Part shown: piece after piece, positions 1 to 64,000 of the stretch
Numbering within the stretch: position 1 is the first letter of the stretch
Layout of the letters: each line of letters starts with the position of its first letter
From: Roseithermus sacchariphilus
GTDB lineage: Bacteria > Bacteroidota > Rhodothermia > Rhodothermales > MEBIC09517
DNA: 64,000 nucleotides
Reading direction: 5' to 3'
NCBI GenBank assembly: GCA_003285105.1
Contig: CP030158.1
Coordinates: 1-64,000 of the forward strand
Translations under genes and position numbers: made by a program
Notes under the pieces: model-generated
Seen by the model: only the letters and a program-made list of their open reading frames with translations
Databases searched by the model: none
What the model was told of the DNA's origin: nothing

Positions 1-8
1 TGACTCCC

Positions 9-1580
9 GTGCTCACCGCCCAGGCCATGCGCGAGGCCGACCGCCGCACCATCGAGGACTTCGGCCTGCCCGGGTTCACGCTGATGGAGACGGCCGGGCG
101 CGGCGCGGCCGACGCCATCGCCCGCGCCTACGGCCCGATCGACGGAAAGCGCATCACCGTCTTCTGCGGAAAGGGCAACAACGGCGGCGACGGGCTGGTG
201 GTGGCCCGGGTGCTGGTCGACCGCGGCGCGCACCTCCGCGTCGTCCTCCTGGCCGGTGCCGACGCCATGACGCAGGACGCCGCCCACAACCTGCGCCTCC
301 TCGAAGCCCTCGCCCGGCAGGACACCGCCGGCCGCCTCTCGATGCACCGGTTCGAGAGCCTGACCCAGGTTGCCGCCTTCACCCCGCCGGACCTCTACGT
401 GGACGCGCTGCTGGGCACCGGGCTGACGAGCGCGCTCCGCCCGCCCCTCGACGGCCTCGTGGACTGGCTCAACGACCAGCCGCAACCCACCGTGGCCCTG
501 GACGTCCCGACCGGCCTGCACAGCGACACCGGCACGGTGCTCGGTACGGCCGTCCGCGCCTCGATGACGGTGACGATGGCCGCCGCCAAGGCCGGCCTGC
601 TGATCGGAGACGGGCCGGAGCACGCCGGGCGCGTGGAGGTCGTCCCCATCGGCATCCCGCGCTTCGTGCTCCGTGAGGCCGCCGGACACCCCGGCTGCGC
701 CTGGCAACCCGACGACGCCACGATCACCGGCTGGATGCCACAGCGCGACCGCCACGCGCACAAATACAGCGTCGGCCTGGCCCTCGTCGTCGGCGGCTCG
801 CCCGGGCTGACCGGAGCGCCGGTGATGGCGTCCCTGGCCGCGGCCCGCATCGGTGCCGGCTTCGTGACCTGCGCCTGCGCCGCCTCGATCCAGCCGGTGC
901 TGGCCCTCAAGATGACGACGGTCACCACGCTCGCCCTGCCCGAAACGGACGACGGCGGCCTCGACCCGGACGCCGCCCTCGCCGCGCTGGCGCCCCGCCT
1001 GGAGAAGGCCCGGGCGCTGCTCGTCGGCCCCGGCCTGGGCCGCCACCCGGCCACGCAGACCTTCATCCGTCGCCTGCTCGCCCACACCCACCTGCCGACC
1101 GTCATCGACGCCGACGGCCTCAACGCCCTGGCCGGGCACCTGGACGACCTGGCCGAGCAGGCGGCCGGCCGCTGGATCCTGACCCCGCACGCCGGCGAGT
1201 TCCGCCGCCTGGCCGGCGCCGAGGCCGACCTCACCGACCGCATCCGCACCGTCCAGACCTGCGCCCGGCGGTGGAACAGCGTGCTGCTGCTCAAAGGCCT
1301 GCCCGGCCTCATCGGCACACCGGACGGCACGGTCTACCTCAACCCGACCGGCAACCCGGCCGTGGCCACCGCCGGCACCGGGGACGTGCTCGCCGGCCTG
1401 TGCGTGGGCCTCCTCGCCCAGGGCCTGCCCCCGGACCGGGCCGCCGTGGCCGCCCTCTACACCGGCGGGGCCACCGCCGACCACTACGCCTCCCGGCACT
1501 ACCCCTACTCGCTGATCGCCACGGATCTGCTCGACGCCCTGCCTCACGTGCTCCAGACCCGCTTCCGTACCCCCGCATGA
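9..1580 (+). CDS. nnr: Bifunctional NAD(P)H-hydrate epimerase / ADP-dependent dehydratase
   Basis: Repairs damaged NADH/NADPH: the N-terminal half (about residues 1-225, YjeF_N/NnrE) epimerises hydrated nicotinamide cofactors and the C-terminal half (about 240-515, YjeF_C/NnrD) dehydrates them using ADP. The NnrE nucleotide loop GNNGGDG is at residues 56-62. The kinase-like GTGDVLAGL motif of NnrD is near residue 455. The 523-residue length fits the fused form. A GTG start is used here, but the frame stays open to the left edge, so a start just outside the window is possible. The stop overlaps the next start as ATGA, which suggests translational coupling. Confidence 0.93.
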   Translation: MLTAQAMREADRRTIEDFGLPGFTLMETAGRGAADAIARAYGPIDGKRITVFCGKGNNGGDGLVVARVLVDRGAHLRVVLLAGADAMTQDAAHNLRLLEALARQDTAGRLSMHRFESLTQVAAFTPPDLYVDALLGTGLTSALRPPLDGLVDWLNDQPQPTVALDVPTGLHSDTGTVLGTAVRASMTVTMAAAKAGLLIGDGPEHAGRVEVVPIGIPRFVLREAAGHPGCAWQPDDATITGWMPQRDRHAHKYSVGLALVVGGSPGLTGAPVMASLAAARIGAGFVTCACAASIQPVLALKMTTVTTLALPETDDGGLDPDAALAALAPRLEKARALLVGPGLGRHPATQTFIRRLLAHTHLPTVIDADGLNALAGHLDDLAEQAAGRWILTPHAGEFRRLAGAEADLTDRIRTVQTCARRWNSVLLLKGLPGLIGTPDGTVYLNPTGNPAVATAGTGDVLAGLCVGLLAQGLPPDRAAVAALYTGGATADHYASRHYPYSLIATDLLDALPHVLQTRFRTPA

Positions 1581-1942
1581 CGCGCTACCGAGCCCTTGCC
1601 GTGGCCTGGACGCTGCTCATCCTGATCGGCTGCGCCCTCCCCGGCGCCGAACTGCCCGACGTGTCGCTGCTCAGCTTCGACAAGCTCATCCACGCCGCCC
1701 TCTTCGCCGGCTTCGGATGGCTCTGGATGCAGGCCCTCGCCCACCGACCCGGGGCGCGAACCCGCTGGGTCCTGACCGCCGGCGTCCTCCTGGCCCTGCT
1801 GACCGAAGCCTACCAGGGCCTGCTGCCGCTGGGACGCACCGCCGACCCCTACGACGTCGCCGCTAACCTGATCGGGCTGCTGCTGGCCGTCTCGCTGGTC
1901 CGCCTCCGCGCACGCCGGACTTCCGAGAAACACGCCGTGTGA
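1577..1942 (+). CDS. VanZ-like family membrane protein
   Basis: A 121-residue integral membrane protein with about four hydrophobic segments. The order is typical of VanZ-like proteins: an N-terminal helix ending in a short loop, then FDKLIHAALFAGFGWLW, a third helix with the TEAYQGLLPLGRTADPYD loop, and a last helix LIGLLLAVSLV. The FDK-H and TE-Q-...R--D--D residues are the conserved VanZ pattern. The ATG lies inside the stop of nnr. The biochemical role of chromosomal VanZ homologues outside vancomycin clusters is not defined, so only the family is called. Confidence 0.82.
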   Translation: MTRYRALAVAWTLLILIGCALPGAELPDVSLLSFDKLIHAALFAGFGWLWMQALAHRPGARTRWVLTAGVLLALLTEAYQGLLPLGRTADPYDVAANLIGLLLAVSLVRLRARRTSEKHAV

Positions 1943-2140
1943 AATTTGCGTTATACCAGAGCAACCATTCCCCACGCCGTGTGTCTGATTGAACGCACAC
2001 GCGCCCCCGGACGGGGCCTGGATCGCCCGATCATCCCGGCCCGGTGTCTTCGCGGGGTTTTCATTCACACCCGTTTGCCGTATGTTCGGCGGACGGCCCC
2101 AACCCACCCGCTTCCTCACGTGTAGCCGAGAAACAAGACT

Positions 2141-2809
2141 ATGGCCATCCTACGAAAAACCGAGAAAGCCGACCTGCGCAAACGGTACCCGCTCTACATC
2201 GAGGTCGGGCTGATCGTTGCGCTGTTGCTGCTCATTGTCGGCTTCCGGGTCGATTGGAGCCCGGAGTCCGACTTCGAAGTCGAGCTGGTCGAGCAGGAGA
2301 TCGTCCAGATGGAGGAGATCAAGCAGACCAAGCAGGAGGTCAAGCCGCCGCCGCCGCCGAAGCCTCCGGTGCCGATCGAAGTGCCCAACGACGAGATCCT
2401 CGACGACATCGACCTGAACCTGGACGCGTCGCTCGACATCGACGAGCCGATGACGGACCTGCCGCCGCCGCCGCCGCCGAAGCAGGAGGAGGAGGAAGAG
2501 CCGGAGCCGGAGATCTTCGTGATCGTGGAGCAGATGCCGGAACTCATCGGCGGGCTGGCCGCCATTCAGAGCAAGATCCGGTATCCGGAGATCGCCAAGA
2601 AAGCCGGCGTCGAAGGCCGCGTCATCGTCCAGTTCATCGTCGATGAGCAGGGCAACGTGGTCGACCCGGTCGTCGTCCGCGGCATCGGGGCCGGCTGCGA
2701 CGAGGAGGCCATCCGGGCCGTGCAGCAGGCCAAGTTCAAGCCCGGCAAGCAGCGCGGCAAGCCCGTGCGCGTGAAGATGTCGCTGCCGATCACCTTCAAG
2801 CTGAAGTAA
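2141..2809 (+). CDS. Energy transducer TonB (short, acidic/proline-rich)
   Basis: Couples the inner-membrane proton motive force to outer-membrane TonB-dependent receptors. Residues about 20-38 form the single membrane anchor (IEVGLIVALLLLIVGF). Next comes a periplasmic linker with two polyproline blocks and a Glu/Pro stretch, then a TonB_C domain (about 140-222) with YPEIAKKAGVEGRVIVQF and a closing VKMSLPITFKLK strand. At 222 residues it is normal for Bacteroidota TonB. No exbB/exbD is adjacent. It is clearly paralogous to the TonB about 26 kb downstream in this window: the order of anchor, EQEIV segment, polyproline and C-terminal domain is the same. A strong terminator follows. Confidence 0.92.
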   Translation: MAILRKTEKADLRKRYPLYIEVGLIVALLLLIVGFRVDWSPESDFEVELVEQEIVQMEEIKQTKQEVKPPPPPKPPVPIEVPNDEILDDIDLNLDASLDIDEPMTDLPPPPPPKQEEEEEPEPEIFVIVEQMPELIGGLAAIQSKIRYPEIAKKAGVEGRVIVQFIVDEQGNVVDPVVVRGIGAGCDEEAIRAVQQAKFKPGKQRGKPVRVKMSLPITFKLK

Positions 2810-2854
2810 GCCCGCGCAAGCGTCCGCCCGACGCAAGCCGGCACGGCTTCGAGC

Positions 2855-2888
2855 AACGCCCCGTCACTTCTCGTGGCGGGGCGTTTTT
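2855..2888 (+). terminator. Intrinsic terminator after tonB
   Basis: A 9-bp GC-rich stem (AACGCCCCG at 2855-2863 with CGGGGCGTT at 2877-2885) is followed directly by a T run. It lies 46 nt after the tonB stop and 3 nt before the stop of the convergent rpiA gene, so it separates the two transcription units. Confidence 0.85.
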
Positions 2889-2890
2889 CG

Positions 2891-3610
2891 TTATGGCGCG
2901 GGGGTTCCGGCCGGGCGCAGGCATTCCACCGTGCCGTCCGGCCGGCCGATCAGGGCTTCCGTTGCCATCCCGAGGAACAGCCCGTGATCCAGGACGCCGG
3001 GCAGGGCCTTGATCGCCCGGCCCAGTTCGGCCGGGTCGTCGATCCCATCGGCGAACCGCACGTCAACAACCCAGAACCCCTGGTCGGTGACGACGGGGCC
3101 GTCCTTGCCCTGCCCCATGCGCAGCTCCGGCACGCCGCCGAGGCGCTCCAGCGCCCGCATCACGGGGCTGGTCGCCATCGGAAGCACCTCGACCGGCACA
3201 GCCGCCCGGGTCCCGAGGCGGTCGACCAGCTTGGAGGGATCGACCAGTACGACGAAGCGATCGGCCTGCGCAGCGACGACCTTCTCGCGGGTGTGCGCCG
3301 CGCCACGCCCTTTGATGAGATCCAGCGCCGGGCTGACTTCATCGGCCCCGTCGAGGGCCAGATCCAGCCGCTCGACGGCGTCCAGACTCGTGAGCGGAAT
3401 GCCGACGCGGCGGGCCAGGCGCTCGGCCGCGAACGACGTCGGAACGCCGCGGATGCGCAGTCCCTCCTCCTGTACCCGTCGGCCAAGGGCGGCCAAGGCC
3501 CAGGCCGTCGTGGATCCAGTACCCAGCCCGAGGCACATACCGTCGGTGGCCAGTCGGGCGGCCGCCTCGCCGGCGGCCTGCTTGGCGATGTCGTCAGCCG
3601 TGGTCGTCAT
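2891..3610 (-). CDS. rpiA: Ribose-5-phosphate isomerase A
   Basis: Interconverts ribose 5-phosphate and ribulose 5-phosphate in the non-oxidative pentose phosphate pathway (cytoplasm). Key motifs are the phosphate-binding GLGTGST (residues 28-34), DGADE (87-91) with the catalytic acid, and the KGRGAAHTREK loop (100-110) with the catalytic lysine region. At 239 residues it is slightly longer than E. coli RpiA (219). It is convergent with tonB. The upstream neighbour in the same direction is a methyltransferase about 60 bp away, so co-transcription is likely. Confidence 0.95.
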   Translation of the reverse strand: MTTTADDIAKQAAGEAAARLATDGMCLGLGTGSTTAWALAALGRRVQEEGLRIRGVPTSFAAERLARRVGIPLTSLDAVERLDLALDGADEVSPALDLIKGRGAAHTREKVVAAQADRFVVLVDPSKLVDRLGTRAAVPVEVLPMATSPVMRALERLGGVPELRMGQGKDGPVVTDQGFWVVDVRFADGIDDPAELGRAIKALPGVLDHGLFLGMATEALIGRPDGTVECLRPAGTPAP

Positions 3611-3670
3611 GAAGCGGTGGGGATGGCCAGAGCGGCGCCCAAACTACGGGCCGAACCCAGCGAGCGCAAG

Positions 3671-4336
3671 TCAGCGCCCCCCGGTCGGTGGCTTGCAGGC
3701 CACCAGGCGGACGACGTCGGCCAGCCCGGTATGCCCCGGCCCTTCGTCGAGCTCGACCGTCTCTTCGCTCAGCCGTTCGATGTGCAGGTCGGTGAAGTCG
3801 TCACGCAGGAGCGCCGGGGTGTAGAGCATCGCCTCGTCCCGCGGGCCGCCGCTGGTCCGGGACAACTGTGCCGGCGTGAACGCTTCCAGCAGCACGACGC
3901 CACCGGGGCGCAGCAGCCGCACGACGTCGCGATGCACGGCGGACCGCAGGGCCGGCGGCACATGCACGTACGTCAGCACGACCGCATCGAACGACGCATC
4001 GGGCAGGGCGGGCGCCGGCAGGCGGTCGTTCAGCAGGGTCAGCGTCACCCCCCGCACCTCGGCCAGCCGCCGGGCTTTCTCGTTGGCCACGCGGGAAGGA
4101 TCCAGGCTGGTGACGCGGAACCCCTGCTCGGCCAGCCAGACGCCGTTGCGGCCCTCGCCGTCTCCGGCACACAGCACCTGTCCACCCGGCGGCAGGTGGT
4201 GCACCTGCGCGACCAGAAAGGCGTTCGGGGCCGTCCCGTACCGGTACACCTCGCCGGCATACATCTGATCCCAGAACGCGCCCGGGTCCGGGGCTGAAGG
4301 GCTCACGGCATCCATCATCGTCGATCGGCTCGTCAT
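3671..4336 (-). CDS. Class I SAM-dependent methyltransferase (TehB-like)
   Basis: A 221-residue Rossmann-fold methyltransferase. SAM-binding motif I is AGDGEGRNG (about 57-65), preceded by a hydrophobic strand; an acidic strand end follows (VTSLDPS). The N-terminal FWDQMYAGEVYRYGTAPNAFL block resembles TehB and thiopurine-type methyltransferases. The substrate cannot be read from sequence. The start lies 8 bp after the stop of the large upstream propeller gene, so the two are probably one operon. Met7 or Met8 are alternative starts. Confidence 0.82.
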   Translation of the reverse strand: MTSRSTMMDAVSPSAPDPGAFWDQMYAGEVYRYGTAPNAFLVAQVHHLPPGGQVLCAGDGEGRNGVWLAEQGFRVTSLDPSRVANEKARRLAEVRGVTLTLLNDRLPAPALPDASFDAVVLTYVHVPPALRSAVHRDVVRLLRPGGVVLLEAFTPAQLSRTSGGPRDEAMLYTPALLRDDFTDLHIERLSEETVELDEGPGHTGLADVVRLVACKPPTGGR

Positions 4337-4344
4337 CCAGGGGG

Positions 4345-7300
4345 CTATCGGTCATCGCTCGCGCCACCCGTACCCACACCCGGGACTGGCACGATGATGC
4401 GGGGCACCTCCGCGCCGGAGAGCCGCTGATTGAACGCCGCCAGATCGTCCTGCATCACCCCGGCCAGCCGTGCGAGATGCTCGTCCAGCTCCGCCTCGAG
4501 GTCCCGGAAACGCTCGTACGCGCCGGCCGTCGGGCGGGCATCCTGAAAGTTGACCACGGTGTAGAGGTAAGCGAACTGATCGTCCAGCCGCGGCGGGAAG
4601 TTGATGGGGTCCTGCCCGGCTTCGTGCTTCGCCTGAATCAGATCCTCCTCGATGGCCGTCAGCTTCGCCGCCAGGTCGTCCGCCGCCGCCACGAGCGTCG
4701 AGTCGTAGCCGGCCCGGACGGCCCGCCGGGCGATGGTCCTGACCTGCTCCCGCACGGCCCGAATGTTCTCGACGGCATCGTGCGTCTCGTTCAGCTTCGC
4801 CAGGATGGCCTGCGTCAGCTCGAACTGCGCCTGCAGATCCGCATCGGGGACGTCCCAGCGCGGGTCTTTCGCCACCACCAGCGGCTGCTCCTGCACGACA
4901 TCGCCCACCGTCAGCCGCACGGTGTAGGTGCCCGGTGGCGCCGACGGCCCGCCGGTGTAGGCGAGTGACATGATTGCACCCTCGACGAGGTCCGGTGGCG
5001 CGTAGGTCAGGTCCCAGTTGAAGCGGTTCAGCCCGGCCTTCAGTTCCAGCTTGCGCTCGTCGCTGTCCTCGGCCGGCTGGTTGGAAAACACCGCCGCCGT
5101 CCGCCCCGCTGGATCGCGGATCTCGACCGTGACCCGCTCCGTCGGCTGCTCCCGGAGGTGCACGTAGAGGATCGCGCCCTTCGGCGGAGCCTCGGGGGCC
5201 GCGCCGGCCCGGAAGCTGCCGAGTTGCGTCCGGTACGCCGGGCGCGGCGCGAACAGATGCGCCTCGGCCTGCAGGATCGCCGGCGTGAGCTGATGCAGCG
5301 GCGACAGGTCGTCCAGGATCCAGAAAGACCGCCCCTGGGTGGCCACCACGAGATCACCCCGGTAAACCTTCAGGTCCGTGATGGGCGTGTGCGGCAGGTT
5401 CTGCTGGAACGGCTGCCACGTCTCGCCGTCGTCGAACGAGACGTACATGCCGAACTCCGTCCCGGCATAGAGCAGCCCTTCGCGGTCCGGGTCCTCGCGC
5501 ACGACGCGGACGAAGTGGTCGGCCGGGATGCCGTTGGTGCCGTCCGTCAGCACCGTCCACGACGCCCCGTAATCGGTCGTGCGGAAGACGTACGGGCGGA
5601 AGTCGTTTTCGCGGTACCTGTAGACGGCCAGATACGCCTTACCGGGCCGGTGGGGCGACAGCTCGATGGTGTTGACGGTGCCCCCCTCGGGCATCTGCCG
5701 CGGTGTGATGGGCTGCCAGGTCCGGCCGTTGTCGCGCGTCAGGTGGACGAGGCCGTCGTCGGAGCCGGCCCACAGCTCACCCGGCGTGTGCGGAGACTCC
5801 TCCAGCGCGAAGATCGTCGTGTGGAGTTCCACGCCCGTGTGGTCGTGCTGAATGGGGCCGCCGGGGATGTCGTGGTAGGCATCGTTGTTGGTGGTCAGAT
5901 CCGGGGAAATAATCTCCCAGGTCTGCCCGCCATCCGTCGAGCGGTGCACGTACTGTGAGGCATGGTAGAGCACATCCGGGTTGTGCGGCGAGAGGCGGAT
6001 CGGAGCGTTCCACTGGAAGCGGTAGCGGATGTCGCGCGGGGCCACGCCGTCGTGCATCTGCGGATAGGCGACGATGTTACGGCCCCGCCCCTGCCGCCGG
6101 TCGAGCCGGGTGATCTGCCCGATGTAGTTACCGGCATAGACGAGGTCCGGGTTGCGCGGGTCGACGGCGATGTGGCCGCTCTCTCCGCCGCCGACGGCAT
6201 ACCAGTGCTGCTCCGGGGTGATGCCGCCCGTGGGATGGCTCGGCACCGAGATCGTCGTGTTGTCCTGCTGCGCGCCGTAGACGCGGTAGGGAAACTGCGT
6301 ATCGACGGTGACCCGGTAGAACTCCGCCGTCGGCTGGTTGAACTGCGTGGACCACGTCGCTCCGCCGTTGAGGCTGACGTTGACCCCTCCGTCGTTGCCT
6401 TCGATCAGGATCTGCGGGTTGTGGGGGTTGATCCAGAGCGCGTGGTCGTCGCCGTGCGGGGTGGGGATGCGTTCCCACGTGACCCCGGCGTCGACGCTCT
6501 TGTAGAGGCTCGTGTTCTGCGCATAGACCGTGTTGGGGTCCTGCGGGTCCGCATAGATGTGGCTGTAGTACCAGGCGCGCTGCAGGAGCTTGCGGTCCTT
6601 GCTCACGTGCTGCCACGTCCGCCCGCCGTCGTCCGAGCGGAAGACCCCGCCCTGGCCCTTCTCGGCGTGCTCCTGCAGCACCCAGACGCGGCCCGGCTGC
6701 GCGGGGGAGACCGCCACCCCGACGCGACCCACGAGCCCCTCCGGCAGCCCACCGCCGAGCTTCGTCCACGTATCGCCGCCGTCCGTGCTTTTCCAGACGC
6801 CGCCCTCCGTGCCCCCATCGATGAGGGTCCACGGTTTGCGCTCGGCCCGCCACATCCCGGCATAGAGGATGCGCGGATTGGTCGGGTCCATCGCCAGATC
6901 CACGGCACCGGTCGAGTCACTCACGAACAGCACCCGTTCCCAGGAGGCCCCGCCGTCGGTCGAGCGGTAGACGCCGCGCGTCGCACTCGGGCCGAAGATG
7001 TTGCCCAGCACGGCAGCGTACACCAGATCCGGGTTCTGCGGGTGGACGTGGATTCGCCCGATCAGGCCGGCCTCGTCGAGGCCGATGTGCCGCCACGTCT
7101 GCCCGCCGTCGTCGGAGCGGTAGAGGCCGTTGCCGTGCGAGACGTTGCCGCGCGGGCACGCCGAGCCCGTCCCCACGTAGACGACGTTCGCATCCGAGGG
7201 CGCCACCGTGATCGCCCCGATGGACCCGACGGTGATCTGCCCGTCCGCCACGGGATGCCAGGTCTGCCCCGCATCCTGCGTCTTCCAGACGCCCCCGCCG

Positions 7301-7509
7301 GTAGCGCCCATGAAAAACGTAAAGGGTTGGTCCGGGATGCCGGCCACCGCCGTGACGCGGCCGCCCCGGTACGGCCCGATCAGCCGGTAGGTGAGCGCCT
7401 GATACGCCGGCGGCTCGAACGTAACGGGCTGAGCCTGGCCGGGCTCAGCCTGGCCGGGCAGAGCCAGCAGACACCCGACCATCCACACCATCCATCTGGG
7501 CATACACAT
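4345..7509 (-). CDS. Secreted Asp-box (BNR/sortilin-like) beta-propeller protein
   Basis: A very large exported protein (about 1,054 residues from the chosen start). The start is placed at the Met beginning MCMPRWMVWMVGCLLALPG because this gives a clean signal peptide; an in-frame ATG at 7560 would add 17 unconvincing residues. Across residues about 40-750 there are at least ten S-x-D-x-G-x-T-W Asp boxes (for example STDGGQTW, SDDGGRTW, SFDDGETW), as in VPS10/sortilin, sialidase and YVTN/BNR-like propellers of Bacteroidota. The last 300 residues form a beta-sandwich-like region, then a helical coiled-coil-like stretch (about 920-1020). No catalytic sialidase arginine triad is apparent, so binding or a peptidase-associated role is as likely as hydrolysis. 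Confidence 0.85.
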   Translation of the reverse strand: MCMPRWMVWMVGCLLALPGQAEPGQAQPVTFEPPAYQALTYRLIGPYRGGRVTAVAGIPDQPFTFFMGATGGGVWKTQDAGQTWHPVADGQITVGSIGAITVAPSDANVVYVGTGSACPRGNVSHGNGLYRSDDGGQTWRHIGLDEAGLIGRIHVHPQNPDLVYAAVLGNIFGPSATRGVYRSTDGGASWERVLFVSDSTGAVDLAMDPTNPRILYAGMWRAERKPWTLIDGGTEGGVWKSTDGGDTWTKLGGGLPEGLVGRVGVAVSPAQPGRVWVLQEHAEKGQGGVFRSDDGGRTWQHVSKDRKLLQRAWYYSHIYADPQDPNTVYAQNTSLYKSVDAGVTWERIPTPHGDDHALWINPHNPQILIEGNDGGVNVSLNGGATWSTQFNQPTAEFYRVTVDTQFPYRVYGAQQDNTTISVPSHPTGGITPEQHWYAVGGGESGHIAVDPRNPDLVYAGNYIGQITRLDRRQGRGRNIVAYPQMHDGVAPRDIRYRFQWNAPIRLSPHNPDVLYHASQYVHRSTDGGQTWEIISPDLTTNNDAYHDIPGGPIQHDHTGVELHTTIFALEESPHTPGELWAGSDDGLVHLTRDNGRTWQPITPRQMPEGGTVNTIELSPHRPGKAYLAVYRYRENDFRPYVFRTTDYGASWTVLTDGTNGIPADHFVRVVREDPDREGLLYAGTEFGMYVSFDDGETWQPFQQNLPHTPITDLKVYRGDLVVATQGRSFWILDDLSPLHQLTPAILQAEAHLFAPRPAYRTQLGSFRAGAAPEAPPKGAILYVHLREQPTERVTVEIRDPAGRTAAVFSNQPAEDSDERKLELKAGLNRFNWDLTYAPPDLVEGAIMSLAYTGGPSAPPGTYTVRLTVGDVVQEQPLVVAKDPRWDVPDADLQAQFELTQAILAKLNETHDAVENIRAVREQVRTIARRAVRAGYDSTLVAAADDLAAKLTAIEEDLIQAKHEAGQDPINFPPRLDDQFAYLYTVVNFQDARPTAGAYERFRDLEAELDEHLARLAGVMQDDLAAFNQRLSGAEVPRIIVPVPGVGTGGASDDR

Positions 7510-7592
7510 CGCAGGGAAAGGAAAAGAAGGGACAGACCTCGTTCCGGGAAGGTACGCCATCCGGGCCGGAGGTTGAAGGCCGCAGTCCTCAA

Positions 7593-7627
7593 CAAAACGC
7601 CCTCACCGCCGGAAGGCCGTGAGGGCG
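7593..7627 (-). terminator. Intrinsic terminator after the acyl-CoA dehydrogenase gene
   Basis: On the minus strand a 9-bp stem (CGCCCTCAC pairing GTGAGGGCG) closes a 12-nt loop and is followed by TTTTGTTG. It sits about 45 nt after the stop of the minus-strand acyl-CoA dehydrogenase gene and before the next minus-strand gene. Confidence 0.85.
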
Positions 7628-7670
7628 CTGGAGATCGTGGACGCGAAGCAGGAACACAGACCGAAGCCGC

Positions 7671-9212
7671 TCAGGTGGCCGGACGCGTCGTGTATTCCAG
7701 CCAGAAGCTATCCTCCAGATACTCCTCGATCACATCGGCCAGATGCATGTTGCGGTAGCTGGAGACGAGGTTCTCGACATCCTGCTTCAACTCCGCCAGA
7801 CAGTTGGCGATGAGGTCCCCTCGGAAGCCCCGGCCACCGAGATCGACGACCATATCCATCGACACGACGCGGCCGAGCAGCCGGCCCAGCTCGACGAGCT
7901 TGCGCTGCGGCAGCTTCAGATCGACCTCGAAGTCGAGGGCGTCCCGGAAGTAGTCAGCCGCTCGCTGCGTGAGGTTGTCTTGCCGGAGGTAGCGGTAGAG
8001 GTTGCTCTCCTTGAGGCGCCGCATCTGCTTCAGGACGGCTTCGGAGATCTGCTGGTAGAGGATGTCGTTCGAGCCCTCGAAGATCTGGAAGGGCCGGCTA
8101 TCGACGACGGCGCGCCCGGCGATGCTGTCGAGCCGGTAGCCTTTGGCTCCAAAGAGCTGGAGCAGAGACTGAGACGCCTCCTGCATCATGTCCGTCACGA
8201 CCGTCTTGATGCTGTTGGCCGGGACGTTCTCCTTGGCCAGATCCCGGTCGAGGCCGGCGTGCTCGCTCGTGTAAGTACACATGGCCGAGCAGGCGGTATA
8301 GAAGGCCTGGATGCGCCCCAGGCGTTTCTTCACCTGGTCGTAGTGGAGCAGACTCTGCCCGCCCACAGCCCGCTCCCGGCAATGCCGAAGGCCCTCGTCC
8401 AGCAGGCGTTGCAGGAAGCCCATGGCCATGCCCGGGAACTGAATGCGGCTGCGATGCAGGATATCCAGCATCATCTTGATCCCGGTCGTCTCCGGCTGCA
8501 GGCGGTGCGTGTGCGGCACCAGCACGTCGATCTTGTTGACGCCGTAGGGGATCATGTAGAGCCCCAGATTCTGGAAATACTCCGTAACCTCGATGTGCTG
8601 CTCCGGCTGGCTGACGTCGCACACGAAGAAGTCGATGTCCCGATCGAGTTGTCCATCCTCGCCCCGGGCACGCGCCGTCAACAGCCAGAAGTCCGCCCAG
8701 CCGGTCAGCCCGGCCCAGTGCTTCGTCCCGACGATCCGGTAGCCGCCGGGCTCCTCGGTGTAGCTCGTCTGCATGCTGAGCGCGTCGGAGCCGAACTCGG
8801 GCTCGGTGATCATGAGCCCACCCAGGTTCTTTTCCTGAAGGAAGCGCCGGAAGACCTCGGCCTTCACGCTTTCCTCCCCGTACCGGGCCAGCGGTTGCAG
8901 AAAGAGCGCCCCGTTGATCCCGATCGTGAGCGACAACGCCAGCGATTCGTACGAGGACGCGGCCAGCACCGCCAGGCCTTCGTGGATATGCCCTCCCCGC
9001 CCATCGTAGGCTTCCGGGATGAAGACCGACAGCGGCGTGCACGCCTGCACTTCGCGCATGACCAGCGGCGGAATGCCGCGCTGCACGCTGAACCGATCGA
9101 CCTCCGCACGCACGTTGAAGGCCTCGCGCAGTTTGCGGCGGTAGGCGTCCAGGAAAGAAGGGAAATCCACGCGATTCCAGACCACGCCGGACGGATAAGA
9201 AGCTACACTCAT
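7671..9212 (-). CDS. Acyl-CoA dehydrogenase family protein
   Basis: A FAD enzyme predicted to introduce an alpha,beta double bond into an acyl-CoA (513 residues). Visible are the flavin/substrate region EPEFGSDALS and KHWAGLTGWADFWLL in the beta domain, and the C-terminal IFEGSNDILYQQI segment. That segment corresponds to the usual YEGTSEI catalytic-base motif of the family. The start is set at the Met of MSVASYPSG; an ATG 31 codons upstream gives a low-quality, Ser/Arg-rich extension. The protein is longer than typical short-chain enzymes and has an extra C-terminal helical region of about 100 residues. The chain-length substrate cannot be judged. A candidate promoter lies about 100 nt upstream. 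Confidence 0.85.
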   Translation of the reverse strand: MSVASYPSGVVWNRVDFPSFLDAYRRKLREAFNVRAEVDRFSVQRGIPPLVMREVQACTPLSVFIPEAYDGRGGHIHEGLAVLAASSYESLALSLTIGINGALFLQPLARYGEESVKAEVFRRFLQEKNLGGLMITEPEFGSDALSMQTSYTEEPGGYRIVGTKHWAGLTGWADFWLLTARARGEDGQLDRDIDFFVCDVSQPEQHIEVTEYFQNLGLYMIPYGVNKIDVLVPHTHRLQPETTGIKMMLDILHRSRIQFPGMAMGFLQRLLDEGLRHCRERAVGGQSLLHYDQVKKRLGRIQAFYTACSAMCTYTSEHAGLDRDLAKENVPANSIKTVVTDMMQEASQSLLQLFGAKGYRLDSIAGRAVVDSRPFQIFEGSNDILYQQISEAVLKQMRRLKESNLYRYLRQDNLTQRAADYFRDALDFEVDLKLPQRKLVELGRLLGRVVSMDMVVDLGGRGFRGDLIANCLAELKQDVENLVSSYRNMHLADVIEEYLEDSFWLEYTTRPAT

Positions 9213-9593
9213 GACACCAGAGTTGACAAACGAATCAGCAGGCGAGCATGCACCGGGCGCCCCTCCAGCAGAGCGACGCCTCGAAGCACCAGGGTTTTCC
9301 TTCAAGGGGCTAAAAATAAATCGTCTGGCGGGTCAAACCAAACGAAACAACGAGGTGGAGGCGCGTTGTCTCCCTAACTGCCCGCCGTCGTCCACGTTCC
9401 GTCCGGCGCCGGCCGGCTTCAGGCTTCGGGCCGCTGGCCGATAGCTAGCGGAGCAAGACGGGCGCCGGCGCCCCTTCCGACTGGCCCCGCCATCGGTTAT
9501 CTTCCCGGGGCGGCCCGTTGCATCCTGGCCTCCCGGGATGATGACCTCACGGGTTGCGCCGTTTCTCCCCCTGCCCTCCAGAATCGCCCTGCC
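9213..9593. other. Divergent intergenic region, 381 bp
   Basis: Lies between the minus-strand acyl-CoA dehydrogenase and the plus-strand GH3 gene. It holds the AT-rich candidate promoter described separately and a small CATCC/GGATG inverted repeat near 9520-9541. No coding sequence or RNA gene is recognised in the rest, and no convincing plus-strand promoter is seen. Confidence 0.6.
9311..9341 (-). promoter_or_regulatory. Candidate Bacteroidota-type promoter for the acyl-CoA dehydrogenase
   Basis: On the minus strand TTG (9339-9341) is followed after 20 nt by TATTTTTA (9311-9318). This is close to the Bacteroidota primary sigma consensus TTG-N19-21-TAnnTTTG. It lies in an unusually AT-rich patch of this GC-rich window and leaves a leader of about 95 nt. 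Confidence 0.4.
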
Positions 9594-11183
9594 ATGAACC
9601 GGCGTGTCTTTCTGAAACAGGCCACGTTGAGCACGGCCGGGCTGACGATCCTGCCCGGGCTGTCGCAGGACGACGAGGCCCCGGCCTACCGCCAGGCCGG
9701 GCCGCTGCTGATGATCGACCTGCCGGGCGAGGAGCTGGATCCCGAAAGCCGGACCTTCATCCGGCAGCACCGGATCCGGGCCGTCACGCTCTTCCAGCGC
9801 AACATCGTCGACAGCGAGCAGACGCGGCGGCTCGTGACGCAGCTCCGGACGGAGATGGGACCTCAGGCGCTGATCGCCATCGACCAGGAAGGCGGTAGCG
9901 TGATGCGGACGGAGGACCTGCCCTTCGCGCCGAGCGCCATGTGTCTGGGCGCCTCGAACGATCCGTTGCTGGCCTTCCAGGTGGGCGCCGCCGTCGGGCG
10001 CGGACTGGCTTCCCTCGGTATCAACTGGAATTTCGCACCGGCGCTGGACGTCAACAGCAACCCGGAAAACCCGGTCATCGGGGATCGCTCCTTCGGGGAG
10101 GACCCGCAGCTCGTCACCCGCCTCGGGCTGGCCTGGGCGCGCGGCTGCCAGAGCGCCGGCGTGGCCACGTGCGTCAAGCACTTCCCCGGCCATGGGGATA
10201 CCCACCTCGACTCGCACCTCGACCTGCCCACGGTCGAGAAGGATCGCCCCGTTCTGGAGGCGGTCGAACTCTACCCGTTCCGGCAGGCCGTGGCGAACCA
10301 GATGCCGGGCTTCATGACCTCGCACATCGTCTATCCGGCCTTCGACGGCGACCACCCGGCCACGCTTTCGCCGCTGATCCTGCACGGGCTGCTCCGCCAG
10401 GCCTGGCAGTACGACGGCGTCGTCATCACGGACTCGATGAAGATGAAGGCCATCGCCGACCGCTACGGGCGCGGGGAGGCGGCGACGCAGGCGCTCCGGG
10501 CGGGGGCGGACATGGTGCTGGCCCTCGGCACCCCGCGCGAGCAGCAGGCCACGCTGGAGGCCGTCGAGCGCGCCGTGGCCGACGGCCTGGTCTCCGGCAG
10601 CCGCTACGCACACAGCCTGCGCCGGCTGCTGACGCTGACCGCGCGCTTTCCGAACCGGGTGCGACCCTACCATGCCGCACAACGCCGCGCCGACGAAGCC
10701 CTCATGTATCAGGCCTGGCTGCGTGGCCTGACGCCCTACCGCGCCCCGCAGCCACCGCCTCCCGGCTCCCGGCTCATCGTCGTCGTGGCCGAGGGCGTCC
10801 GGGGCCAGGGACCCAACGCGCGCGGCGCCGCCGGGCTGATGATGACCGACCGGCTCGCCCGCCGGTACGATGTCACCCCGGTCTACTACGGCCACCGCCG
10901 GCCCCTGGCCTGCCTCGACCGCTTTGCCTCCATCGACCGCCGCGACGCCACGGTCGTCTTCCTCTCTACCACCCGCCAGCGCCCCGACGACGCGCTGAAG
11001 GCGCTGATCCAGGCCATCCGGCCCGACCTGCACGTGGCTCTCTGGAATCCGTACACGGTGCTCGACGTGCCGGCCCCGGCGCTCATCACCTACGGCTTCC
11101 GCCCCCCCGCCCTCGACGCCGTCGCCGCCTGGTTCGAGGGCACCGTCGAAGCCCGCGGCATCGCACCGATCCGGCTGGGCTGA
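9594..11183 (+). CDS. Exported glycoside hydrolase family 3 protein (beta-N-acetylhexosaminidase-like)
   Basis: A 529-residue GH3 enzyme. The N-terminus MNRRVFLKQATLSTAGL is a Tat-like signal. The GH3 catalytic domain shows KHFPGHGDTHLDSHLDLP (the Lys-His...His-Asp hallmark of the NagZ-type subgroup) and ITDSMKMKAI with the nucleophile Asp. About 170 further residues form a smaller alpha/beta domain. NagZ-like enzymes remove N-acetylglucosamine from peptidoglycan fragments; the exported location here would suit wall or chitin-type oligosaccharides. Substrate assignment is by family resemblance only. Confidence 0.88.
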   Translation: MNRRVFLKQATLSTAGLTILPGLSQDDEAPAYRQAGPLLMIDLPGEELDPESRTFIRQHRIRAVTLFQRNIVDSEQTRRLVTQLRTEMGPQALIAIDQEGGSVMRTEDLPFAPSAMCLGASNDPLLAFQVGAAVGRGLASLGINWNFAPALDVNSNPENPVIGDRSFGEDPQLVTRLGLAWARGCQSAGVATCVKHFPGHGDTHLDSHLDLPTVEKDRPVLEAVELYPFRQAVANQMPGFMTSHIVYPAFDGDHPATLSPLILHGLLRQAWQYDGVVITDSMKMKAIADRYGRGEAATQALRAGADMVLALGTPREQQATLEAVERAVADGLVSGSRYAHSLRRLLTLTARFPNRVRPYHAAQRRADEALMYQAWLRGLTPYRAPQPPPPGSRLIVVVAEGVRGQGPNARGAAGLMMTDRLARRYDVTPVYYGHRRPLACLDRFASIDRRDATVVFLSTTRQRPDDALKALIQAIRPDLHVALWNPYTVLDVPAPALITYGFRPPALDAVAAWFEGTVEARGIAPIRLG

Positions 11184-11298
11184 TCTGGCCGGGGTGATCC
11201 GGGCCGCGAAGGCTGCTTCCTGCGAACGACACCCCCGCTTGCGCGTTTAGGGGATCCTCCGTTTCTTCCGCAGCCCCGCGGTTACCGCCCCTCCCCGC

Positions 11299-12405
11299 AT
11301 GCCTGCGTACCGTCGCCTCGTCGTCAAACTCGGCACCAGCGTCCTGACTGGCGGCCGGCCCCGGCTGGACCGCGCGCACATGGTCGAACTCGTCCGCCAG
11401 TGTGCCCGCCTCCGGCGGGACGGGCGAGACGTGATCCTCTGCACCTCCGGCGCCATCGCCGCCGGGCGCGAACGCCTCGGCTTCCCCGACCTGCCCGAGA
11501 CGGTGGCCAACAAGCAGCTGCTGGCCGCCGTGGGCCAGAGCCGGCTGATGCTGGTCTGGGAACAGCTCTTCGAACTCTACGGCCTGCACGTCGGGCAGAT
11601 GCTGCTGACCCGGGCCGACGTGCACGACCGCCAGCGCTTCCTCAACGCCCGCGACACGCTGCAGGCGCTGCTGGAGTACGGCATCATCCCCGTCATCAAC
11701 GAGAACGATGCCGTCGCCACGAGCGAGATCAAGGTGGGCGACAACGACAACCTCTCGGCCCTCGTGGCCCTGCTCGCCGAGGCGGATCTGCTGCTGCTGC
11801 TGACCGACCAGCGCGGCCTCTTCACCGCGGACCCCCGCCGGCACCCCGACGCCGAGTTGATCCCGGAGGTGCGCACCATCGACGACACGCTGCGCCGGCT
11901 GGCCGGGGGCAGCATCAGCGGGCTCGGCACGGGCGGCATGGCGACGAAGCTCCAGGCCGCCGACGCCGCCCGCCGCGGCGGCGTCGATGTGGTGATCGCC
12001 TCCGGGCACGTCCCCGAGGTGATCGAGCGGGCCGCCGCCGGTGAGGCCGTCGGGACCCGCTTCCCGGCGCTGGAAACGCCGCTGGAGAACCGCAAACGCT
12101 GGATCTATGCCGGCACGACGCCCTCCGGCCGCCTGTTCATCGACGCCGGCGCCGTCGCCGCCCTGCGCCGTAACGGCAGCAGCCTGCTCACCCCCGGCAT
12201 CACCGCCGTCGAGGGCGACTTCCAGCGCGGCGATACCGTGCGCATCCTCACCGCCGACGGCGCGGAGGTCGGTCGCGGCATCGTGCGCTACGACGCGGCC
12301 GACCTGTGCCGCATCGCCGGCTGCCGCTCGGACGAGATCGCGGATCGCCTCGCCTACAGCCTCGGCCCCGTCGCCGTCCACCGAAACGACCTGATCCTGG
12401 TCTAG
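11299..12405 (+). CDS. proB: Glutamate 5-kinase
   Basis: First step of proline synthesis: ATP-dependent phosphorylation of glutamate to gamma-glutamyl phosphate. The amino-acid kinase domain (1-260) shows [10 protein letters not shown], the [14 protein letters not shown] loop, INENDAVAT and [17 protein letters not shown]-terminal PUA domain (about 275-365) gives the usual 368-residue length. proA begins 41 bp downstream, the classical proBA order. Proline feedback inhibition is a family property and cannot be judged here. Confidence 0.96.
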
Positions 12406-12446
12406 CCGACCGGGCCCGTTCCTTTTTCTCCGAACCGACGCTACGT

Positions 12447-13733
12447 ATGTCCACCCTCCAGACCGAACGCCTCAACCTGACCGCCCTGGGCCGTGCGGCG
12501 AAGGCGGCCTCCCGCACGCTGGCCACGTTGCCCGCCGCCCGCCGCCATGCCGTGCTCGCCGCCCTCGCCGATGAACTGGAACGCCGGGCGGACGAGCTGC
12601 TGGCCCAGAACGCCCTGGACGTCGACGACGGCCGCGCCGCCGGCCTGAGCGAGGCCCTGCTCGACCGGCTGCTGCTCACGCCCGAGCGCCTCGCCGGCCT
12701 CGCCGCCGACACCCGCCGCGTCATCGACCTGCCGGACCCCGTCGGCCGGGAATACGACCACCGGACCCTCCCCAACGGCATGCGCCTCTACAAGCGCCGC
12801 GTTCCCATCGGGGTGCTCGGGGTCATCTACGAAGCCCGCCCGAACGTGACGATCGACATCGCCACGCTGTGCCTGAAGACCGGCAATGCCGCCCTCCTCC
12901 GCGGCGGAAGCGAGACGCTGCGCAGCAACCTCGCCCTCGTCGACGTCATCCAGGCCGCGCTCGAACGGACCGGCCTGCCCCGCACCGCCATCCAGTACAT
13001 CGGCGACCCGGACCGAGCGCTCGTGACCGAGCTGCTACGGCTCGATGCCTACGTCGACATGATCATCCCCCGGGGCGGGGCCGGCCTGCACCAGCTCTGC
13101 AAGGAGAAAAGCACCATCCCCGTCATCACCGGCGGCATCGGCATCTGCCACCTCTACGTGGACGAGAGCGCCGACCTGGAGCGCGCCGTGGACGTCGTCG
13201 AGAACGCCAAGGTGCAACGTCCCAGCGTCTGCAATGCGCTCGACACGCTGCTCGTCCACCGGAGCGTGGCCGCCACCTTCCTGCCGGCCGTCGCCGCCCG
13301 CCTGGCGCGGCACGGCGTCGAGCTGCGCGCCGAGCCGGCGGCGCTGGAGATCCTGCAGGCCGGCACCCACGGCGCATCGGTGACCCCGGCCGGCCTCTAC
13401 GACTTCGACCAGGAATGGCTGAGCCTGGTGCTCGGCGTCAAGGTCGTCGATACGCTGGACGAGGCCATCGCCCACATCCAGGAGCACAGCACCGGCCACT
13501 CCGACGGCATCCTGACGACGAACCAGGCCCACGCGGCGCGGTTCATCGACGCCGTCGACTCGGCCGCCGTGTACGTCAACGCCAGCACCCGCTTCACCGA
13601 CGGCGGCCAGTTCGGCCTCGGCGCCGAGGTGGCCGTCAGCACCCAGAAGCTGCACGCCCGCGGCCCGATGGGCCTGGAGGAGCTGACCACCTACAAGTGG
13701 ATCGGCATCGGCGACGGCCACGTGCGGGCATAG
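12447..13733 (+). CDS. proA: Glutamate-5-semialdehyde dehydrogenase (gamma-glutamyl phosphate reductase)
   Basis: Second step of proline synthesis: NADPH reduction of gamma-glutamyl phosphate. The start is the ATG of [10 protein letters not shown], giving 428 residues, close to the usual 417; longer upstream reading is the shadow of proB. An aldehyde-dehydrogenase fold is seen, with the [10 protein letters not shown] segment and the catalytic Cys at residue 262 in [27 protein letters not shown] near the C-terminus is typical of ProA. Probably co-transcribed with proB; convergent with rny. Confidence 0.96.
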
Positions 13734-13758
13734 ATCCGGCGCCGAGGCCGCCGCGGCC

Positions 13759-15471
13759 TCACTTCGCGTAGGCGACCGACCGGACCTCGCGGATCACCGT
13801 CACCTTCACCTGGCCGGGGTACTGCATCTCGCTCTGGATCTTCTTCGAGATGTCCGAGGCGAGCTGCTCGGCCTGCGCGTCGGAGACGAGCTCGTGGTTG
13901 ACCATGACGCGGATCTCGCGGCCGGCCTGGATGGCATAGACCCGCCCGACGCCTTCGAACGAGGAGGCCAGCTCTTCGAGCTTCTCCAGCCGTTTGATGT
14001 AGTTCTCCAGCGCCTCGCGGCGGGCGCCGGGCCGGGCGCCGGAGATGGCGTCGGCCGCCTGCACGATGGGCGAGATCATCGCCGTCATCTCGATCTCGTC
14101 GTGGTGCGCGCCGACGGCGTTGCACACGTCCGGGTGTTCCTTGTACTTGCGGCACAGCTCCATACCCACGATGGCGTGCGGCTGCTCGATGTCCTCCTCT
14201 ACGACCTTGCCGATGTCGTGCAATAGCCCGGCGCGGCGGGCCATGGTGGCATCCAGGTTCAGCTCCGCGGCAATGAGCGAGGCGATGCGCGCCGTCTCGA
14301 TGGAGTGGGCCAGCAGGTTCTGCCCGTAGCTGGTCCGGTAGCGCATCCGCCCGATGAGCCGGATCAACTCGGGGTGGACGCCGTGCAGGTTCAGGTCGAT
14401 GACCGTCCGCTCGCCGGTCTCGATGATCTCCTCCTCGATCTCCTCGGTCACCTTTTCGACGACCTCCTCGATGCGGGCCGGGTGGATGCGGCCGTCCTGC
14501 ACGAGCCGGATGAGGCTGATGCGGGCGATCTCGCGGCGGACCGGGTTGAAGCCGGAGAGGATGACGGCCTCCGGCGTGTCGTCCACGATGACCTCGATGC
14601 CGGTGGCGGCCTCGAAGGCGCGGATGTTGCGCCCCTCCCGCCCGATGATCCGGCCCTTCATCTCGTCCGACTGGATGTTGACGACGGACACCGTGTTCTC
14701 GATGGCATGGCTGGCGGCCGTGCGCTGGATGGCGGTCAGGATGACTTTGCGGGCCTCGCGGTTGGCCTTCAGGCGGGCCTCGTCGCGGATTTCCTTGACG
14801 AGCGACGCCGCTTCGAGGCGGGCTTCGTCGACGAACTGCTCCAGCAGCATCTCGCGGGCCTCGCGGCGGGTGAGGCCGGAGACCTGTTCCAGCTTCCGGA
14901 TCTGCTCTTCGACCATGTGACGGAGCCGTTCCCGCTCGCTGTTGAGGGCGGCGTCCCGGTCCTCCAGCTCTTTCAGGCGCGCCTCGGCTTGCTGCTCCAG
15001 GCGGGCCGCCCGTTGCCGGCGCTGCTCCAGATCCTGGTGGAGCCCTTCGATCTGCCGCCGGAGGGTCTCGGCCGCCTGCCGGTGTTGGTCGGCTTCCTTG
15101 CGGAGCGCCTCGACGGCCTCGGCCGCCTTGTGGAGCAGGTTCTCGCGTTCGTTGACGCGCTGGATGCGCTTGTTGAGCTTCTCCTGTTTCTGGTCGATGC
15201 GCTGCTTGGAGCGGCGCAGGGTGCGCCGGGCTTCTTCTTGCTCCCGTTCCAGATCCTGCCGCTGCCGCACGAGCGCCTCTTCAGCCTTCTCGATGCGTTC
15301 GTAGCGGAGTCGTTCTATCTCCTGCTCGGCGTCGGCCAGGAGGCGCTGCGCCTCGGACCGGGCCCGAGCCACCTGCCCATGTCCCTGTCTCTGGAGAACA
15401 AACCGGTCTAGAGCAATACCTGCAACCAGCGCGACCACCGCCGTGATGACGGCTACCATGATCGCTTCCAT
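13759..15471 (-). CDS. rny: Ribonuclease Y
   Basis: Membrane-anchored endoribonuclease that starts mRNA decay. From the start [13 protein letters not shown] the product is 570 residues: one N-terminal membrane helix (about 5-22), a long charged coiled coil (about 30-210), a KH RNA-binding domain with [13 protein letters not shown], and an HD hydrolase domain with [14 protein letters not shown] longer upstream reading adds Cys/Arg-rich residues that do not look coding. It lies downstream of zapA on the same strand, separated by the structured RNA region. Convergent with proA, with a gap of about 25 bp holding a small GAGGCC/GGCCTC palindrome. Confidence 0.96.
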
Positions 15472-16075
15472 ATCGGTCAAAGCAGTTACTTCAAAAAAGG
15501 CGGTCTGAGCCGGAGCCCGCACCCCCGTCCGAGAACGACACGACGGACGGTGCAGACACGTCGCAAACCGCGAGGCTACGGATTCGGCACAGAAGATACA
15601 ACCGTCCAGCCGCAGCCACGATCCACCCGATCGATCCATCCGATGGATCCACCCGATGATGCAGGCGTGATCCGAGCGGCTCCTCCCCCGTGCACGGCAC
15701 CGGCATCCGGGACGGCCGTACCGTACCGATACGAAGGCGCCCCGGCAGGGTCGGGCGTCAACCGCGGACCGTACCGGGGCGTCCTTCTCAAGAGTACCAA
15801 CCCGCAGCGTTGGGTTTAAAAGAACCCCATTCAGACAATGCGGGCGCCGCTCAAGCCGTTCCGCCTTCCCCGGCCTCCGGCGTGTGCCGGACGAACCCCC
15901 GAGGGGGTGGGGCCTGGCGTACAGGCCTGAAGGATGGCTCCCTTCAGCGTAAGTGTTGGTTCTTTATTACGCAGTCTCTGCGGGTTCGTATCCTGCCTCT
16001 GACGAGGCAGGCAGGGTCCTTATATAACCGCCTCCCGTACCTGTTCCGGGGGAGCCGGCGAACCCCGTACAGGGT
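15472..16075. other. Long intergenic region between zapA and rny, 604 bp
   Basis: Holds the candidate 6S-like RNA (15795-15990), a hairpin just after zapA on the minus strand (CCTGT..CGGGG pairing CCCCG..ACAGG at about 16040-16073), a TTATATAA element (16020-16027), and a long imperfect hairpin (CGCCCCGG/CCGGGGCG, about 15736-15785) after the RNA. Closer to rny (15590-15670) are overlapping short palindromes around GATCCATCCGATGGATC. No protein-coding gene is seen. Confidence 0.6.
15795..15990 (-). ncRNA. ssrS: Candidate 6S-like regulatory RNA
   Basis: Nested complementary segments fold this stretch into one rod: 15795-15807 with 15978-15990 (12 of 13 paired), 15819-15826 with 15958-15965 (8 bp), 15848-15851 with 15946-15949, 15854-15857 with 15936-15939, 15864-15868 with 15929-15933 and 15872-15876 with 15923-15927. 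A large asymmetric internal loop lies at 15827-15847. The length (about 196 nt), rod shape with a central bubble, and position directly downstream of zapA on the same strand match 6S RNA, which follows zapA in E. coli. Strand is inferred from zapA synteny and a TATATAA element about 30 nt upstream. 6S RNA sequesters RNA polymerase holoenzyme. Without a covariance search this stays a candidate. Confidence 0.55.
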
Positions 16076-16408
16076 TTAATCGGTCGGATCGGACGCTTCT
16101 TTACCGCTCGCCTCGGGCCGCCCCAGCACGCCGTCCAGGCGGTCTGCCAGGGCGTCCAGGGCCTCGTCCACGGCATCGTCCTCTTCCCAGGTGCTGTACA
16201 GCTCTTCGGCGATGGCCAGCGCCGTGATCACGGCCGCGGTCAGTTCGGACTGGCCGGGATGTGCCTGCTGAAAGGCCTGCATCTTGCCGTCGACGTACGC
16301 CGCCACGTCCCGCGTCAGCGCTTCGTCGCCCGGGCGCACCCGCAGGGCATACTCCCGGCCGAGGATGCGCACGCGAATCGATTTGTCCAGGCCCGCGTCC
16401 TTGCCCAT
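16076..16408 (-). CDS. zapA: Cell division protein ZapA
   Basis: Small FtsZ-binding protein that promotes Z-ring bundling. It has 110 residues. The ZapA fold signature is IRVRILGREYALRVRPGDE followed by AAYVDGKMQAF and a C-terminal coiled-coil helix, ending in an acidic tail. The start MGKDAGLDKS is one base after the TAG of the upstream coiled-coil gene, so the two are translationally coupled. In Bacteroidota this gene commonly sits between pheT and rny, as here. Confidence 0.88.
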   Translation of the reverse strand: MGKDAGLDKSIRVRILGREYALRVRPGDEALTRDVAAYVDGKMQAFQQAHPGQSELTAAVITALAIAEELYSTWEEDDAVDEALDALADRLDGVLGRPEASGKEASDPTD

Positions 16409-16409
16409 G

Positions 16410-16817
16410 CTACGCCTCGTCCCGGTCCGCCCGGTTCTGGTCCAGGTATCGGTCGATGGCTTCGATGAAGCCGGCCACCTTCTGCCGCAGCACCTCGGGC
16501 TCCTCGTCGAAACCGACGAGGGCGCCCTCGACGTCGAGCAGCGGCCGTTGCTCGGCGGCCTGAAGGCGCTCGAGCAGCGCCGCATTCTCTCCGCGCAGGC
16601 GCTCCAGCTCACGGGCTGCTTCCTCGACCCGCTGCCGCAGGCGCTCCAGCGAGCGGTTGCCTTTCAACTGGATCGGACCGGCGGACGTGTCCCCGGCGGA
16701 CGTGTCCCCGGCGGACGTCTCGCCGGAGGCCGGGCCGGCCGCCATCGGATCCGTGCCGTTTCCACGCCGCCGTCCACGCCGGCGCGACGAACGTCGATTC
16801 GGGCGGTTGTTCCCCAT
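16410..16817 (-). CDS. Small coiled-coil protein of unknown function, coupled to zapA
   Basis: A 135-residue protein from the start MGNNRPNRRSS. The N-terminus is strongly basic (Arg/Asn/Ser). Next is a Gly/Thr/Ser-rich linker that includes three near-copies of the pentapeptide SAGDT. A heptad-type coiled coil (LERLRQRVEEAARELERLRGE..LERLQAAEQ) and an acidic C-terminal helix follow. It ends one base before the zapA start. Position and coiled coil suggest a division-associated partner analogous to ZapB or to the unnamed coiled-coil genes beside zapA in Bacteroidota, but no family is recognised with certainty. The start could be further upstream; the in-frame extension is Cys/Arg-rich and unlikely. 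Confidence 0.7.
   Translation of the reverse strand: MGNNRPNRRSSRRRGRRRGNGTDPMAAGPASGETSAGDTSAGDTSAGPIQLKGNRSLERLRQRVEEAARELERLRGENAALLERLQAAEQRPLLDVEGALVGFDEEPEVLRQKVAGFIEAIDRYLDQNRADRDEA
16681..16728. repeat. 15-nt in-frame tandem repeat, about 3 copies
   Basis: Three consecutive copies of a 15-nt unit (gcggacgtgtccccg and close variants) encode the repeated SAGDT pentapeptide in the linker of the coiled-coil gene. The first two are identical and the third diverges slightly. The unit length keeps frame. Confidence 0.85.
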
Positions 16818-16936
16818 CGCAAGCAACGACGTCTGGTGAGTGAGTCCCGTCGGACGGGCATGTCCTTCGCGGCAATATAACGCGCAGGACGCAGAAGTTC
16901 GGAAGCCGGCGGCACGACGGCGCGCCGGGCCAGGGG

Positions 16937-19417
16937 TCACTGCCGCAGCCGGGCTCCGAAACGCTGCTCCAGCACCGCCACGATGCCCTGTACGCAGGCG
17001 TCCACCTCCCGGTCGGTCAGCGTGCGGTCCGCACCGAAGCGCAGCGCGAAGGCCAGGCTTTTCTTGCCCGGTTCGAGGCGGTCCCCCTGGTACAGATCGA
17101 ACACCGTGGCTTCCAGCAGCAGCGCCCCGCCGGCCTCACGGATGGCCGCCAGCAGCGGGCCGGCGGGCTGGTCCCGGTCGACGAGGACGGCCAGATCGCG
17201 GGAGACCACGGGGAAGCGGCTGACGGGCTGGTAGGCAGGCTCCAGCCGCTCCGCCGCCCGGTCCACGAGGGCGTCCCAGTCCAGCTCGGCGAAATAGACC
17301 GGCTCGCGCAGGTCGTAGGCCTCCTGCACCGCCTCGGCCAGCCGGGCGACGATGCCGAGCCGGACGTCCCCGGCCCGCACCTCCAGGTGGTAGGCCGTGA
17401 CGGGCGTGGCGTCGTAGACGGGCGTCATCGTCACGTCCGGCAGGCGCAGCGCGTCCAGCAGGTCCTCTACGGCGCCCTTGAGGTCGAAGAAGTCGACGGC
17501 GCGCGGGGCGCGGTCCCAGGCGACGGGGGTGTCCGGCCCGCTGAGGGCCAGCAGCAGCGCGGTGTGCTCGGCGTACCCGGGCACCGGGGCACCGGCCTCA
17601 TCGGCCCGGACGAAGACGTGGCCGAACTCCATGAACCGGAGGACGTCCTGCCCGTGATTCTGGTTGTGCGCGAGGATCTGCAGCACGCCCGGAAGCAGGC
17701 TGGGACGCAGCGCCGCCATCTCCTGCGAGATCGGCTTGAGCGTCTCGACGATGGCTCCCGCGGGCCGGCCGGCGCGGAGCACCGGCTGGTTGAAGCGCTC
17801 GGCGACGTCGCGCCGCAGCAGGCTGTTGACGTAGACCTCGCGGAAGCCGCGGCCCAGCAGCACCGTGCGGCTCCGCCGGCGCAGACGGGCCTCGGGCGCT
17901 TCGCGTGGCACCTGGTTGGGGATGGGGATCCGGTCGGGTTCGGGGATGCGGTCGTAGCCGTAGAGGCGCGCCACCTCCTCGATGACGTCCACCTCGCGCT
18001 CGATGTCCGGCCGGAAGGACGGCACCGTGCACCAGTACGAGACGGCGCCCTCCGGCGTCAGCTCGAAGCCGAGGGCCGTCAGGTACGCCTCGACGTCCCC
18101 CACCGGCACCTCGACGCCCAGCATCTGCGTCAGCCGGCCCCGGCGCAACCGCACGGCCCGCCGCTCGATCGGGTTGGGATGGGCATCGACGACACCGGGC
18201 TCGACGCGGCCGCCGCCCAGTTCGGCCATCAGCGCCGCCGCCCGCGCCGCCGCCCAGACCTGCCCCTCGGGGTCCACGCCGCGCTCGAAGCGGTAGGACG
18301 CATCGGTCTGCATCCCCAGCGCCCGCGCCGTCCGCCGGATCGAGGCCGGATCGAAGTAGGCGCTCTCGATCAGCACGTCCGTCGTCCGGTCCGTCACCTC
18401 CGAGTTTTCGCCGCCCATCACCCCGGCGATGGCCACCATGCGCTCGGTGTCGCAGATCATGAGCGCCCCCTCGGGCAGCAGGCGCTCCTTGCCGTCGAGC
18501 GTGGTGAACCGCTCGCCCGCCCCCGCCTCGCGCACGACGATCGAGCGCCCGGCGAGGCACTCGACGTCGAAGGCGTGCAGCGGCTGGCCGCACTCGTACA
18601 TGACGTAGTTCGTCACGTCGACGATGTTGTTGATCGGCCGGAGCCCGACGGCGCGGAGGCGCTGCTGGAGCCACGCCGGGGATTCCTGCACCGTCACGCC
18701 GCGCACCCGCATCGCCACGTAGCGCGGGCACGCCTCGGGCGCCTCGATGCGCACGGTCACCTGCTCCGCCACCGCCCCGCCGTCCTCCGGCAGCTCGACC
18801 GCCGGCTTCCGCAGCGGCTTGCCCAGCCGGGCGGCGAGGTCGCGCGCGACGCCGATGTGGCTGACGGCATCCGGCCGGTTCGGCGTGATGGCGACGTCGT
18901 AGACGGTGTCCTGCACGGAGACGCCCTGCCGCGCCAGATAGTCCCGGAACGGCTCCCCGGCCGTGGCCGCCCCATCCAGCACCATGATGCCGCTGTGGTC
19001 GTCCGACAGGCCCAGCTCGTCCTCGGCGCAGATCATCCCCTCGGACGTCTCGCCGCGCAGCCTGGCGCTTTTGATCGTGACGGCCACCCTCTCGGCGGGG
19101 TTCTTTCGATCCGGCAGATGGAGCGTCGTGCCGACGGTGGCCACCGGCACGTACTGCCCGGCGGCTACGTTGGGGGCTCCACAGACGATCTGCACCGGCT
19201 CGCCGTCGCCCAGGTCCACCCGGCACAGCGTCAGCCGGTCGGCATTGGGATGCGGCTGCACCTCCAGCACGTGCCCCACGACGACGCCCTCGAGCGAGGG
19301 GCCGATCGTTTCGATGCCGTCGACCTCCAGCCCGAGCATCGTCAGCACCTCCCCCACGGCCCCGGGCTCCAGGTCCAGATCGACGTACTCGCGCAGCCAG
19401 TTGTAAGAGATGTTCAT
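16937..19417 (-). CDS. pheT: Phenylalanine--tRNA ligase beta subunit
   Basis: Large subunit of the (alpha-beta)2 PheRS, 826 residues (usual about 800). It has an N-terminal OB-type tRNA-binding domain (about 40-150, with HPNADRLTLCRVDLGDG), B3/B4 editing domain, B5 helix-turn-helix-like domain (around IRRTARALGMQTDASYRFE and beyond), a catalytic-like core, and a C-terminal FDX-ACB anticodon-binding domain (SRFPVVSRDLAVLVD..). The 119-bp gap to pheS holds a heptamer-type repeat that runs almost to the start codon, so the leader of pheT is largely repeat. Confidence 0.96.
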   Translation of the reverse strand: MNISYNWLREYVDLDLEPGAVGEVLTMLGLEVDGIETIGPSLEGVVVGHVLEVQPHPNADRLTLCRVDLGDGEPVQIVCGAPNVAAGQYVPVATVGTTLHLPDRKNPAERVAVTIKSARLRGETSEGMICAEDELGLSDDHSGIMVLDGAATAGEPFRDYLARQGVSVQDTVYDVAITPNRPDAVSHIGVARDLAARLGKPLRKPAVELPEDGGAVAEQVTVRIEAPEACPRYVAMRVRGVTVQESPAWLQQRLRAVGLRPINNIVDVTNYVMYECGQPLHAFDVECLAGRSIVVREAGAGERFTTLDGKERLLPEGALMICDTERMVAIAGVMGGENSEVTDRTTDVLIESAYFDPASIRRTARALGMQTDASYRFERGVDPEGQVWAAARAAALMAELGGGRVEPGVVDAHPNPIERRAVRLRRGRLTQMLGVEVPVGDVEAYLTALGFELTPEGAVSYWCTVPSFRPDIEREVDVIEEVARLYGYDRIPEPDRIPIPNQVPREAPEARLRRRSRTVLLGRGFREVYVNSLLRRDVAERFNQPVLRAGRPAGAIVETLKPISQEMAALRPSLLPGVLQILAHNQNHGQDVLRFMEFGHVFVRADEAGAPVPGYAEHTALLLALSGPDTPVAWDRAPRAVDFFDLKGAVEDLLDALRLPDVTMTPVYDATPVTAYHLEVRAGDVRLGIVARLAEAVQEAYDLREPVYFAELDWDALVDRAAERLEPAYQPVSRFPVVSRDLAVLVDRDQPAGPLLAAIREAGGALLLEATVFDLYQGDRLEPGKKSLAFALRFGADRTLTDREVDACVQGIVAVLEQRFGARLRQ

Positions 19418-19418
19418 A

Positions 19419-19468
19419 GTCAGCGATCAGCAGTCAGCGGTCAGCGATCAGCAGTCAGCGGTCAGCGA
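19419..19468. repeat. Heptanucleotide repeat array in the pheS-pheT gap
   Basis: Seven consecutive heptamers of the pattern SNNTCAG (read on plus: cagtcag, cggtcag, cgatcag) make two near-perfect 21-nt units between pheS and pheT, ending 2 bp from the pheT start codon. Related heptamers occur at 20566-20580, 40297-40365 and 62257-62480. Confidence 0.85.
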
Positions 19469-19536
19469 CCCGCCTGCAGCGATCAACGTTCAGGATCGAG
19501 ACACCCATGGCTGAACGCGGACCGCTGGAGGCTCAT

Positions 19537-20547
19537 TCAGAACTGTTGCAGGAAGCGCAGGTCGTTTTCGTAGAAGATGCGGATGTCGTCGATGTCGTAG
19601 CGCAGCATCGTGATGCGCTCGACGCCCATCCCGAAGGCATAGCCGGTATAGCGCTCCGCGTCGATGCCGCAGGCCTCCAGCACGTTCGGATCGACCATGC
19701 CACAGCCGAGGATCTCCATCCACCGCCCCCCCCCGGGCCGGTTCGCATCGGGCCACCAGATGTCGACCTCTGCGCTGGGCTCGGTGAAGGGGAAGAAGCT
19801 GGGCCGGAAGCGCATCTGCACGTCGTCGCCGAAGAGCGCGCGGGCGAAGGCATGCAGGATCTGCTTCAGGTCCGCCATCGAAACGCCCTCATCCACGTAC
19901 AGGCCCTCGACCTGATGGAACAGGCAGAAGGACTTGAAGGAGATGGCCTCGTTCCGGTAGACGCGCCCCGGCGCGATGATGCGCAGCGGAGGGCGGCGCG
20001 ATTCCATCACCCGGATCTGCACGGGCGAGGTGTGCGTGCGCAGCACGACACCGTCCTTCCCCTGCGTCGGCTCTTCGAGGAAGAAGGTGTCCTGCATGTC
20101 CCGGGCCGGGTGATCCGGCGGGAAGTTCAGCGCGGTGAAGTTGTGCCAGTCATCCTCGATCTCCGGCCCCGTCTCCACCGAAAAGCCGTAGCGCTCGAAG
20201 AAGCGCGTGATGTCTTCCAGGGTCTGCGTGAGCGGGTGCACCGACCCGACGAAGGCGCGGCGGCCGGGGAGCGTCAGGTCGAGGTCTACCGGGCGGGTCT
20301 GGCGGTGCTGGCGGAGCCGGTTGCGGGCGTCCTCCAGGCGCTGCTCGGCCAGGCGTTTCAGGGCGTTGAGGGCCTGGCCGACGGCGGGCCGTTCGGCGCG
20401 GGGGACCTGCGACATCTGGCGAGCCAGGAGGGTGACGAGGCCGTTGCGCTGCCCGAGGTAGCGAATGCGGTAAGCCTCGACGGCCTCCTCGGAGTCCAGC
20501 GTCTCGGCTTCGATCCGGCGCTTGAGGTCTTCGATCTGGTCGAGCAT
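19537..20547 (-). CDS. pheS: Phenylalanine--tRNA ligase alpha subunit
   Basis: Catalytic subunit of PheRS, 336 residues. It has an N-terminal coiled-coil arm (1-85), then the class II core. Motif 2 is seen as [21 protein letters not shown] and motif 3 as [50 protein letters not shown] is the typical PheS block. It is preceded by a strong intrinsic terminator about 80 nt upstream, so expression depends on readthrough or on a promoter not recognised. Confidence 0.96.
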
Positions 20548-20819
20548 GGATCCGTTGTCAGCGTTCAGGGGTCAGCGGTCCGTCTCTCCGGGCCGATCGC
20601 CGAAAGCGGATCGCTGATTGCTAAAAAAAATCCCGCCGGGCCTGTTTCCAGGGGGCGGGATGAAGCATCGGAAGCGTCTGAGTGCACCTCGCGCGCCCCC
20701 GGGCAGACGGAGGAGCCGGGGCTCCGGTACGCAGCGACTCACCGGCCGGCACGGGCCGGCACGGGGCACCCCGTACCGGCGAGCGGCGGCGGCTCGTGCC
20801 CGCGCCAGGAGGCCCCGCG
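20548..20819 (-). promoter_or_regulatory. rplT-pheS intergenic leader, 272 nt
   Basis: A long gap inside an otherwise compact operon. On the minus strand it begins GC-rich with overlapping inverted repeats (GGTGCCCCGTGCCGGCCCGTGCCGGCC area, 20745-20770). It then contains the T8 terminator, and ends with heptamer-like TCAGCG repeats before the pheS ATG. No short Phe-rich leader peptide is apparent and no clear promoter is seen after the terminator. Confidence 0.5.
20623..20660 (-). terminator. Strong intrinsic terminator between rplT and pheS
   Basis: On the minus strand TCCCGCC (complement of 20654-20660) pairs with GGCGGGA (20631-20637). A nested CCTG-gaaa-CAGG hairpin lies inside, and eight uninterrupted T follow. 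It ends the upstream rpmI-rplT transcript or works as an attenuator in the pheST leader. Confidence 0.88.
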
Positions 20820-21176
20820 CTAGGAAGCCCGGGCCGCGGCGGTTTCGACGACCTGCGTGAAGGCAGCCGGATCGTGCACGGCGAGGTCGGCCAGCACCTT
20901 GCGGTTGAGGTCGACGCCGGCCTTGCGGAGCCCGCCCATCAGGCGCGAGTAGGTGGTCCCGTTGAGGCGGGCGGCGGCGTTGATGCGGGTGATCCAGAGA
21001 CGGCGGAACTGGCGCTTGCGCTGCCGGCGATCCCGGTACTGGTACTGCAGCGCCTTCTCGACGCTGTGCTTGGCCACCGTGTAGATGCGATGACGGCCGC
21101 CCCAGTAGCCTTTGGCCATGTTCAGGATCCGTTTCCGGCGGCGGCGCGAAGCCACTCTATTCTTTGCGCGAGGCAT
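20820..21176 (-). CDS. rplT: 50S ribosomal protein L20
   Basis: Early-assembly 23S rRNA-binding protein, 118 residues, very basic. The family pattern is clear: [58 protein letters not shown], then [23 protein letters not shown]. It lies 70 bp after rpmI. L20 commonly represses its own operon by binding a leader that mimics its rRNA site, which is relevant to the attenuator upstream of rpmI. Confidence 0.98.
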
Positions 21177-21246
21177 ACGTCTGGTTGGTCTAGGCTCTGC
21201 AGGGAAACGATCGGCCCGGCTCCCGGCCGGGGACGAACCCCCTCCC

Positions 21247-21441
21247 TCAGATGTTCAACAGGGTCTTCATGCGCGGCTCGTCCGTCTTGTCGACGAGCGC
21301 GTCGGAGCGCAGATTACGCTTGCGCTTGGGGGATTTCTTGGTCAGGATGTGGCTGTGATACGCCTTCTTCCGCTTCAGGCGACCCGTCGCCGTCTGCTTG
21401 AACCGTTTCTTGGCGCCACTATTGGTCTTGACTTTCGGCAT
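21247..21441 (-). CDS. rpmI: 50S ribosomal protein L35
   Basis: A 64-residue basic ribosomal protein with [15 protein letters not shown] and [23 protein letters not shown]. An AGAGG Shine-Dalgarno-like stretch lies about 10 nt upstream. The gene is separated from infC by 220 nt that carry a promoter and an intrinsic terminator (described separately). This points to independent, attenuated expression of rpmI-rplT. Confidence 0.97.
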
Positions 21442-21491
21442 GGATCAATACCTCTCCGACAAAGCTCCGTAGGGTGCGCGTCCAACAGCGC

Positions 21492-21528
21492 AAAAAAGGA
21501 GGCGTTCCGGGACAGGGGATCGCCTCCT
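21492..21528 (-). terminator. Intrinsic terminator / attenuator upstream of rpmI
   Basis: On the minus strand GGAGGCG and CGCCTCC (21521-21527 with 21498-21504) form a perfect 7-bp stem around a 16-nt loop, extended by an A-T pair, followed at once by TTTTTT. It lies about 50 nt before the rpmI start and only about 27 nt after the predicted start point of the upstream promoter. Confidence 0.85.
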
Positions 21529-21560
21529 CGAACGAGCAGGATTATGGGCTAAGGGCGTCT

Positions 21561-21590
21561 ATAATACGCCTCGGGCGCACAGAAAAGCAA
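21561..21590 (-). promoter_or_regulatory. Candidate promoter for rpmI-rplT
   Basis: On the minus strand TTGCTT (21585-21590) is separated by 18 nt from TATTAT (21561-21566). This is a good sigma70-like element inside the infC-rpmI gap. Predicted transcription would run immediately into the intrinsic terminator at 21528-21492. Confidence 0.55.
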
Positions 21591-21661
21591 CCTGGAGGCC
21601 TCCGGCACCCCGGCCCGACGCATCGAATTTACCATGAACTCGGGACAGGCCCGGCGGCGAC

Positions 21662-22177
21662 TCACTTCTTCTTGGCCGGCGCGAGGATGGTGGCCATACG
21701 GCGGCCCTCCATCTGCGGCGGCTGGTCGATCTGCGCCACGTCCTGCAGCTCCTCGATGAACCGCCGCAGCAGGTCCATCCCCTGGTCCTTGTAGATGATG
21801 TCCCGCCCGCGGAACTGAACGTAGGCCCGCACCTTGTTGCCTTCCTCCAGGAAGCTCCGCGCGTGCCGCGTCTTGAATTCGAAGTCGTGCGTGTCCGTAT
21901 GCGGACGGAACCGCACTTCCTTCAACTCGACCCGGGCGGCTTTCTTGCGCTGCTCTTTCTCCTTCTTCTGCTGCTCGTAGCGATACTTCCCGTAGTCGAT
22001 GATCTTACAGACGGGCGGGTTCGCATTGGGCGCGATCTCGACCAGGTCCAGCTCGTGTTTCCGAGCCAGTTCGAGGGCTTTCTCGATCTCATAGATCCCG
22101 TGCTCGCCGCCCGGATCCACGACCCGCACGCGGGGCGCCCGGATCTCCTGGTTGACGCGAATCTTCTTGCTAGCGAT
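21662..22177 (-). CDS. infC: Translation initiation factor IF-3, with a non-canonical AUC start
   Basis: IF-3 binds the 30S subunit, blocks subunit joining and proofreads start codons. Conserved blocks are NPPVCKIIDYGKYRYEQQKK and the C-terminal KVRAYVQFRGRDI. The usual N-terminal block (INEEIRAPxVRVVDPDG) is present here as VNQEIRAPRVRVVDPGG, but no ATG, GTG or TTG precedes it: an in-frame TAA is met at 22184-22186. Only ATC (22175-22177) or ATT further in can start the protein, and the ATC is 9 nt from a perfect GGAGG. Rare AUU/AUC starts are the known basis of infC autoregulation in other bacteria, because IF-3 itself discriminates against them. Product about 171 residues. The first canonical candidate, a GTG at 22129, would delete conserved residues. 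Confidence 0.93.
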   Translation of the reverse strand: MASKKIRVNQEIRAPRVRVVDPGGEHGIYEIEKALELARKHELDLVEIAPNANPPVCKIIDYGKYRYEQQKKEKEQRKKAARVELKEVRFRPHTDTHDFEFKTRHARSFLEEGNKVRAYVQFRGRDIIYKDQGMDLLRRFIEELQDVAQIDQPPQMEGRRMATILAPAKKK

Positions 22178-22186
22178 GGCTCGTTA

Positions 22187-22191
22187 CCTCC
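22187..22191 (-). promoter_or_regulatory. Shine-Dalgarno sequence that fixes the infC AUC start
   Basis: GGAGG on the minus strand, 9 nt upstream of the ATC at 22177-22175. It overlaps a tiny ATG-initiated frame of seven codons, which has no independent support. The strength of this site fits the need to compensate for a poor start codon. Confidence 0.7.
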
Positions 22192-22285
22192 ATGTGGTTA
22201 GACAGACACGCTTCCGGCCGGCACCGCCCGGAGACGGCCCGGCCCGCACAAAAAATTCAACGAAATACGAGACGATAGCACGCCG

Positions 22286-24271
22286 TTACGGGGCGGAGGT
22301 TTCCGCCCGACGGCCGGCCTGTTCCTCGGCCATTTCCTCGCGGATCCGGCGCAGGAACGCCTCCAGCGGCACGGCGCCCTCGTTGCCCCGACCGTGGCGG
22401 CGAACCGCCACCGTCCCCTCCTCCTGCTCGCGCTGGCCGACGATGAGCATGTAAGGAACCTTCTGCACCTCGGCCTGACGAATCTTGTAGCCGACCTTCT
22501 CGTTGCGGGTGTCCACCTCTACGCGCAGGCCGGCGGCACGGAGCCGGGCCCCGACGTCCCCGGCATACGCCTCGACGTCCTGGCCGATGGGTAGTACGGC
22601 CACCTGCACCGGCGCCAGCCACGTCGGGAAGTTGCCGCCACAGTGCTCGATCAGCACGCCCACGAACCGCTCCAGCGAGCCGAACGGAGCCCGGTGGATC
22701 ATCACCGGCCGGTGGCGCTTGTCGTCGGAGCCGATGTAGGTGAGATCGAACCGCTCGGGCAGGTTGTAGTCCAGCTGCACGGTGCCGAGCTGCCATTCGC
22801 GGCCCAGGGCATCCTTGACCATGAAGTCCAGCTTGGGACCGTAGAAGGCGGCCTCGCCCTTTTCCTCGACGGCCTCCAGCCCCATCTCGGCGGCGGCCTC
22901 ACGGATGGCCTGCTCGGCGGCGTCCCATTGCTCCGGGGTGCCGATGTATTTGTCGGCGTCGGACGGATCGCGCAGGGAGATCTGCGCCTTGAAATCGTCG
23001 AAGTTCAGCGCCCGGAGCACGGTCAGCGTCAGGTCGATGACGTTTTTGAACTCGTCCTTGACCTGCTCGGGGGTGCAGAAGATGTGGGCGTCGTCCTGGG
23101 TGAAGCCCCGCACGCGGGTCAGCCCGCCCAGCTCGCCGCTCTGTTCGAAGCGATAGACGGTGCCGAACTCGGCCAGGCGCACGGGCAAATCGCGGAAGGA
23201 GTGCAGCTTGTCGGCGTAGATCTGCGTGTGGTGCGGGCAGTTCATCGGCTTGAGCAGGTAGCCCTCCTCCTCGCCGTCGTCGCCTTCCTCCCGGAGCAGC
23301 ATCGGGGGGAACTGGCTGTCCTTGTAGTAGGGATAATGCCCGCTGGTGCGGTAGAGCTCCAGCCGCCCGATGTGCGGCGTGACCACCGGCTGATACCCTC
23401 GCTTGAGCTGCTCCTCCTTGAGGAAGTTCATCAGCGTCTCGCGCAGGACGGCCCCTTTCGGCAGCCACATCGGCAGCCCCGGCCCGACCTTGTTCGAGAA
23501 GGTGAACAGCTCCAGCTCCCGGCCCAGCTTGCGATGGTCCCGCTGCCGGGCCAGTTCGAGCCGCTCCAGGTATTCGTCCAGCTCCTTCTGCTTCGGGAAG
23601 GTGATGCCGTAGATGCGCGTGAGCTGCGGGCGCCGCTCGTCGCCCCGCCAGTAGGCCCCGGCGATGTTGGTCAGCTTGACGGCCTTGATGGGGCGGGTGG
23701 AGGGGATGTGCGGGCCACGGCACAGGTCCGTGAAGCCGCCCTGGGTGTAAAAGGTGATCTCCCCGTCGCGGAGGTCTTCCAGCAGTTCGAGCTTGTACTC
23801 GTCGCCCTTCTCGCGGAAGTAGGCGACGGCTTCGTCCTTGGGCACCTCCCGGCGGACGTAGCGGTTGTCCTGCCGTGCCAGCTCCTGCATCTTCGCCTCG
23901 ATCGCGGCCAGGTCCTCCGGGCCGATCTTCCGGCCGCCCAGGTCGACGTCGTAGTAGAAGCCCTGCTCGATGGCCGGCCCGATGCCGAACTTGACGCCGG
24001 GATAGAGCGCCTCCAGCGCCTCGGCCATCAGGTGGGCCGAAGAATGCCAGAACGTCTGCCGCCCTTCCGGATCGTTCCACGTCAGGATCTGCACCCGGGC
24101 GTCTTTCGTGATGGGCCGGTGGAGATCCCACACCTGGTCGTCGACCTTGACGGCCAGCGCCTGGCGGGCGAGGCCCCCGGAGATCGACGCGGCGATCTCA
24201 TGGCCCGTAACCCCGCGCGGAAAGGACTGCCGGGTGCCGTCGGGCAGGGTGATGGTGATCTGGTCAGGCAT
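22286..24271 (-). CDS. thrS: Threonine--tRNA ligase
   Basis: Charges tRNA-Thr. From the start MPDQITITLPDGTRQ it has 661 residues (E. coli 642). Domains in order are TGS (1-65), editing domain with HSSAHLMAEALE and a zinc-type motif, a class II catalytic core (LKPMNCPHH, RVRGFTQDDAHIFC, RAPFGSLERFVGVLIEH) and the C-terminal anticodon-binding domain. It begins the thrS-infC-rpmI-rplT-pheST series. The gap to infC is about 108 nt. The C-terminal tail is slightly extended. Confidence 0.97.
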   Translation of the reverse strand: MPDQITITLPDGTRQSFPRGVTGHEIAASISGGLARQALAVKVDDQVWDLHRPITKDARVQILTWNDPEGRQTFWHSSAHLMAEALEALYPGVKFGIGPAIEQGFYYDVDLGGRKIGPEDLAAIEAKMQELARQDNRYVRREVPKDEAVAYFREKGDEYKLELLEDLRDGEITFYTQGGFTDLCRGPHIPSTRPIKAVKLTNIAGAYWRGDERRPQLTRIYGITFPKQKELDEYLERLELARQRDHRKLGRELELFTFSNKVGPGLPMWLPKGAVLRETLMNFLKEEQLKRGYQPVVTPHIGRLELYRTSGHYPYYKDSQFPPMLLREEGDDGEEEGYLLKPMNCPHHTQIYADKLHSFRDLPVRLAEFGTVYRFEQSGELGGLTRVRGFTQDDAHIFCTPEQVKDEFKNVIDLTLTVLRALNFDDFKAQISLRDPSDADKYIGTPEQWDAAEQAIREAAAEMGLEAVEEKGEAAFYGPKLDFMVKDALGREWQLGTVQLDYNLPERFDLTYIGSDDKRHRPVMIHRAPFGSLERFVGVLIEHCGGNFPTWLAPVQVAVLPIGQDVEAYAGDVGARLRAAGLRVEVDTRNEKVGYKIRQAEVQKVPYMLIVGQREQEEGTVAVRRHGRGNEGAVPLEAFLRRIREEMAEEQAGRRAETSAP

Positions 24272-24309
24272 CTTGCTGGGCAATGAATCGAGCCGGGAGG
24301 AGCACGGTA

Positions 24310-24345
24310 AACAAGAAAAGCGCCCCGGCGGTTCAGGGCGCTTTC
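24310..24345 (-). terminator. Intrinsic terminator between tRNA-Val and thrS
   Basis: On the minus strand AAAGCGCC pairs with GGCGCTTT (24337-24344 with 24317-24324) around a 12-nt loop, followed by TTCTTG and TTTACC. It lies downstream of tRNA-Val and about 40 nt before the thrS start. Confidence 0.75.
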
Positions 24346-24456
24346 GGCGGCAGGCGCGTATCCGAGGAGGCGCGAGGGGCACCCTGATCCGCCGCAGAGC
24401 GGCACGGGGCGCGCGGCGGCATCGCCGTCAGGGATAGCGCCGTCAGAGAGAGCATG

Positions 24457-24530
24457 TGGGTCCTAGTGGACTCGAACCACCGACCTCTACGATGTCAACG
24501 TAGCGCTCTAACCAGCTGAGCTAAGGACCC
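24457..24530 (-). tRNA. tRNA-Val (anticodon GAC)
   Basis: Complete cloverleaf of 74 nt: acceptor GGGTCCT/AGGACCC, D stem GCTC/GAGC with loop AGCTGGTTA, anticodon stem CTACG/CGTAG with loop TTGACAT (anticodon GAC, valine), variable loop AGGTC, T stem GGTGG/CCACT with loop TTCGAGT, discriminator A. The CCA end is not encoded. Near-consensus -35 and -10 boxes lie just upstream. Confidence 0.97.
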
Positions 24531-24549
24531 GAATTTTTCGAGGGCACGC

Positions 24550-24579
24550 AATATACCGCCCCGCGGTGGCGGCTGTCAA
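24550..24579 (-). promoter_or_regulatory. Promoter of tRNA-Val
   Basis: On the minus strand a perfect TTGACA (24574-24579) is separated by 18 nt from TATATT (24550-24555). Transcription would start about 12 nt before the tRNA. TTG-N21-TATATTG also approximates the Bacteroidota consensus. Confidence 0.75.
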
Positions 24580-24660
24580 GCCTCTATACGCCCCGAGGCC
24601 CTTCGAAGATCGCCCCGCAGACGGGAGGCCGCCACTTTCACGGAAACTTGCCTGAACCGC

Positions 24661-26025
24661 CTACCGCCCGGCGGCCCGGCGCCACGTCTCGTACCGCTGC
24701 CGCAGGCGCTCGACGATCTCCGGGTGCCGGGCCGCCAGGTTCTGCCGCTCCCCGACGTCGTGCCGGAGATTCACCAGAAACAGCCGGTCCGCCTCGGGGA
24801 ACGGGACCGTGGCGGTGGGATCGTGGGGGTTGCCGATGAGCTTCCAGTCGCCTTCTCGCACGGCCCATTGCGCGTCCGGGCCGTGGCCGACGTGCCAGTA
24901 GAGCACCTCGTGGGGCGAAGGCGCGTCCTCACGCAGCATCCCCCACAGGCTCTTCCCGTCGATGTCGTCGTGAAGCAACGGCACGCCGGTGGCCTCGGCG
25001 ATCGTCGGCAACCAGTCCACCCCGTGCCCGAGTTGATCGCGGACGACGCCTTCCGGGAGCGTGCCCGGCATCGAGGCGATGGCCGGCACGCGGAGGCCGC
25101 CCTCGAACAGGCTGAACTTGGCGCCCCGGTACGGGCCGGCCCACCCGCCGCCGCCGTGTGCCCGCTCCTCCACCGAATGCCCGTGATCCGACTGGAACAG
25201 GATCAGCGTGTGCTCCCGCAAGCCGAGCGCATCCACCCGGGCCAGAAGCCGCCCGATGCGGGCGTCGAGCGTGGTCAGAAACGCCGCGTAGAGATTGCGC
25301 GGATAGGGCAGATCCGCATAGTAGCGCAGCCATGCCTCCTCCCCCTGGTACGGGTAGTGCGGCGCGTTCAGGGCGACATAGATGAAGAACGGTTCATCGC
25401 GGTGCTCGGTCATGAACCGCTCGGCCTCGGCGACCATGAGATCCGGGAAGAACTGGCCGTCGTGGAACGTCTCCTCTCCGTTGCGCCAGAGGTCGTGCCG
25501 GTTGGGGCCGGCCCAGTAGAAGAAGTGCGAATAGTTGTCGATGCAGCCGCCCATGTGGCCGAAGGAATGATCGAAGCCCTGGCCGTTCGGCATCGTCTCG
25601 GGGGTGTAGCCGAGGTGCCACTTGCCGATGTGGGCCGTCGCATACCCGGCTGCCTTCAGCATCTCGGCGATGGTCACCTCCTCAGCCGCCATGCCCGGAT
25701 GGTTCGGCTGCGACGAGATGTTGCCCGGCACACCGGCCCGCAGCGGGTAACGCCCCGTCAGCAAACCGGCCCGCGACGGCGAGCAGACCGGCGCGGCGGC
25801 GTAGAACTGCGTCAGCCGCACCCCACGCGCTGCCAGGGCATCGAGGTGCGGCGTGTAGAGATCCTCGGCCCCGTACGCGCCCATGTCCAGCGTGCCCTGG
25901 TCGTCGGTGAAGAGGATGATGACGTTGGGCGGACGCCCGTCGGCGGGCTGTGCCAGGACGGCGGGGCCGAGCCCGCTCCCCAGCAGGAGCCATAGCGTGA
26001 GGAGGCACAGAACGGGTCGAGGCAT
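24661..26025 (-). CDS. Exported type I sulfatase (arylsulfatase family)
   Basis: A 454-residue secreted sulfatase with a signal peptide ending near LAQPADG. FTDDQG (residues 39-44) supplies metal ligands. CSPSRAGLLTGR (Cys81) is the sulfatase signature in which the Cys is converted to formylglycine, so an activating enzyme must be encoded elsewhere. KWHLGYTPETMP and QSDHGHSVEERAH are the other conserved blocks. Substrate is not predictable; a polysaccharide or aryl sulfate is likely. It ends about 130 bp from tRNA-Val and lies downstream of the DUF5683-like gene on the same strand. Confidence 0.92.
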   Translation of the reverse strand: MPRPVLCLLTLWLLLGSGLGPAVLAQPADGRPPNVIILFTDDQGTLDMGAYGAEDLYTPHLDALAARGVRLTQFYAAAPVCSPSRAGLLTGRYPLRAGVPGNISSQPNHPGMAAEEVTIAEMLKAAGYATAHIGKWHLGYTPETMPNGQGFDHSFGHMGGCIDNYSHFFYWAGPNRHDLWRNGEETFHDGQFFPDLMVAEAERFMTEHRDEPFFIYVALNAPHYPYQGEEAWLRYYADLPYPRNLYAAFLTTLDARIGRLLARVDALGLREHTLILFQSDHGHSVEERAHGGGGWAGPYRGAKFSLFEGGLRVPAIASMPGTLPEGVVRDQLGHGVDWLPTIAEATGVPLLHDDIDGKSLWGMLREDAPSPHEVLYWHVGHGPDAQWAVREGDWKLIGNPHDPTATVPFPEADRLFLVNLRHDVGERQNLAARHPEIVERLRQRYETWRRAAGR

Positions 26026-26083
26026 GGCACGGCGGATGAAATGGATGATGGACCAACGACGCCGTTGCTCCGCGACCGGCCTC

Positions 26084-26758
26084 CTACAGGGTCGTCGTCA
26101 GGCACAGCAGCGGGGCGTGGGCCGCGGGGGGCGGAGGGGCCAGACGGAGCGACAGCGGCCCCGGCAGGCTGCGGTTCGCCCGTCGGACGGCCCGCAACGC
26201 ACTCAGCCCGGCCAGCACGCGGTTGCCGACCAGCACGGCCGCCAGAAACGTCCGCCGGCGCCGGAGCGACTCGGCCTGCTCCCGCCGGTCGCGGAAGCGC
26301 AGAAAGTCGGCCTCCGTCGCCCAGGCCCATTGAAAGGCGGGATCGCGCACGTAGTCGAGCGCGTCCCAGTTGCGGGCGCGGAGCTGGACGTCGAGGTACT
26401 CGTCGGACGACCGGTAGGTCGCCAGATTCAGGAAGAAGCGCCGGTCCTTCCCGGCGACTTCTGCCCCGGCGCGCGCGGCGGCCAGGGTGCGGTAGCTCTC
26501 CACCACCTGGTCATGCCGCCAGACGTTGTTCGCCAGCCCGAGCCAGACTCCCGCCTCGACCCCGGCGAAGAGGGTCGCCGCGCCGTTCCAGCTCCCCCCG
26601 TGGACGTACCGATGCCCGAGTCCGGGAAGGACCAGGCTCAGCACGAAGGCCTTCCGCGAGGAGACCGGCCGGGGCTGCGGCTGGGCCTGCACCGACACGG
26701 CCAGCACCAGCGCGCCGACCCCGAGAACGCATCCACGACGCAACCACCCGAACGACAT
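26084..26758 (-). CDS. DUF5683-like exported/membrane protein
   Basis: A 224-residue protein with an N-terminal hydrophobic signal (GCVLGVGALVLAVSVQAQ). It then has the pattern SRKAFVLSLVLPGLGHRYVHGGSWNGAATLFAGVEAGVWLGL, which resembles the DUF5683 family of Bacteroidota (S-RKA-x-S-x-LPGxGxxY). A charged helical middle and a Pro-rich C-terminus follow. Function of the family is unknown. It reads towards the sulfatase gene with a 58-bp gap. Divergent from endonuclease V. Confidence 0.72.
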   Translation of the reverse strand: MSFGWLRRGCVLGVGALVLAVSVQAQPQPRPVSSRKAFVLSLVLPGLGHRYVHGGSWNGAATLFAGVEAGVWLGLANNVWRHDQVVESYRTLAAARAGAEVAGKDRRFFLNLATYRSSDEYLDVQLRARNWDALDYVRDPAFQWAWATEADFLRFRDRREQAESLRRRRTFLAAVLVGNRVLAGLSALRAVRRANRSLPGPLSLRLAPPPPAAHAPLLCLTTTL

Positions 26759-26872
26759 GAAGCAGGAAGACCATGATGAAAGGACGACGTGCCGGCATCC
26801 GGCGGCACACGCGCCTTTGACGCACGACGCCCCCGTCGGATTCCTCCGCACCGCCCCATCTTCGCCCTGCCG

Positions 26873-27544
26873 ATGAACCTCACCCTGCATCATGCCCATC
26901 CCTGGGATCTGACGCCCCGCGAGGCCATCGCCCTGCAACGCGACCTGGCCCCGCTCGTCCGGGAAACGCCCCTCCCCCACCCGGTCCGAACCATGGCCGG
27001 CATCGACGTCAGCATCCGCGGCGACCGGGCGCAGGCGGCCATCGCCGTCCTGCGCCTGCCGGACCTCCACCTCGTGGACGAGGTCCTCTGGCGCGCCGAG
27101 GTGCCTTTTCCTTACGTGCCCGGATTGCTCAGCTTCCGGGAGATCCCGGTGATCCTGCCGGCCCTGGAGCGCCTGCGCGTGCGCCCGGACGTGCTCATGA
27201 CCGACAGCCAGGGCCGCGCCCATCCCCGGCGCTTCGGGCTGGCCTGCCACCTCGGGGTGTTGCTGGACTGGCCCACCCTGGGCGTCGCCAAGACGCGGCT
27301 CACCGGCCGCCATGGCCCGCTCGGCCCGGAGAAAGGCGCCCGCACGCCGCTGATCGCCCCCGATGCCGACGAGACGCTGGGCATGGTCCTCCGCACACGC
27401 GCAAACGTCCACCCCGTCTACGTCAGCGTCGGCCACCGGATGACGCTGGCGGACGCCGTGGAGCTGACCCTGGCGTGTGCCCCGCGCTACAAGATCCCCG
27501 AACCCACCCGCCAGGCGCACCGCCTCAGCCGACGCACCGGATGA
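26873..27544 (+). CDS. nfi: Endonuclease V (deoxyinosine 3' endonuclease)
   Basis: Nicks DNA on the 3' side of deaminated adenine (inosine). It has 223 residues. The first catalytic Asp is in MAGIDVS (Asp45), the second acidic position in the segment ending YVPGLLSFREIP, and the metal-binding block is MTDSQGRAHPRRFGLACHLG. The chosen ATG gives the usual family length; an upstream frame is non-homologous. No operon partner. About 200 bp of noncoding sequence follow, with a T6 run at 27678-27683 after only weak hairpin potential. Confidence 0.92.
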   Translation: MNLTLHHAHPWDLTPREAIALQRDLAPLVRETPLPHPVRTMAGIDVSIRGDRAQAAIAVLRLPDLHLVDEVLWRAEVPFPYVPGLLSFREIPVILPALERLRVRPDVLMTDSQGRAHPRRFGLACHLGVLLDWPTLGVAKTRLTGRHGPLGPEKGARTPLIAPDADETLGMVLRTRANVHPVYVSVGHRMTLADAVELTLACAPRYKIPEPTRQAHRLSRRTG

Positions 27545-27743
27545 CGCCGCGCCCCTCGCACGCCCGCCGGGGTTTCCCTCACACCGGGCGCCGGGAACCG
27601 CGTACAGGGGGGCAAGACTCTGGATGGCAGCCGTGGCCGTGACCCGCCTGTTCATTGCAGATGCGGCCTGAAAGCCCTTTTTTGCCTCCGTCGCTGCCCC
27701 CGTTTTCATGCCGCATACACAACCAAGCACAGGAGGTACCCTC

Positions 27744-28376
27744 ATGAACACGTCCACCCGCCTCGTCGCCCCGCTGCTGGCCGGCCTGATCGTCCTGACC
27801 GGCTGGATCCACCGGGACGCACCGGCGACCTACACCTTCCAGCCCGACAGCGTGCTCTGGTTCACCGGAACCTCGACGCTGCACGACTGGGCGTGCAAGA
27901 CCACGACCGTCGAGGGCCGCATGACCCTCCAGACGGGCGACGAGGCGGTCCCTGTTCTCGAGGATATCGACGCCCTGACCGTGACCATTCCCGTCGAGTC
28001 CATCAAATGCGGGAACGGCATCATGGAGAACCGGCTCTACGAGACCCTGCAGGCGGAAACGCATCCGACGATCACCTACGTGCTGACCGTCGCCGAGGTG
28101 ACGCCCGCCGAGGGAGACGCCACGGCCTACACCCTCGCCACCGAGGGCCGCCTCACGGTGGCCGACAGCACGACGACCGTCGCCATGACGGTGACGGGCA
28201 AGCCGATGGCCGACGGCCGGTTCCGCTTCACCGGGAAAACCCCGCTCCGCATGACGGAGGTCGGAGTGGAACCGCCGGCCTTCATGAACCTGAAGACCGG
28301 CGACGAGATGACCGTGCACTTCAACGTGGTGGCGGCTCCGGAAGCCGCCGGCGCGGCCTCGAACGGTGGATCGTAG
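27744..28376 (+). CDS. YceI family periplasmic protein
   Basis: Lipocalin-like beta-barrel protein of about 210 residues. The start is fixed by an excellent AGGAGG seven bases upstream. A signal peptide (LVAPLLAGLIVLTGW) precedes the mature domain, which opens with the YceI pattern YTFQPDSVLWFTGTSTLHDWAC and includes ENRLYETLQAETHPTITY. The fold binds isoprenoid-like lipids; the physiological role is not settled. The second TonB gene begins 48 bp downstream, so the two may be co-transcribed. Confidence 0.9.
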   Translation: MNTSTRLVAPLLAGLIVLTGWIHRDAPATYTFQPDSVLWFTGTSTLHDWACKTTTVEGRMTLQTGDEAVPVLEDIDALTVTIPVESIKCGNGIMENRLYETLQAETHPTITYVLTVAEVTPAEGDATAYTLATEGRLTVADSTTTVAMTVTGKPMADGRFRFTGKTPLRMTEVGVEPPAFMNLKTGDEMTVHFNVVAAPEAAGAASNGGS

Positions 28377-28424
28377 GCGCCCTCCTGCTGCTTCCTCCCA
28401 CTCCTTAGCTCACCGGAGGATGCC

Positions 28425-29192
28425 ATGAACACGCAGCCGAATCGCCCTGGCGACCGTGCCCCCGGCACCGGCTCGTCCGCCCCATCGACCCGGCCCCACG
28501 CGCTGGTTCCCCACAAGAACCCCCGCGTGGACATCAAGCGGAGCTATCGCCTGACCTTCGAGATCGGGATGGTGCTGGCGCTGCTGACCATGATCGGACT
28601 GATCCGCGCACCGCTGAAGGATACCTCGGAATTCGAGGTGGTGCTGGCCGAGCAGGAGATCGTGGAGATCGAGGAGATCCAGCAGACCAGGCAGGAGATC
28701 AAACCGCCACCGCCCCCACGACCCCGCGTGCTCCAGGTCGTCTCGGACGACGTCATCCTGGATGACATCGAGCTGGACCTGGATGCCGGCTTCGACATGA
28801 ACGAAGCGCCGGAATACCTTCCGCCGCCGCCGCCGGCTCCACCCAGCGATGAGCCGGTCGAGGAGGAAGAGGAAGCCGAGATCTTCGTGGCGGTGGAGGA
28901 GATGCCCGAGCTCATCGGCGGCCTGGCCAGCGTGCAGCAGTGCATCCGGTATCCCGAGATTGCCCGGAAGGCCGGCGTCGAAGGGCGGGTCATCGTGCAG
29001 TTCGTCGTGAACCAGGACGGCCGCGTGACCGATCCCATCGTGCTGAAAGGCATCGGCGCCGGTGCCGACGAGGAAGCCGTCCGCTGCGTCTTGCAGGCTC
29101 GCTTCAAGCCCGGCAAGCAACGCGGCAAGCCGGTACGGGTCAAGTTCTCCATCCCGATCACCTTCAAACTGCGCGACGCCGGCGAAAACTGA
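28425..29192 (+). CDS. Energy transducer TonB (second paralogue)
   Basis: A 255-residue TonB with a GGAGGA four bases before its ATG. The N-terminus is longer than in the first paralogue (about 35 extra residues, Pro/Ser-rich, cytoplasmic). The anchor is IGMVLALLTMIGLI (about 46-60). EQEIVEIEEIQQTRQEIKPP then two proline blocks and a Glu-rich stretch precede the TonB_C domain, with RYPEIARKAGVEGRVIVQF. The C-terminal FKPGKQRGKPVRVK...ITFKL is nearly identical to the paralogue at 2.1 kb. No exbB/exbD adjacent; the TonB-dependent receptor at 32-34 kb is a possible client. Confidence 0.92.
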   Translation: MNTQPNRPGDRAPGTGSSAPSTRPHALVPHKNPRVDIKRSYRLTFEIGMVLALLTMIGLIRAPLKDTSEFEVVLAEQEIVEIEEIQQTRQEIKPPPPPRPRVLQVVSDDVILDDIELDLDAGFDMNEAPEYLPPPPPAPPSDEPVEEEEEAEIFVAVEEMPELIGGLASVQQCIRYPEIARKAGVEGRVIVQFVVNQDGRVTDPIVLKGIGAGADEEAVRCVLQARFKPGKQRGKPVRVKFSIPITFKLRDAGEN

Positions 29193-29272
29193 GGGGAATA
29201 CGGAGGCGTGCTGCGCCGTCCGGAGCCACCGCACGCTCCGGGCGGCGCGGTACGCGTCTCGTCGCACGGAGC

Positions 29273-29344
29273 GATGCCCGAAACGATGCCCGGAGCAATG
29301 CCCGGAGCAATGCCCGGAGCAATGCCCGGAGCAATGCCCGGAGT
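29273..29344. repeat. 12-nt tandem repeat, 6 copies
   Basis: Six direct copies of aatgcccggagc; the central copies are identical and the outer ones carry one to three changes. It lies in the tonB-apbE gap, 80 bp after the tonB stop. The unit is a multiple of three, but no real gene covers it. Near-identical copies suggest recent slippage expansion. Confidence 0.92.
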
Positions 29345-29350
29345 AGCAGA

Positions 29351-29381
29351 GGCCGCGTGGAACAAGCGCGGCCGTTTCTCT
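29351..29381 (+). terminator. Candidate terminator after the second tonB
   Basis: GGCCGCG (29351-29357) pairs with CGCGGCC (29367-29373) around a 9-nt loop, followed by GTTTCTCTT. The T tract is short and interrupted. It sits just before apbE. Confidence 0.55.
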
Positions 29382-29394
29382 TAGGTATCGGTTG

Positions 29395-30510
29395 ATGTCT
29401 TCCGCCCCCCATGCGTCCCTGCCGGCCCTCGATGCCATGACGCCCCGCCCGCCTGCCCGGCACCGCCCCGCCCGCCCCGGCCTCTGGGTCGTGCTCGCCG
29501 GAGGCCTCCTGCTGGGCACCGCGCCGACCGGCCCGGCCCTGGCCCGGCCCGATTCGCTGTTCCACCAGAGCCGGCCGGCGATGGGCACCACCTTCGAGGT
29601 GTACCTCTTCGCCCCGGACCGGGCCGCCGCCGGCACCCTGTTCGAGGCCGCCGCCGCAGAGGTCGAACGGATCGAGGCGACGCTGAGCACCTACCGCCCG
29701 ACGAGCGAGCTCTCGCGCATCAACGCCCGCGCCGCCCGCGAACCCGTGACGACGGACCCGGAGGTCTGGAGCCTGCTCGAACGCGCGTTCGACCTCAGCC
29801 GCCGCAGCGACGGCGCCTTCGACCTCTCGGTGGGCCGCCTCATGAAGGCCTGGGGGTTCTTCCGGAGCGAGGGGCGCTTCCCCTCCGACGCCGAACTCGC
29901 GGCCCTGCCCGTCGGCTGGCAGCACGTCCGGCTGGACTCCTCGGCCCGCACGGTCGCCTTCGACCGGCCCGGCCTGGAGCTCGACCCGGGCGGCATCGGC
30001 AAGGGCTACGCGCTCGACCGCGTCGCCGCGCTGCTGCGGTCGCTCGGGGTGCAGCGGGCCCTGCTCGGCCTGGGCGGCAGCAGCTTCTACGCCATCGGCA
30101 CGCCGCCGGACGAGCCGGGCTGGAAGGTCCGCATCCCCGATCCCTTCGACCGCGAACGGACGCTCTCCACGGTCCTCCTGCGTGACGCCTCGCTCTCCAC
30201 CTCGGGCAGCTACGAGAAGTTCGTCGTGCTCGGCGGGGTGCGCTACGGCCACATCATCGACCCGCGCACCCGGCGGCCCGTGCCGGACCGGCTGCAGGTC
30301 ACCGTCATCGCGCCCCGCGCCGAAACCAGCGACGCCCTCTCGACGGCGCTGTTCGTGCTGGGGCCGGCCGAGGGCGCCGCGCTGCTGGACGCGACCGCAG
30401 ATGCGCAGGCGCTGTTCGTCGAAGGTCCGCCGGCGGCGCCCCGCATCGTCCCGCTGCGCTGGAACGCCACGCCGCTCCCGGCCTCGCCCCGTCCCGGTGC
30501 GGGCTCGTAA
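29395..30510 (+). CDS. apbE: FAD:protein FMN transferase (ApbE family)
   Basis: Transfers FMN from FAD onto Thr residues of redox proteins such as Nqr/Rnf subunits. About 371 residues from the ATG. A signal-type segment (LWVVLAGGLLLGTAP) places it in the periplasm. Family motifs are MGTTFEVYLF, AFDLSVGRLMKAWGF, LDPGGIGKGYALDRV, STSGSYEKFVVLGG, then GHIIDPRTRRPV and SDALSTALFVLG. A TTG three bases upstream and an internal ATG at 29437 are alternative starts. The flavinylated partner is not in this window. The next gene starts 34 bp downstream. Confidence 0.92.
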   Translation: MSSAPHASLPALDAMTPRPPARHRPARPGLWVVLAGGLLLGTAPTGPALARPDSLFHQSRPAMGTTFEVYLFAPDRAAAGTLFEAAAAEVERIEATLSTYRPTSELSRINARAAREPVTTDPEVWSLLERAFDLSRRSDGAFDLSVGRLMKAWGFFRSEGRFPSDAELAALPVGWQHVRLDSSARTVAFDRPGLELDPGGIGKGYALDRVAALLRSLGVQRALLGLGGSSFYAIGTPPDEPGWKVRIPDPFDRERTLSTVLLRDASLSTSGSYEKFVVLGGVRYGHIIDPRTRRPVPDRLQVTVIAPRAETSDALSTALFVLGPAEGAALLDATADAQALFVEGPPAAPRIVPLRWNATPLPASPRPGAGS

Positions 30511-30544
30511 CCCTTTCCATCCCACCCCTCAGCCCCTGGATGCC

Positions 30545-31813
30545 ATGATGAACCGACGCTCGTTCGTGAAAACCGTATCCGGCGGCCTCGCCGGAGCCTC
30601 GCTGGCCGGCCTGGCGCCCCTCGGCACGGCTCGCGCCGTACCGCCTTCGGACCAGATCCGCGTCGGGGTGATCGGCGTGGGCAGCCGGGGGAAATGGGTG
30701 ATGCGGCAGATGCTGCGGGTGCCGGGCGTGCGGATCGGCGCGCTGTGCGACGTCTACGAACCCCGCTTCGCCGAGGGGCGCGAGATCACGGGCGAAGCCA
30801 CCCCGGTCTACACCGACTACCGTGCCATGCTGGACGCCGAGGCCCGTACCCTCGACGCCGTGCTCGTGGCCTCCCCGCTGTACGTGCACGACGAACACGT
30901 GATCGCCGCGCTCGACAGCGGGCTGCACGTCTATGGCGAAAAGTCGATGGCCTACTCGCTGGAAGGGTGCAACGCCATCCTGCGGGCCGTCGAGCGCTCC
31001 GGGCGGCGGTTCCAGATCGGCCATCAGTACCGCTACGCGCCCTGGACGCAGGAGGCCATCCGGCGCATCCGGGCCGGCGAGATCGGTGAGGTGACCCACG
31101 TCTTCGGCTACTGGCATCGCAACAACAACTGGCGACGCCCGGTGCCGGACCCGAACGACCCCGCGCTGGAGCGGCTGATCAACTGGCGGATGTACCTGGA
31201 CTACTCCCGCGGCCTGCTGGCCGAACTCGGCTCACACCACATCGACATCGCCAACTGGGCCTTCAACGAGCTGCCCGTCGCCGCGCTCGGCACCGGCAGC
31301 CTCCTGTACTACGACGACGGGCGCGAGGTCTACGACAACGTGCAGGTCACGTTCGAGTACCCCAGCGGCCGCCGCATGCTCTTCAGCTCGCTGCTGGGCA
31401 ACCATCACGTAGGCTACCAGATCTGGATCTACGGCACCGGCGGCAGCATCCAGATCACGCTGCAGGACGCGACGCTCTATCAGGAACCCTGGCGTGAAAA
31501 CTCGGCCGTGCCCGCCGACCTCCCGCGCGAGGGCGTCACGACGACGGCCACGCTCGGCGCGCAGGGCGACATGCCCTACCGCGGCCCCGGCTACCGGCTG
31601 GAGGTCGAGGACCGGAGCGCCGACGAGGTGGCCATCGAGGCCTTCTTCACGGCGCTGCGCAACGACGAGCGGCCCGTGGCGGACGAGCGCGTCGGCTGGG
31701 GCTCGGCCATCCCGGTCGCCTTCGGGCACCAGGCCATCCGGGCCCACACCCGCATCGACTTCGGGGAGCACGTCCGCGCGGCCAACCTCGAAGCCATCTA
31801 CGGCGACGCCTGA
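30545..31813 (+). CDS. Exported Gfo/Idh/MocA family oxidoreductase
   Basis: NAD(P)-dependent oxidoreductase of 422 residues, probably acting on sugars. It begins MMNRRSFVKTVSGGLAGASL, a Tat-like signal, so it is exported folded with its cofactor. The Rossmann motif is GVIGVGSRG. The EKSMAYSLEGC segment carries the EKP/EKS lysine typical of the family, and GSHHIDIANW supplies the conserved His pair. This subfamily is common in Bacteroidota and Planctomycetes sugar-degradation loci. It is convergent with the TonB-dependent receptor gene, 64 bp apart. Confidence 0.9.
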   Translation: MMNRRSFVKTVSGGLAGASLAGLAPLGTARAVPPSDQIRVGVIGVGSRGKWVMRQMLRVPGVRIGALCDVYEPRFAEGREITGEATPVYTDYRAMLDAEARTLDAVLVASPLYVHDEHVIAALDSGLHVYGEKSMAYSLEGCNAILRAVERSGRRFQIGHQYRYAPWTQEAIRRIRAGEIGEVTHVFGYWHRNNNWRRPVPDPNDPALERLINWRMYLDYSRGLLAELGSHHIDIANWAFNELPVAALGTGSLLYYDDGREVYDNVQVTFEYPSGRRMLFSSLLGNHHVGYQIWIYGTGGSIQITLQDATLYQEPWRENSAVPADLPREGVTTTATLGAQGDMPYRGPGYRLEVEDRSADEVAIEAFFTALRNDERPVADERVGWGSAIPVAFGHQAIRAHTRIDFGEHVRAANLEAIYGDA

Positions 31814-31877
31814 CGCGCACCCCCGATCCCGCCGGCCAGGGCCCGGCCAGGGCCGCTCCCGGAACGGCGTGGCGCGC

Positions 31878-34361
31878 TCAAAACTCGACGCGGGCGCGGA
31901 CGTTGATGGTGCGCGGCGTGAGGCGGGTGGGGATGCGCTGCCAGACCCCGTCGGCCCGCGGCACCCAGGCATAGGCGACCGTGTTCGTCATGTCGAACAC
32001 GTTCAGGATCTCCGCGGTCAGCCGCAGCCGGATCGGACGGCGCCCCTCGCGCTCGTCGACGATCAGGCTCTTGGTCAGCCCGAGGTCCAGGCGGCGGTAG
32101 AGCGGGTAGCGTGCCGAGAAGCGCTCGCCCGGGACCTGCACGACGAGCGTGCCGATCCGGCGGCCCGGGATCGGCGGGGTGTAGGGCAAGCCGGTGCCCA
32201 GAAGCCCGCGCAGGTGGATCTTCCAGGTATCGTCGTTGGGCACGTAATCCTGCACGAAGACGGAGAGGGTGTGCCGCTGATCGGTCGGGCGCGGCACCAC
32301 GCCGTCGCTGAGCGGGGTGCGGAAGGCCGGCAGGAGCCGCTCCCGCGCCACCATGAACCCGTAGTTGACCCAGCTTTCCAGCCCCGGCACGAACTCGCCC
32401 CGGACCTGGAGGTCCAGCCCGTAGACGTACCCTTCCGCGTCGTTCTCGCCGGAATACAGGACGCGGACGTTTTCGATGTCGTAGGAGATGAGGTTCGTCA
32501 GGCGTTTGTAGTAGGCCTCGGCCCGCAGGTAGAGCCGGCGGCGGGCCAGGAGGTGTTCGAGGCCGCCGACGAGTTGCACGGAGCGCTGCGCCTTCAGCCC
32601 GCGGTTGAGCGCGCCCAGGATGCCCTCGCCGGGCTCCGGCTGCCCCCGCAGCTCGCGATAGGTCGGCGCCTGGTGGTAGACGCCGGCCGCTCCGTTGAGC
32701 GTCGTGCGTGTGGTGAGGCGATACCGCGCCGAGAGCCGCGGCGACACGGTCCACTCCCCGTTGAAGGAGAAGTAATCCGCCCGGATCCCGCCGGTGACCA
32801 CCAGCCGGTCCCGCGTGGGCAGGAGATCCACGGCATCCTGCACGTAGAAGGCCGCCTGCGTGGCGTCGAGCGCGGCGCTGTCGTAGAGGCTGTCGGCGAC
32901 GATGCGGATCACGTCGCCGTCGGTCGAGCGGCCGCGGAGGGTCGTCTGCTCCTGCAGGCGGTCGGAGAAGGTGAGCGCCCGCACGAGCCAGCCGGCCTCG
33001 GCGGCGTGCCGGTTCCGCGTGAGCCGCCAGCGTCCCTGGCCGGTCCACGTCTTCACCCGGACCCGGTTGTCCGCAAGGTCCTCCTGGACGGCACCGCCCG
33101 TCTCGATGTGGCCGGTGCCGGCCTCCGGGTCGCCGCTGCCGGGATCGACCTGATAGAGGATGGACGAGCCCCGGAGCCGCAAGTACTCCCGCTCGTCCGT
33201 CTCGAAGTAGGCGACGTCGTGCTCGATGCGAAGCGATGGCGACAGCCGGTTCTTAAGGCGCGTGCCGACGAAGCGCGTCGCGTAGCCGTCGCGTTCCTCG
33301 CTGGCTTCGTCGAAATTGACCCAGATGGCCTGCAGGTTCGACGGCTGCGTCGGGTCGGCGCTGACGGTGCCGAAGTACGTCTTGCGGCTGCGCGGGTCGA
33401 GGAGGAAGTCGTGGTCGGCCCACATGCCCAGGGCTTCCCATTCGTGCCCGGGTGCGAGGCGGTAGGCCAGATAGCCCTGGAAGTCGGTATAGTCCGGCTG
33501 GTAGTTCCCCTCCAGTTCCTGCGTCTCGAAGAAGCGCCGCGCCCGGGCCTTGCGCACGCCGAAGGACCACCCCAGTCGCCCGTCCAGCGCCGAGGCCCGG
33601 GCCGTGGCCCCGGCGTCGAGCGTGGAGGCATAGGCGGCGCCGCTGAGCGGTTCGCGCTCGGGGCGATGGTAGGTCACCTCCAGCGCCGAGGAGAGCTTGC
33701 CGCCGTAACGGGCCGGGAAGCCCCCCGTGTAGAGGGTGATGCGGTCGGCCAGTTCGGGATTCAGCAGGCCGAGCCCCTCCTGCTCGCCCTGACGCGGGCG
33801 GAAGGGCAGGTAGACCTCGAAGCCGTTGATGAAGATCAGGTTCTCGTTGAAGCCCCCGCCGCGCACCGAGTACTGATTCGACAGCTCGTTGTTGGTGGCC
33901 ACCCCCGGCAACACCTTCAGCGCGCGGAAGCCGTCGCGAAACGGTGCCGGAATGTTCTGCACCTGCTCGGGCGAGAGGTCGTAGACGCCCGCCTCCCGCG
34001 GCGCGCCGGCATCCTCCACCGTCACCCCCTCCAACTCGACGACCACGTCGGCCAGCGCGACGTCCAGCCGGGTCGTCTGATCCCGCCGGACGACGACCGA
34101 GTCCACGCGGGCGAGAAAGCCGATGGCCGAGAAGCGCAGCGTATAGCGGCCGACGGGCAGGCGCAGTTCGTAGGCGCCTTCTGCGTTCGTGGCCGTGCCG
34201 AAGTTGGTGCCGTCGACGAGGACCGTCACGCCGGGGAGGGCGGCACCGGAGGCGGCTTCCGACACCCGGCCGGCCACGGTGCCCCAGTTCTGGGCCGCAG
34301 CGCCGGCAGGCCATCCGGCCAGCAGGAGCAGGCCGGCACCGAGGAGACGAAGCGTGCGCAT
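31878..34361 (-). CDS. TonB-dependent receptor with carboxypeptidase-like N-terminal domain
   Basis: Outer-membrane active transporter of 827 residues. The start MRTLRLLGAGLLLLAGWPAGAAAQ gives a clean signal peptide; longer in-frame reading (to 34556) does not. Residues about 30-110 form a carboxypeptidase-regulatory-like beta-sandwich (GTVAGRVSEAASGAALPGV). The plug domain follows (VYDLSPEQVQNIP..., QYSVRGGGFNENLIFINGFEV), then a 22-stranded barrel ending in the aromatic terminal strand INVRARVEF. No SusD homologue is adjacent, so a metal-chelate or small-molecule substrate is as likely as a glycan. One of the two TonB proteins here may energise it. Confidence 0.92.
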   Translation of the reverse strand: MRTLRLLGAGLLLLAGWPAGAAAQNWGTVAGRVSEAASGAALPGVTVLVDGTNFGTATNAEGAYELRLPVGRYTLRFSAIGFLARVDSVVVRRDQTTRLDVALADVVVELEGVTVEDAGAPREAGVYDLSPEQVQNIPAPFRDGFRALKVLPGVATNNELSNQYSVRGGGFNENLIFINGFEVYLPFRPRQGEQEGLGLLNPELADRITLYTGGFPARYGGKLSSALEVTYHRPEREPLSGAAYASTLDAGATARASALDGRLGWSFGVRKARARRFFETQELEGNYQPDYTDFQGYLAYRLAPGHEWEALGMWADHDFLLDPRSRKTYFGTVSADPTQPSNLQAIWVNFDEASEERDGYATRFVGTRLKNRLSPSLRIEHDVAYFETDEREYLRLRGSSILYQVDPGSGDPEAGTGHIETGGAVQEDLADNRVRVKTWTGQGRWRLTRNRHAAEAGWLVRALTFSDRLQEQTTLRGRSTDGDVIRIVADSLYDSAALDATQAAFYVQDAVDLLPTRDRLVVTGGIRADYFSFNGEWTVSPRLSARYRLTTRTTLNGAAGVYHQAPTYRELRGQPEPGEGILGALNRGLKAQRSVQLVGGLEHLLARRRLYLRAEAYYKRLTNLISYDIENVRVLYSGENDAEGYVYGLDLQVRGEFVPGLESWVNYGFMVARERLLPAFRTPLSDGVVPRPTDQRHTLSVFVQDYVPNDDTWKIHLRGLLGTGLPYTPPIPGRRIGTLVVQVPGERFSARYPLYRRLDLGLTKSLIVDEREGRRPIRLRLTAEILNVFDMTNTVAYAWVPRADGVWQRIPTRLTPRTINVRARVEF

Positions 34362-34552
34362 TACGAACGGCTCGCGATGAAACGATGACAGGAAACGCGG
34401 TTCGTATCCGGTAGCGCGATAGGTCGTCCTCGGCGAATGAAACGGCGGCGGGAAGCAAGAGCAAAAAACGATCCCGCCGGACCAACGTTCCTCGTGGACC
34501 ACGGGGGGAAAGGAGAACACCCTGCCGGCACCCCCCTCGGCCCGCACGCGCA

Positions 34553-35521
34553 TCACGGGTCCAGGCGCGGGTAGAAGTACAGATGCGCCGGAAGGCCCCG
34601 CGGCTCCTCGCTGACGGTGAAGTAGCCCCGCCCGTCGGCGGCCCAGGCCAGGGCCTCGCCCTGCGGCTCCGGCACGTAGGGCACCCGCTGCGGCGCGGCG
34701 TCGAAGAACGACGCGGACGCCCCGGACCGCGACCAGTAGTACACGTAGCCGTAGGTCTTCATCAGCAAGGCCCGCCCGGAGGGCGCGATGTCCCCGGCGA
34801 CGATCAGCTGGTTCGGGCTCTGCGGCGGATCGAAGCCGGCCAGATCGAGCCGGGCGACCAACTCCAGCACCAGCGGAGCCGCGGGCGTGTGCGGTGGCGG
34901 GATCCGGTAGACGTCTGCCCGATCGGTTTGCTTGGTGACGACGTACAGGTCGCCGGTGAGCGGGTCAGACAGCAAAGTCTCTGCATTTTCCGGGCCGCCG
35001 GGATACCGGAAGCGCAGCGCCGCCACCCCGTGCAGCGTATCCACGACGGCGGCCTGCCCGACCTCGACGGCCGGCTCGGGCACGCGGTAGATCAGCGCCT
35101 CCGGGTACTGCCGGAGGTTATCCCCGATCTCCCCGACGTAGAGGTAGTCCACGCCGGCCTCCGGGCCCGGTCCGAGGGCGAGGTCCTCCCAGTCGCGCGC
35201 CTGCGCGCCGGCCAGGTAGTAGGTCCCCAGCAACCGCCCGTGCGAGTCGATGGCAAAGAGCCGTGGGGCATCGCCCGAGTCGTTGTGCACCCACAGCACG
35301 CCCGGGGCTCGCCGGCTCGCCACCAGCCCCGAGGCTTCGTCGATGGCCTCCGCCTCGACCAGGCCGCGATCCTCCCGCGCGCCGAAGGCCGGCGGCGGCG
35401 GGGCCTCCGGGCCGTCCACGCCCACCGGCGGGGGCACCGTCGAGGCCGCCGGCGGACGGGTACAGGCCGCCCCGGCGATCAGCAGCGTCAGCAGCCACAG
35501 CCCGGCGCGGCGCGGCGTCAT
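34553..35521 (-). CDS. Lipoprotein with predicted beta-propeller fold, function unknown
   Basis: A 322-residue protein whose N-terminus (LWLLTLLIAGAAC) looks like a lipoprotein signal. An upstream in-frame ATG at 35536 would add five residues. The mature part has repeated strand patterns and the blocks EIDEASGLVASRR-type, LWVHNDSGD, ARDWEDLALG, YLYVGEIGDN and YRYPGGPENAETLL. These resemble extracellular propeller proteins of unknown function in Bacteroidota and Actinobacteria. It follows proS by 28 bp on the same strand and precedes the TonB-dependent receptor by 190 bp. Confidence 0.75.
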   Translation of the reverse strand: MTPRRAGLWLLTLLIAGAACTRPPAASTVPPPVGVDGPEAPPPPAFGAREDRGLVEAEAIDEASGLVASRRAPGVLWVHNDSGDAPRLFAIDSHGRLLGTYYLAGAQARDWEDLALGPGPEAGVDYLYVGEIGDNLRQYPEALIYRVPEPAVEVGQAAVVDTLHGVAALRFRYPGGPENAETLLSDPLTGDLYVVTKQTDRADVYRIPPPHTPAAPLVLELVARLDLAGFDPPQSPNQLIVAGDIAPSGRALLMKTYGYVYYWSRSGASASFFDAAPQRVPYVPEPQGEALAWAADGRGYFTVSEEPRGLPAHLYFYPRLDP

Positions 35522-35549
35522 CGGTCGGCAACGCATCGCAGGGGATCCA

Positions 35550-37037
35550 TCAATAGGCTCGGGCAAAGACGACGCGCCCCCGGGACGGCTTCCCGGTGAG
35601 CATGTCCACGCCCTCCTCCTCTGTCCCCTCGATCTCGCCCGGCAGGGGGATGCACCGGATGGTGGCTTTCGTCTCCTCCTTGATGCGCGCTTCCGTCTCG
35701 GCGGTGCCGTCCCAGTGGGCGAGCACGAAGCCGCCGGTCTCCTCGAGCACCGCTTTGAAGTCGTCGTACGTGTCGACGGGGGTCGTGTGGGCATCCCGGA
35801 AGGCACGCGCGCGGTCGAACAGCGTCTGCTGGATGGCCTCCAGCGTTTCCTGTACCCGGCGGGCCAGGCCCTCCTGCGGGACGATGGCCTTCTCCCGCGT
35901 GTCGCGCCGGGCCAGTTCGACGGTCCCGTTGGCAACGTCCCGCGGGCCGATGGCGAGACGCACGGGGACGCCCTGCACCTCGTATTCGTTGAACTTCCAG
36001 CCGGGACGATAGGCCTCGCGCGCGTCGAGCCGGACGGTCATGCCGGCGTCGGTCAGCTCGCGCTCGATGCGTTCGGCGGCCTCCAGCACGGCCGTCCGCT
36101 CGCCATCTTTTCGGTAGATGGGCACGATGACGACCTGCCGGGGGGCCAGCCGCGGCGGCAGCACCAGCCCCTGATCGTCCGAGTGCGTCATGATGAGCGC
36201 CCCGATGAGCCGCGTGGACACGCCCCACGAAGTCGCCCAGACGTACTCCAGTTCGTTGTTCTCGTTCTGGAAGGTGCAGTCGAAGGCCTTCGCAAAGTTC
36301 TGCCCGAGGAAGTGGCTCGTACCGGCCTGCAGGGCCTTGCCGTCCTGCATGAGCGCCTCGATGCAGTACGTATCGACGGCCCCGGCGAAGCGCTCGCTTT
36401 CGGTCTTGACACCCCGGATCACCGGGACGGCCATGTACTCCTGGGCGAAGGTGGCGTAGACCTCCAGCATCTGTTTCGTCTCGGCGATGGCCTCTTCCTT
36501 CGTTGCGTGGGCCGTGTGCCCCTCCTGCCAGAGGAACTCCATCGTCCGCAGGAACAGGCGCGTGCGCATCTCCCACCGGACCACGTTGGCCCACTGGTTG
36601 AGCAGGATGGGCAGGTCCCGCCAGGACTGGATCCAGTTGGCGTAGGTGTGCCAGATGATCGTCTCCGAGGTGGGCCGCACGATGAGGTTTTCCTCCAGCT
36701 TCGACGCCGGATCCGGCATCAACCCGTCCCCGTCCTCGTTGGCGGTCAGCCGCGAGTGGGTGACGACGGCGCATTCCTTGGCAAAGCCCTCCACGTGCTG
36801 CGCCTCCCGCGAGAGGAAGGACTGAGGGATGAAGACGGGGAAATACGCGTTTTCATGCCCGGTTTCCTTGAACATGCGGTCCAGCACGGCCTGCATGTTT
36901 TCCCACAGGGCATAGCCGTTGGGCCGGATGATCATGCAGCCGCGCACGGGCGAATAATCCGCCAGCTTCGCCGCCCGCACGACGTCGATGTACCATTGCG
37001 CGTAATCGTCCGCACGCTTCGTGATAACGTCAGCCAT
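35550..37037 (-). CDS. proS: Proline--tRNA ligase (archaeal/eukaryotic-type)
   Basis: Charges tRNA-Pro. At 495 residues, and lacking the INS editing domain of E. coli ProS, it belongs to the ProS type 3 family shared by archaea, eukaryotes and several bacterial phyla. Class II motifs are seen as [12 protein letters not shown] (motif 1 region), [23 protein letters not shown] and [24 protein letters not shown] (motif 2 region). The protein ends in the characteristic RVVFARAY. No leader of useful length is seen: a TATACT lies directly against the ATG. Confidence 0.96.
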
Positions 37038-37380
37038 AGTATACAGTCACTGAGGTCTTTCCAAGACAACGCTAGGGCCGTCGCCCTACCGGAACGCCCG
37101 GAATGGGTTCCCGGGACCGTACGGCACGAACCGGCGCAGAATTTGACCCGGAACGGGGTGAACCACAGGCGCTTCGCCACGAGCCCCCATGAACGGCATC
37201 CCATCCACGGCGCTCTGCAACGCTTCGCCGGTAAGCGCGCTGAATATACTGGCCGGCAGCGCGGATATCCAGACGGCCGGATGGGGCCGGGGCCGGCTCG
37301 TAACCTTTGCCCTGCCCGTGAGTATCAACCCCGTAGAGACGCTTTCGCCACGGCATCGACAGCAGTAGAGGTAGGTTACC
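37038..37380. other. Divergent intergenic region, 343 bp
   Basis: Between proS (minus) and the Tyr-rich lipoprotein gene (plus). It contains a TATACT (37248-37253) without a well-spaced -35 box, and a GAGGTAGG stretch just before the plus-strand ATG that can serve as a ribosome-binding site. No gene is recognised. Confidence 0.5.
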
Positions 37381-38484
37381 ATGCAACGCTCCTCGTTCCC
37401 CTTCGCTCATGCCCTTCCCGTGCGCCTGCTGGCTCTGGGCGTCCTCGTGCTTGGCCTGACGGGCTGCTACACCCAGCTCGCCGTGGTCGAAGACGAGTAC
37501 TACCAGCCGCGCCGCGTGGAGATCACGGAATACGAAGACAGCGTGGTCGTGGAAGAAACCTACTACGCGGATGCGTACTACGATCATCCTCGCTTCTACC
37601 GGCGCTATTTCGCCCGCTTCTACCACGACCCCTTCTTCTACAGCAGCCACTACTACGATCCCTTCTGGTACGACCCGTTCTGGCACGACCCGTTCTGGTA
37701 TGATCCGTTCTACCGACCGGGCTTTTACCTGGGGATCTCGATTGGCTGGCCCTACTACTACCGGCCGTACCGCTACGGCTATGCCGGCTACTACGGCGGC
37801 TACTGGGGCGGTTACTACGGCGGCTACTGGGGCGGTTACTACGGCGGGCACCTGAGCGCCGGCGTCTATCGCAGCCGCCACTACACCCCGCGCGGAAGCA
37901 CCATGGGCCGCAGCCGCATGGCGAGCACGACCACGGACCATCCGCGCAACGTGGTCCGGGGCAGCACGCGCGGCCGCAGCGTCACCGGAGACGATCAGAC
38001 CCGCACTATCACGCGCTCCGGTAACCGGGGCACCATCGGCCGCGCCACCACCCGGACGACCTCCGGGCGGACGGTGACGCGGACGACATCGCGCGGCGCG
38101 GCCACGTCGTCGCAGGGCCGCACCGTCGAGCGCTCGCGTGGCACCATCGGTCGCTCCACCACGCGTAGCTCTTCCTCGCGCGGCACCTACACCCCGCGGT
38201 CGTCCTCGGGCAACTCCTCACGTGGCACCGTGGGGCGCTCCACGCCGCGCAGTTCCTCCTCGCGTGGGACCTACACCCCGCGGTCGTCCTCGGGCAACTC
38301 CTCGCGTGGGACCTACACGCCGCGGTCGTCCTCGGGCCGGTCATCGAGCAGCGGCAGCGTGCGTCCTTCGTCGCGGGGATCGTCGAGTAGCGGCAGCGTG
38401 CGGTCGAGCGGCAGCGGTTCGTCGAGCCGGTCGTCCTCCTCGGGCACCCGCAGCCGGAGCCGCAGCCGCGGCAACAACCAGTAA
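37381..38484 (+). CDS. Low-complexity lipoprotein: Tyr/Trp/Phe-rich then Ser/Arg-rich repeats
   Basis: A 367-residue lipoprotein with a good lipobox (LVLGLTGC, Cys28). Residues about 30-75 are acidic and Tyr-rich. Residues 76-120 carry a DPFWYDPFWHDPFWYDPF repeat. Residues 125-160 alternate YGGYWGGYYGGYWGGYYGG. From about 170 on it is Ser/Arg/Thr/Gly-rich and very basic, with near-repeats of the module SSSRGTYTPRSSSGNSSRGT and then SSGSVR. The protein is predicted disordered with aromatic stickers. No family function is recognised. It could be a surface adhesive, cell-envelope scaffold or nucleic-acid/polysaccharide binder (inference). A strong terminator follows, so it is monocistronic. Confidence 0.85.
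   Translation: MQRSSFPFAHALPVRLLALGVLVLGLTGCYTQLAVVEDEYYQPRRVEITEYEDSVVVEETYYADAYYDHPRFYRRYFARFYHDPFFYSSHYYDPFWYDPFWHDPFWYDPFYRPGFYLGISIGWPYYYRPYRYGYAGYYGGYWGGYYGGYWGGYYGGHLSAGVYRSRHYTPRGSTMGRSRMASTTTDHPRNVVRGSTRGRSVTGDDQTRTITRSGNRGTIGRATTRTTSGRTVTRTTSRGAATSSQGRTVERSRGTIGRSTTRSSSSRGTYTPRSSSGNSSRGTVGRSTPRSSSSRGTYTPRSSSGNSSRGTYTPRSSSGRSSSSGSVRPSSRGSSSSGSVRSSGSGSSSRSSSSGTRSRSRSRGNNQ
37676..37850. repeat. In-gene repeats coding for aromatic motifs
   Basis: Two blocks: 12-nt units encoding (D/H)PFW (37668-37715) and 12/24-nt units encoding YGGYWGG (37788-37848), the latter nearly identical at DNA level (ggcggttactacggcggcta). Unit lengths keep frame. Confidence 0.8.
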
Positions 38485-38532
38485 CGCTCACGGACCCACC
38501 CTGTGTCTGGCCGGCACGGGGCGCTGAGCCGG

Positions 38533-38566
38533 GGAAAGGCCCGTGCCTGTGCGCGGGCCTTTCCTA
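38533..38566 (+). terminator. Intrinsic terminator after the low-complexity lipoprotein gene
   Basis: Perfect 11-bp stem GGAAAGGCCCG (38533-38543) with CGGGCCTTTCC (38554-38564) around a 10-nt loop. The T tract lies partly inside the stem. Symmetrical, so possibly active in both directions. Confidence 0.75.
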
Positions 38567-38615
38567 TGCCCGCACCCCGCGGTCACACCCCACTAACAAC
38601 CTTTTAGTAAACAAC

Positions 38616-40295
38616 ATGTTAACCCATATCACCACACCGGAAACAGGCCTCCGTCAACGTGGTCAGGCGTGGCTTTGCCGGGGCCTGTTACTGCTCGCAG
38701 GACTGCTCCTGGTCGGCTCGGCCCGGGCCCAGACGGGCGAGGATGCCCTCCGCTTCACGCAGCGCTTCCCCGCCGCCAGCGTCCGCATGATGGGGCTGGG
38801 CGGGGCCGGCATCGCCGGCGTGGCCGACTACGGCGCGCTGTTCACCAACCCGGCCGGTCTGGGCTACTTCCAGCGCTCGCTGCTGTCCGGCTCGCTGGGC
38901 ACGCTCTCGGTCACCGATGAGGCACTATTCCAGGCCCCGGGCACGTCGAACACCGCCGAGAACAGCGTCCGGGCGACGCGCCTCGACGGCCTCGGCTACG
39001 TCTATCGCGTGCCGACCACCCGCGGCTCTTTCGCCATCGGGGCTTCGTTCAACCAGATCAACGCCTTCGACCGGGATCTCAAGTACGCAGGTGACAATCC
39101 GAGCAACTCCTTCACCGACTTCCTCATGCCCGTCCCCGGCGAGTTCAGCGCCACACAGGTCGCCCCGGACTACGACGAGGAACTGTTCTTCGGGCAATTC
39201 CTCGTGGAAGACGGAGCCGGCAATGCCTACCTGGTGGACTTCGACCCGGACGGTGACGGCTTCATCAACCGGCCGCTCTCCTATATCGGCTTCCAGACGT
39301 TCGGCATCGATTTTTCCCCGGCGCTCTTCGACGACGGCGATCCCGTGCCCTTCCTGCCGGCCGTCACCACCGGCACGATGCTTCAGGCCGGCCGGGTGAT
39401 CGAGGAAGGAGCGATGCGCGAGTTGAACATCGGCGGCGCCATCGAGGCCGCCCGGAACCTCATGCTCGGCGCCTCGCTCAACATCCACTTCGGCGCGTAC
39501 GACCTGCGCTCGGAGTTCGAGGAGATCGACGAGCGCAACGAGAACGACGGCAACTTCGGCAACACGACCGACTTCGACCGCCTCCTGCTGACCGAACGCA
39601 TCGAGTCGGACCTGCTCGGACTCAGCTTCCGGGCCGGGCTATCGTCGCAGATCGCCCCGAACGTCCGTGCCGGCCTGACGCTGGAAACGCCGACCTTCTA
39701 CGCCATCGACGAGAGCTACAGCACGGAACTGGAGACGGTCTTCGACAACGGGGACGTCTTCCGCTACGGCGGGCAGCCGGACGAGGACGTCGGCAGCGGG
39801 GCCTTCGAGTATGAGATCACCACGCCCTGGCGCTTCGGGGTCGGCCTCTCGGCCGACGTCTCGGACCTGACCGTCCTGGCCGATGCGGAGTTCGTGGACT
39901 GGACGCAGATGGAAATGAGCGCGGACGTGGACGAGGCGTACTTCGAGCAGGTCAACCGCTCCATCCGGGACGATCTGGATGCCGTGGTCAACAGCCGCTT
40001 CGGGCTGGAATATGCGCTGGGCCGCCTCACGCTGCGCGGCGGCCTCGCTTTCCAGCCGGACCCGCGCCGGGCCGAGACCGAACGGGGCGACGGCACCACG
40101 CTGGACCGGTCGAAAACGTTCTACTCCGCCGGGTTCAGCTACCGCTTCACACCGGAGGCGCGCTTCGACTTCGGCTGGGTGCAGGCGCGCTACGCGGATC
40201 AGTTCCTCCCCTACACCGACGTCACCGACGCCCCTCTCGTCGACGAAGACGTCGTGCTCAACCGCTTCGCCGTGGGGCTGACCTATCGGTTCTAG
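38616..40295 (+). CDS. OmpP1/FadL-like outer-membrane transport protein
   Basis: A 559-residue outer-membrane beta-barrel protein with a signal peptide (GLLLLAGLLLVGSARAQ). The N-terminal block ASVRMMGLGGAGIAGVADYGALFTNPAGLGYF is the FadL/OmpP1/TodX hallmark (G-A-x-A-x-D..NPAGL). The end is a typical aromatic barrel strand (NRFAVGLTYRF). FadL-type barrels pass hydrophobic compounds across the outer membrane. The substrate is unknown. The protein is longer than E. coli FadL (446), with acidic loop insertions (for example FDPDGDGFINRP, which looks like a calcium-binding loop). Confidence 0.88.
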   Translation: MLTHITTPETGLRQRGQAWLCRGLLLLAGLLLVGSARAQTGEDALRFTQRFPAASVRMMGLGGAGIAGVADYGALFTNPAGLGYFQRSLLSGSLGTLSVTDEALFQAPGTSNTAENSVRATRLDGLGYVYRVPTTRGSFAIGASFNQINAFDRDLKYAGDNPSNSFTDFLMPVPGEFSATQVAPDYDEELFFGQFLVEDGAGNAYLVDFDPDGDGFINRPLSYIGFQTFGIDFSPALFDDGDPVPFLPAVTTGTMLQAGRVIEEGAMRELNIGGAIEAARNLMLGASLNIHFGAYDLRSEFEEIDERNENDGNFGNTTDFDRLLLTERIESDLLGLSFRAGLSSQIAPNVRAGLTLETPTFYAIDESYSTELETVFDNGDVFRYGGQPDEDVGSGAFEYEITTPWRFGVGLSADVSDLTVLADAEFVDWTQMEMSADVDEAYFEQVNRSIRDDLDAVVNSRFGLEYALGRLTLRGGLAFQPDPRRAETERGDGTTLDRSKTFYSAGFSYRFTPEARFDFGWVQARYADQFLPYTDVTDAPLVDEDVVLNRFAVGLTYRF

Positions 40296-40296
40296 C

Positions 40297-40365
40297 TGTG
40301 GGCTACGGGCTGTGGGCTGATAGCTGAGGGCTGACGGCTGACGGCTGAGAGCCAGCAGCCAGCAG
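40297..40365. repeat. Degenerate heptanucleotide repeat
   Basis: About nine units related to ggctgac/ggctgtg/agctgag (period 7) fill the convergent gap between the FadL-like gene and mltG. Same family as the arrays at 19.4 and 62.3 kb. Confidence 0.75.
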
Positions 40366-41427
40366 CTACCGATTCCGCTCCCGGAGCGCCCGGTAGTAGG
40401 CCTGTGCGGCGCGGTTGTGTTCGGCCAGCGTGCGGCTGAAGGTATGCCGGCCGTCGGCGTTGGCGACGAAGTAGAAATAGTCGTGCTCTTCCGGCTGCAA
40501 GACGGCCCGGATGGACGACGGCGAGGGGTTCGTGATCGGTCCCGGAGGCAGCCCGCGGAACTGGTACGTGTTGTAGGGGTGGTCGAGATCGTAGTCCCGG
40601 AAGTAGAGCCGGCGTTTCTGCCCTTCGATCTGGAGCAGAGCGTACTGGATGGTGGGATCGGCCTGGAGCGGCCAGCCTCGCCGGAGCCGATTGAGGTAGA
40701 CCCCGGCGATGGTCGGGCGCTCGGGGTCGTAGCTGGATTCCCATTCCACGATGGAGGCCAGCGTGAGCACCTGCTCCGGGCGCAGCCCCAGCGGGGGGTC
40801 CTGGCTACCGGGTAACCGGCGGTAGTAGGCCTCGAATTCCTCCTTGATCTTGCGGATGACGTTGGCCGGCGGCGTGCGCCAGTAGAGGAAGTACGTCTCG
40901 GGCAGCATGTAGCCGAAGAGATGGCGCACGTCGGTGCCCAGCTCGGCCGCCAGGCTGCTGTCGGACAGCACATCGAGGAAGGCTTCCCGGGGCCAGCCGA
41001 TCTCCCGGGCCATCACGGCCGCGACGACCTCGGGCCGCGATCCGGGGGGGATGGTCAGCCGCACCGGAGCCTGCAACCCGCGCCGCAGCACGTCCAGCAC
41101 GTCGTAGTTGGATGCCCCGGCGGCAAAGCGATAATGGCCGGGCTTGACCTGAGCGCCCCACCCCGTCAGCGTCGCCATCCACCGAAAGGTCGTGCGCGAG
41201 CGCAGGATGCCGGCGGCGTCCAGCGAGTCGATGACGGCGGGCAGCCCGGCCTCCGGGCCGATCTTGACGCTGCGCTCACCCTCGTACGACGGCGTGTTGG
41301 GCCCCCAGACGACCCAGCCCCCCGCGGCCCCGAGGATCACCCCGAGCACGGCAACGACGGCCGCCGCCGTCAACAGGCGCCGCCCCCGCCGGCCCGGCGC
41401 ACTCCGTTCACGACGGTCAGCCTCCAT
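40366..41427 (-). CDS. mltG: Endolytic transglycosylase MltG
   Basis: Inner-membrane lytic transglycosylase that cleaves nascent glycan strands and may set their length. It has 353 residues: a basic cytoplasmic tail, one membrane helix (about 19-43), a LysM-like subdomain, and the YceG catalytic domain. The catalytic Glu is in LTLASIVEWESS. The typical DYDLDHPYNTYQFRGLPPGPITNPS and FVANADGRHTFSRTLAEHN blocks are present. It follows the chorismate mutase gene by 23 bp. Confidence 0.95.
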   Translation of the reverse strand: MEADRRERSAPGRRGRRLLTAAAVVAVLGVILGAAGGWVVWGPNTPSYEGERSVKIGPEAGLPAVIDSLDAAGILRSRTTFRWMATLTGWGAQVKPGHYRFAAGASNYDVLDVLRRGLQAPVRLTIPPGSRPEVVAAVMAREIGWPREAFLDVLSDSSLAAELGTDVRHLFGYMLPETYFLYWRTPPANVIRKIKEEFEAYYRRLPGSQDPPLGLRPEQVLTLASIVEWESSYDPERPTIAGVYLNRLRRGWPLQADPTIQYALLQIEGQKRRLYFRDYDLDHPYNTYQFRGLPPGPITNPSPSSIRAVLQPEEHDYFYFVANADGRHTFSRTLAEHNRAAQAYYRALRERNR

Positions 41428-41450
41428 CGTCCCCTCGTCGGTTCTGCCTC

Positions 41451-41837
41451 CTATTCATCCTCCGGTCCCGTGCGCCCATCGTAGAGCGGTTCGGCCTGAT
41501 AGCGCTGGCGCTCCAGCGAGCGCGTCTCGTCGATGACCCGCTCGAACAGCCGCCGAACGGCCTCGTCCGGCAGCGGCCCCGGGTTGCAGGCCACCACGTT
41601 GCGCAGCACGTCTTCCTCCCGGCTCGGCACGTACACCGGCATCCCCAGCTTCTTCTTGATGTGACCGATCTGGTTGGCGCAGACGGCCCGCTCGTTGAGC
41701 AGGTGGGTGATGACGCGATCCAGCGCGTCGATGCGATCCCGCCAGGGCCGCAGATCCGCCTCCGTGGGCGTTTCGGGGACGACGGGCGGCGCAGTCTGGA
41801 CCTGAAGCAGCAGTTCCTGAACGGACGTGGACGACAT
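41451..41837 (-). CDS. Chorismate mutase (AroQ class)
   Basis: Converts chorismate to prephenate for Phe/Tyr synthesis. From the start MSSTSVQELL it has 128 residues, with a single helical AroQ domain: LRPWRDRIDALDRVITHLLNERAVCANQIGHIKKK (catalytic Arg and Lys positions of helix 1) and VPSREEDVLRNV. About 30 N-terminal residues are extra, Pro/Thr-rich. It lies between tsaD and mltG on the minus strand with short spacings (56 and 23 bp), so an operon is likely. Confidence 0.9.
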   Translation of the reverse strand: MSSTSVQELLLQVQTAPPVVPETPTEADLRPWRDRIDALDRVITHLLNERAVCANQIGHIKKKLGMPVYVPSREEDVLRNVVACNPGPLPDEAVRRLFERVIDETRSLERQRYQAEPLYDGRTGPEDE

Positions 41838-41893
41838 GGAGCGGGGAGGGGAAACGTCGGGCAATGGAGGGGATCCGGAGCGGCGAGGTACAA

Positions 41894-42907
41894 CTACGAG
41901 AGGGCGAGGGCGGGTTCCGCGGTGAGCGTCAGCGGGCTGGTGCGGCCGGCCTCCCACTTGATGTGCCCCGCCACCGCAATCATCGCCGCGTTGTCCATGC
42001 AGTAGGCCAGGGGCGGCACGTACAGGGTGAAGCCGTCCTGTGCCGCGGCCGCCTCGGCCGCCGCCCGCAGCCCGCTGTTGGCCGACACCCCGCCCGTGAT
42101 GGCAACGTGCCGCACCCCGGTATCCGCCACGGCCCGACGGACGGCCTCCACGAGGACGTCCACCACGGCCTGCTGGAAGGCCGCCGCGATGTCGGCCCGG
42201 TGGCGCTCCAGCAGCGCGGCCCGCCCGGCTTCGTCGAAGCGATTCAGGTAGTAGAGCACCGACGTCTTCAGCCCGCTGAACGAAAAGTCATAGCCGTCCA
42301 GGCGCGTGCGCGGGAAGGCGCGGAAGGCCGGGTCGCCCGTCTGCGCCAGCCGGTCGATCACCGGCCCGCCCGGATAGCCGAGCCCCAGCAGCTTCGCCAC
42401 CTTGTCGAACGCCTCGCCCGCCGCATCGTCCCGCGTCTTGCCGAGCAGGGTGTGCCGCAGGCCGTCCTCGACGAGCATCAGCTGCGTGTGGCCGCCCGAG
42501 ACGACGAGGCACAGGTACGGCCGCGGCGGACGGGGGCCTTCGATGAAGACCGAGTAGAGGTGTCCCTCCAGATGATTCACCCCGATCAGCGGCCGGCCCA
42601 GCCCGAAGGCGAACGCCTTGGCGAAGCTCAACCCGACGAGCAACGACCCGGCCAGCCCCGGCCCGTACGTGACGGCCACCGCCGTCAGGTCGGCACGGGT
42701 GCATCCGGCCTCCGCCAGCGCCTCCTCGACGACCGGCACGATCAGGCGCTGGTGGGCTCGCGAAGCCAGCTCCGGCACGACGCCGCCAAACCCGGCGTGT
42801 ACCCGCTGCGAGGCCACCACGTTGGACCGCAGCGCACCGCCGGCGACCACGGCCGCGGCGGTGTCGTCACAGGAACTCTCGATCCCGAGAATCACAGGGG
42901 GCTCCAT
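41894..42907 (-). CDS. tsaD: tRNA N6-threonylcarbamoyladenosine synthase TsaD
   Basis: Catalytic subunit for t6A37 modification of ANN-decoding tRNAs; works with TsaB, TsaE and TsaC (not in this window). It has 337 residues from the start MEPPVILGIESSCDDT. The ASKHA fold signatures are ILGIESSCDDT, the metal-binding GVNHLEGHLYS, VVSGGHTQLMLV and ITGGVSANSGLR. The longer in-frame reading upstream lacks homology. Confidence 0.96.
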   Translation of the reverse strand: MEPPVILGIESSCDDTAAAVVAGGALRSNVVASQRVHAGFGGVVPELASRAHQRLIVPVVEEALAEAGCTRADLTAVAVTYGPGLAGSLLVGLSFAKAFAFGLGRPLIGVNHLEGHLYSVFIEGPRPPRPYLCLVVSGGHTQLMLVEDGLRHTLLGKTRDDAAGEAFDKVAKLLGLGYPGGPVIDRLAQTGDPAFRAFPRTRLDGYDFSFSGLKTSVLYYLNRFDEAGRAALLERHRADIAAAFQQAVVDVLVEAVRRAVADTGVRHVAITGGVSANSGLRAAAEAAAAQDGFTLYVPPLAYCMDNAAMIAVAGHIKWEAGRTSPLTLTAEPALALS

Positions 42908-43071
42908 ACGAAACGAGGGGCCTGATGCGTTGGATGAAACGGGAGGATGGGGATGCGCAGGATGACGTGTCCGACCGGGCGGACGACGGCCGCGGACAGG
43001 CACGTCTCCCTCCAAAACGGAGCAGGCTCATTTGATCCCCGTCCAGAACAAACCGCGCTACGCGTTCGTTA

Positions 43072-43100
43072 TTGCTTTATCGTGCAGGTCACGCTATACT
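43072..43100 (+). promoter_or_regulatory. Sigma70-like promoter of the small exported protein gene
   Basis: TTGCTT (43072-43077), 17-nt spacer, TATACT (43095-43100). Predicted start near 43107 gives a leader of about 28 nt before the ATG at 43135. Confidence 0.65.
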
Positions 43101-43134
43101 GCGCCAACCTCCAACGGCTCGAAGAGATTGCCCC

Positions 43135-43680
43135 ATGCGCAAGACGCTCTCCCTCCTCTGCCTCGTGGCCGTGCTCGGCATCGCTGTGCCGGCACAGGCC
43201 CAGCTCCGGACCGACATACAGGAGCAGCAGGCGCCGACGCGGCTGTATGCGTCGGAGGCTCCGGGCTTTTCGCTCAACAACCTCTTCAGCCCGGCGCATT
43301 TTCGGATGCATCACACGTTCGAGATGTCGGCCGGGTCGTTCGGTGGGCGGTCTGCGTCGATGGGGATGTATACCAACACGATGCTGTGGCAGTTCAGCCA
43401 GAAGCTGGCGGCCCGCGTGGACCTGAGCGTCGCCCAGCCCTTCGGCGGCTCGGCCTTCGGCCTGGAACAGGGCCAGACGCAGCCGCAGGTCTTCCTTCGC
43501 AACGCCGAAGTGGCCTACCGCCCCTCGGAGAACGTGCACCTGCACTTCTCCATCCAGCAACACCCCTACGGCTCGTACATGAGCCCGTACTCCTACTACG
43601 GCCCCTACGCGTACCGGCCCTACGGCGGCGCCTTCGGCCTCCAGCAGCACGATCTCTTCTGGAACGACGGGGCGCGCTGA
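43135..43680 (+). CDS. Small exported protein, probable outer-membrane or periplasmic beta protein
   Basis: A 181-residue protein with a clear signal peptide (MRKTLSLLCLVAVLGIAVPAQAQ). The mature part has alternating polar/aromatic strands (HTFEMSAGSFGGRSASMGMYTN, ARVDLSVAQPFGG, VHLHFSIQQHP) as in small beta-barrels, and a Tyr/Pro/Gly-rich C-terminal region (YMSPYSYYGPYAYRPYGG). Family members of this kind are conserved hypothetical proteins in Rhodothermales; no function is recognised. Own promoter and terminator, so monocistronic. Confidence 0.82.
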   Translation: MRKTLSLLCLVAVLGIAVPAQAQLRTDIQEQQAPTRLYASEAPGFSLNNLFSPAHFRMHHTFEMSAGSFGGRSASMGMYTNTMLWQFSQKLAARVDLSVAQPFGGSAFGLEQGQTQPQVFLRNAEVAYRPSENVHLHFSIQQHPYGSYMSPYSYYGPYAYRPYGGAFGLQQHDLFWNDGAR

Positions 43681-43717
43681 CCACCGCCAGGATGACCTGA
43701 TCCTACGTACAGCGTAC

Positions 43718-43754
43718 GCGGCGCGTCCGGCCCCGGGCGTGCCGCGCTTGTTTT
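43718..43754 (+). terminator. Intrinsic terminator after the small exported protein gene
   Basis: GCGGCGCG (43718-43725) pairs with CGTGCCGC (43738-43745; one G-T pair) around a 12-nt loop, followed by GCTTGTTTT. Confidence 0.75.
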
Positions 43755-43794
43755 GGAGGCCGGAGGAAAAACCCGAAGACAGAGGCGTACCCGG

Positions 43795-44262
43795 ATGAGT
43801 CGCGTCGAGACACGGCATCCCCGCCTGCTCAATGTAGCCCTGGTCCTGCTCGGGATACTCACGCTCGTGCTGCTCTACGCGCTGGTTACACGCGCCTTCA
43901 CGCCCCGCGTCGATCCCGGACGGGAAGACAACCCGGCCCACCTCGTCGGGGAGATCATCCAGGTCGAGGTGCGCAACGCCTGCGGCATCGACGGCCTGGC
44001 GGCCGAGACGACCCGCTACCTGCGGCGGCGCGGCTTCGACGTGGTGGAAGTCGGGGATCACACCTCCTTCGACCTGGAACACTCGCTCGTCGTCGATCGC
44101 GTGGGGGACCCGGCCGCCGCGCAGAAGGTCGCCAACGCCCTGGGCATCCCCGCCGACCACATCGTGCAGGACATCAACCTCGATTATTACCTCGACGCCT
44201 CGGTCCTGATCGGTAAGGATTACGCCTCCCTGACCCCGTTTTCATCCAACGAAGACTCCTGA
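43795..44262 (+). CDS. LytR_C domain membrane protein
   Basis: A 155-residue protein with one N-terminal membrane helix (LLNVALVLLGILTLVLLYAL). Its periplasmic LytR/CpsA/Psr C-terminal domain shows IQVEVRNACGIDGLAAETTRYLRRRGFDVVEVGDH and a later KVANALGIPADHIVQDIN. The LCP catalytic domain itself is absent. In Bacteroidota this stand-alone LytR_C gene normally precedes rsfS, as here (6 bp gap). Role in the envelope is unknown. Confidence 0.85.
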   Translation: MSRVETRHPRLLNVALVLLGILTLVLLYALVTRAFTPRVDPGREDNPAHLVGEIIQVEVRNACGIDGLAAETTRYLRRRGFDVVEVGDHTSFDLEHSLVVDRVGDPAAAQKVANALGIPADHIVQDINLDYYLDASVLIGKDYASLTPFSSNEDS

Positions 44263-44268
44263 AAGCCT

Positions 44269-44733
44269 ATGCCCTCGACGCCAAAGCCGCTCTCCCAACC
44301 CCGCACCCGCAAACGATCCTCCTCCACCCCGGCTCACGTCCTCGCCGCGCAGGCCGTCGATGCCGTCCTCGACAAAAAGGCCGTGGACGTCGTCGTGATG
44401 GACATGCGCGACGTCAGCGGCGTGGCGGACTTCTTCGTCATCTGCACCGGTGAGTCCGACCGGCAGATCAAAGCCGTCGCCGAAGCCGTCCGGGAGCAGG
44501 TCCGCGAGGCCTCCGGCGAACTCCCCTGGCATACCGAGGGCCTGGACCACCTCCAGTGGGTCCTGCTGGACTACGTGGACGTCGTGGTGCACGTCTTCGA
44601 AGCGGAGAAGCGGGCGTTCTACGACCTGGAGCGGCTCTGGGGCGATGCGCCCAGCGAGCCGGTGCCGGAGGGCCGCCGCGCGGCCGACGTCGAGCTGCTG
44701 CGGCGCGCCTCTGCCGCGGCCACGACGGGCTGA
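44269..44733 (+). CDS. rsfS: Ribosomal silencing factor RsfS
   Basis: Binds L14 on the 50S subunit and blocks subunit joining when nutrients are low. It has 154 residues, with a Ser/Arg-rich N-terminal tail of about 25. The domain is AAQAVDAVLDKKAVDVVVMDMRDVSGVADFFVICTGESDRQIKAVAEAV, with VLLDYVDVVVHVFEAEKRAFYDLERLWGDAP at the end. This closing block is diagnostic. Six bp after the LytR_C gene and 3 bp before a lipoprotein gene, forming a tight three-gene unit. Confidence 0.95.
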   Translation: MPSTPKPLSQPRTRKRSSSTPAHVLAAQAVDAVLDKKAVDVVVMDMRDVSGVADFFVICTGESDRQIKAVAEAVREQVREASGELPWHTEGLDHLQWVLLDYVDVVVHVFEAEKRAFYDLERLWGDAPSEPVPEGRRAADVELLRRASAAATTG

Positions 44734-44736
44734 CGC

Positions 44737-45273
44737 ATGCCGCGGCTTCCCGCCCCCCTCCTACCCGCTCTGCTCCTGCTACCGGTGCTGCTCCCGACCG
44801 CGGGCTGCATGAGCACGCGCCCGGGCGAAATCCCTCCGGATGAGCGCTTCGGGCATCGTTACGAAACCGAAGGCCCCGATGGGCGCCGCGTCATCGACCT
44901 GACCCCCGCCGACCCGCACCGGGACTATTTCTTCTACCCGGCCGTCATCGACTCGCTGCACATCCGCCCGGCGCCCCTCGACCCGGCCCTCCCCCCCGAA
45001 ACGCAGCAGGTGCCGGTGGAGGTGCTGGTCAAAGGCTCGTTCCCCGACGGCTGCTATCAACTGGATCGGCTGACGCAGGAACGCATCGAGCATTTCGTCA
45101 ACGTCACCCTTCGGATGCGTCGGCCGCGGGGGGCCACCTGCCTGATGGTGGTCCGCCCGTACCGGTTCTACTTCCGCCTGGAAGGCCTCTACGAGGTGGG
45201 CCACTACCGGCTCACGCTGAACGGCACGCCGTATCCGTTCTCGATCCAGGCGCCCGTGGACGAGCCTCGCTGA
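44737..45273 (+). CDS. Lipoprotein of unknown function
   Basis: A 178-residue lipoprotein: hydrophobic signal rich in Leu/Pro with TAGC at the processing site (Cys24). The mature domain shows DYFFYPAVIDSLHIRP, VEVLVKGSFPDGCYQLD and a terminal YRLTLNGTPYPFSI, an immunoglobulin-like beta pattern with two internal Cys that could pair. No named family is recognised. Starts 3 bp after rsfS, so translationally linked. Confidence 0.78.
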   Translation: MPRLPAPLLPALLLLPVLLPTAGCMSTRPGEIPPDERFGHRYETEGPDGRRVIDLTPADPHRDYFFYPAVIDSLHIRPAPLDPALPPETQQVPVEVLVKGSFPDGCYQLDRLTQERIEHFVNVTLRMRRPRGATCLMVVRPYRFYFRLEGLYEVGHYRLTLNGTPYPFSIQAPVDEPR

Positions 45274-45429
45274 CCCGGCCGAACCGGGTGAAGCGAAACC
45301 GGTGGGCTTCCTTTCTTCCACCCCTCCCGACCCGGGCCGGTGATCCGGGGCCTCTGGCGGACTGGCACACTTCCTGCCCGGCGGCATGGCCCTGTAGCCC
45401 GTCCGTTCGACCCTCCGTTGCGAAGCACG

Positions 45430-46293
45430 ATGATGCGTGTTACCCGGTTCGCCCCCTTCCTCGCCGCCGGAGCCGGCCTGCTCGGCCTCGTGTTGCTGCC
45501 GGCCCTCGCGCTGACGAATTCCGTGGGCGCGCCCACCGGCCGCGCCGGCGACCCGCCCCTGGGCAGCACCTGCGCCGCCGGCGGCTGCCATGCCTCGTAC
45601 CCGCTGAACAGCGGACCCGGAACCCTCCACATCGAAGCCCCGGACACGTACGTCCCCGGCGAGCCGCTGACCATCCGCGTGCGCGTCTCCCAGGCGGACA
45701 TGGTCAAGGCCGGCTTCCAGGTCACCGTCCGGGACGCGCACCAGCTTCACGCGGGGCAACTGGCACTCGTGGACGCGACGGCCTCCAAGAACGCCGATGC
45801 GTTTGGCTATTACGTGACCCACACCCGCACGGGCACGGCGCCGACCGCCGACGGGGAACGCGTCTGGGAGGTGACGTGGTCCGCCCCCGAGGACGTCGGG
45901 CCGGTGACGATCTACGCGGCCGGCCTGGCCGCCAACGGCAACAACACCGCCAGCGGCGACCACGTCTACACCACGCGCTACACCCTGACGCCGGCCACGG
46001 CCTCTGCCATCGAACCGGCGGCCCTGCCGGGCCGATTCACCCTCCACCAGGCCTATCCCAACCCGTTCACGACCAGCACCCGTATCCGCTTCGACCTGGC
46101 TCGCTCCGAGGCCGTTACCCTCCGCCTGATCGACGGGCTCGGGCGCACCGTGCGCATGCTGGACCTGGGCGTCCAGCCGGCAGGCCCCCACGAAGTCTAC
46201 CTCTCGGGCGACGGCCTACCGGCGGGGCTGTACGTCTACGCACTGCAAACCCCACACGGCCGCGAGGTGCGCCCGGTGCTGCTCGTGAAATAA
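45430..46293 (+). CDS. Type IX secreted protein with choice-of-anchor-V-like domain and C-terminal sorting domain
   Basis: A 287-residue protein with a signal peptide (FLAAGAGLLGLVLLPALA). It then has GAPTGRAGDPPLGSTCAAGGCHAS, the Cys-x4-Cys-His start seen in choice-of-anchor V/reeler-like domains. After an Ig-like region, the last 85 residues are a type IX type-A sorting domain (AYPNPFTTSTRIRFDL...GLPAGLYVYALQT..RPVLLVK). It should therefore cross the outer membrane by the type IX route, whose SprA pore is encoded about 2 kb downstream. The mature function is unknown. Confidence 0.85.
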   Translation: MMRVTRFAPFLAAGAGLLGLVLLPALALTNSVGAPTGRAGDPPLGSTCAAGGCHASYPLNSGPGTLHIEAPDTYVPGEPLTIRVRVSQADMVKAGFQVTVRDAHQLHAGQLALVDATASKNADAFGYYVTHTRTGTAPTADGERVWEVTWSAPEDVGPVTIYAAGLAANGNNTASGDHVYTTRYTLTPATASAIEPAALPGRFTLHQAYPNPFTTSTRIRFDLARSEAVTLRLIDGLGRTVRMLDLGVQPAGPHEVYLSGDGLPAGLYVYALQTPHGREVRPVLLVK

Positions 46294-46349
46294 CGTTCAA
46301 AGCGAGGGCGGCGCGGGAGTGGGACGGCGCCTGGCTCGTTTGACCTTGC

Positions 46350-46763
46350 ATGAACGACCTCATCGACACCCGCTCTGAGGCACGCCGGTTCTGGCTGCTC
46401 GGTGCCGTGCTGGCCAGCCTGGCCGTGGCCGCCGGGGCCTTTGGCGCCCATGCCCTGCGTGACCTCGTCCCCCCCGCCCGCCTCGCCACGTTCGAGACGG
46501 GCGTGCGCTACCAGATGTACCACAGCCTGGCGCTGCTCTTCGTGGCCCGGGCCCTCACCGGCCACCCCTCGGCGGCCCTCCGGTGGGCCGGCCGTCTGTT
46601 CGTCACCGGCATCGTGGTCTTCTCGGGCAGCCTCTACCTGCTGGTGCTGACCGGCCTCTCGTGGCTCGGCGCCGTGACGCCCCTCGGCGGCGTCGCCTTC
46701 CTCGCCGGCTGGGGCCTGCTGGCCCGGGCAGCGCTCCACCGCGATCGCCCACCGGCGGCCTGA
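46350..46763 (+). CDS. DUF423 (YgdD-type) membrane protein
   Basis: A 137-residue protein with four predicted membrane helices. The family blocks are LLGAVLASLAVAAGAFGAHALRD, FETGVRYQMYHSLALLFVA and FVTGIVVFSGSLYLL, then GAVTPLGGVAFLAGW. Function of the family is not established. Starts 56 bp after the type IX cargo gene. Confidence 0.9.
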   Translation: MNDLIDTRSEARRFWLLGAVLASLAVAAGAFGAHALRDLVPPARLATFETGVRYQMYHSLALLFVARALTGHPSAALRWAGRLFVTGIVVFSGSLYLLVLTGLSWLGAVTPLGGVAFLAGWGLLARAALHRDRPPAA

Positions 46764-46790
46764 CCGCGGTCTGACCGCGGCCGGGCATGG

Positions 46791-46828
46791 CAAAACAAAG
46801 GGCCGGCGCCCTCACGGACCCGGCCCTT
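46791..46828 (-). terminator. Intrinsic terminator after the small acidic protein gene
   Basis: AAGGGCCGG (46798-46806) pairs with CCGGCCCTT (46820-46828). On the minus strand the stem is followed by TGTTTTG. It serves the minus-strand gene ending at 46853 and may also stop transcription from the convergent DUF423 gene. Confidence 0.7.
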
Positions 46829-46852
46829 CCTCGTCTGCACGTACGGAGGCGG

Positions 46853-47212
46853 TCAGATGACCTCGTCCTCCTCGAACAGCAACGTGATGCTCGGCATCAG
46901 GCCATGCTCCCGGGCCAGCCCGAGCAACACGTCGGCCGCTTCGTCGGGCGTCTCATACTCGCCGTGCAGCGTGCTGTCCACGGCCAGCGCGTACCCGATC
47001 TCATCGTCCTCATCCGGGTTGTAATCCTCCCACTCGGTAGCCTCCTCGATGAGAAAGAGGCCGTCGGACGGGCTGTAGGAGGCAATGAAACGCTCTTTGC
47101 CCGAGGCCACGTCGATCAGGCTGAGGTTGCCCAGCGCCCCGTACTCCTCGTCGTAAAAGAGCGTCTCGGTGATCAGGCGGCGGGTAAAGTGTTCGAGGTT
47201 GAAGGCGGTCAT
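46853..47212 (-). CDS. Small acidic protein of unknown function
   Basis: A 119-residue cytoplasmic protein, strongly acidic (WEDYNPDEDDEIG, LLFEEDEVI), with no signal or membrane segment. The start is the ATG of MTAFNLEHFTRRLI. Hydrophobic strands such as GNLSLIDVASGKERFIASY and an EYETPDEAADVLLGLAREHG helix suggest a small alpha/beta domain. I do not recognise the family. Downstream of lipB on the same strand, 115 bp away. Confidence 0.72.
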   Translation of the reverse strand: MTAFNLEHFTRRLITETLFYDEEYGALGNLSLIDVASGKERFIASYSPSDGLFLIEEATEWEDYNPDEDDEIGYALAVDSTLHGEYETPDEAADVLLGLAREHGLMPSITLLFEEDEVI

Positions 47213-47327
47213 ATGCGTACGTCTCCGGCGATCCATCGCAAAGGGAAGGGGACAGGGAGGCATCCGTGGGGGATGCACACAGGGTAATAAATCGCACGGG
47301 CCGTTCCAATGATCCCGCCCGAGGCCG

Positions 47328-48107
47328 TCAGGTTGCAGGCGGCGCCACCGGCACCGGACCCGTCGCCTCCACGGGCTCGTCCAGATACGCCGCCAGACAG
47401 GCCCGAGCCTCCGCGCCCGCCCGCAGGGTGAGCGTCGCCTCGAAGCGCTCGGCCAGGTGCGCCAGCAGCCGGGCACGCACCGCCGCCTCGTCGACCGGCC
47501 GGCCCAGCTCGGCGGCCAGGGAGGTCACACCGCGGTCGGCAATGCCGCAGGGGACGATGGCTTCGAAGAAGCGCAGGTCCGTGTTGAGGTTGAAGGCAAA
47601 GCCGTGCATGGTGACCCAGCGGCTGCATCGGATGCCCATCGCACAGATCTTCCGCTCCGGGCCCCGCTCGTCCGGCCCGATCCAGACGCCCGTCCGCCCC
47701 TCCACGCGGCCGGCGGCCAGGCCCTCGTCCGCACAGGTGCGGATGACGACTTCCTCCAGCTCGCGCAGGTAGCGGTGGATGTCGGTGAAAAAGCGGTCCA
47801 GGTCCAGGATGGGATACCCGACGAGCTGGCCCGGCCCGTGGAAGGTGATGTCACCGCCGCGGTCGATGCGGTGGAATGACGCGCCCCGCGCCGCCAGTTC
47901 GGCCTCGGAGAGCAGCAGATGGCGCGCGTCGCCGCTCTTGCCCAGGGTGTAGACGGGCGGGTGCTCGACCAGCAACAGCACGTGCGGGATCGGCTCCGGC
48001 GGGTCCTGCCGCTTGGCCCGGACGAGGCGGGCCTGCAGGCGCCGCTGGAGCGCCCAGGCCGGTTCATACGCCATCCGCCCCAGATGACAGACGATGATGG
48101 ATTCCAT
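47328..48107 (-). CDS. lipB: Octanoyltransferase (lipoate biosynthesis)
   Basis: Moves octanoyl groups from acyl carrier protein to lipoyl domains of 2-oxoacid dehydrogenases. 259 residues from the start [17 protein letters not shown]. LipB motifs are [55 protein letters not shown] with the conserved Lys, and the catalytic Cys in [14 protein letters not shown]. LipA is not in the window. Lies 147 bp after sprA on the same strand. Confidence 0.95.
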
Positions 48108-48180
48108 GAGCACGGACGAAGGCTGACGAGGACGCTGCGCAGAGGGCATGCGAGCCGTGTACGCCGGCAGCGCCCGATGG

Positions 48181-48237
48181 CTCCGGCCACGGACGGCTCC
48201 GGCCACGGACGGCCACGGCCACGGACGGCCACGGCCC
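48181..48237. repeat. Short GC-rich tandem repeat between sprA and lipB
   Basis: Units of ctccggccacggacgg (two copies), then overlapping ccacggccacggacgg copies. A slippage-type array in the sprA-lipB gap. Confidence 0.75.
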
Positions 48238-48254
48238 TCGTGGCTCCGTCTCGG

Positions 48255-51200
48255 TCAGTTCGAGATGCTCACGCGCACGTTGAAGCCCCCGCTGACGTTC
48301 GTGTACGACGGCTGGAGGCTGTCCTGGCTGTCGAACTTCTCGTAGCGCATCTGGAAGCTGGCCGACACCTTGTTGCTGAACTGATAGGACACCTGCGGCG
48401 CCATCGACAGCCGCGTGAAGGCCGTCACCAGCGAGATGTTGTCGCCGGTCAGCGCCAGGTCGGGGTCATAGGCCCGCGGATCGGCGGAGGCATCGATGAG
48501 GGCCCGGCGCATCAGGTAGCGCTGGTCGTTCGTCTCCGAGAGCGAAGCCGTCAGACTGAAGGTGATGCGGTTGTTGAGGCTGCGCCGCAGGAAAGGCAGG
48601 CGCAGGCCCTGCCGCGAGTAGTTGGCCGAGAACGTCAGCTCGTTGGTCCGCGTCTCGCCCACCTCGAACGTGGAGGTGCTCAGCGAATAGGTGTTGCTCT
48701 TGTTCCACGAGAGGTTCGTCTGGATGCGCCCTTTCCAGCTGATGTCGATCCCCACCAGCGGCGAGAACCGCTCGTTGACGCGCACCGAGCCGACCTCCTC
48801 ATCGGCCAGGGCGTAGACCACCCGGCGGCCGCCCAGGTCGAAGGAGGCCGAGTCCTGCGACGCCGCCAGCACGTTCGTGCGGAAGTCGGTGCTGTAGTCG
48901 GCGCTGTAGGTATGCCGCAGGGTGACGTTCTGCGTGATGCGGCGCAGGAGCGGCCAGTTGGCGATGCCGGAGTAGCTGACGGTCCAGCCCGGCATCGGGA
49001 AGGGCAGCAGCCCCCGCCCGTCCAGCCGCCCGAAGCTCGAGACGAAGGCGCCGGTGAAGTCGTCGACGACGGAGGCGTTGGTCAGCACCACCCCGTCGCC
49101 GTTGCGATCCCGGAGGTCGGCCCCGGGGGTGAGGCCCTGCACGTCCCGCGCGTAGCGATCGAGTTGCCGTGCGAAGAGGGTGCGGTACGACGCCCCGAAG
49201 GCCCACACGGAGGCGCTGTTGCGGCCGTTCTCGGTCGTGTTGGCCAGCACCCCGTCCGGGCCGGGGCGGTAGGTGATGTTCTGCCCCTGGCTCCAGTCCA
49301 CGTTCCAGTTCAGGCTGACCTGGAAGGTCGGGCTCGGGCTGAGGGTCGTCCGGCCCTGCACCTTGTTGCTGTTCTGCAGCACGTCGGTCACCTGCAGCAG
49401 CGAGTCCACGACGCGGTAGCCAGAAGCCGGGTCGATCGTCCGGTCGAAGCCGAAGCGATACCGGAGGGGCACGCCGACGTCGTTGAACAGGGCGTCGATG
49501 AGCGAATAGTGGGTTTCGACGTCGACCAGGCGGTTGTTCCGGTCGCGGACGGGGGTGCCCACGTTGGAGGAGGTGGCGGACCGGGTGCCGGTGTAGGTCA
49601 CCGAGAAGTCGCGCATGCCGGTGACGGCCAGCACGAAGCGGCGGGCCAGCGCGGCCGGGTCGGGCAGCGGCAGCCGGAAGCCCGGGCCGTCCTCCGCCCC
49701 GGCGGTGCCGGCCTCCGGCGGGCCGCCGGCCGGGGTGTCCGCCGGGGTGTCCGCCGGGGTATCGGGTGGAGTGTTCGCCGGGGTATCCGCCGGCGCGCCG
49801 CCCAGGGTATCCGCCGGCGCACCGCCCAGGGTGTCCGCGGGGGGGTTGGCCTCGGCTTCGCGGCGGCGGCGTTCCTCCTCCTCGCGTTGCCGGCGCTCCT
49901 CCTCGCGTTGCCGGCGGCGCTCCTCCCGCTCGCGCTGGCGGCGTTGCCGCTCGGCTCGTTTTTCCTGCTCGGCCTCGCGCTGCTTGCGCTCCAGGGTCTG
50001 GTAGAAATCGAACTTCCGAAACAGCTCCTGCGGCCGCAGCGTCAGCCCCCCGCGGATGTTGACCGCGTTGTTGACACTCGCCCCCGTGTTGCGGCCCACC
50101 GGCCCGTTGCGCCAGCCGTACTGGACGCCGTAGACCACGTCCTGCACGTTGATCCAGTTCAGCGCCTGGATGCGGTTCAACTGCGGGCGGAACGTGCCCG
50201 TGAAGCTCTGCCCGTGATCCTCCGTGCGCAGCGACGCCGTGCCCTTGAACAGATCGTCCAGCACGGCCCCCGTCGAGCGCACGTCCAGCCGCTCCTGCTG
50301 GAAGGCATCGACCCCGCGGAGCGAATCCGGGATGCCGTTGTCGTTGAACGATCCGGGGAGCAGGTCGAAGCGCGTCGGGTCGTCCGTTCGGCGCACGAAC
50401 GTGGTGAAGGTCGTGTCGGCCCCGATGGCGCTGAGGCTCTGGCTGGTGCGGGTGTCCAGGCTGAGGTTGAGGAAGTTGAACGGGTTGTACTGGAGGCTGA
50501 CGTTGCGCCGGTGCGAGAAGGAATGCTGCTCCCGGAAGGGGAAGGCGATCGACTCGGGCAGCACCTCCGCCCCCTCCTCCCGCCGCACGGCGTTGTTGCG
50601 GTCCCGCGACTGCGCGAAGTTGCGGGCGGCCGTGGCCGAGGCGGTGAAGGACTGCGGCAGGTAGTTGAACTGGAGCCCGCCCAGCCAGCCCAGCACCGGC
50701 ACCTCCCCGAGCCAGCCGAACGGCCGGATCGTCCGGGGCCGGCGCACCGCGAGGCGGTAGTTGAGCGTGCTCGTCCAGCGCCACTGGTCGTTCAGGCGCT
50801 GCGACGGGCTGCGACCCTCGCTGACCGAGTACGCGTAGCTGACCGAGAGGCCGTCGAGCGTGTAGCGCAGCAGCGGCGAGCGCGAGTTCTGCTTGCGGAT
50901 GCTGGTCGTGAACGACCGGCTGAAGGTGTGTGTCTGGGCGCTCTCGATGGCCTGCCGCTTCAGCGAATCCCGCTGCGCCGGCGTGTAGGACGTATCGCTC
51001 TCGATCTGGTCGACGATCTCCTCCAGCCGCACGTCGCCCCGGTTGGGCGAGAAGCGCGGCGTGGTGGTGTTGGACTGCACCTGCACCGACACCGGCACCG
51101 CCCAGCCGAAGCGCTCCGGGATGAACTTGTCCAGATTGACGTCCGTGTTGACGCCCCAGTTCAGGATGTTCGTCTGGTCGCGCTCGCCGAGGCTGCTCGA

Positions 51201-54200
51201 GAGCGACCCGAAGCCGTCGGTCTGCGTCTGGACGTTGGCGCGGACGCGGCCCAGGTCGGCCAGCTGGACTTCGGCGTTGGCCAGGGCGGCCCAGCCGTTG
51301 CCCTCGTCATACCCCGCCACGCGCAGCTCGTTGATCCAGATCGTCACGTCGTCCAGCACGTTGTTCGGGTCGACGCTCGCCATGCCGGTCGTGTCGGCCG
51401 GGTTTCGGATGCCGATGATGATGGTGTTGATGCGGCCCAGGTTGGGCGACCCCTTGATGCCGAGGCGGGTGCCGGGCGGCGCAAAGTCCTCCACGTCCGG
51501 GTTGAGCGGGACGCCGTTCTCGTCGTGCCAGAACACCGAATCGAGCGGGGCGGCGCGCTCGTCGCGTGCCACCTTGAGCTGGTTCAGCGCGCTGAGCCGG
51601 ATGTTCATCGAGTTCAGGTCGAGGATCTGGCCGTTGTAGCTCTGGTTCGTCTGCCAGATCTCATCGGGGCTGAGGCCCTCGGCCAGGCGGCTGGGCGAGA
51701 GGGGTTGCTCGTATTCGTAGTAGTCGTTCGTCTCGTTGGCGCCGAGGCGGACGAACAGCCGCACCTTGCTGCGGGGGTCCTCGCCCGTGATCGCCTGCAG
51801 CTCGGCCAGGTCGATGCCGCTGCCGAGCCGGCCGTGCATGTGCACGAACATGCGCAGGTTGGAATACTTCAGCAGGTCGAGGCCCTGGAACGTCTTGGAG
51901 ATGGCGCGCTGCTTGCCGGGCTTGAGGTCCTCGACGCGGAGCACCAGCGCCTGCTCCCGCGCCTGCTGCTGGCCGCCCGTCGCCAGGCGAATCTGGCTGA
52001 TGATGGTCCCGTTGGGCGTCTTGTAGACGTCGCCGTTCTCCTCGTTGTTGATGCTGGCGATGGACAGCCGCGTCGTGCTCGTATCGACCACGGCCTCGCG
52101 CTCCTGGGCGACCTTGTCCTCCTTGCGCCACTGGCTGCCGACCAGCTCGAACTCGGCGAACCGCATCGTGATCGGGGCGACGTGCCCGGTCGTCCACAGC
52201 CGGATGGATTCGATCAGGCTGAAGTCCTGGATGGAGCCGACCCGGCGCGTGAAGTTGCGCACCGGGATGCGAACCTGGTACCAGCCCGTGCCGCGCCCGT
52301 CTTTGTCCGTGATCTCGCCGACGACGTAGTCATCCTGCCGCTCGGGGCGGGCCAGCGAGTCCAGCACGGCCAGACTCAGGGGCAGCATGTACTGGTAGTA
52401 GCTGTTGTCCGTGTCGATGCTGGAGTTGAGGTTCAGGTCCTCGGAGTCCGGGTAGCGGGCATTGCCACGCCTGACCTGCCCCTGCCCGAACTGGCTCTGC
52501 GACTCGTAGGCGTTCAACTCCAGGCCGGGGCCGTAGCGCGAGAAGCGCTGCTGAATGGTCGCGCCCTCCGGGTAGAGCGTCGGGTCGCCGAAGTAGGCGT
52601 CGTCGTCGAAATAGTAATAATCGTCGCCGGAGGGGTCGCGCAGGGCCTTGGCCACCTCGACCCGGTAGCGGGGATCGGGGTCGGACGGGTCGAGGGCGTT
52701 GAGGAACGACTGGAAGACGAAGGCCTCGGTGGCGGGGGGGTCGTAGGCAGACACGTCGTAGGAGGCCAGCCCGTCGAGCCCGAGGTCCTCGGTGCGCCTC
52801 GTGGCCTGGTCGATGTTGATGACGCCGTTGGTGGTGCTGGTCGGCAGGCGGCTCCAGGCATCCAGCGCCCCCGAGCCGATGGTCGTCGTCGAGAGGCCGT
52901 CCTCGTTGTTGAGCTTGCCGTTGGGCAGGACGTCCTCCGAGATCGAGCCGAGGTCCATGTAGAGCCGGGCCGAGCGGCCGGCATCGCCGCCGGGGGCTTC
53001 GGAGTAGGGGCGGAAGACGAACTCCACGAACTCGATGTTGCGCGTCTCGAAGTCGGTGTAGCCCTCCGGCAGGCGCTGCGTCATCCCGCCCCAGGTCTGG
53101 CGCGGGTTGTTGAGGAAGTCCTTCAGCTCGGTCGTGTAGTTGTAGGGGCCACGCTCGTGCGGGTTGAAGTAGACGTCCATCGTCGGCAGCGTCTGGTCGA
53201 TCTCGGCACGGGTGTCCTTGTTGGGGAAGACGTCTTTGATCAGCACGGGCGCCACGGCCGGCGTGATGGGCGCCTTCCGGGAGAGTTCCTCCAGGAGGTT
53301 GTTGTTGAGCTGATACCAGGAGAACGTGGCGCGCCAGGTCGTACGCAGGGAATCCTCGGCGGGGCAGCGCAGATTGCCGGGGCACGGATAGCGGGGGATG
53401 GAGTCAGGCGCGGCGCTGAGTTGCCAGGCGCCGGCCTGCCGCAGCGAGAAGGTGTTTTCGAAGCCCTCGAAGTCGTCGATGTACGAGATGCCGCCCAGCT
53501 CGTCGCGTTTGAAGTCGAGCCCCTGATCCTGGAGGGTGTTCTGTGTGCGGCGGAAGGCCGTCGTCTGCGTGTGACCCGGGCGGAGTTGCGCGAACTCGCC
53601 GGTGAGGGAAATGGAGCTGGGCGCACGCGTCTGCAACAGCGGCAGCGCGTCGATGGCGCGCGTGAGCCAGCGCGGCTCCAGCTCCAGCGACCCGTCGACG
53701 CCCCAGATCGTGTTCGAGATCGGCTCCTCGCCGATGCGAAACTTGTCGATGGGCGACTTCTGGCTGAGCCGCATCAGCGTCGCCCCCAGCGCCAGGTTGT
53801 TGCTGATGTCGTAGTCGGCCCGGAGGCCGAGCAGGGTTTTCTTCTGGAGGTTGAGGAACGAGTTCTGCTCGTACTCGATCTCGATGTCCCGCCCCGGCGT
53901 GAGGTAGGCCGGGTTGGTGATGGTCACGGTGCCGCCCTGGTAGTCCACCGTATAGTCGACGCCCTCCTGCAGGGGCGTCCCGCCGGAGGTCACCCGCACC
54001 GAGCCCTCGATCACCCCGGCGAAGGCCCGCAGGTCGTAGAACGACTGCACGGAGCCTTTGTACGAGCCGCGCACGCGGTAGACGTCCAGCTGCGTGTTGC
54101 GCCGGGCGTTTTCCTTCTTCTGGGTGTAGAGTTCGTCGAAGACGTAGAGCGCCTTCAGCTCCTGCTGCCGCGCCGGGTCGCCGACGCTGGTCTCGATCTG

Positions 54201-56318
54201 GCGGGCCAGGTTGCCGGCAAACGGCTCCAGCGTGGGGAAGATGAGCAGGCCGTTGCCCGGGTCGATGGTGAAGCCGGGGGCGTAGTCGAACAGGTTGTCC
54301 GGCCGGGGCGCGCCCTGCTCGTTGAGGCGATCGAGGCCGAGCAGTTGCAGCAGGGTCTGCTGGCCGCCGACGCCCGGCAGCCGCTCGGTGGGCGCCTTGC
54401 CGGGGGCCTCGTAGACGACGTCCAGCTCGAACTCGTTGGCGTTGAGCCCCCGGCCCGGGAAGCGGTAGATGTTGCGCAGCTGGAGGTACCAGGCCGCCGG
54501 GTTGAAGCTGTCCTCGCCGCCGGTCAGCACCGGCTGCTTCATGTTGACCGGGCGCAGCAGCTTCAGCAGGAGGCGGTCTTCGATCTGCCCGCCGAGCGAC
54601 CCGCCCGTCTCCGCCGCGAAGTCGCCCACCTGGTAGGTCCGCCCGTTGGCCAGGTAGCGGAACGAGACGGCCAGCGCCTCGCTCTCGGGCAGGCGCTGGC
54701 GCAGGGAGATGTAGCCCAGCACCTCGTCGATCTCATAGTCACGCCCGCGCTCCAGCTTCTTGAAGCGGCCCACCTGATAGTCGAGGTCGCCGAGCGGCTG
54801 GTCCATCTCGGCGGGGGAGACGAGCACGTTCTGCACGTTCGTGGCGGCGTCGCGGAGCCGCTCGGCCTCGGCATCGTCGTACTGGTCGACCGCGTTGTCC
54901 GGCAGGGCCGAGACGTCGGCCCGGGTGTAGCCGTCGGCCAGCGTGACGATCTCGGCCGGCTCGCCGAGGTCCACCACGGCCAGCACCTGCCGCACGTTCT
55001 CCTCGCCGGAGCTGGTGGGCATGAGCCGCCACACCTCGATGTCGGTGATGCGCTCGAAGCCGTTGGCGACGATGATGTTGGGCGGGTCGGCGAGGGCGGG
55101 CTCCCAGCGGTTGCGGAAGTAGTAGCCGAGGAAGAAGTGCGTGTTGTCGTCGTAATCGGTCGGCTTCAGGTCGAACTCCGTCGACGTCGAGCCGCCCTCG
55201 ATGCTGAGGCTGTTCGACTGCCCCTCCTGCTGGCTGGCCACGGTCGTCAGGCGCAGCCCGCCGATCTGCAACTCGCTCTTGATGCCGAAGAGGCTCTGCC
55301 CGCCGCGGATGAGCGACGACGGCGTGTTCAGGAAGACGTTGCCGGCCTCGATCTTCTGGATGATCTCGTCCTCGTAGCCGGTGTATTCGAGCTTGAGCTG
55401 GTTCTGGTAGTCGAACTGGTTGTTGGTGTCCCAGTTGACGTCGACGCGCAGCTTGTCCCCGATGGTGCCGGTGATGCCGAGGCGCAGGTCCTGCTTGAAG
55501 TCGGGGTCGACCTGGCTGGCGCGGCCGGTGAAGGCGACCTGCTGGTCGCTCTTGCGGTAATCGAAGCCGGCGCGGATGTCCGCCTGGCCGGTGACGCGCA
55601 GGTCCACCTCGGGCTTGCCGAAGATGGTGGTGAAGGCGCTGTTGCGTCCGCCGGGCACGACGATGTTGACGCCGAGGCCGCCGCGCCGCTGCTGCCGGCG
55701 CTGCTGCATGCGCTGGTCGGCCAGATCGCGGAAGTTGTCCCGCAGGTCCTGACGCAGGCGCTCCCGCCGGTAGGTTTCATAGTCGAGCTCGACCGGGTAG
55801 CGCACGTCCCGGCCGCCGACCTGCTCCTGCACGCGGAAGACGTTGCGCGTGGAATCCAGCTCGACGCGGTGCCGCCAGAAGGCGCCCAGGTCCGGGCCGA
55901 GCGGGCGGCGGCGACGCGGCAGCACCGAGGCGGAGAACGGATCCCGCCGGAACCGCGGCAGATACCGCGCGGCCAGCCCGGTATCCGGCGGGGCCATGGC
56001 CCCGGCGGCGAGCGAGTCGGTCGCCAGCGAATCGGGCCGGGTGGCGGTGCTGTCCGTATCGGCGCGGGCCACGTGCCAGGCGGTCGAGGCCGGACGCGGC
56101 ACCCCGGGTGCCGGCGAGGCGGCCTGGCTCACCAGCGTAGCCAGCACCACCAGCGCGCCGGCGACGAGCGCCGCCAGCTGCCGGAGCGGGCGGAATACAC
56201 GGGCCGCCGGAGGAGTCGTCTTCCCCTGAGGAGCGTGTCGAGATCGCACGAATTCCTGTCGTACTGCTGATCGAAGATCCGGCCCGGACCGGCCCGTGAA
56301 GCACCGGCCTCGAGGCAC
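48255..56318 (-). CDS. sprA: Cell-surface protein SprA (type IX secretion outer-membrane translocon)
   Basis: Giant outer-membrane protein, up to 2,687 residues (Flavobacterium SprA about 2,400). SprA forms the very large beta-barrel pore of the type IX secretion system and is needed for gliding in gliders. The N-terminal region has a signal-type helix (LRQLAALVAGALVVLATLVSQA, residues about 46-67). After it comes the SprA block NIVVPGGRNSAFTTIFGKPEVDLRVTGQADI. Dense alternating beta strands continue to the end (GGFNVRVSISN). Near residues 2,100-2,220 there is an insertion of Arg/Glu-rich charged helix followed by Pro/Ala/Asp/Thr repeats. Start uncertain: the first ATG is at 56318, but a GTG at 56249 gives a better signal peptide. 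Other type IX genes are not in this window. Confidence 0.93.
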   Translation of the reverse strand: MPRGRCFTGRSGPDLRSAVRQEFVRSRHAPQGKTTPPAARVFRPLRQLAALVAGALVVLATLVSQAASPAPGVPRPASTAWHVARADTDSTATRPDSLATDSLAAGAMAPPDTGLAARYLPRFRRDPFSASVLPRRRRPLGPDLGAFWRHRVELDSTRNVFRVQEQVGGRDVRYPVELDYETYRRERLRQDLRDNFRDLADQRMQQRRQQRRGGLGVNIVVPGGRNSAFTTIFGKPEVDLRVTGQADIRAGFDYRKSDQQVAFTGRASQVDPDFKQDLRLGITGTIGDKLRVDVNWDTNNQFDYQNQLKLEYTGYEDEIIQKIEAGNVFLNTPSSLIRGGQSLFGIKSELQIGGLRLTTVASQQEGQSNSLSIEGGSTSTEFDLKPTDYDDNTHFFLGYYFRNRWEPALADPPNIIVANGFERITDIEVWRLMPTSSGEENVRQVLAVVDLGEPAEIVTLADGYTRADVSALPDNAVDQYDDAEAERLRDAATNVQNVLVSPAEMDQPLGDLDYQVGRFKKLERGRDYEIDEVLGYISLRQRLPESEALAVSFRYLANGRTYQVGDFAAETGGSLGGQIEDRLLLKLLRPVNMKQPVLTGGEDSFNPAAWYLQLRNIYRFPGRGLNANEFELDVVYEAPGKAPTERLPGVGGQQTLLQLLGLDRLNEQGAPRPDNLFDYAPGFTIDPGNGLLIFPTLEPFAGNLARQIETSVGDPARQQELKALYVFDELYTQKKENARRNTQLDVYRVRGSYKGSVQSFYDLRAFAGVIEGSVRVTSGGTPLQEGVDYTVDYQGGTVTITNPAYLTPGRDIEIEYEQNSFLNLQKKTLLGLRADYDISNNLALGATLMRLSQKSPIDKFRIGEEPISNTIWGVDGSLELEPRWLTRAIDALPLLQTRAPSSISLTGEFAQLRPGHTQTTAFRRTQNTLQDQGLDFKRDELGGISYIDDFEGFENTFSLRQAGAWQLSAAPDSIPRYPCPGNLRCPAEDSLRTTWRATFSWYQLNNNLLEELSRKAPITPAVAPVLIKDVFPNKDTRAEIDQTLPTMDVYFNPHERGPYNYTTELKDFLNNPRQTWGGMTQRLPEGYTDFETRNIEFVEFVFRPYSEAPGGDAGRSARLYMDLGSISEDVLPNGKLNNEDGLSTTTIGSGALDAWSRLPTSTTNGVINIDQATRRTEDLGLDGLASYDVSAYDPPATEAFVFQSFLNALDPSDPDPRYRVEVAKALRDPSGDDYYYFDDDAYFGDPTLYPEGATIQQRFSRYGPGLELNAYESQSQFGQGQVRRGNARYPDSEDLNLNSSIDTDNSYYQYMLPLSLAVLDSLARPERQDDYVVGEITDKDGRGTGWYQVRIPVRNFTRRVGSIQDFSLIESIRLWTTGHVAPITMRFAEFELVGSQWRKEDKVAQEREAVVDTSTTRLSIASINNEENGDVYKTPNGTIISQIRLATGGQQQAREQALVLRVEDLKPGKQRAISKTFQGLDLLKYSNLRMFVHMHGRLGSGIDLAELQAITGEDPRSKVRLFVRLGANETNDYYEYEQPLSPSRLAEGLSPDEIWQTNQSYNGQILDLNSMNIRLSALNQLKVARDERAAPLDSVFWHDENGVPLNPDVEDFAPPGTRLGIKGSPNLGRINTIIIGIRNPADTTGMASVDPNNVLDDVTIWINELRVAGYDEGNGWAALANAEVQLADLGRVRANVQTQTDGFGSLSSSLGERDQTNILNWGVNTDVNLDKFIPERFGWAVPVSVQVQSNTTTPRFSPNRGDVRLEEIVDQIESDTSYTPAQRDSLKRQAIESAQTHTFSRSFTTSIRKQNSRSPLLRYTLDGLSVSYAYSVSEGRSPSQRLNDQWRWTSTLNYRLAVRRPRTIRPFGWLGEVPVLGWLGGLQFNYLPQSFTASATAARNFAQSRDRNNAVRREEGAEVLPESIAFPFREQHSFSHRRNVSLQYNPFNFLNLSLDTRTSQSLSAIGADTTFTTFVRRTDDPTRFDLLPGSFNDNGIPDSLRGVDAFQQERLDVRSTGAVLDDLFKGTASLRTEDHGQSFTGTFRPQLNRIQALNWINVQDVVYGVQYGWRNGPVGRNTGASVNNAVNIRGGLTLRPQELFRKFDFYQTLERKQREAEQEKRAERQRRQREREERRRQREEERRQREEEERRRREAEANPPADTLGGAPADTLGGAPADTPANTPPDTPADTPADTPAGGPPEAGTAGAEDGPGFRLPLPDPAALARRFVLAVTGMRDFSVTYTGTRSATSSNVGTPVRDRNNRLVDVETHYSLIDALFNDVGVPLRYRFGFDRTIDPASGYRVVDSLLQVTDVLQNSNKVQGRTTLSPSPTFQVSLNWNVDWSQGQNITYRPGPDGVLANTTENGRNSASVWAFGASYRTLFARQLDRYARDVQGLTPGADLRDRNGDGVVLTNASVVDDFTGAFVSSFGRLDGRGLLPFPMPGWTVSYSGIANWPLLRRITQNVTLRHTYSADYSTDFRTNVLAASQDSASFDLGGRRVVYALADEEVGSVRVNERFSPLVGIDISWKGRIQTNLSWNKSNTYSLSTSTFEVGETRTNELTFSANYSRQGLRLPFLRRSLNNRITFSLTASLSETNDQRYLMRRALIDASADPRAYDPDLALTGDNISLVTAFTRLSMAPQVSYQFSNKVSASFQMRYEKFDSQDSLQPSYTNVSGGFNVRVSISN
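49680..50000. repeat. In-gene low-complexity segment of sprA
   Basis: Codes on the minus strand for an Arg/Glu/Gln-rich stretch (QREREERRRQREEERRQREE) followed by repeated GAPADTL and PADTP units. The DNA shows in-frame repeats of gccggggtgtcc and gcccagggtatccgccggcg types. Confidence 0.85.
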
Positions 56319-56670
56319 CGTGTCGAGACCCTACGGTCGAGTAGAGCGTTGTTCGTAGCCAGACGTGCCTATACGCAGTGTCTCGGTTGATCCTCGGATG
56401 CAGGGACAGGAGATCGCGGACCGGCCGTGCCACCGGGAAGGCGTCACGGTGCGTCATCTGCTCGGGCGCGTCTCCGCTCGCACGTCAGGCAAAGTAACCG
56501 CCGCGCGCCTTCGCTTCAAGAGCAAAAAACGGACCCGCCCGACGGGCCGCGCCGGCGGTGTCCTACCGCGGCCCGGGGCGTTTGTTCTGCACGAAAACGC
56601 CCCGGCCGGTGGCATCGGTGGTTCTTCCGGTTTATTCTGGAGCGGTTCCAGAGCCCACTGCCTGCCTCCG
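56319..56670. other. Divergent intergenic region upstream of sprA, 352 bp
   Basis: Contains the candidate sprA promoter (56490-56519). It also holds a T6 tract on the minus strand preceded by a GGCCCG/CGGGTC hairpin (about 56527-56550), and a perfect 11-bp inverted repeat (CCGGGGCGTTT at 56573-56583 with AAACGCCCCGG at 56595-56605). The leader between the promoter and the sprA start is 165-235 nt. No gene is recognised. Confidence 0.55.
56490..56519 (-). promoter_or_regulatory. Candidate sprA promoter
   Basis: On the minus strand TTG (56517-56519), a 20-nt spacer and TACTTTG (56490-56496). This approximates the Bacteroidota TTG/TAnnTTTG consensus with one base missing in the -7 box. Confidence 0.4.
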
Positions 56671-57162
56671 ATGCCTGCCTTCCGCCCCTTGCCGTTCCGG
56701 TGGCTGCCGGCCCTCCTGGGGCTGCCGGTCGTCGTGCTCGCCGGCTGCGCGGACCCGGCCCGCAGCCCGGCGCCGGACCCGGACGTCCGGGCCGCCATCG
56801 AGGCCGTGCTGGCCGCCCAGGTGGCCGCCTGGAACGCCGGGGATCTGCGCGGCTTCATGGAAGGCTATGCCCGGACCGACTCGTTGCGCTTCGCCTCCGG
56901 CGGCACCGTCCGGCGAGGCTGGCAGACCGCCCTCGACGCCTACGAACGCACCTACCCCGACCGGGCCGTCATGGGCACGCTGGCCTTCCACGACCTCGAC
57001 GTCCGGCTGCTGTCGCCGCGCTGGGCGCTGGTCTTCGGCCGGTGGCACCTCCAGCGAGCGCCGGAGCAGGGCGATGCCGGCGGGCTCTTCACCCTGCTCT
57101 TCGAGCGCCGCCCCGAGGGCTGGCGGATCGTGCACGACCACACCTCCTCGGCCTCCTCGTGA
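56671..57162 (+). CDS. NTF2-like (SnoaL/DUF4440-type) lipoprotein
   Basis: A 163-residue lipoprotein: signal LLGLPVVVLAGC with the processing Cys at about residue 26. It then has a compact NTF2-like domain: helix IEAVLAAQVAAWNAGDLRGFMEGYARTDSLRF, then FASGGTVRRGWQTALDAYERTYPD and closing strands GLFTLLFERRPEGWRIVHDHTS. The W-N-x-GD-x--FM--Y pattern is typical of DUF4440/SnoaL-like proteins, which may bind small ligands. No role is assigned. The SDR gene follows 63 bp later. Confidence 0.85.
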   Translation: MPAFRPLPFRWLPALLGLPVVVLAGCADPARSPAPDPDVRAAIEAVLAAQVAAWNAGDLRGFMEGYARTDSLRFASGGTVRRGWQTALDAYERTYPDRAVMGTLAFHDLDVRLLSPRWALVFGRWHLQRAPEQGDAGGLFTLLFERRPEGWRIVHDHTSSASS

Positions 57163-57225
57163 CCACCCGGCGCTCCCGCACGTGCGCTCCCGCTCCCCCA
57201 CGTATTTCGTCGTTTCGCTCGTCCC

Positions 57226-57942
57226 ATGATGCACGTTGATCTCCGCGGACAGGTCGTTGTCATCACCGGCGCCGGCGGGCGGCTGGGCCAGCGCCTGGTC
57301 CATCGCTTCGCCCGGCAGGGCGCCCGGATCGCCGCCATCGTCCTCGACGAGGACGAAGCCCGGCGCATCCCCTTCCCCGAGGATGAACAGGCCGAAGGGT
57401 ATGCCTTCCCCGTCGACGTGACGCGGGAGGAGCTGGTCGAGACGTGCTTCGAGCAGATTGCCCACCAGTTCGGCCGGCTCGACGCGCTCATCCACACCGT
57501 GGGCGCCTGGGACGCCCGACCGCTGCTGGGCACGTCGCTGGACGACTGGGAGCACCTCATGCGGATCAACCTCACCTCGAGCTTCCTGTGCTTCCGGGAA
57601 GCGGTGCGGGTGATGCAGCGCACCGGCACCGGCGGCCGGCTCATCGGCATCGCCGCCGGCCAGGGGGCGGACCGGGGACAGGCCCGGCAGAGTGCCTACT
57701 CGGCCGCCAAAGCCGGCGTGATCCGCCTCGTGGAATCCGTCGCCGCCGAACTGGCCGGATCCGGCATCACCGCCCACGCCATCGCGCCGTCGACCATCCT
57801 CTACGACGCCGCACCCGGCGAGCCGGGGGTCGCGGCCGAACAGATCGTCAGCCTCTGCCTCTACCTCTGCACGCCGGCCGGCAAGGGCCTCAATGGCGCG
57901 ACGCTGCGGGCCTACGGCGCGGCCGGCCCGCCGACGGGCTGA
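57226..57942 (+). CDS. Short-chain dehydrogenase/reductase (SDR) family protein
   Basis: A 238-residue classical SDR. The cofactor motif is TGAGGRLGQ (near residue 14), in place of TGxxxGxG. An acidic DEDEA follows the second strand region. The usual NNAG is replaced by HTVGAW. The catalytic Tyr-x3-Lys is YSAAKAG with an upstream Gly-Ile-Ala-Ala-Gly-Gln strand where the Ser is not obvious. The C-terminus (GLNGATLRAYGAAGP) keeps the family pattern. The altered motifs make the substrate and even activity uncertain. Convergent with the TPR gene. Confidence 0.85.
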   Translation: MMHVDLRGQVVVITGAGGRLGQRLVHRFARQGARIAAIVLDEDEARRIPFPEDEQAEGYAFPVDVTREELVETCFEQIAHQFGRLDALIHTVGAWDARPLLGTSLDDWEHLMRINLTSSFLCFREAVRVMQRTGTGGRLIGIAAGQGADRGQARQSAYSAAKAGVIRLVESVAAELAGSGITAHAIAPSTILYDAAPGEPGVAAEQIVSLCLYLCTPAGKGLNGATLRAYGAAGPPTG

Positions 57943-57982
57943 CGCGCCCGCACGGCCCCGGCACCGCCGGCACCGCCGGCCT

Positions 57983-59194
57983 TCAGGACCCGTAGGGCAC
58001 CTGCAGGTAGCGGCGAGCGCGGTCGTGGGCGCCGGCCTGGTCCTCCATCTGCAACACGGACCGGTAACGCGCCTCGGCCAGCGTTCGCTGCCCCAGGGCA
58101 TCGTAGCACATCCCCTGCCGCAGCCGCCCGAGCACTTTGAAGTAGGTGTCGTCCGTGTGGCGGGCCGTGAGGGCTTCGAGGCGCATCAGGTAGGTGAGCG
58201 CGGTGCGGTAGTCGCCGTAGGCCATGTAGCTTCGGGCGAGGTAGTAGAGCGCCTGGTCGGCGGTGCCGGCGGTGTAGCCCGGCGTCCCGGCTTCATACCG
58301 GCCGAGCACGTCGCTGAAGATCTCGCGTGCTCTGAGCCAGCGGCCCCAGCGGGCATAGACGCGCCCCTCGAAGGCGTGGAAGAAGGCATTCCCCGGATGG
58401 CGCTCGCGCAACCACGTCGCGTAATAGACGCTCTTGTCGAAGTCCTGCTCGAAGAGGTAATAGATCTGTAGCAGGAAATACGCCGCCTCGGTCTGGATGT
58501 AGTAGCCTTCCCGCGCCGTGCGCTCCAGCGCCTGGAGGCCGCGCTGCCGGTCGCCCCGCGGGAAGAACACCATCACGGGCCGGGCGAAGGGGTAGCGCTC
58601 GGGGATGACGGCCGCGTAATAGTCGTAGATGCCCTTGCCGAAGGCATAATCGTCGTTCTCCGGCCTCGCCTCGGCCACGCCCAGCACATAGTCCATGGCC
58701 CGGATGCCGTCCCGCGCGGCCTTCAGCCAGGCGCCCCGGTTGGAGCGCAGCCGCCCGCGAAACCCCAGGGCCGCGCCCTTGAAGAACATCGCGTCGAAGG
58801 ACGTGCCATCACGCATCAGCAACCGGTCGCTGCGGGCGATGACCTCGTCCATGGCCGCGTAGAAGGCGTCATCGTGCGAGGTGTCGGACAGGTCGAGCAG
58901 GATCTCCCACCACAGGTTGAGGGCCTTCAGGAACGGGCCGATGGGATGATCGGGGAAGCGCCGGTCGATGCGGTCGAAGAGGGCGGCCGCCTCGTCGAAG
59001 CGCATGTCGTAGAGCAGGTCGAGGCCGCGTTTCGCCTCGGCGCGCACGTACGGATCCTCCAGCACCGAAGGCCCCTCGTCGGGCGTCGACTGCCCGGCCA
59101 GGGGGGCGAGGACCAGCCACAGGACGACGAGCACGAGGCGACGCCACCACGCCCCGCGAAGCCCGCGCGCCCTATGTTCCCGTCGCTGCCGCAT
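57983..59194 (-). CDS. TPR-type exported protein
   Basis: About 403 residues from the start MRQRREHRARG. The signal or anchor helix is LVLVVLWLVLAPLAG. The rest is helical with TPR-like repeats (AKRGLDLLYDMRFDEAAALFDRIDRRFPDHP; TADQALYYLARSYMAYGDYRTALTYLMRLEAL; GMCYDALGQRTLAEARYRSVLQM) separated by Tyr-rich loops. No catalytic motif. Probably a periplasmic scaffold or assembly factor. Divergent from the GWxTD gene with a 149-bp gap, which hints at joint regulation. Confidence 0.8.
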   Translation of the reverse strand: MRQRREHRARGLRGAWWRRLVLVVLWLVLAPLAGQSTPDEGPSVLEDPYVRAEAKRGLDLLYDMRFDEAAALFDRIDRRFPDHPIGPFLKALNLWWEILLDLSDTSHDDAFYAAMDEVIARSDRLLMRDGTSFDAMFFKGAALGFRGRLRSNRGAWLKAARDGIRAMDYVLGVAEARPENDDYAFGKGIYDYYAAVIPERYPFARPVMVFFPRGDRQRGLQALERTAREGYYIQTEAAYFLLQIYYLFEQDFDKSVYYATWLRERHPGNAFFHAFEGRVYARWGRWLRAREIFSDVLGRYEAGTPGYTAGTADQALYYLARSYMAYGDYRTALTYLMRLEALTARHTDDTYFKVLGRLRQGMCYDALGQRTLAEARYRSVLQMEDQAGAHDRARRYLQVPYGS

Positions 59195-59343
59195 GGTGAG
59201 GCGATGTACCGCCGCCCGCAGCGGGCTGTTCCACCACGCCGCCGGACGCCCTCGCCGGACGTTGACCACCTGGACCCTTTCCCGCCTCGTCTGGTTCATC
59301 TGTTCTGACCGAGGTACCCCAGGCCTCCGCCGGTGCTTGCTCC

Positions 59344-61422
59344 ATGACCCCCGCTGTGTTTCCCGATTCGCCTTCGTGGCCGGGCGCGGTGCTCGCGCTG
59401 CTCGTCGGCCTCGGGCTCGCCGCCGGGGCGCCGGCCCAGCCGCACACGGCCGCGCCGCCCGACGGCCTGGAGCGCCTGCAACAGGGCCTCGCCGCCGTGG
59501 AGGCCGGCCACCCGGACGCGGCGCGGCCGGTCCTCGAAGCGCTGTTCGACGAGGCGGCCGCGTTCTACACCCCGGACCTCGGCTCGGTGGCCTACTGGCT
59601 GGGCCGCGCCCATGCCGACCTCGGCGCACCGGACCAGGCCCTGCGCGTCTGGGAAGCCGGCCTCGACCACCTCGACGCAGCCGGTCGCTTCGACCCGCGA
59701 CTCGCCGAGGCCTACTTCGAACGCGTCTTCAGCGATTCCCTCGAAGCCGCCTACGGCCGCGCCGCCGACCTGTACCTGCGTCTGCTGGAGACGGCCGACA
59801 CCCTGGCCGACACGGCCGCCCGACCCATCCTGCGCCGCCACATCGCCCGGATCCTGCCGCTGGTGCCGGAGTCGGAACGCAGAACGCTCGGCCGCCCCGT
59901 GGCCCCCAACGGCTTCGGCATCCTCAACCCGGACCGGGACGCCGTGGACCTCCGGCCCGGTGCAGGCGCCCGGGCCGCGCTCTGGTGGCGCCGGCGCCCG
60001 GATCCCGTGCTGGCCACCGGCCGCCATGAGCGCATCGAGGAACACCTGAGCCGCGTCGCCTACGCCCGGGCCCACTTCCCCTGCGCCGCCTGCGCCACCG
60101 GCTACGACGACCGCGGCGAGATCTTCGTCCGCCTCGGGCCGCCACCCCGTGCCGCCTCCATCACCTTCGACGACTCGCGGCTGCTGGACATCCTCCTCCA
60201 CCCGAATGCGCCGCACATCAGCCGCCGTGACTTCCCGAAGAACGCCGTCTGGTACTACCCCGACCTCGGCCACCCCTATGGCCGCTTCGTCTTCATCGAC
60301 AACGGCGAACGCTACCAGGCCGGCGGCCTCTTCGACCTGATCCCCCTGTCGCTGCGCACCGCCGGCGGTTTCTCGCGCCGCTCGGCCATGCTCGCCACGA
60401 TGCGGGACATGGTCATCGTCCACATCTACGAAGAACTCCAGCGGACGCACACCGGCATCGGGGACGGGCCGGGCAGCGGCTCGGCCCAGGAGATCTACCA
60501 GGAAGCCCGGCTGCGCATGGCCGAACTGGCCACGCAGGAATCGGCCTACGAAGCCGCTCCCGCTTCGCCCGTCCCGACGGAGATCCAGCAGGAAGACCGG
60601 CTCTATGCCGTCGAACAACGGCTGCGCGTGCCGGAACAGCACACCAACGTGTTCGAGGAGATGGAGGACCTGCCCGTCTTCTTCCGCCTGGCGCGCTTTC
60701 TGGATGCGGACCGCACCACCCGCACGGAGCTCTTCTGGACGCACCCGGCCGGCACCTTCGAGGACGCCCCGTACCTCGTCGACTTCTACGCGGCGCAGCT
60801 CGACCGCCGCTTCGAGCGCCGGGCGATGGACGGTCGGAGCTACCCCCCCGCCCGCCTGGACGATCCGCAGTCGATGAGCGTCTCCACCTTTACGCTCCGC
60901 GGCGACACGGCCACCTACCACCTGCGCCTCCAGTGGCTCCAGCGGCCGCGCCGCGAGCGGAGCTACAGCATCGATTCCCTCCAGGCCCTCAACCCCGATC
61001 CGGCCGTCCTGGAGATGAGCGACCTGCTTCCGGCCCTCATGCCGGAGATCGCCCAGACCGGCGGCGGCATCCGCCTGACGCCCTACCCCCTGCCACGCAT
61101 CCGCGCCGGGATGCCGCTGGCGCTCTACTTCGAAATCTACCACCTCCGCTTCGGCCCCGACGACCAGACGCGCTACGCCGTGGAGGTCGCCGTGGAACGG
61201 CGCGACGCCGGCACCCTGCAACAGCTCTACCGGGACCGCACCCGCCGCACCGCCGCCCGCACCGACGTCGAGGGCACCACGAGCACCGCCCGCGAATACA
61301 TCGCCGTCGACCTGAGCGACGTCCACGGCGCCGAAAGCGTCACCGTCACCGTCCGCGTGACGGACGAGGTGAGCGGGCAGGAGGTCGAACGCAGCGTACA
61401 GTTCGACGTGTTCAACCGCTAA
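59344..61422 (+). CDS. GWxTD domain-containing exported protein with N-terminal TPR-like region
   Basis: A 692-residue protein with a signal peptide (GAVLALLVGLGLAAGAPAQ). Residues about 35-180 are helical repeats (LERLQQGLAAVEAGHPDAARPVLEALF; VAYWLGRAHADLGAPDQALRVWEAGL). Then comes a GWxTD-type domain, where the eponymous motif is degenerate (GYDDRGEIFVRLGPP matches the usual GxxTDRGRIYIRxGPPD). The C-terminal 200 residues are beta-rich. GWxTD proteins are widespread in Bacteroidota and relatives, and their function is unknown. Confidence 0.82.
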   Translation: MTPAVFPDSPSWPGAVLALLVGLGLAAGAPAQPHTAAPPDGLERLQQGLAAVEAGHPDAARPVLEALFDEAAAFYTPDLGSVAYWLGRAHADLGAPDQALRVWEAGLDHLDAAGRFDPRLAEAYFERVFSDSLEAAYGRAADLYLRLLETADTLADTAARPILRRHIARILPLVPESERRTLGRPVAPNGFGILNPDRDAVDLRPGAGARAALWWRRRPDPVLATGRHERIEEHLSRVAYARAHFPCAACATGYDDRGEIFVRLGPPPRAASITFDDSRLLDILLHPNAPHISRRDFPKNAVWYYPDLGHPYGRFVFIDNGERYQAGGLFDLIPLSLRTAGGFSRRSAMLATMRDMVIVHIYEELQRTHTGIGDGPGSGSAQEIYQEARLRMAELATQESAYEAAPASPVPTEIQQEDRLYAVEQRLRVPEQHTNVFEEMEDLPVFFRLARFLDADRTTRTELFWTHPAGTFEDAPYLVDFYAAQLDRRFERRAMDGRSYPPARLDDPQSMSVSTFTLRGDTATYHLRLQWLQRPRRERSYSIDSLQALNPDPAVLEMSDLLPALMPEIAQTGGGIRLTPYPLPRIRAGMPLALYFEIYHLRFGPDDQTRYAVEVAVERRDAGTLQQLYRDRTRRTAARTDVEGTTSTAREYIAVDLSDVHGAESVTVTVRVTDEVSGQEVERSVQFDVFNR

Positions 61423-61429
61423 ACGAAGA

Positions 61430-61455
61430 GGGCACGACGCCGCAGCGCCGTGCCC
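61430..61455. terminator. Candidate terminator between convergent genes
   Basis: GGGCACG (61430-61436) pairs with CGTGCCC (61449-61455) in the 69-bp gap between the GWxTD gene and bioY. T tracts on both sides are poor. Confidence 0.4.
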
Positions 61456-61491
61456 CCGGTAAGAACGCGTGGGGATCCTCCCCGGCCGACC

Positions 61492-62076
61492 TCAGCGCCC
61501 GATGCGGCGCATCCCGGCATACAGCAGCCCGAGGCCCGTGATCTTCAGCAGATCCACCGGGATGAACCGCAGGAAGCCTTTGTCGATCGACTCGAACCAC
61601 GTGGCGTGATCGGCGGTGTAGTGCAGCCAGACGACGCCCAGGGTGAAGAAGACGAGTGACCCGGCCAGCATCGACAGCGTGCTCCCGGCGAGGCTGTTCC
61701 ATCGCCGCGAGAGCAGGCCGACGACGGCGGCGGCGGCCGGGTAAGCGAGCAGGTAGCCGGCCGTCACGGCACCGAACAGATAGGCGGGGCCGAAGTGGTC
61801 GCCGGCGAACACCGGGAAGAACAGCCCGAGCGTGAGGTAGAGCAGCTGGGCCAGGCCTCCGTTGCGCCAGCCCAGAAAGAGCCCGCTGCCGTAGACGGCG
61901 AGCGTCTGCAACGTGAAGGGCACCTCCCACAGATAGAGGCGCACCTGGGCCCCCAGCGCCGTGAGCAGCGCGAAACCGACGATGCCGAGCACCTGGACGG
62001 CGGCCGAGGCCCGCTCCTGACGCAGCGCATCCACGAGGGCGGCGTGGGGAGCCTGAAGCTTGAGGAGGTTGGTCAT
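61492..62076 (-). CDS. bioY: Biotin transporter BioY
   Basis: Substrate-binding S component for biotin import, alone or with an ECF energising module. It has 194 residues and six predicted helices. BioY blocks are LTALGAQVRLYLWEVPFTLQTLAVYGSGLFLG (the QV-x-PFTLQT-type signature), LYLTLGLFFPVFAG, then FGAVTAGYLLAYPAAA and GFLRFIPVDLLKI. No bioM/bioN is adjacent, so it either acts alone or uses a shared ECF. A 23-bp direct repeat lies about 100 bp upstream. Confidence 0.92.
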   Translation of the reverse strand: MTNLLKLQAPHAALVDALRQERASAAVQVLGIVGFALLTALGAQVRLYLWEVPFTLQTLAVYGSGLFLGWRNGGLAQLLYLTLGLFFPVFAGDHFGPAYLFGAVTAGYLLAYPAAAAVVGLLSRRWNSLAGSTLSMLAGSLVFFTLGVVWLHYTADHATWFESIDKGFLRFIPVDLLKITGLGLLYAGMRRIGR

Positions 62077-62177
62077 GGACCTGAAGGAGTCTGACGAAAG
62101 GAGGTGGCTAAGGCCCGCACAGGACCTGACGGGAAGATAGGAGCCGGCATGGAGTCCTGCACCCCCCGATATCCCCT

Positions 62178-62223
62178 TTCATGAGAGGTTGACCGAATCG
62201 TTCATGAGAGGTTGATCGAATCG
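62178..62223. repeat. Tandem 23-bp direct repeat upstream of bioY
   Basis: Two back-to-back copies of ttcatgagaggttganc + gaatcg, differing by a single C/T change at position 16. About 100 bp upstream of the bioY start codon. Spacing of about two helical turns is typical of cooperative regulator sites. No match to BirA, BioR or BioQ operators is evident by eye. Confidence 0.85.
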
Positions 62224-62256
62224 GCCCGGGCATTACGCAACCGGACCGGACAAAAT

Positions 62257-62480
62257 GGGCTGTGGGCTGCTCGCTGCTGGCTGCTCGCTGCTGGCTGCTC
62301 GCTGCTGGCTGCTCGCTGACGGCTGCTCGCTGACGGCTGCTCGCTGACGGCTGCTCGCTGACGGCTGCTCGCTGACGGCTGCTCGCTGACGGCTGCTCGC
62401 TGACGGCTGCTCGCTGACGGCTGCTCGCTGACGGCTGCTCGCTGACGGCTGACGGCTGACCGCTGATCGCTGACGGCTGC
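62257..62480. repeat. Large heptanucleotide repeat array (about 30 units)
   Basis: Alternating heptamers ggctgct / cgctgct, then ggctgct / cgctgac, then ggctgac, with exact period 7 over about 220 bp. The most regular part is a 14-nt unit repeated about ten times. Same family as the arrays at 19.4 and 40.3 kb. Confidence 0.92.
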
Positions 62481-62499
62481 CTGGGGCGGCGTCTATCCA

Positions 62500-63063
62500 C
62501 TACTCCCGCTGCGGATCCGGCCATCGGAAGCGCGGTCCGGCCTCCGGGGCCGGGAGCGGAAGCCGGGGTGCCCTCCGCTCCCACTCCTCACCGAAGTTGC
62601 GTATGACCTCCGGCGAGACCCCCGGCCCGTACGTCCGTATGCGCGCATCGACCGAGGGGTCGGGCCACAGGACGATGCCGGGGTCCATCTCGGCGGCCCA
62701 TGCCGCACGATTGCGAGCCCACCCGTCGCGAACGCCCTCCGGCAGCCCCCGGCGTAGCGAATCCGCCCAGGCTCGCAGACGGAGCGAATCCGGCCAGGCT
62801 CGCAGACGGAGCGAGTCCGGCAGCCAGAAGAAACGCAGCGAGTCCGACCAAGCCCGCAGGCGGCGTGAATCCGGCCAGGACCCTTCGTAGAGGGTATCCG
62901 GCCAGGCATGAAGGGCGAAGGGGGCGAGGTGGAACGAAGCGGCCGAGGCATCCGGGGACCTGCCGGCCACGGCTTCGCCGTCGCAGGCGCACGGCGCCTG
63001 GGCGGTCGCGCATCCGCCGAAGATCAACCCGAGCGTGCAGAAGATCGTACCGATGTGCTTCAT
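62500..63063 (-). CDS. Lipoprotein with tandem nonapeptide repeats (RLRAWPDSL type)
   Basis: A 187-residue lipoprotein: signal IGTIFCTLGLIFGGC with lipobox FGGC. Residues about 50-115 are built from 9-residue units ending in DSL and starting with RLRAW (LRLRAWPDSLRLRAWADSL and variants). The DNA carries the same 27-nt periodicity. The C-terminal 70 residues are Trp/Pro-rich without a known domain. The regular Trp and Leu spacing would suit an amphipathic or beta-type repeat. Function unknown. Confidence 0.8.
   Translation of the reverse strand: MKHIGTIFCTLGLIFGGCATAQAPCACDGEAVAGRSPDASAASFHLAPFALHAWPDTLYEGSWPDSRRLRAWSDSLRFFWLPDSLRLRAWPDSLRLRAWADSLRRGLPEGVRDGWARNRAAWAAEMDPGIVLWPDPSVDARIRTYGPGVSPEVIRNFGEEWERRAPRLPLPAPEAGPRFRWPDPQRE
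62755..62880. repeat. 27-nt in-frame repeat
   Basis: About four to five copies of a 27-nt unit containing aggctcgcagacggagcgaa encode the nonapeptide repeat of the lipoprotein. Two central copies are nearly identical and the outer ones are degraded. Confidence 0.85.
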
Positions 63064-63160
63064 CGCAGAGGCAGGCTGGTATCGGGAACGTTTTCGCTCC
63101 TAACGCGCGGATCCGTCCGTTTCGTATGCAGCGGGGCTCAGCCCGAGTTCAAGCCCGGAT

Positions 63161-63664
63161 TCAAAAGGCCGGTGGGCCGAGCGGCCGCCGGGCCTCGTCG
63201 CGCAGGCCGACGAGCAGGCTCTCTCCCTCCGGGTTCACCTTCAGCGCGCCGTACCGCGCCCCGCTGTAGTAGTCCGCGTGGCCTTCCTGGAAGAAGAACG
63301 CCTCGGCGCCGAACTGCACCCGGCCCTGCCGTTTGCGGTAGGCGATGAGCTGCTCGTTCGGCCCCAGCGGCTCGCCCTCGCGGTAGAGCCGGTCGATACG
63401 CGCCACGCTATCCGGCCCGACGACCAGCACCAGCCGTCCCCGGCGAGGCAGCGCCTCCGGCGGCAGGGTCGAGTCGGGGAAGGCGTACCGGAGGTCCATG
63501 TAATCCCCCTGCATGAGCGAGCGCGGGTCGACCGGGGCCAGGCGTAGCAGCACGGTGCGGCCCTCGGCCAGCAGCCGCTCCTTCTGCGCGATCAGGTACG
63601 CCGGCACGCCGAGCACGGCCAGCGTGACGAGCGCGAGGATGCCGTATCGAATGCGGGCGGTCAT
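63161..63664 (-). CDS. GDYXXLXY domain-containing protein
   Basis: A 167-residue protein with one N-terminal membrane helix (YGILALVTLAVLGVPAYLIA) and the eponymous QGDYMDLRY (residues 52-60) after VDPRSLMQ. A second block GRVQFGAEAFFFQEGHADYYSGARYG is typical of the family. Function unknown; the partner gene is usually a DUF2157/DUF4401 polytopic membrane protein, and here such a gene overlaps its start by 4 bp (ATGA). Confidence 0.9.
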   Translation of the reverse strand: MTARIRYGILALVTLAVLGVPAYLIAQKERLLAEGRTVLLRLAPVDPRSLMQGDYMDLRYAFPDSTLPPEALPRRGRLVLVVGPDSVARIDRLYREGEPLGPNEQLIAYRKRQGRVQFGAEAFFFQEGHADYYSGARYGALKVNPEGESLLVGLRDEARRPLGPPAF

Positions 63665-64000
63665 GAGCGTGGCGGAGATCCTGGATCGAGGAAGCGGGGC
63701 CGCTGACCTCGCGAGGGAGCGGGCTCATCCGCCCAGAGCCGCACCAGCACCAGGCGGAGCCCCAGGAGCACCCCGCCGCCACCAGCCAGCACGGCCGACT
63801 TCTGCAGCAGCGTCAGGTCGAGGTCGTAGTAGTAGAAGGACAGGAACCCGGCCAGCGCCACCACCGCCAGCCCCATCAGCGTCCGGTTGCCGCGCCGGAA
63901 TCCGAGGGCGAGCACCAGCAGCGCTCCCATCACCCCCGGCGCCGGGGCCGTCAGCAGCGCCAGCACGACCGTCCCGCCCGTCAGCATCCAGGCGACCGGC
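63661..64000 (-). CDS. Polytopic membrane protein, C-terminal part (DUF4401-like), cut by the window end
   Basis: The last 113 codons of a membrane protein that runs beyond the right edge. At least three hydrophobic helices are visible (VVLALLTAPAPGVMGALLVLALGF; LMGLAVVALAGFLSFYYYDLDLTLLQKSAVLAGGGGVLLGLRL). The SFYYYDLDLTLLQKS block is the characteristic part of DUF4401 proteins. The ATG at 63985-63987 is unlikely to be the true start because the frame stays open to the edge. Overlaps the GDYXXLXY gene by 4 bp. Confidence 0.82.
   Translation of the reverse strand, partial: PVAWMLTGGTVVLALLTAPAPGVMGALLVLALGFRRGNRTLMGLAVVALAGFLSFYYYDLDLTLLQKSAVLAGGGGVLLGLRLVLVRLWADEPAPSRGQRPRFLDPGSPPRS

Follow-up and report, generated by a model that had tools for sequence, protein, structure and literature searches.

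An unannotated and divergent member of the known 6S RNA family lies between zapA and rny (the gene for RNase Y) in the window, a stretch of 64,000 nucleotides from Roseithermus sacchariphilus. The presence of a 6S RNA had been proposed in a first-pass annotation, and is supported here by Rfam matches of orthologues, by covariation, by single copy and by the gene slot. The comparisons described below demonstrate the conserved RNA structure and its covariation, its single copy, its position and, through intermediates, its homology to Rfam 6S. We conclude that positions 15795–15990 very probably encode the sole 6S RNA of this organism, expressed and acting as proposed below.

The genes of the locus are all read on the minus strand, in the order pheS, pheT, the gene of a small protein, zapA and, after a gap of about 600 nt, rny. 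The RNA segment sits within this gap, on the same strand as both of its neighbours, the identities of which were correctly called in the first-pass annotation, as their Pfam domains attest:

16076–16408, minus strand: zapA, upstream neighbour of the RNA (PF05164, E = 8.6e-17)
13759–15468, minus strand: rny (RNase Y), downstream neighbour of the RNA (PF12072, RNase_Y_N; PF00013, KH; PF01966, HD)

Judged by RNase Y, the nearest named relatives of the genome are classified in Rhodothermia, Rhodothermales and Rhodothermus. Two sets of repeats lie near the RNA. Three tandem copies of GATCCAYCCGAT, with 13-nt spacing, are found between the RNA and rny (15620–15657). A 15-nt repeat, GGCGGACGTGTCCCC, is present in about three copies at 16678–16732, inside the small gene upstream of zapA, where it adds in-frame residues.

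The RNA folds into a 196-nt rod (15990–15795) of −91.7 kcal/mol, compared with −73.9 ± 4.5 kcal/mol for 200 dinucleotide shuffles (z = −3.94), none of which reached as low an energy. On the plus strand, the interval drawn in the first-pass annotation gave a z-score of about −3.3; on the minus strand, a slightly extended interval gave −3.2. The shape is that of 6S RNA, a rod of about 180–200 nt with a closing stem, a central bubble and a terminal stem. Two covariance models locate the conserved core: R1 was built from the sequences of 14 relatives, and R2 took its training sequences from this class alone. The parts of the RNA are as follows:

15795–15990, minus strand: rod-shaped body of the 6S RNA, 196 nt, the predicted mature RNA (fold z −3.94; R2 match 116.7 bits)
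15819–15964, minus strand: conserved core located by R1 and R2
15978–15990, minus strand: closing stem P1, 5′ arm, UACGAACCCGCAG (fold; own-versus-swapped partner test)
15795–15807, minus strand: closing stem P1, 3′ arm, CUGCGGGUUGGUA (fold; own-versus-swapped partner test)
15958–15965, minus strand: stem P2, 5′ arm, AAAGAACC (fold; permutation z −14.8; arms varied yet matching in relatives)
15819–15826, minus strand: stem P2, 3′ arm, GGUUCUUU (fold; partner-swap test)
15943–15957, minus strand: central bubble, 5′ side, AACACUUACGCUGAA (between P2 and P3)
15827–15841, minus strand: central bubble, 3′ side, GCAUUGUCUGAAUGG (fold; in relatives, Rfam alignments place the 6S bubble here)
15936–15942, minus strand: stem P3, 5′ arm, GGGAGCC (98.7% of cells paired; four pairs with double changes)
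15842–15848, minus strand: stem P3, 3′ arm, GGCGCCC (same pairing data as the 5′ arm)
15992–16011, minus strand: extra GC-rich hairpin that follows the −10-like box and precedes the closing stem (fold)

The rod of about 196 nt described in the first-pass annotation is thus recovered, as is its closing stem, in which 12 of 13 positions pair (15990–15978 with 15795–15807). The central bubble is also where it had been placed, but it is less asymmetric than had been claimed, because both of its sides measure 15 nt. The GC-rich hairpin that precedes the rod may be part of the 5′ end of the RNA or a processing signal. Similar hairpins are present in L007 and L032, and are common to the Rhodothermus-like family.

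The fold was examined for covariation in relatives, a check that the first-pass annotation had named. Across 99 distinct sequences and 23 core pairs, 93.1% of cells hold standard pairs, and 16 of the 23 pairs show changes on both sides. The covariation score in these 99 sequences is 0.459; shuffling lowers it to 0.205, and sliding gives no more than 0.143. As the distance between P2 and the core varies, MAFFT on its own misaligned P2, and it could not align P1; covariance-model realignment and a partner-swap test took its place. Native P1 duplexes have a mean energy of −36.4 kcal/mol, compared with −24.2 kcal/mol when partners are permuted between species (z = −23.5). The same permutation gives a z-score of −14.8 for P2, the arms of which vary jointly (AAGAACC/GGTTCTT, AAGAATC/GATTCTT, GTGAACC/GGTTCAC and GAAGCC/GGCTTC). 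As a common base composition could inflate the partner-swap test, a reversed-partner control was added: with composition kept, the P1 arm prefers its own partner to the reversed one in 100 of 103 relatives. The stems that flank the bubble therefore carry compensatory changes, as those of 6S RNA do, through covariation in P3–P5 and through the partner tests in P1 and P2.

When 99 relatives were searched at the DNA level, 19 genomes showed local similarity, mostly beside a zapA or rny match. R1 reaches further: within the order it matches exactly once in each of 91 genomes out of 114, spread over 44 of 49 genera, and it has additional matches in 11 genomes from other orders of the class. An orthologue from a Rhodothermus sp. 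genome scores 126.9 bits with this model. 6S RNA is usually encoded by one gene per genome, with two in some Firmicutes. Single copy also holds in the host, a 4.8-Mb genome in a single contig: no second 6S candidate was found there with RF00013, RF01685, R1 or R2, a search that answers the concern in the first-pass annotation that a 6S RNA might lie elsewhere in the genome. Across the class, zapA is directly upstream on the same strand at 85 of 100 loci (median gap of 143 nt, measured from where the zapA match ends), and rny is downstream at 51 of the 100. Other families of the class still have zapA before the RNA, but no rny was found beside it. With R2, a single copy is found in each of 170 genomes out of the 345 sampled from Bacteroidota; elsewhere in the phylum the RNA lies directly before rny at 19 of 20 further loci examined, and the genes upstream of further R2 loci, where tested, are ZapA by Pfam.

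This arrangement is not universal. At L091, L092, L095, L105, L096, L101, L102, L104, L107 and L108 the RNA is present and neither zapA nor rny was found adjacent; as the RNA stands without these genes beside it in families f13 and f14, either the RNA or its neighbours relocated. One genus of the same order, g13 (L270–L275), yielded no 6S candidate genome-wide with R1 or R2, and an ABC-type ATPase gene follows its zapA. The gene may have been lost there, may have relocated and diverged strongly, or may lie beyond the reach of the models.

The relation to the Rfam 6S family (RF00013) is established through orthologues. The gathering cut-off of this model, 46.4 bits, is a detection limit and not a biological definition. 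The window copy does not reach it: no RF00013 match was found to this copy at E-values up to 5, nor anywhere in the genome, and a tRNA is the sole match above threshold in an Rfam search of the window. Weak matches to mir-762, Pxr, snoU82P and Acido-Lenti-1 near the segment were set aside as chance or a plain GC hairpin. At orthologous loci of the order, RF00013 gives full-length matches of 46.3, 40.8, 38.4 and 35.5 bits, with 32.1 bits in L088; no genome of the order exceeds the cut-off, the best falling 0.1 bit short. A locus from another order of the class (L121) scores 31.5 bits. The match in orthologues covers all 187 model positions. In a more distant member of the Bacteroidota (L294), in which the RNA lies between zapA and rny, the score is 47.1 bits, above the cut-off, which completes the link between the window RNA and the Rfam 6S family. 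Outside the class, weak full-length RF00013 matches occur in many Bacteroidota genomes, and all 28 of the new loci examined adjoin rny; in the 28 genomes of the phylum in which the two models were compared, the R2 match always lies inside the RF00013 match. Homology to Rfam 6S is thus carried by orthologues at the same locus, and the Rfam model misses the window copy because its sequence has drifted. The threshold test suggested in the first-pass annotation accordingly fails for the window copy itself and succeeds for an orthologue in the same gene slot. The other model suggested there, that of Bacteroidales-1 RNA (RF01693), which occurs in Bacteroidales, has no match in the window or at any related locus tested.

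The window RNA resembles 6S/SsrS (RF00013) in size, in its rod shape, in its central bubble with conserved flanking stems, in its single copy and in its place after zapA. The Rfam consensus pairs CuGAgCC:GGuUC and GGGagcc:ggcaCCC have counterparts in GAACC:GGUUC and GGGAGCC:GGCGCCC of the window. It differs in its sequence, too diverged for the Rfam model, and in its apical end, which has two hairpins in the predicted fold; R2 has no match to Escherichia coli ssrS. A neighbouring zapA is typical of 6S loci in Proteobacteria. In E. coli K-12 the order is zapA–ssrS–fau, and the zapA–ssrS pair is kept widely in beta- and gammaproteobacteria (PMC7641849). This is the synteny with Gammaproteobacteria to which the first-pass annotation had pointed. 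The downstream genes differ, rny following the window RNA and the gene for 5-formyltetrahydrofolate cyclo-ligase following ssrS in E. coli. Although rny does stand in place of ygfA, as had been remarked, this is no oddity: 6S-Flavo and other 6S loci occupy the same zapA–[RNA]–rny slot, which makes rny the usual downstream neighbour in Bacteroidota.

Weinberg et al. 2010 placed 6S-Flavo (RF01685) with RNAs whose function is that of a validated class (PMC2864571). It was found in the zapA–[RNA]–rny slot at all 30 loci examined, and its surroundings (small protein–zapA–[RNA]–rny) are those of the window RNA. Compared by eye, the Rhodothermia RNA and 6S-Flavo have their stems and bubble in the same order, and in both the 5′ bubble strand opens with AACACU and CAGGCC lies close to the apex, whereas 6S-Flavo is shorter and AU-rich. 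The RF01685 model has no match in the host genome or in the relatives searched, R1 and R2 have none to 6S-Flavo, and the listed R2 matches include no genome out of the 36 that carry 6S-Flavo. What ties the window RNA to 6S-Flavo and to ssrS is thus its position, its shape and weak Rfam matches. Elsewhere in the phylum, 6S RNA is expressed in Bacteroides thetaiotaomicron, with evidence for pRNAs (PMC7366714), and in Flavobacterium psychrophilum (PMC9723704). The likeness to the Bacteroides 6S RNA lies in other Bacteroidota RNAs before rny, which are detected by both RF00013 and R2.

Given a window copy that lacks an Rfam match and a sequence far from that of E. coli 6S, the RNA could be taken for a new family that resembles 6S and has a different function. 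We consider this highly unlikely, since the 6S model aligns to orthologues along its full 187 positions, in one case above the curated cut-off, the slot is the same as that of 6S-Flavo, and the genome yielded no second candidate for the 6S RNA.

Signals for separate transcription of the RNA are suggested by the sequences on either side:

16043–16047, minus strand: GGAAC, upstream promoter-like element of inferred role (frequent in this zone in relatives)
16020–16026, minus strand: TATATAA, −10-like element (30 nt before the closing stem; spacing to GGAAC as in relatives)
15738–15781, minus strand: hairpin resembling a terminator, CGCCCCGG...CCGGGGCG, followed by a weak U tail (sequence)

The TATATAA element noticed in the first-pass annotation, about 30 nt upstream on the zapA strand, is indeed there (16026–16020). 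GGAAC occurs within the upstream zone at 51 of 103 loci, compared with 7 expected, and in about half of the loci (for example, L032, L048, L068 and L114) it is followed after 16–18 nt by a TATA-like box; TTGAC and TATCCT-like boxes precede the RNA in other families. A generic promoter and terminator scan of the window returned no sigma-70 consensus promoter and no terminator, and a clear U run is absent after the window hairpin (15781–15738). Relatives have this GCCCCGG...CCGGGGC hairpin too, there with U runs, and an intrinsic terminator is present within 160 nt downstream of the RNA at 64 of 102 loci, compared with 8 in shuffles.

These terminators bear on another explanation, that the segment is no separate RNA but belongs to the rny transcript, as a structured 5′ leader controlling RNase Y. 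The frequency with which rny follows on the same strand, at 51 of 100 loci and at 19 of the 20 elsewhere in Bacteroidota, would fit a leader. However, other families of the class keep the zapA–RNA order with rny not found adjacent, an intrinsic terminator lies downstream of the RNA far more often than in shuffles, and Rfam 6S matches the orthologues end to end; we therefore give a leader very little credence. That the rod is a chance fold of a GC-rich intergenic region, for which it can be said that both strands fold well, as inverted repeats should, has a negligible probability and is refuted by the covariation in 99 distinct sequences, the P1 and P2 partner tests and the phylum-wide conservation.

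For a 6S RNA, the known biology suggests how the locus would work. In E. coli and Bacillus, the 6S rod mimics an open promoter and holds the housekeeping RNA polymerase, which is released when a pRNA is copied from the 5′ side of the bubble. For the window organism we infer the transcript ends, RNA polymerase binding and pRNA synthesis by analogy. Transcription would proceed on the zapA strand from a promoter near 16050–16020, with a start near 16014, giving a primary transcript from about 16014 to about 15735 that would end at, or be trimmed back from, the hairpin near 15740; trimming would leave a mature rod of about 196–220 nt. As growth slows, the rod with its central bubble would imitate an opened housekeeping promoter and occupy the sigma-loaded RNA polymerase. 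The 5′ side of the bubble, AACACUUACGCUGAA, is presumed to be the pRNA template by its likeness to known 6S RNAs. Once nucleotides are back, the polymerase would copy a short pRNA from it, predicted to be about AAGUGUUGGUUCUUUAUU, and would thereby be released.

A broader and more tentative proposal, which we hold to be possible rather than probable, is that the zapA–6S neighbourhood predates the split between Bacteroidota and Proteobacteria. 6S-Flavo, the Bacteroidales 6S RNA and the Rhodothermia RNA would then be vertical descendants of one gene kept beside zapA, their sequences having drifted beyond recognition. In part of the class, transcription would subsequently have shifted to a promoter of the GGAAC type, which would imply that a different sigma factor controls it.

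What is new here is modest: a model that detects 6S RNA across much of Bacteroidota, and the phylum-wide zapA–6S–rny arrangement. 6S RNA is a global transcription regulator, yet it falls below the Rfam cut-off in every genome of this order. Annotators gain a usable covariance model and an easy rule for locating the gene, between zapA and rny, and candidates are named for pRNA tests in thermophilic relatives of Rhodothermus. The age of the link between zapA and 6S RNA becomes a testable question.
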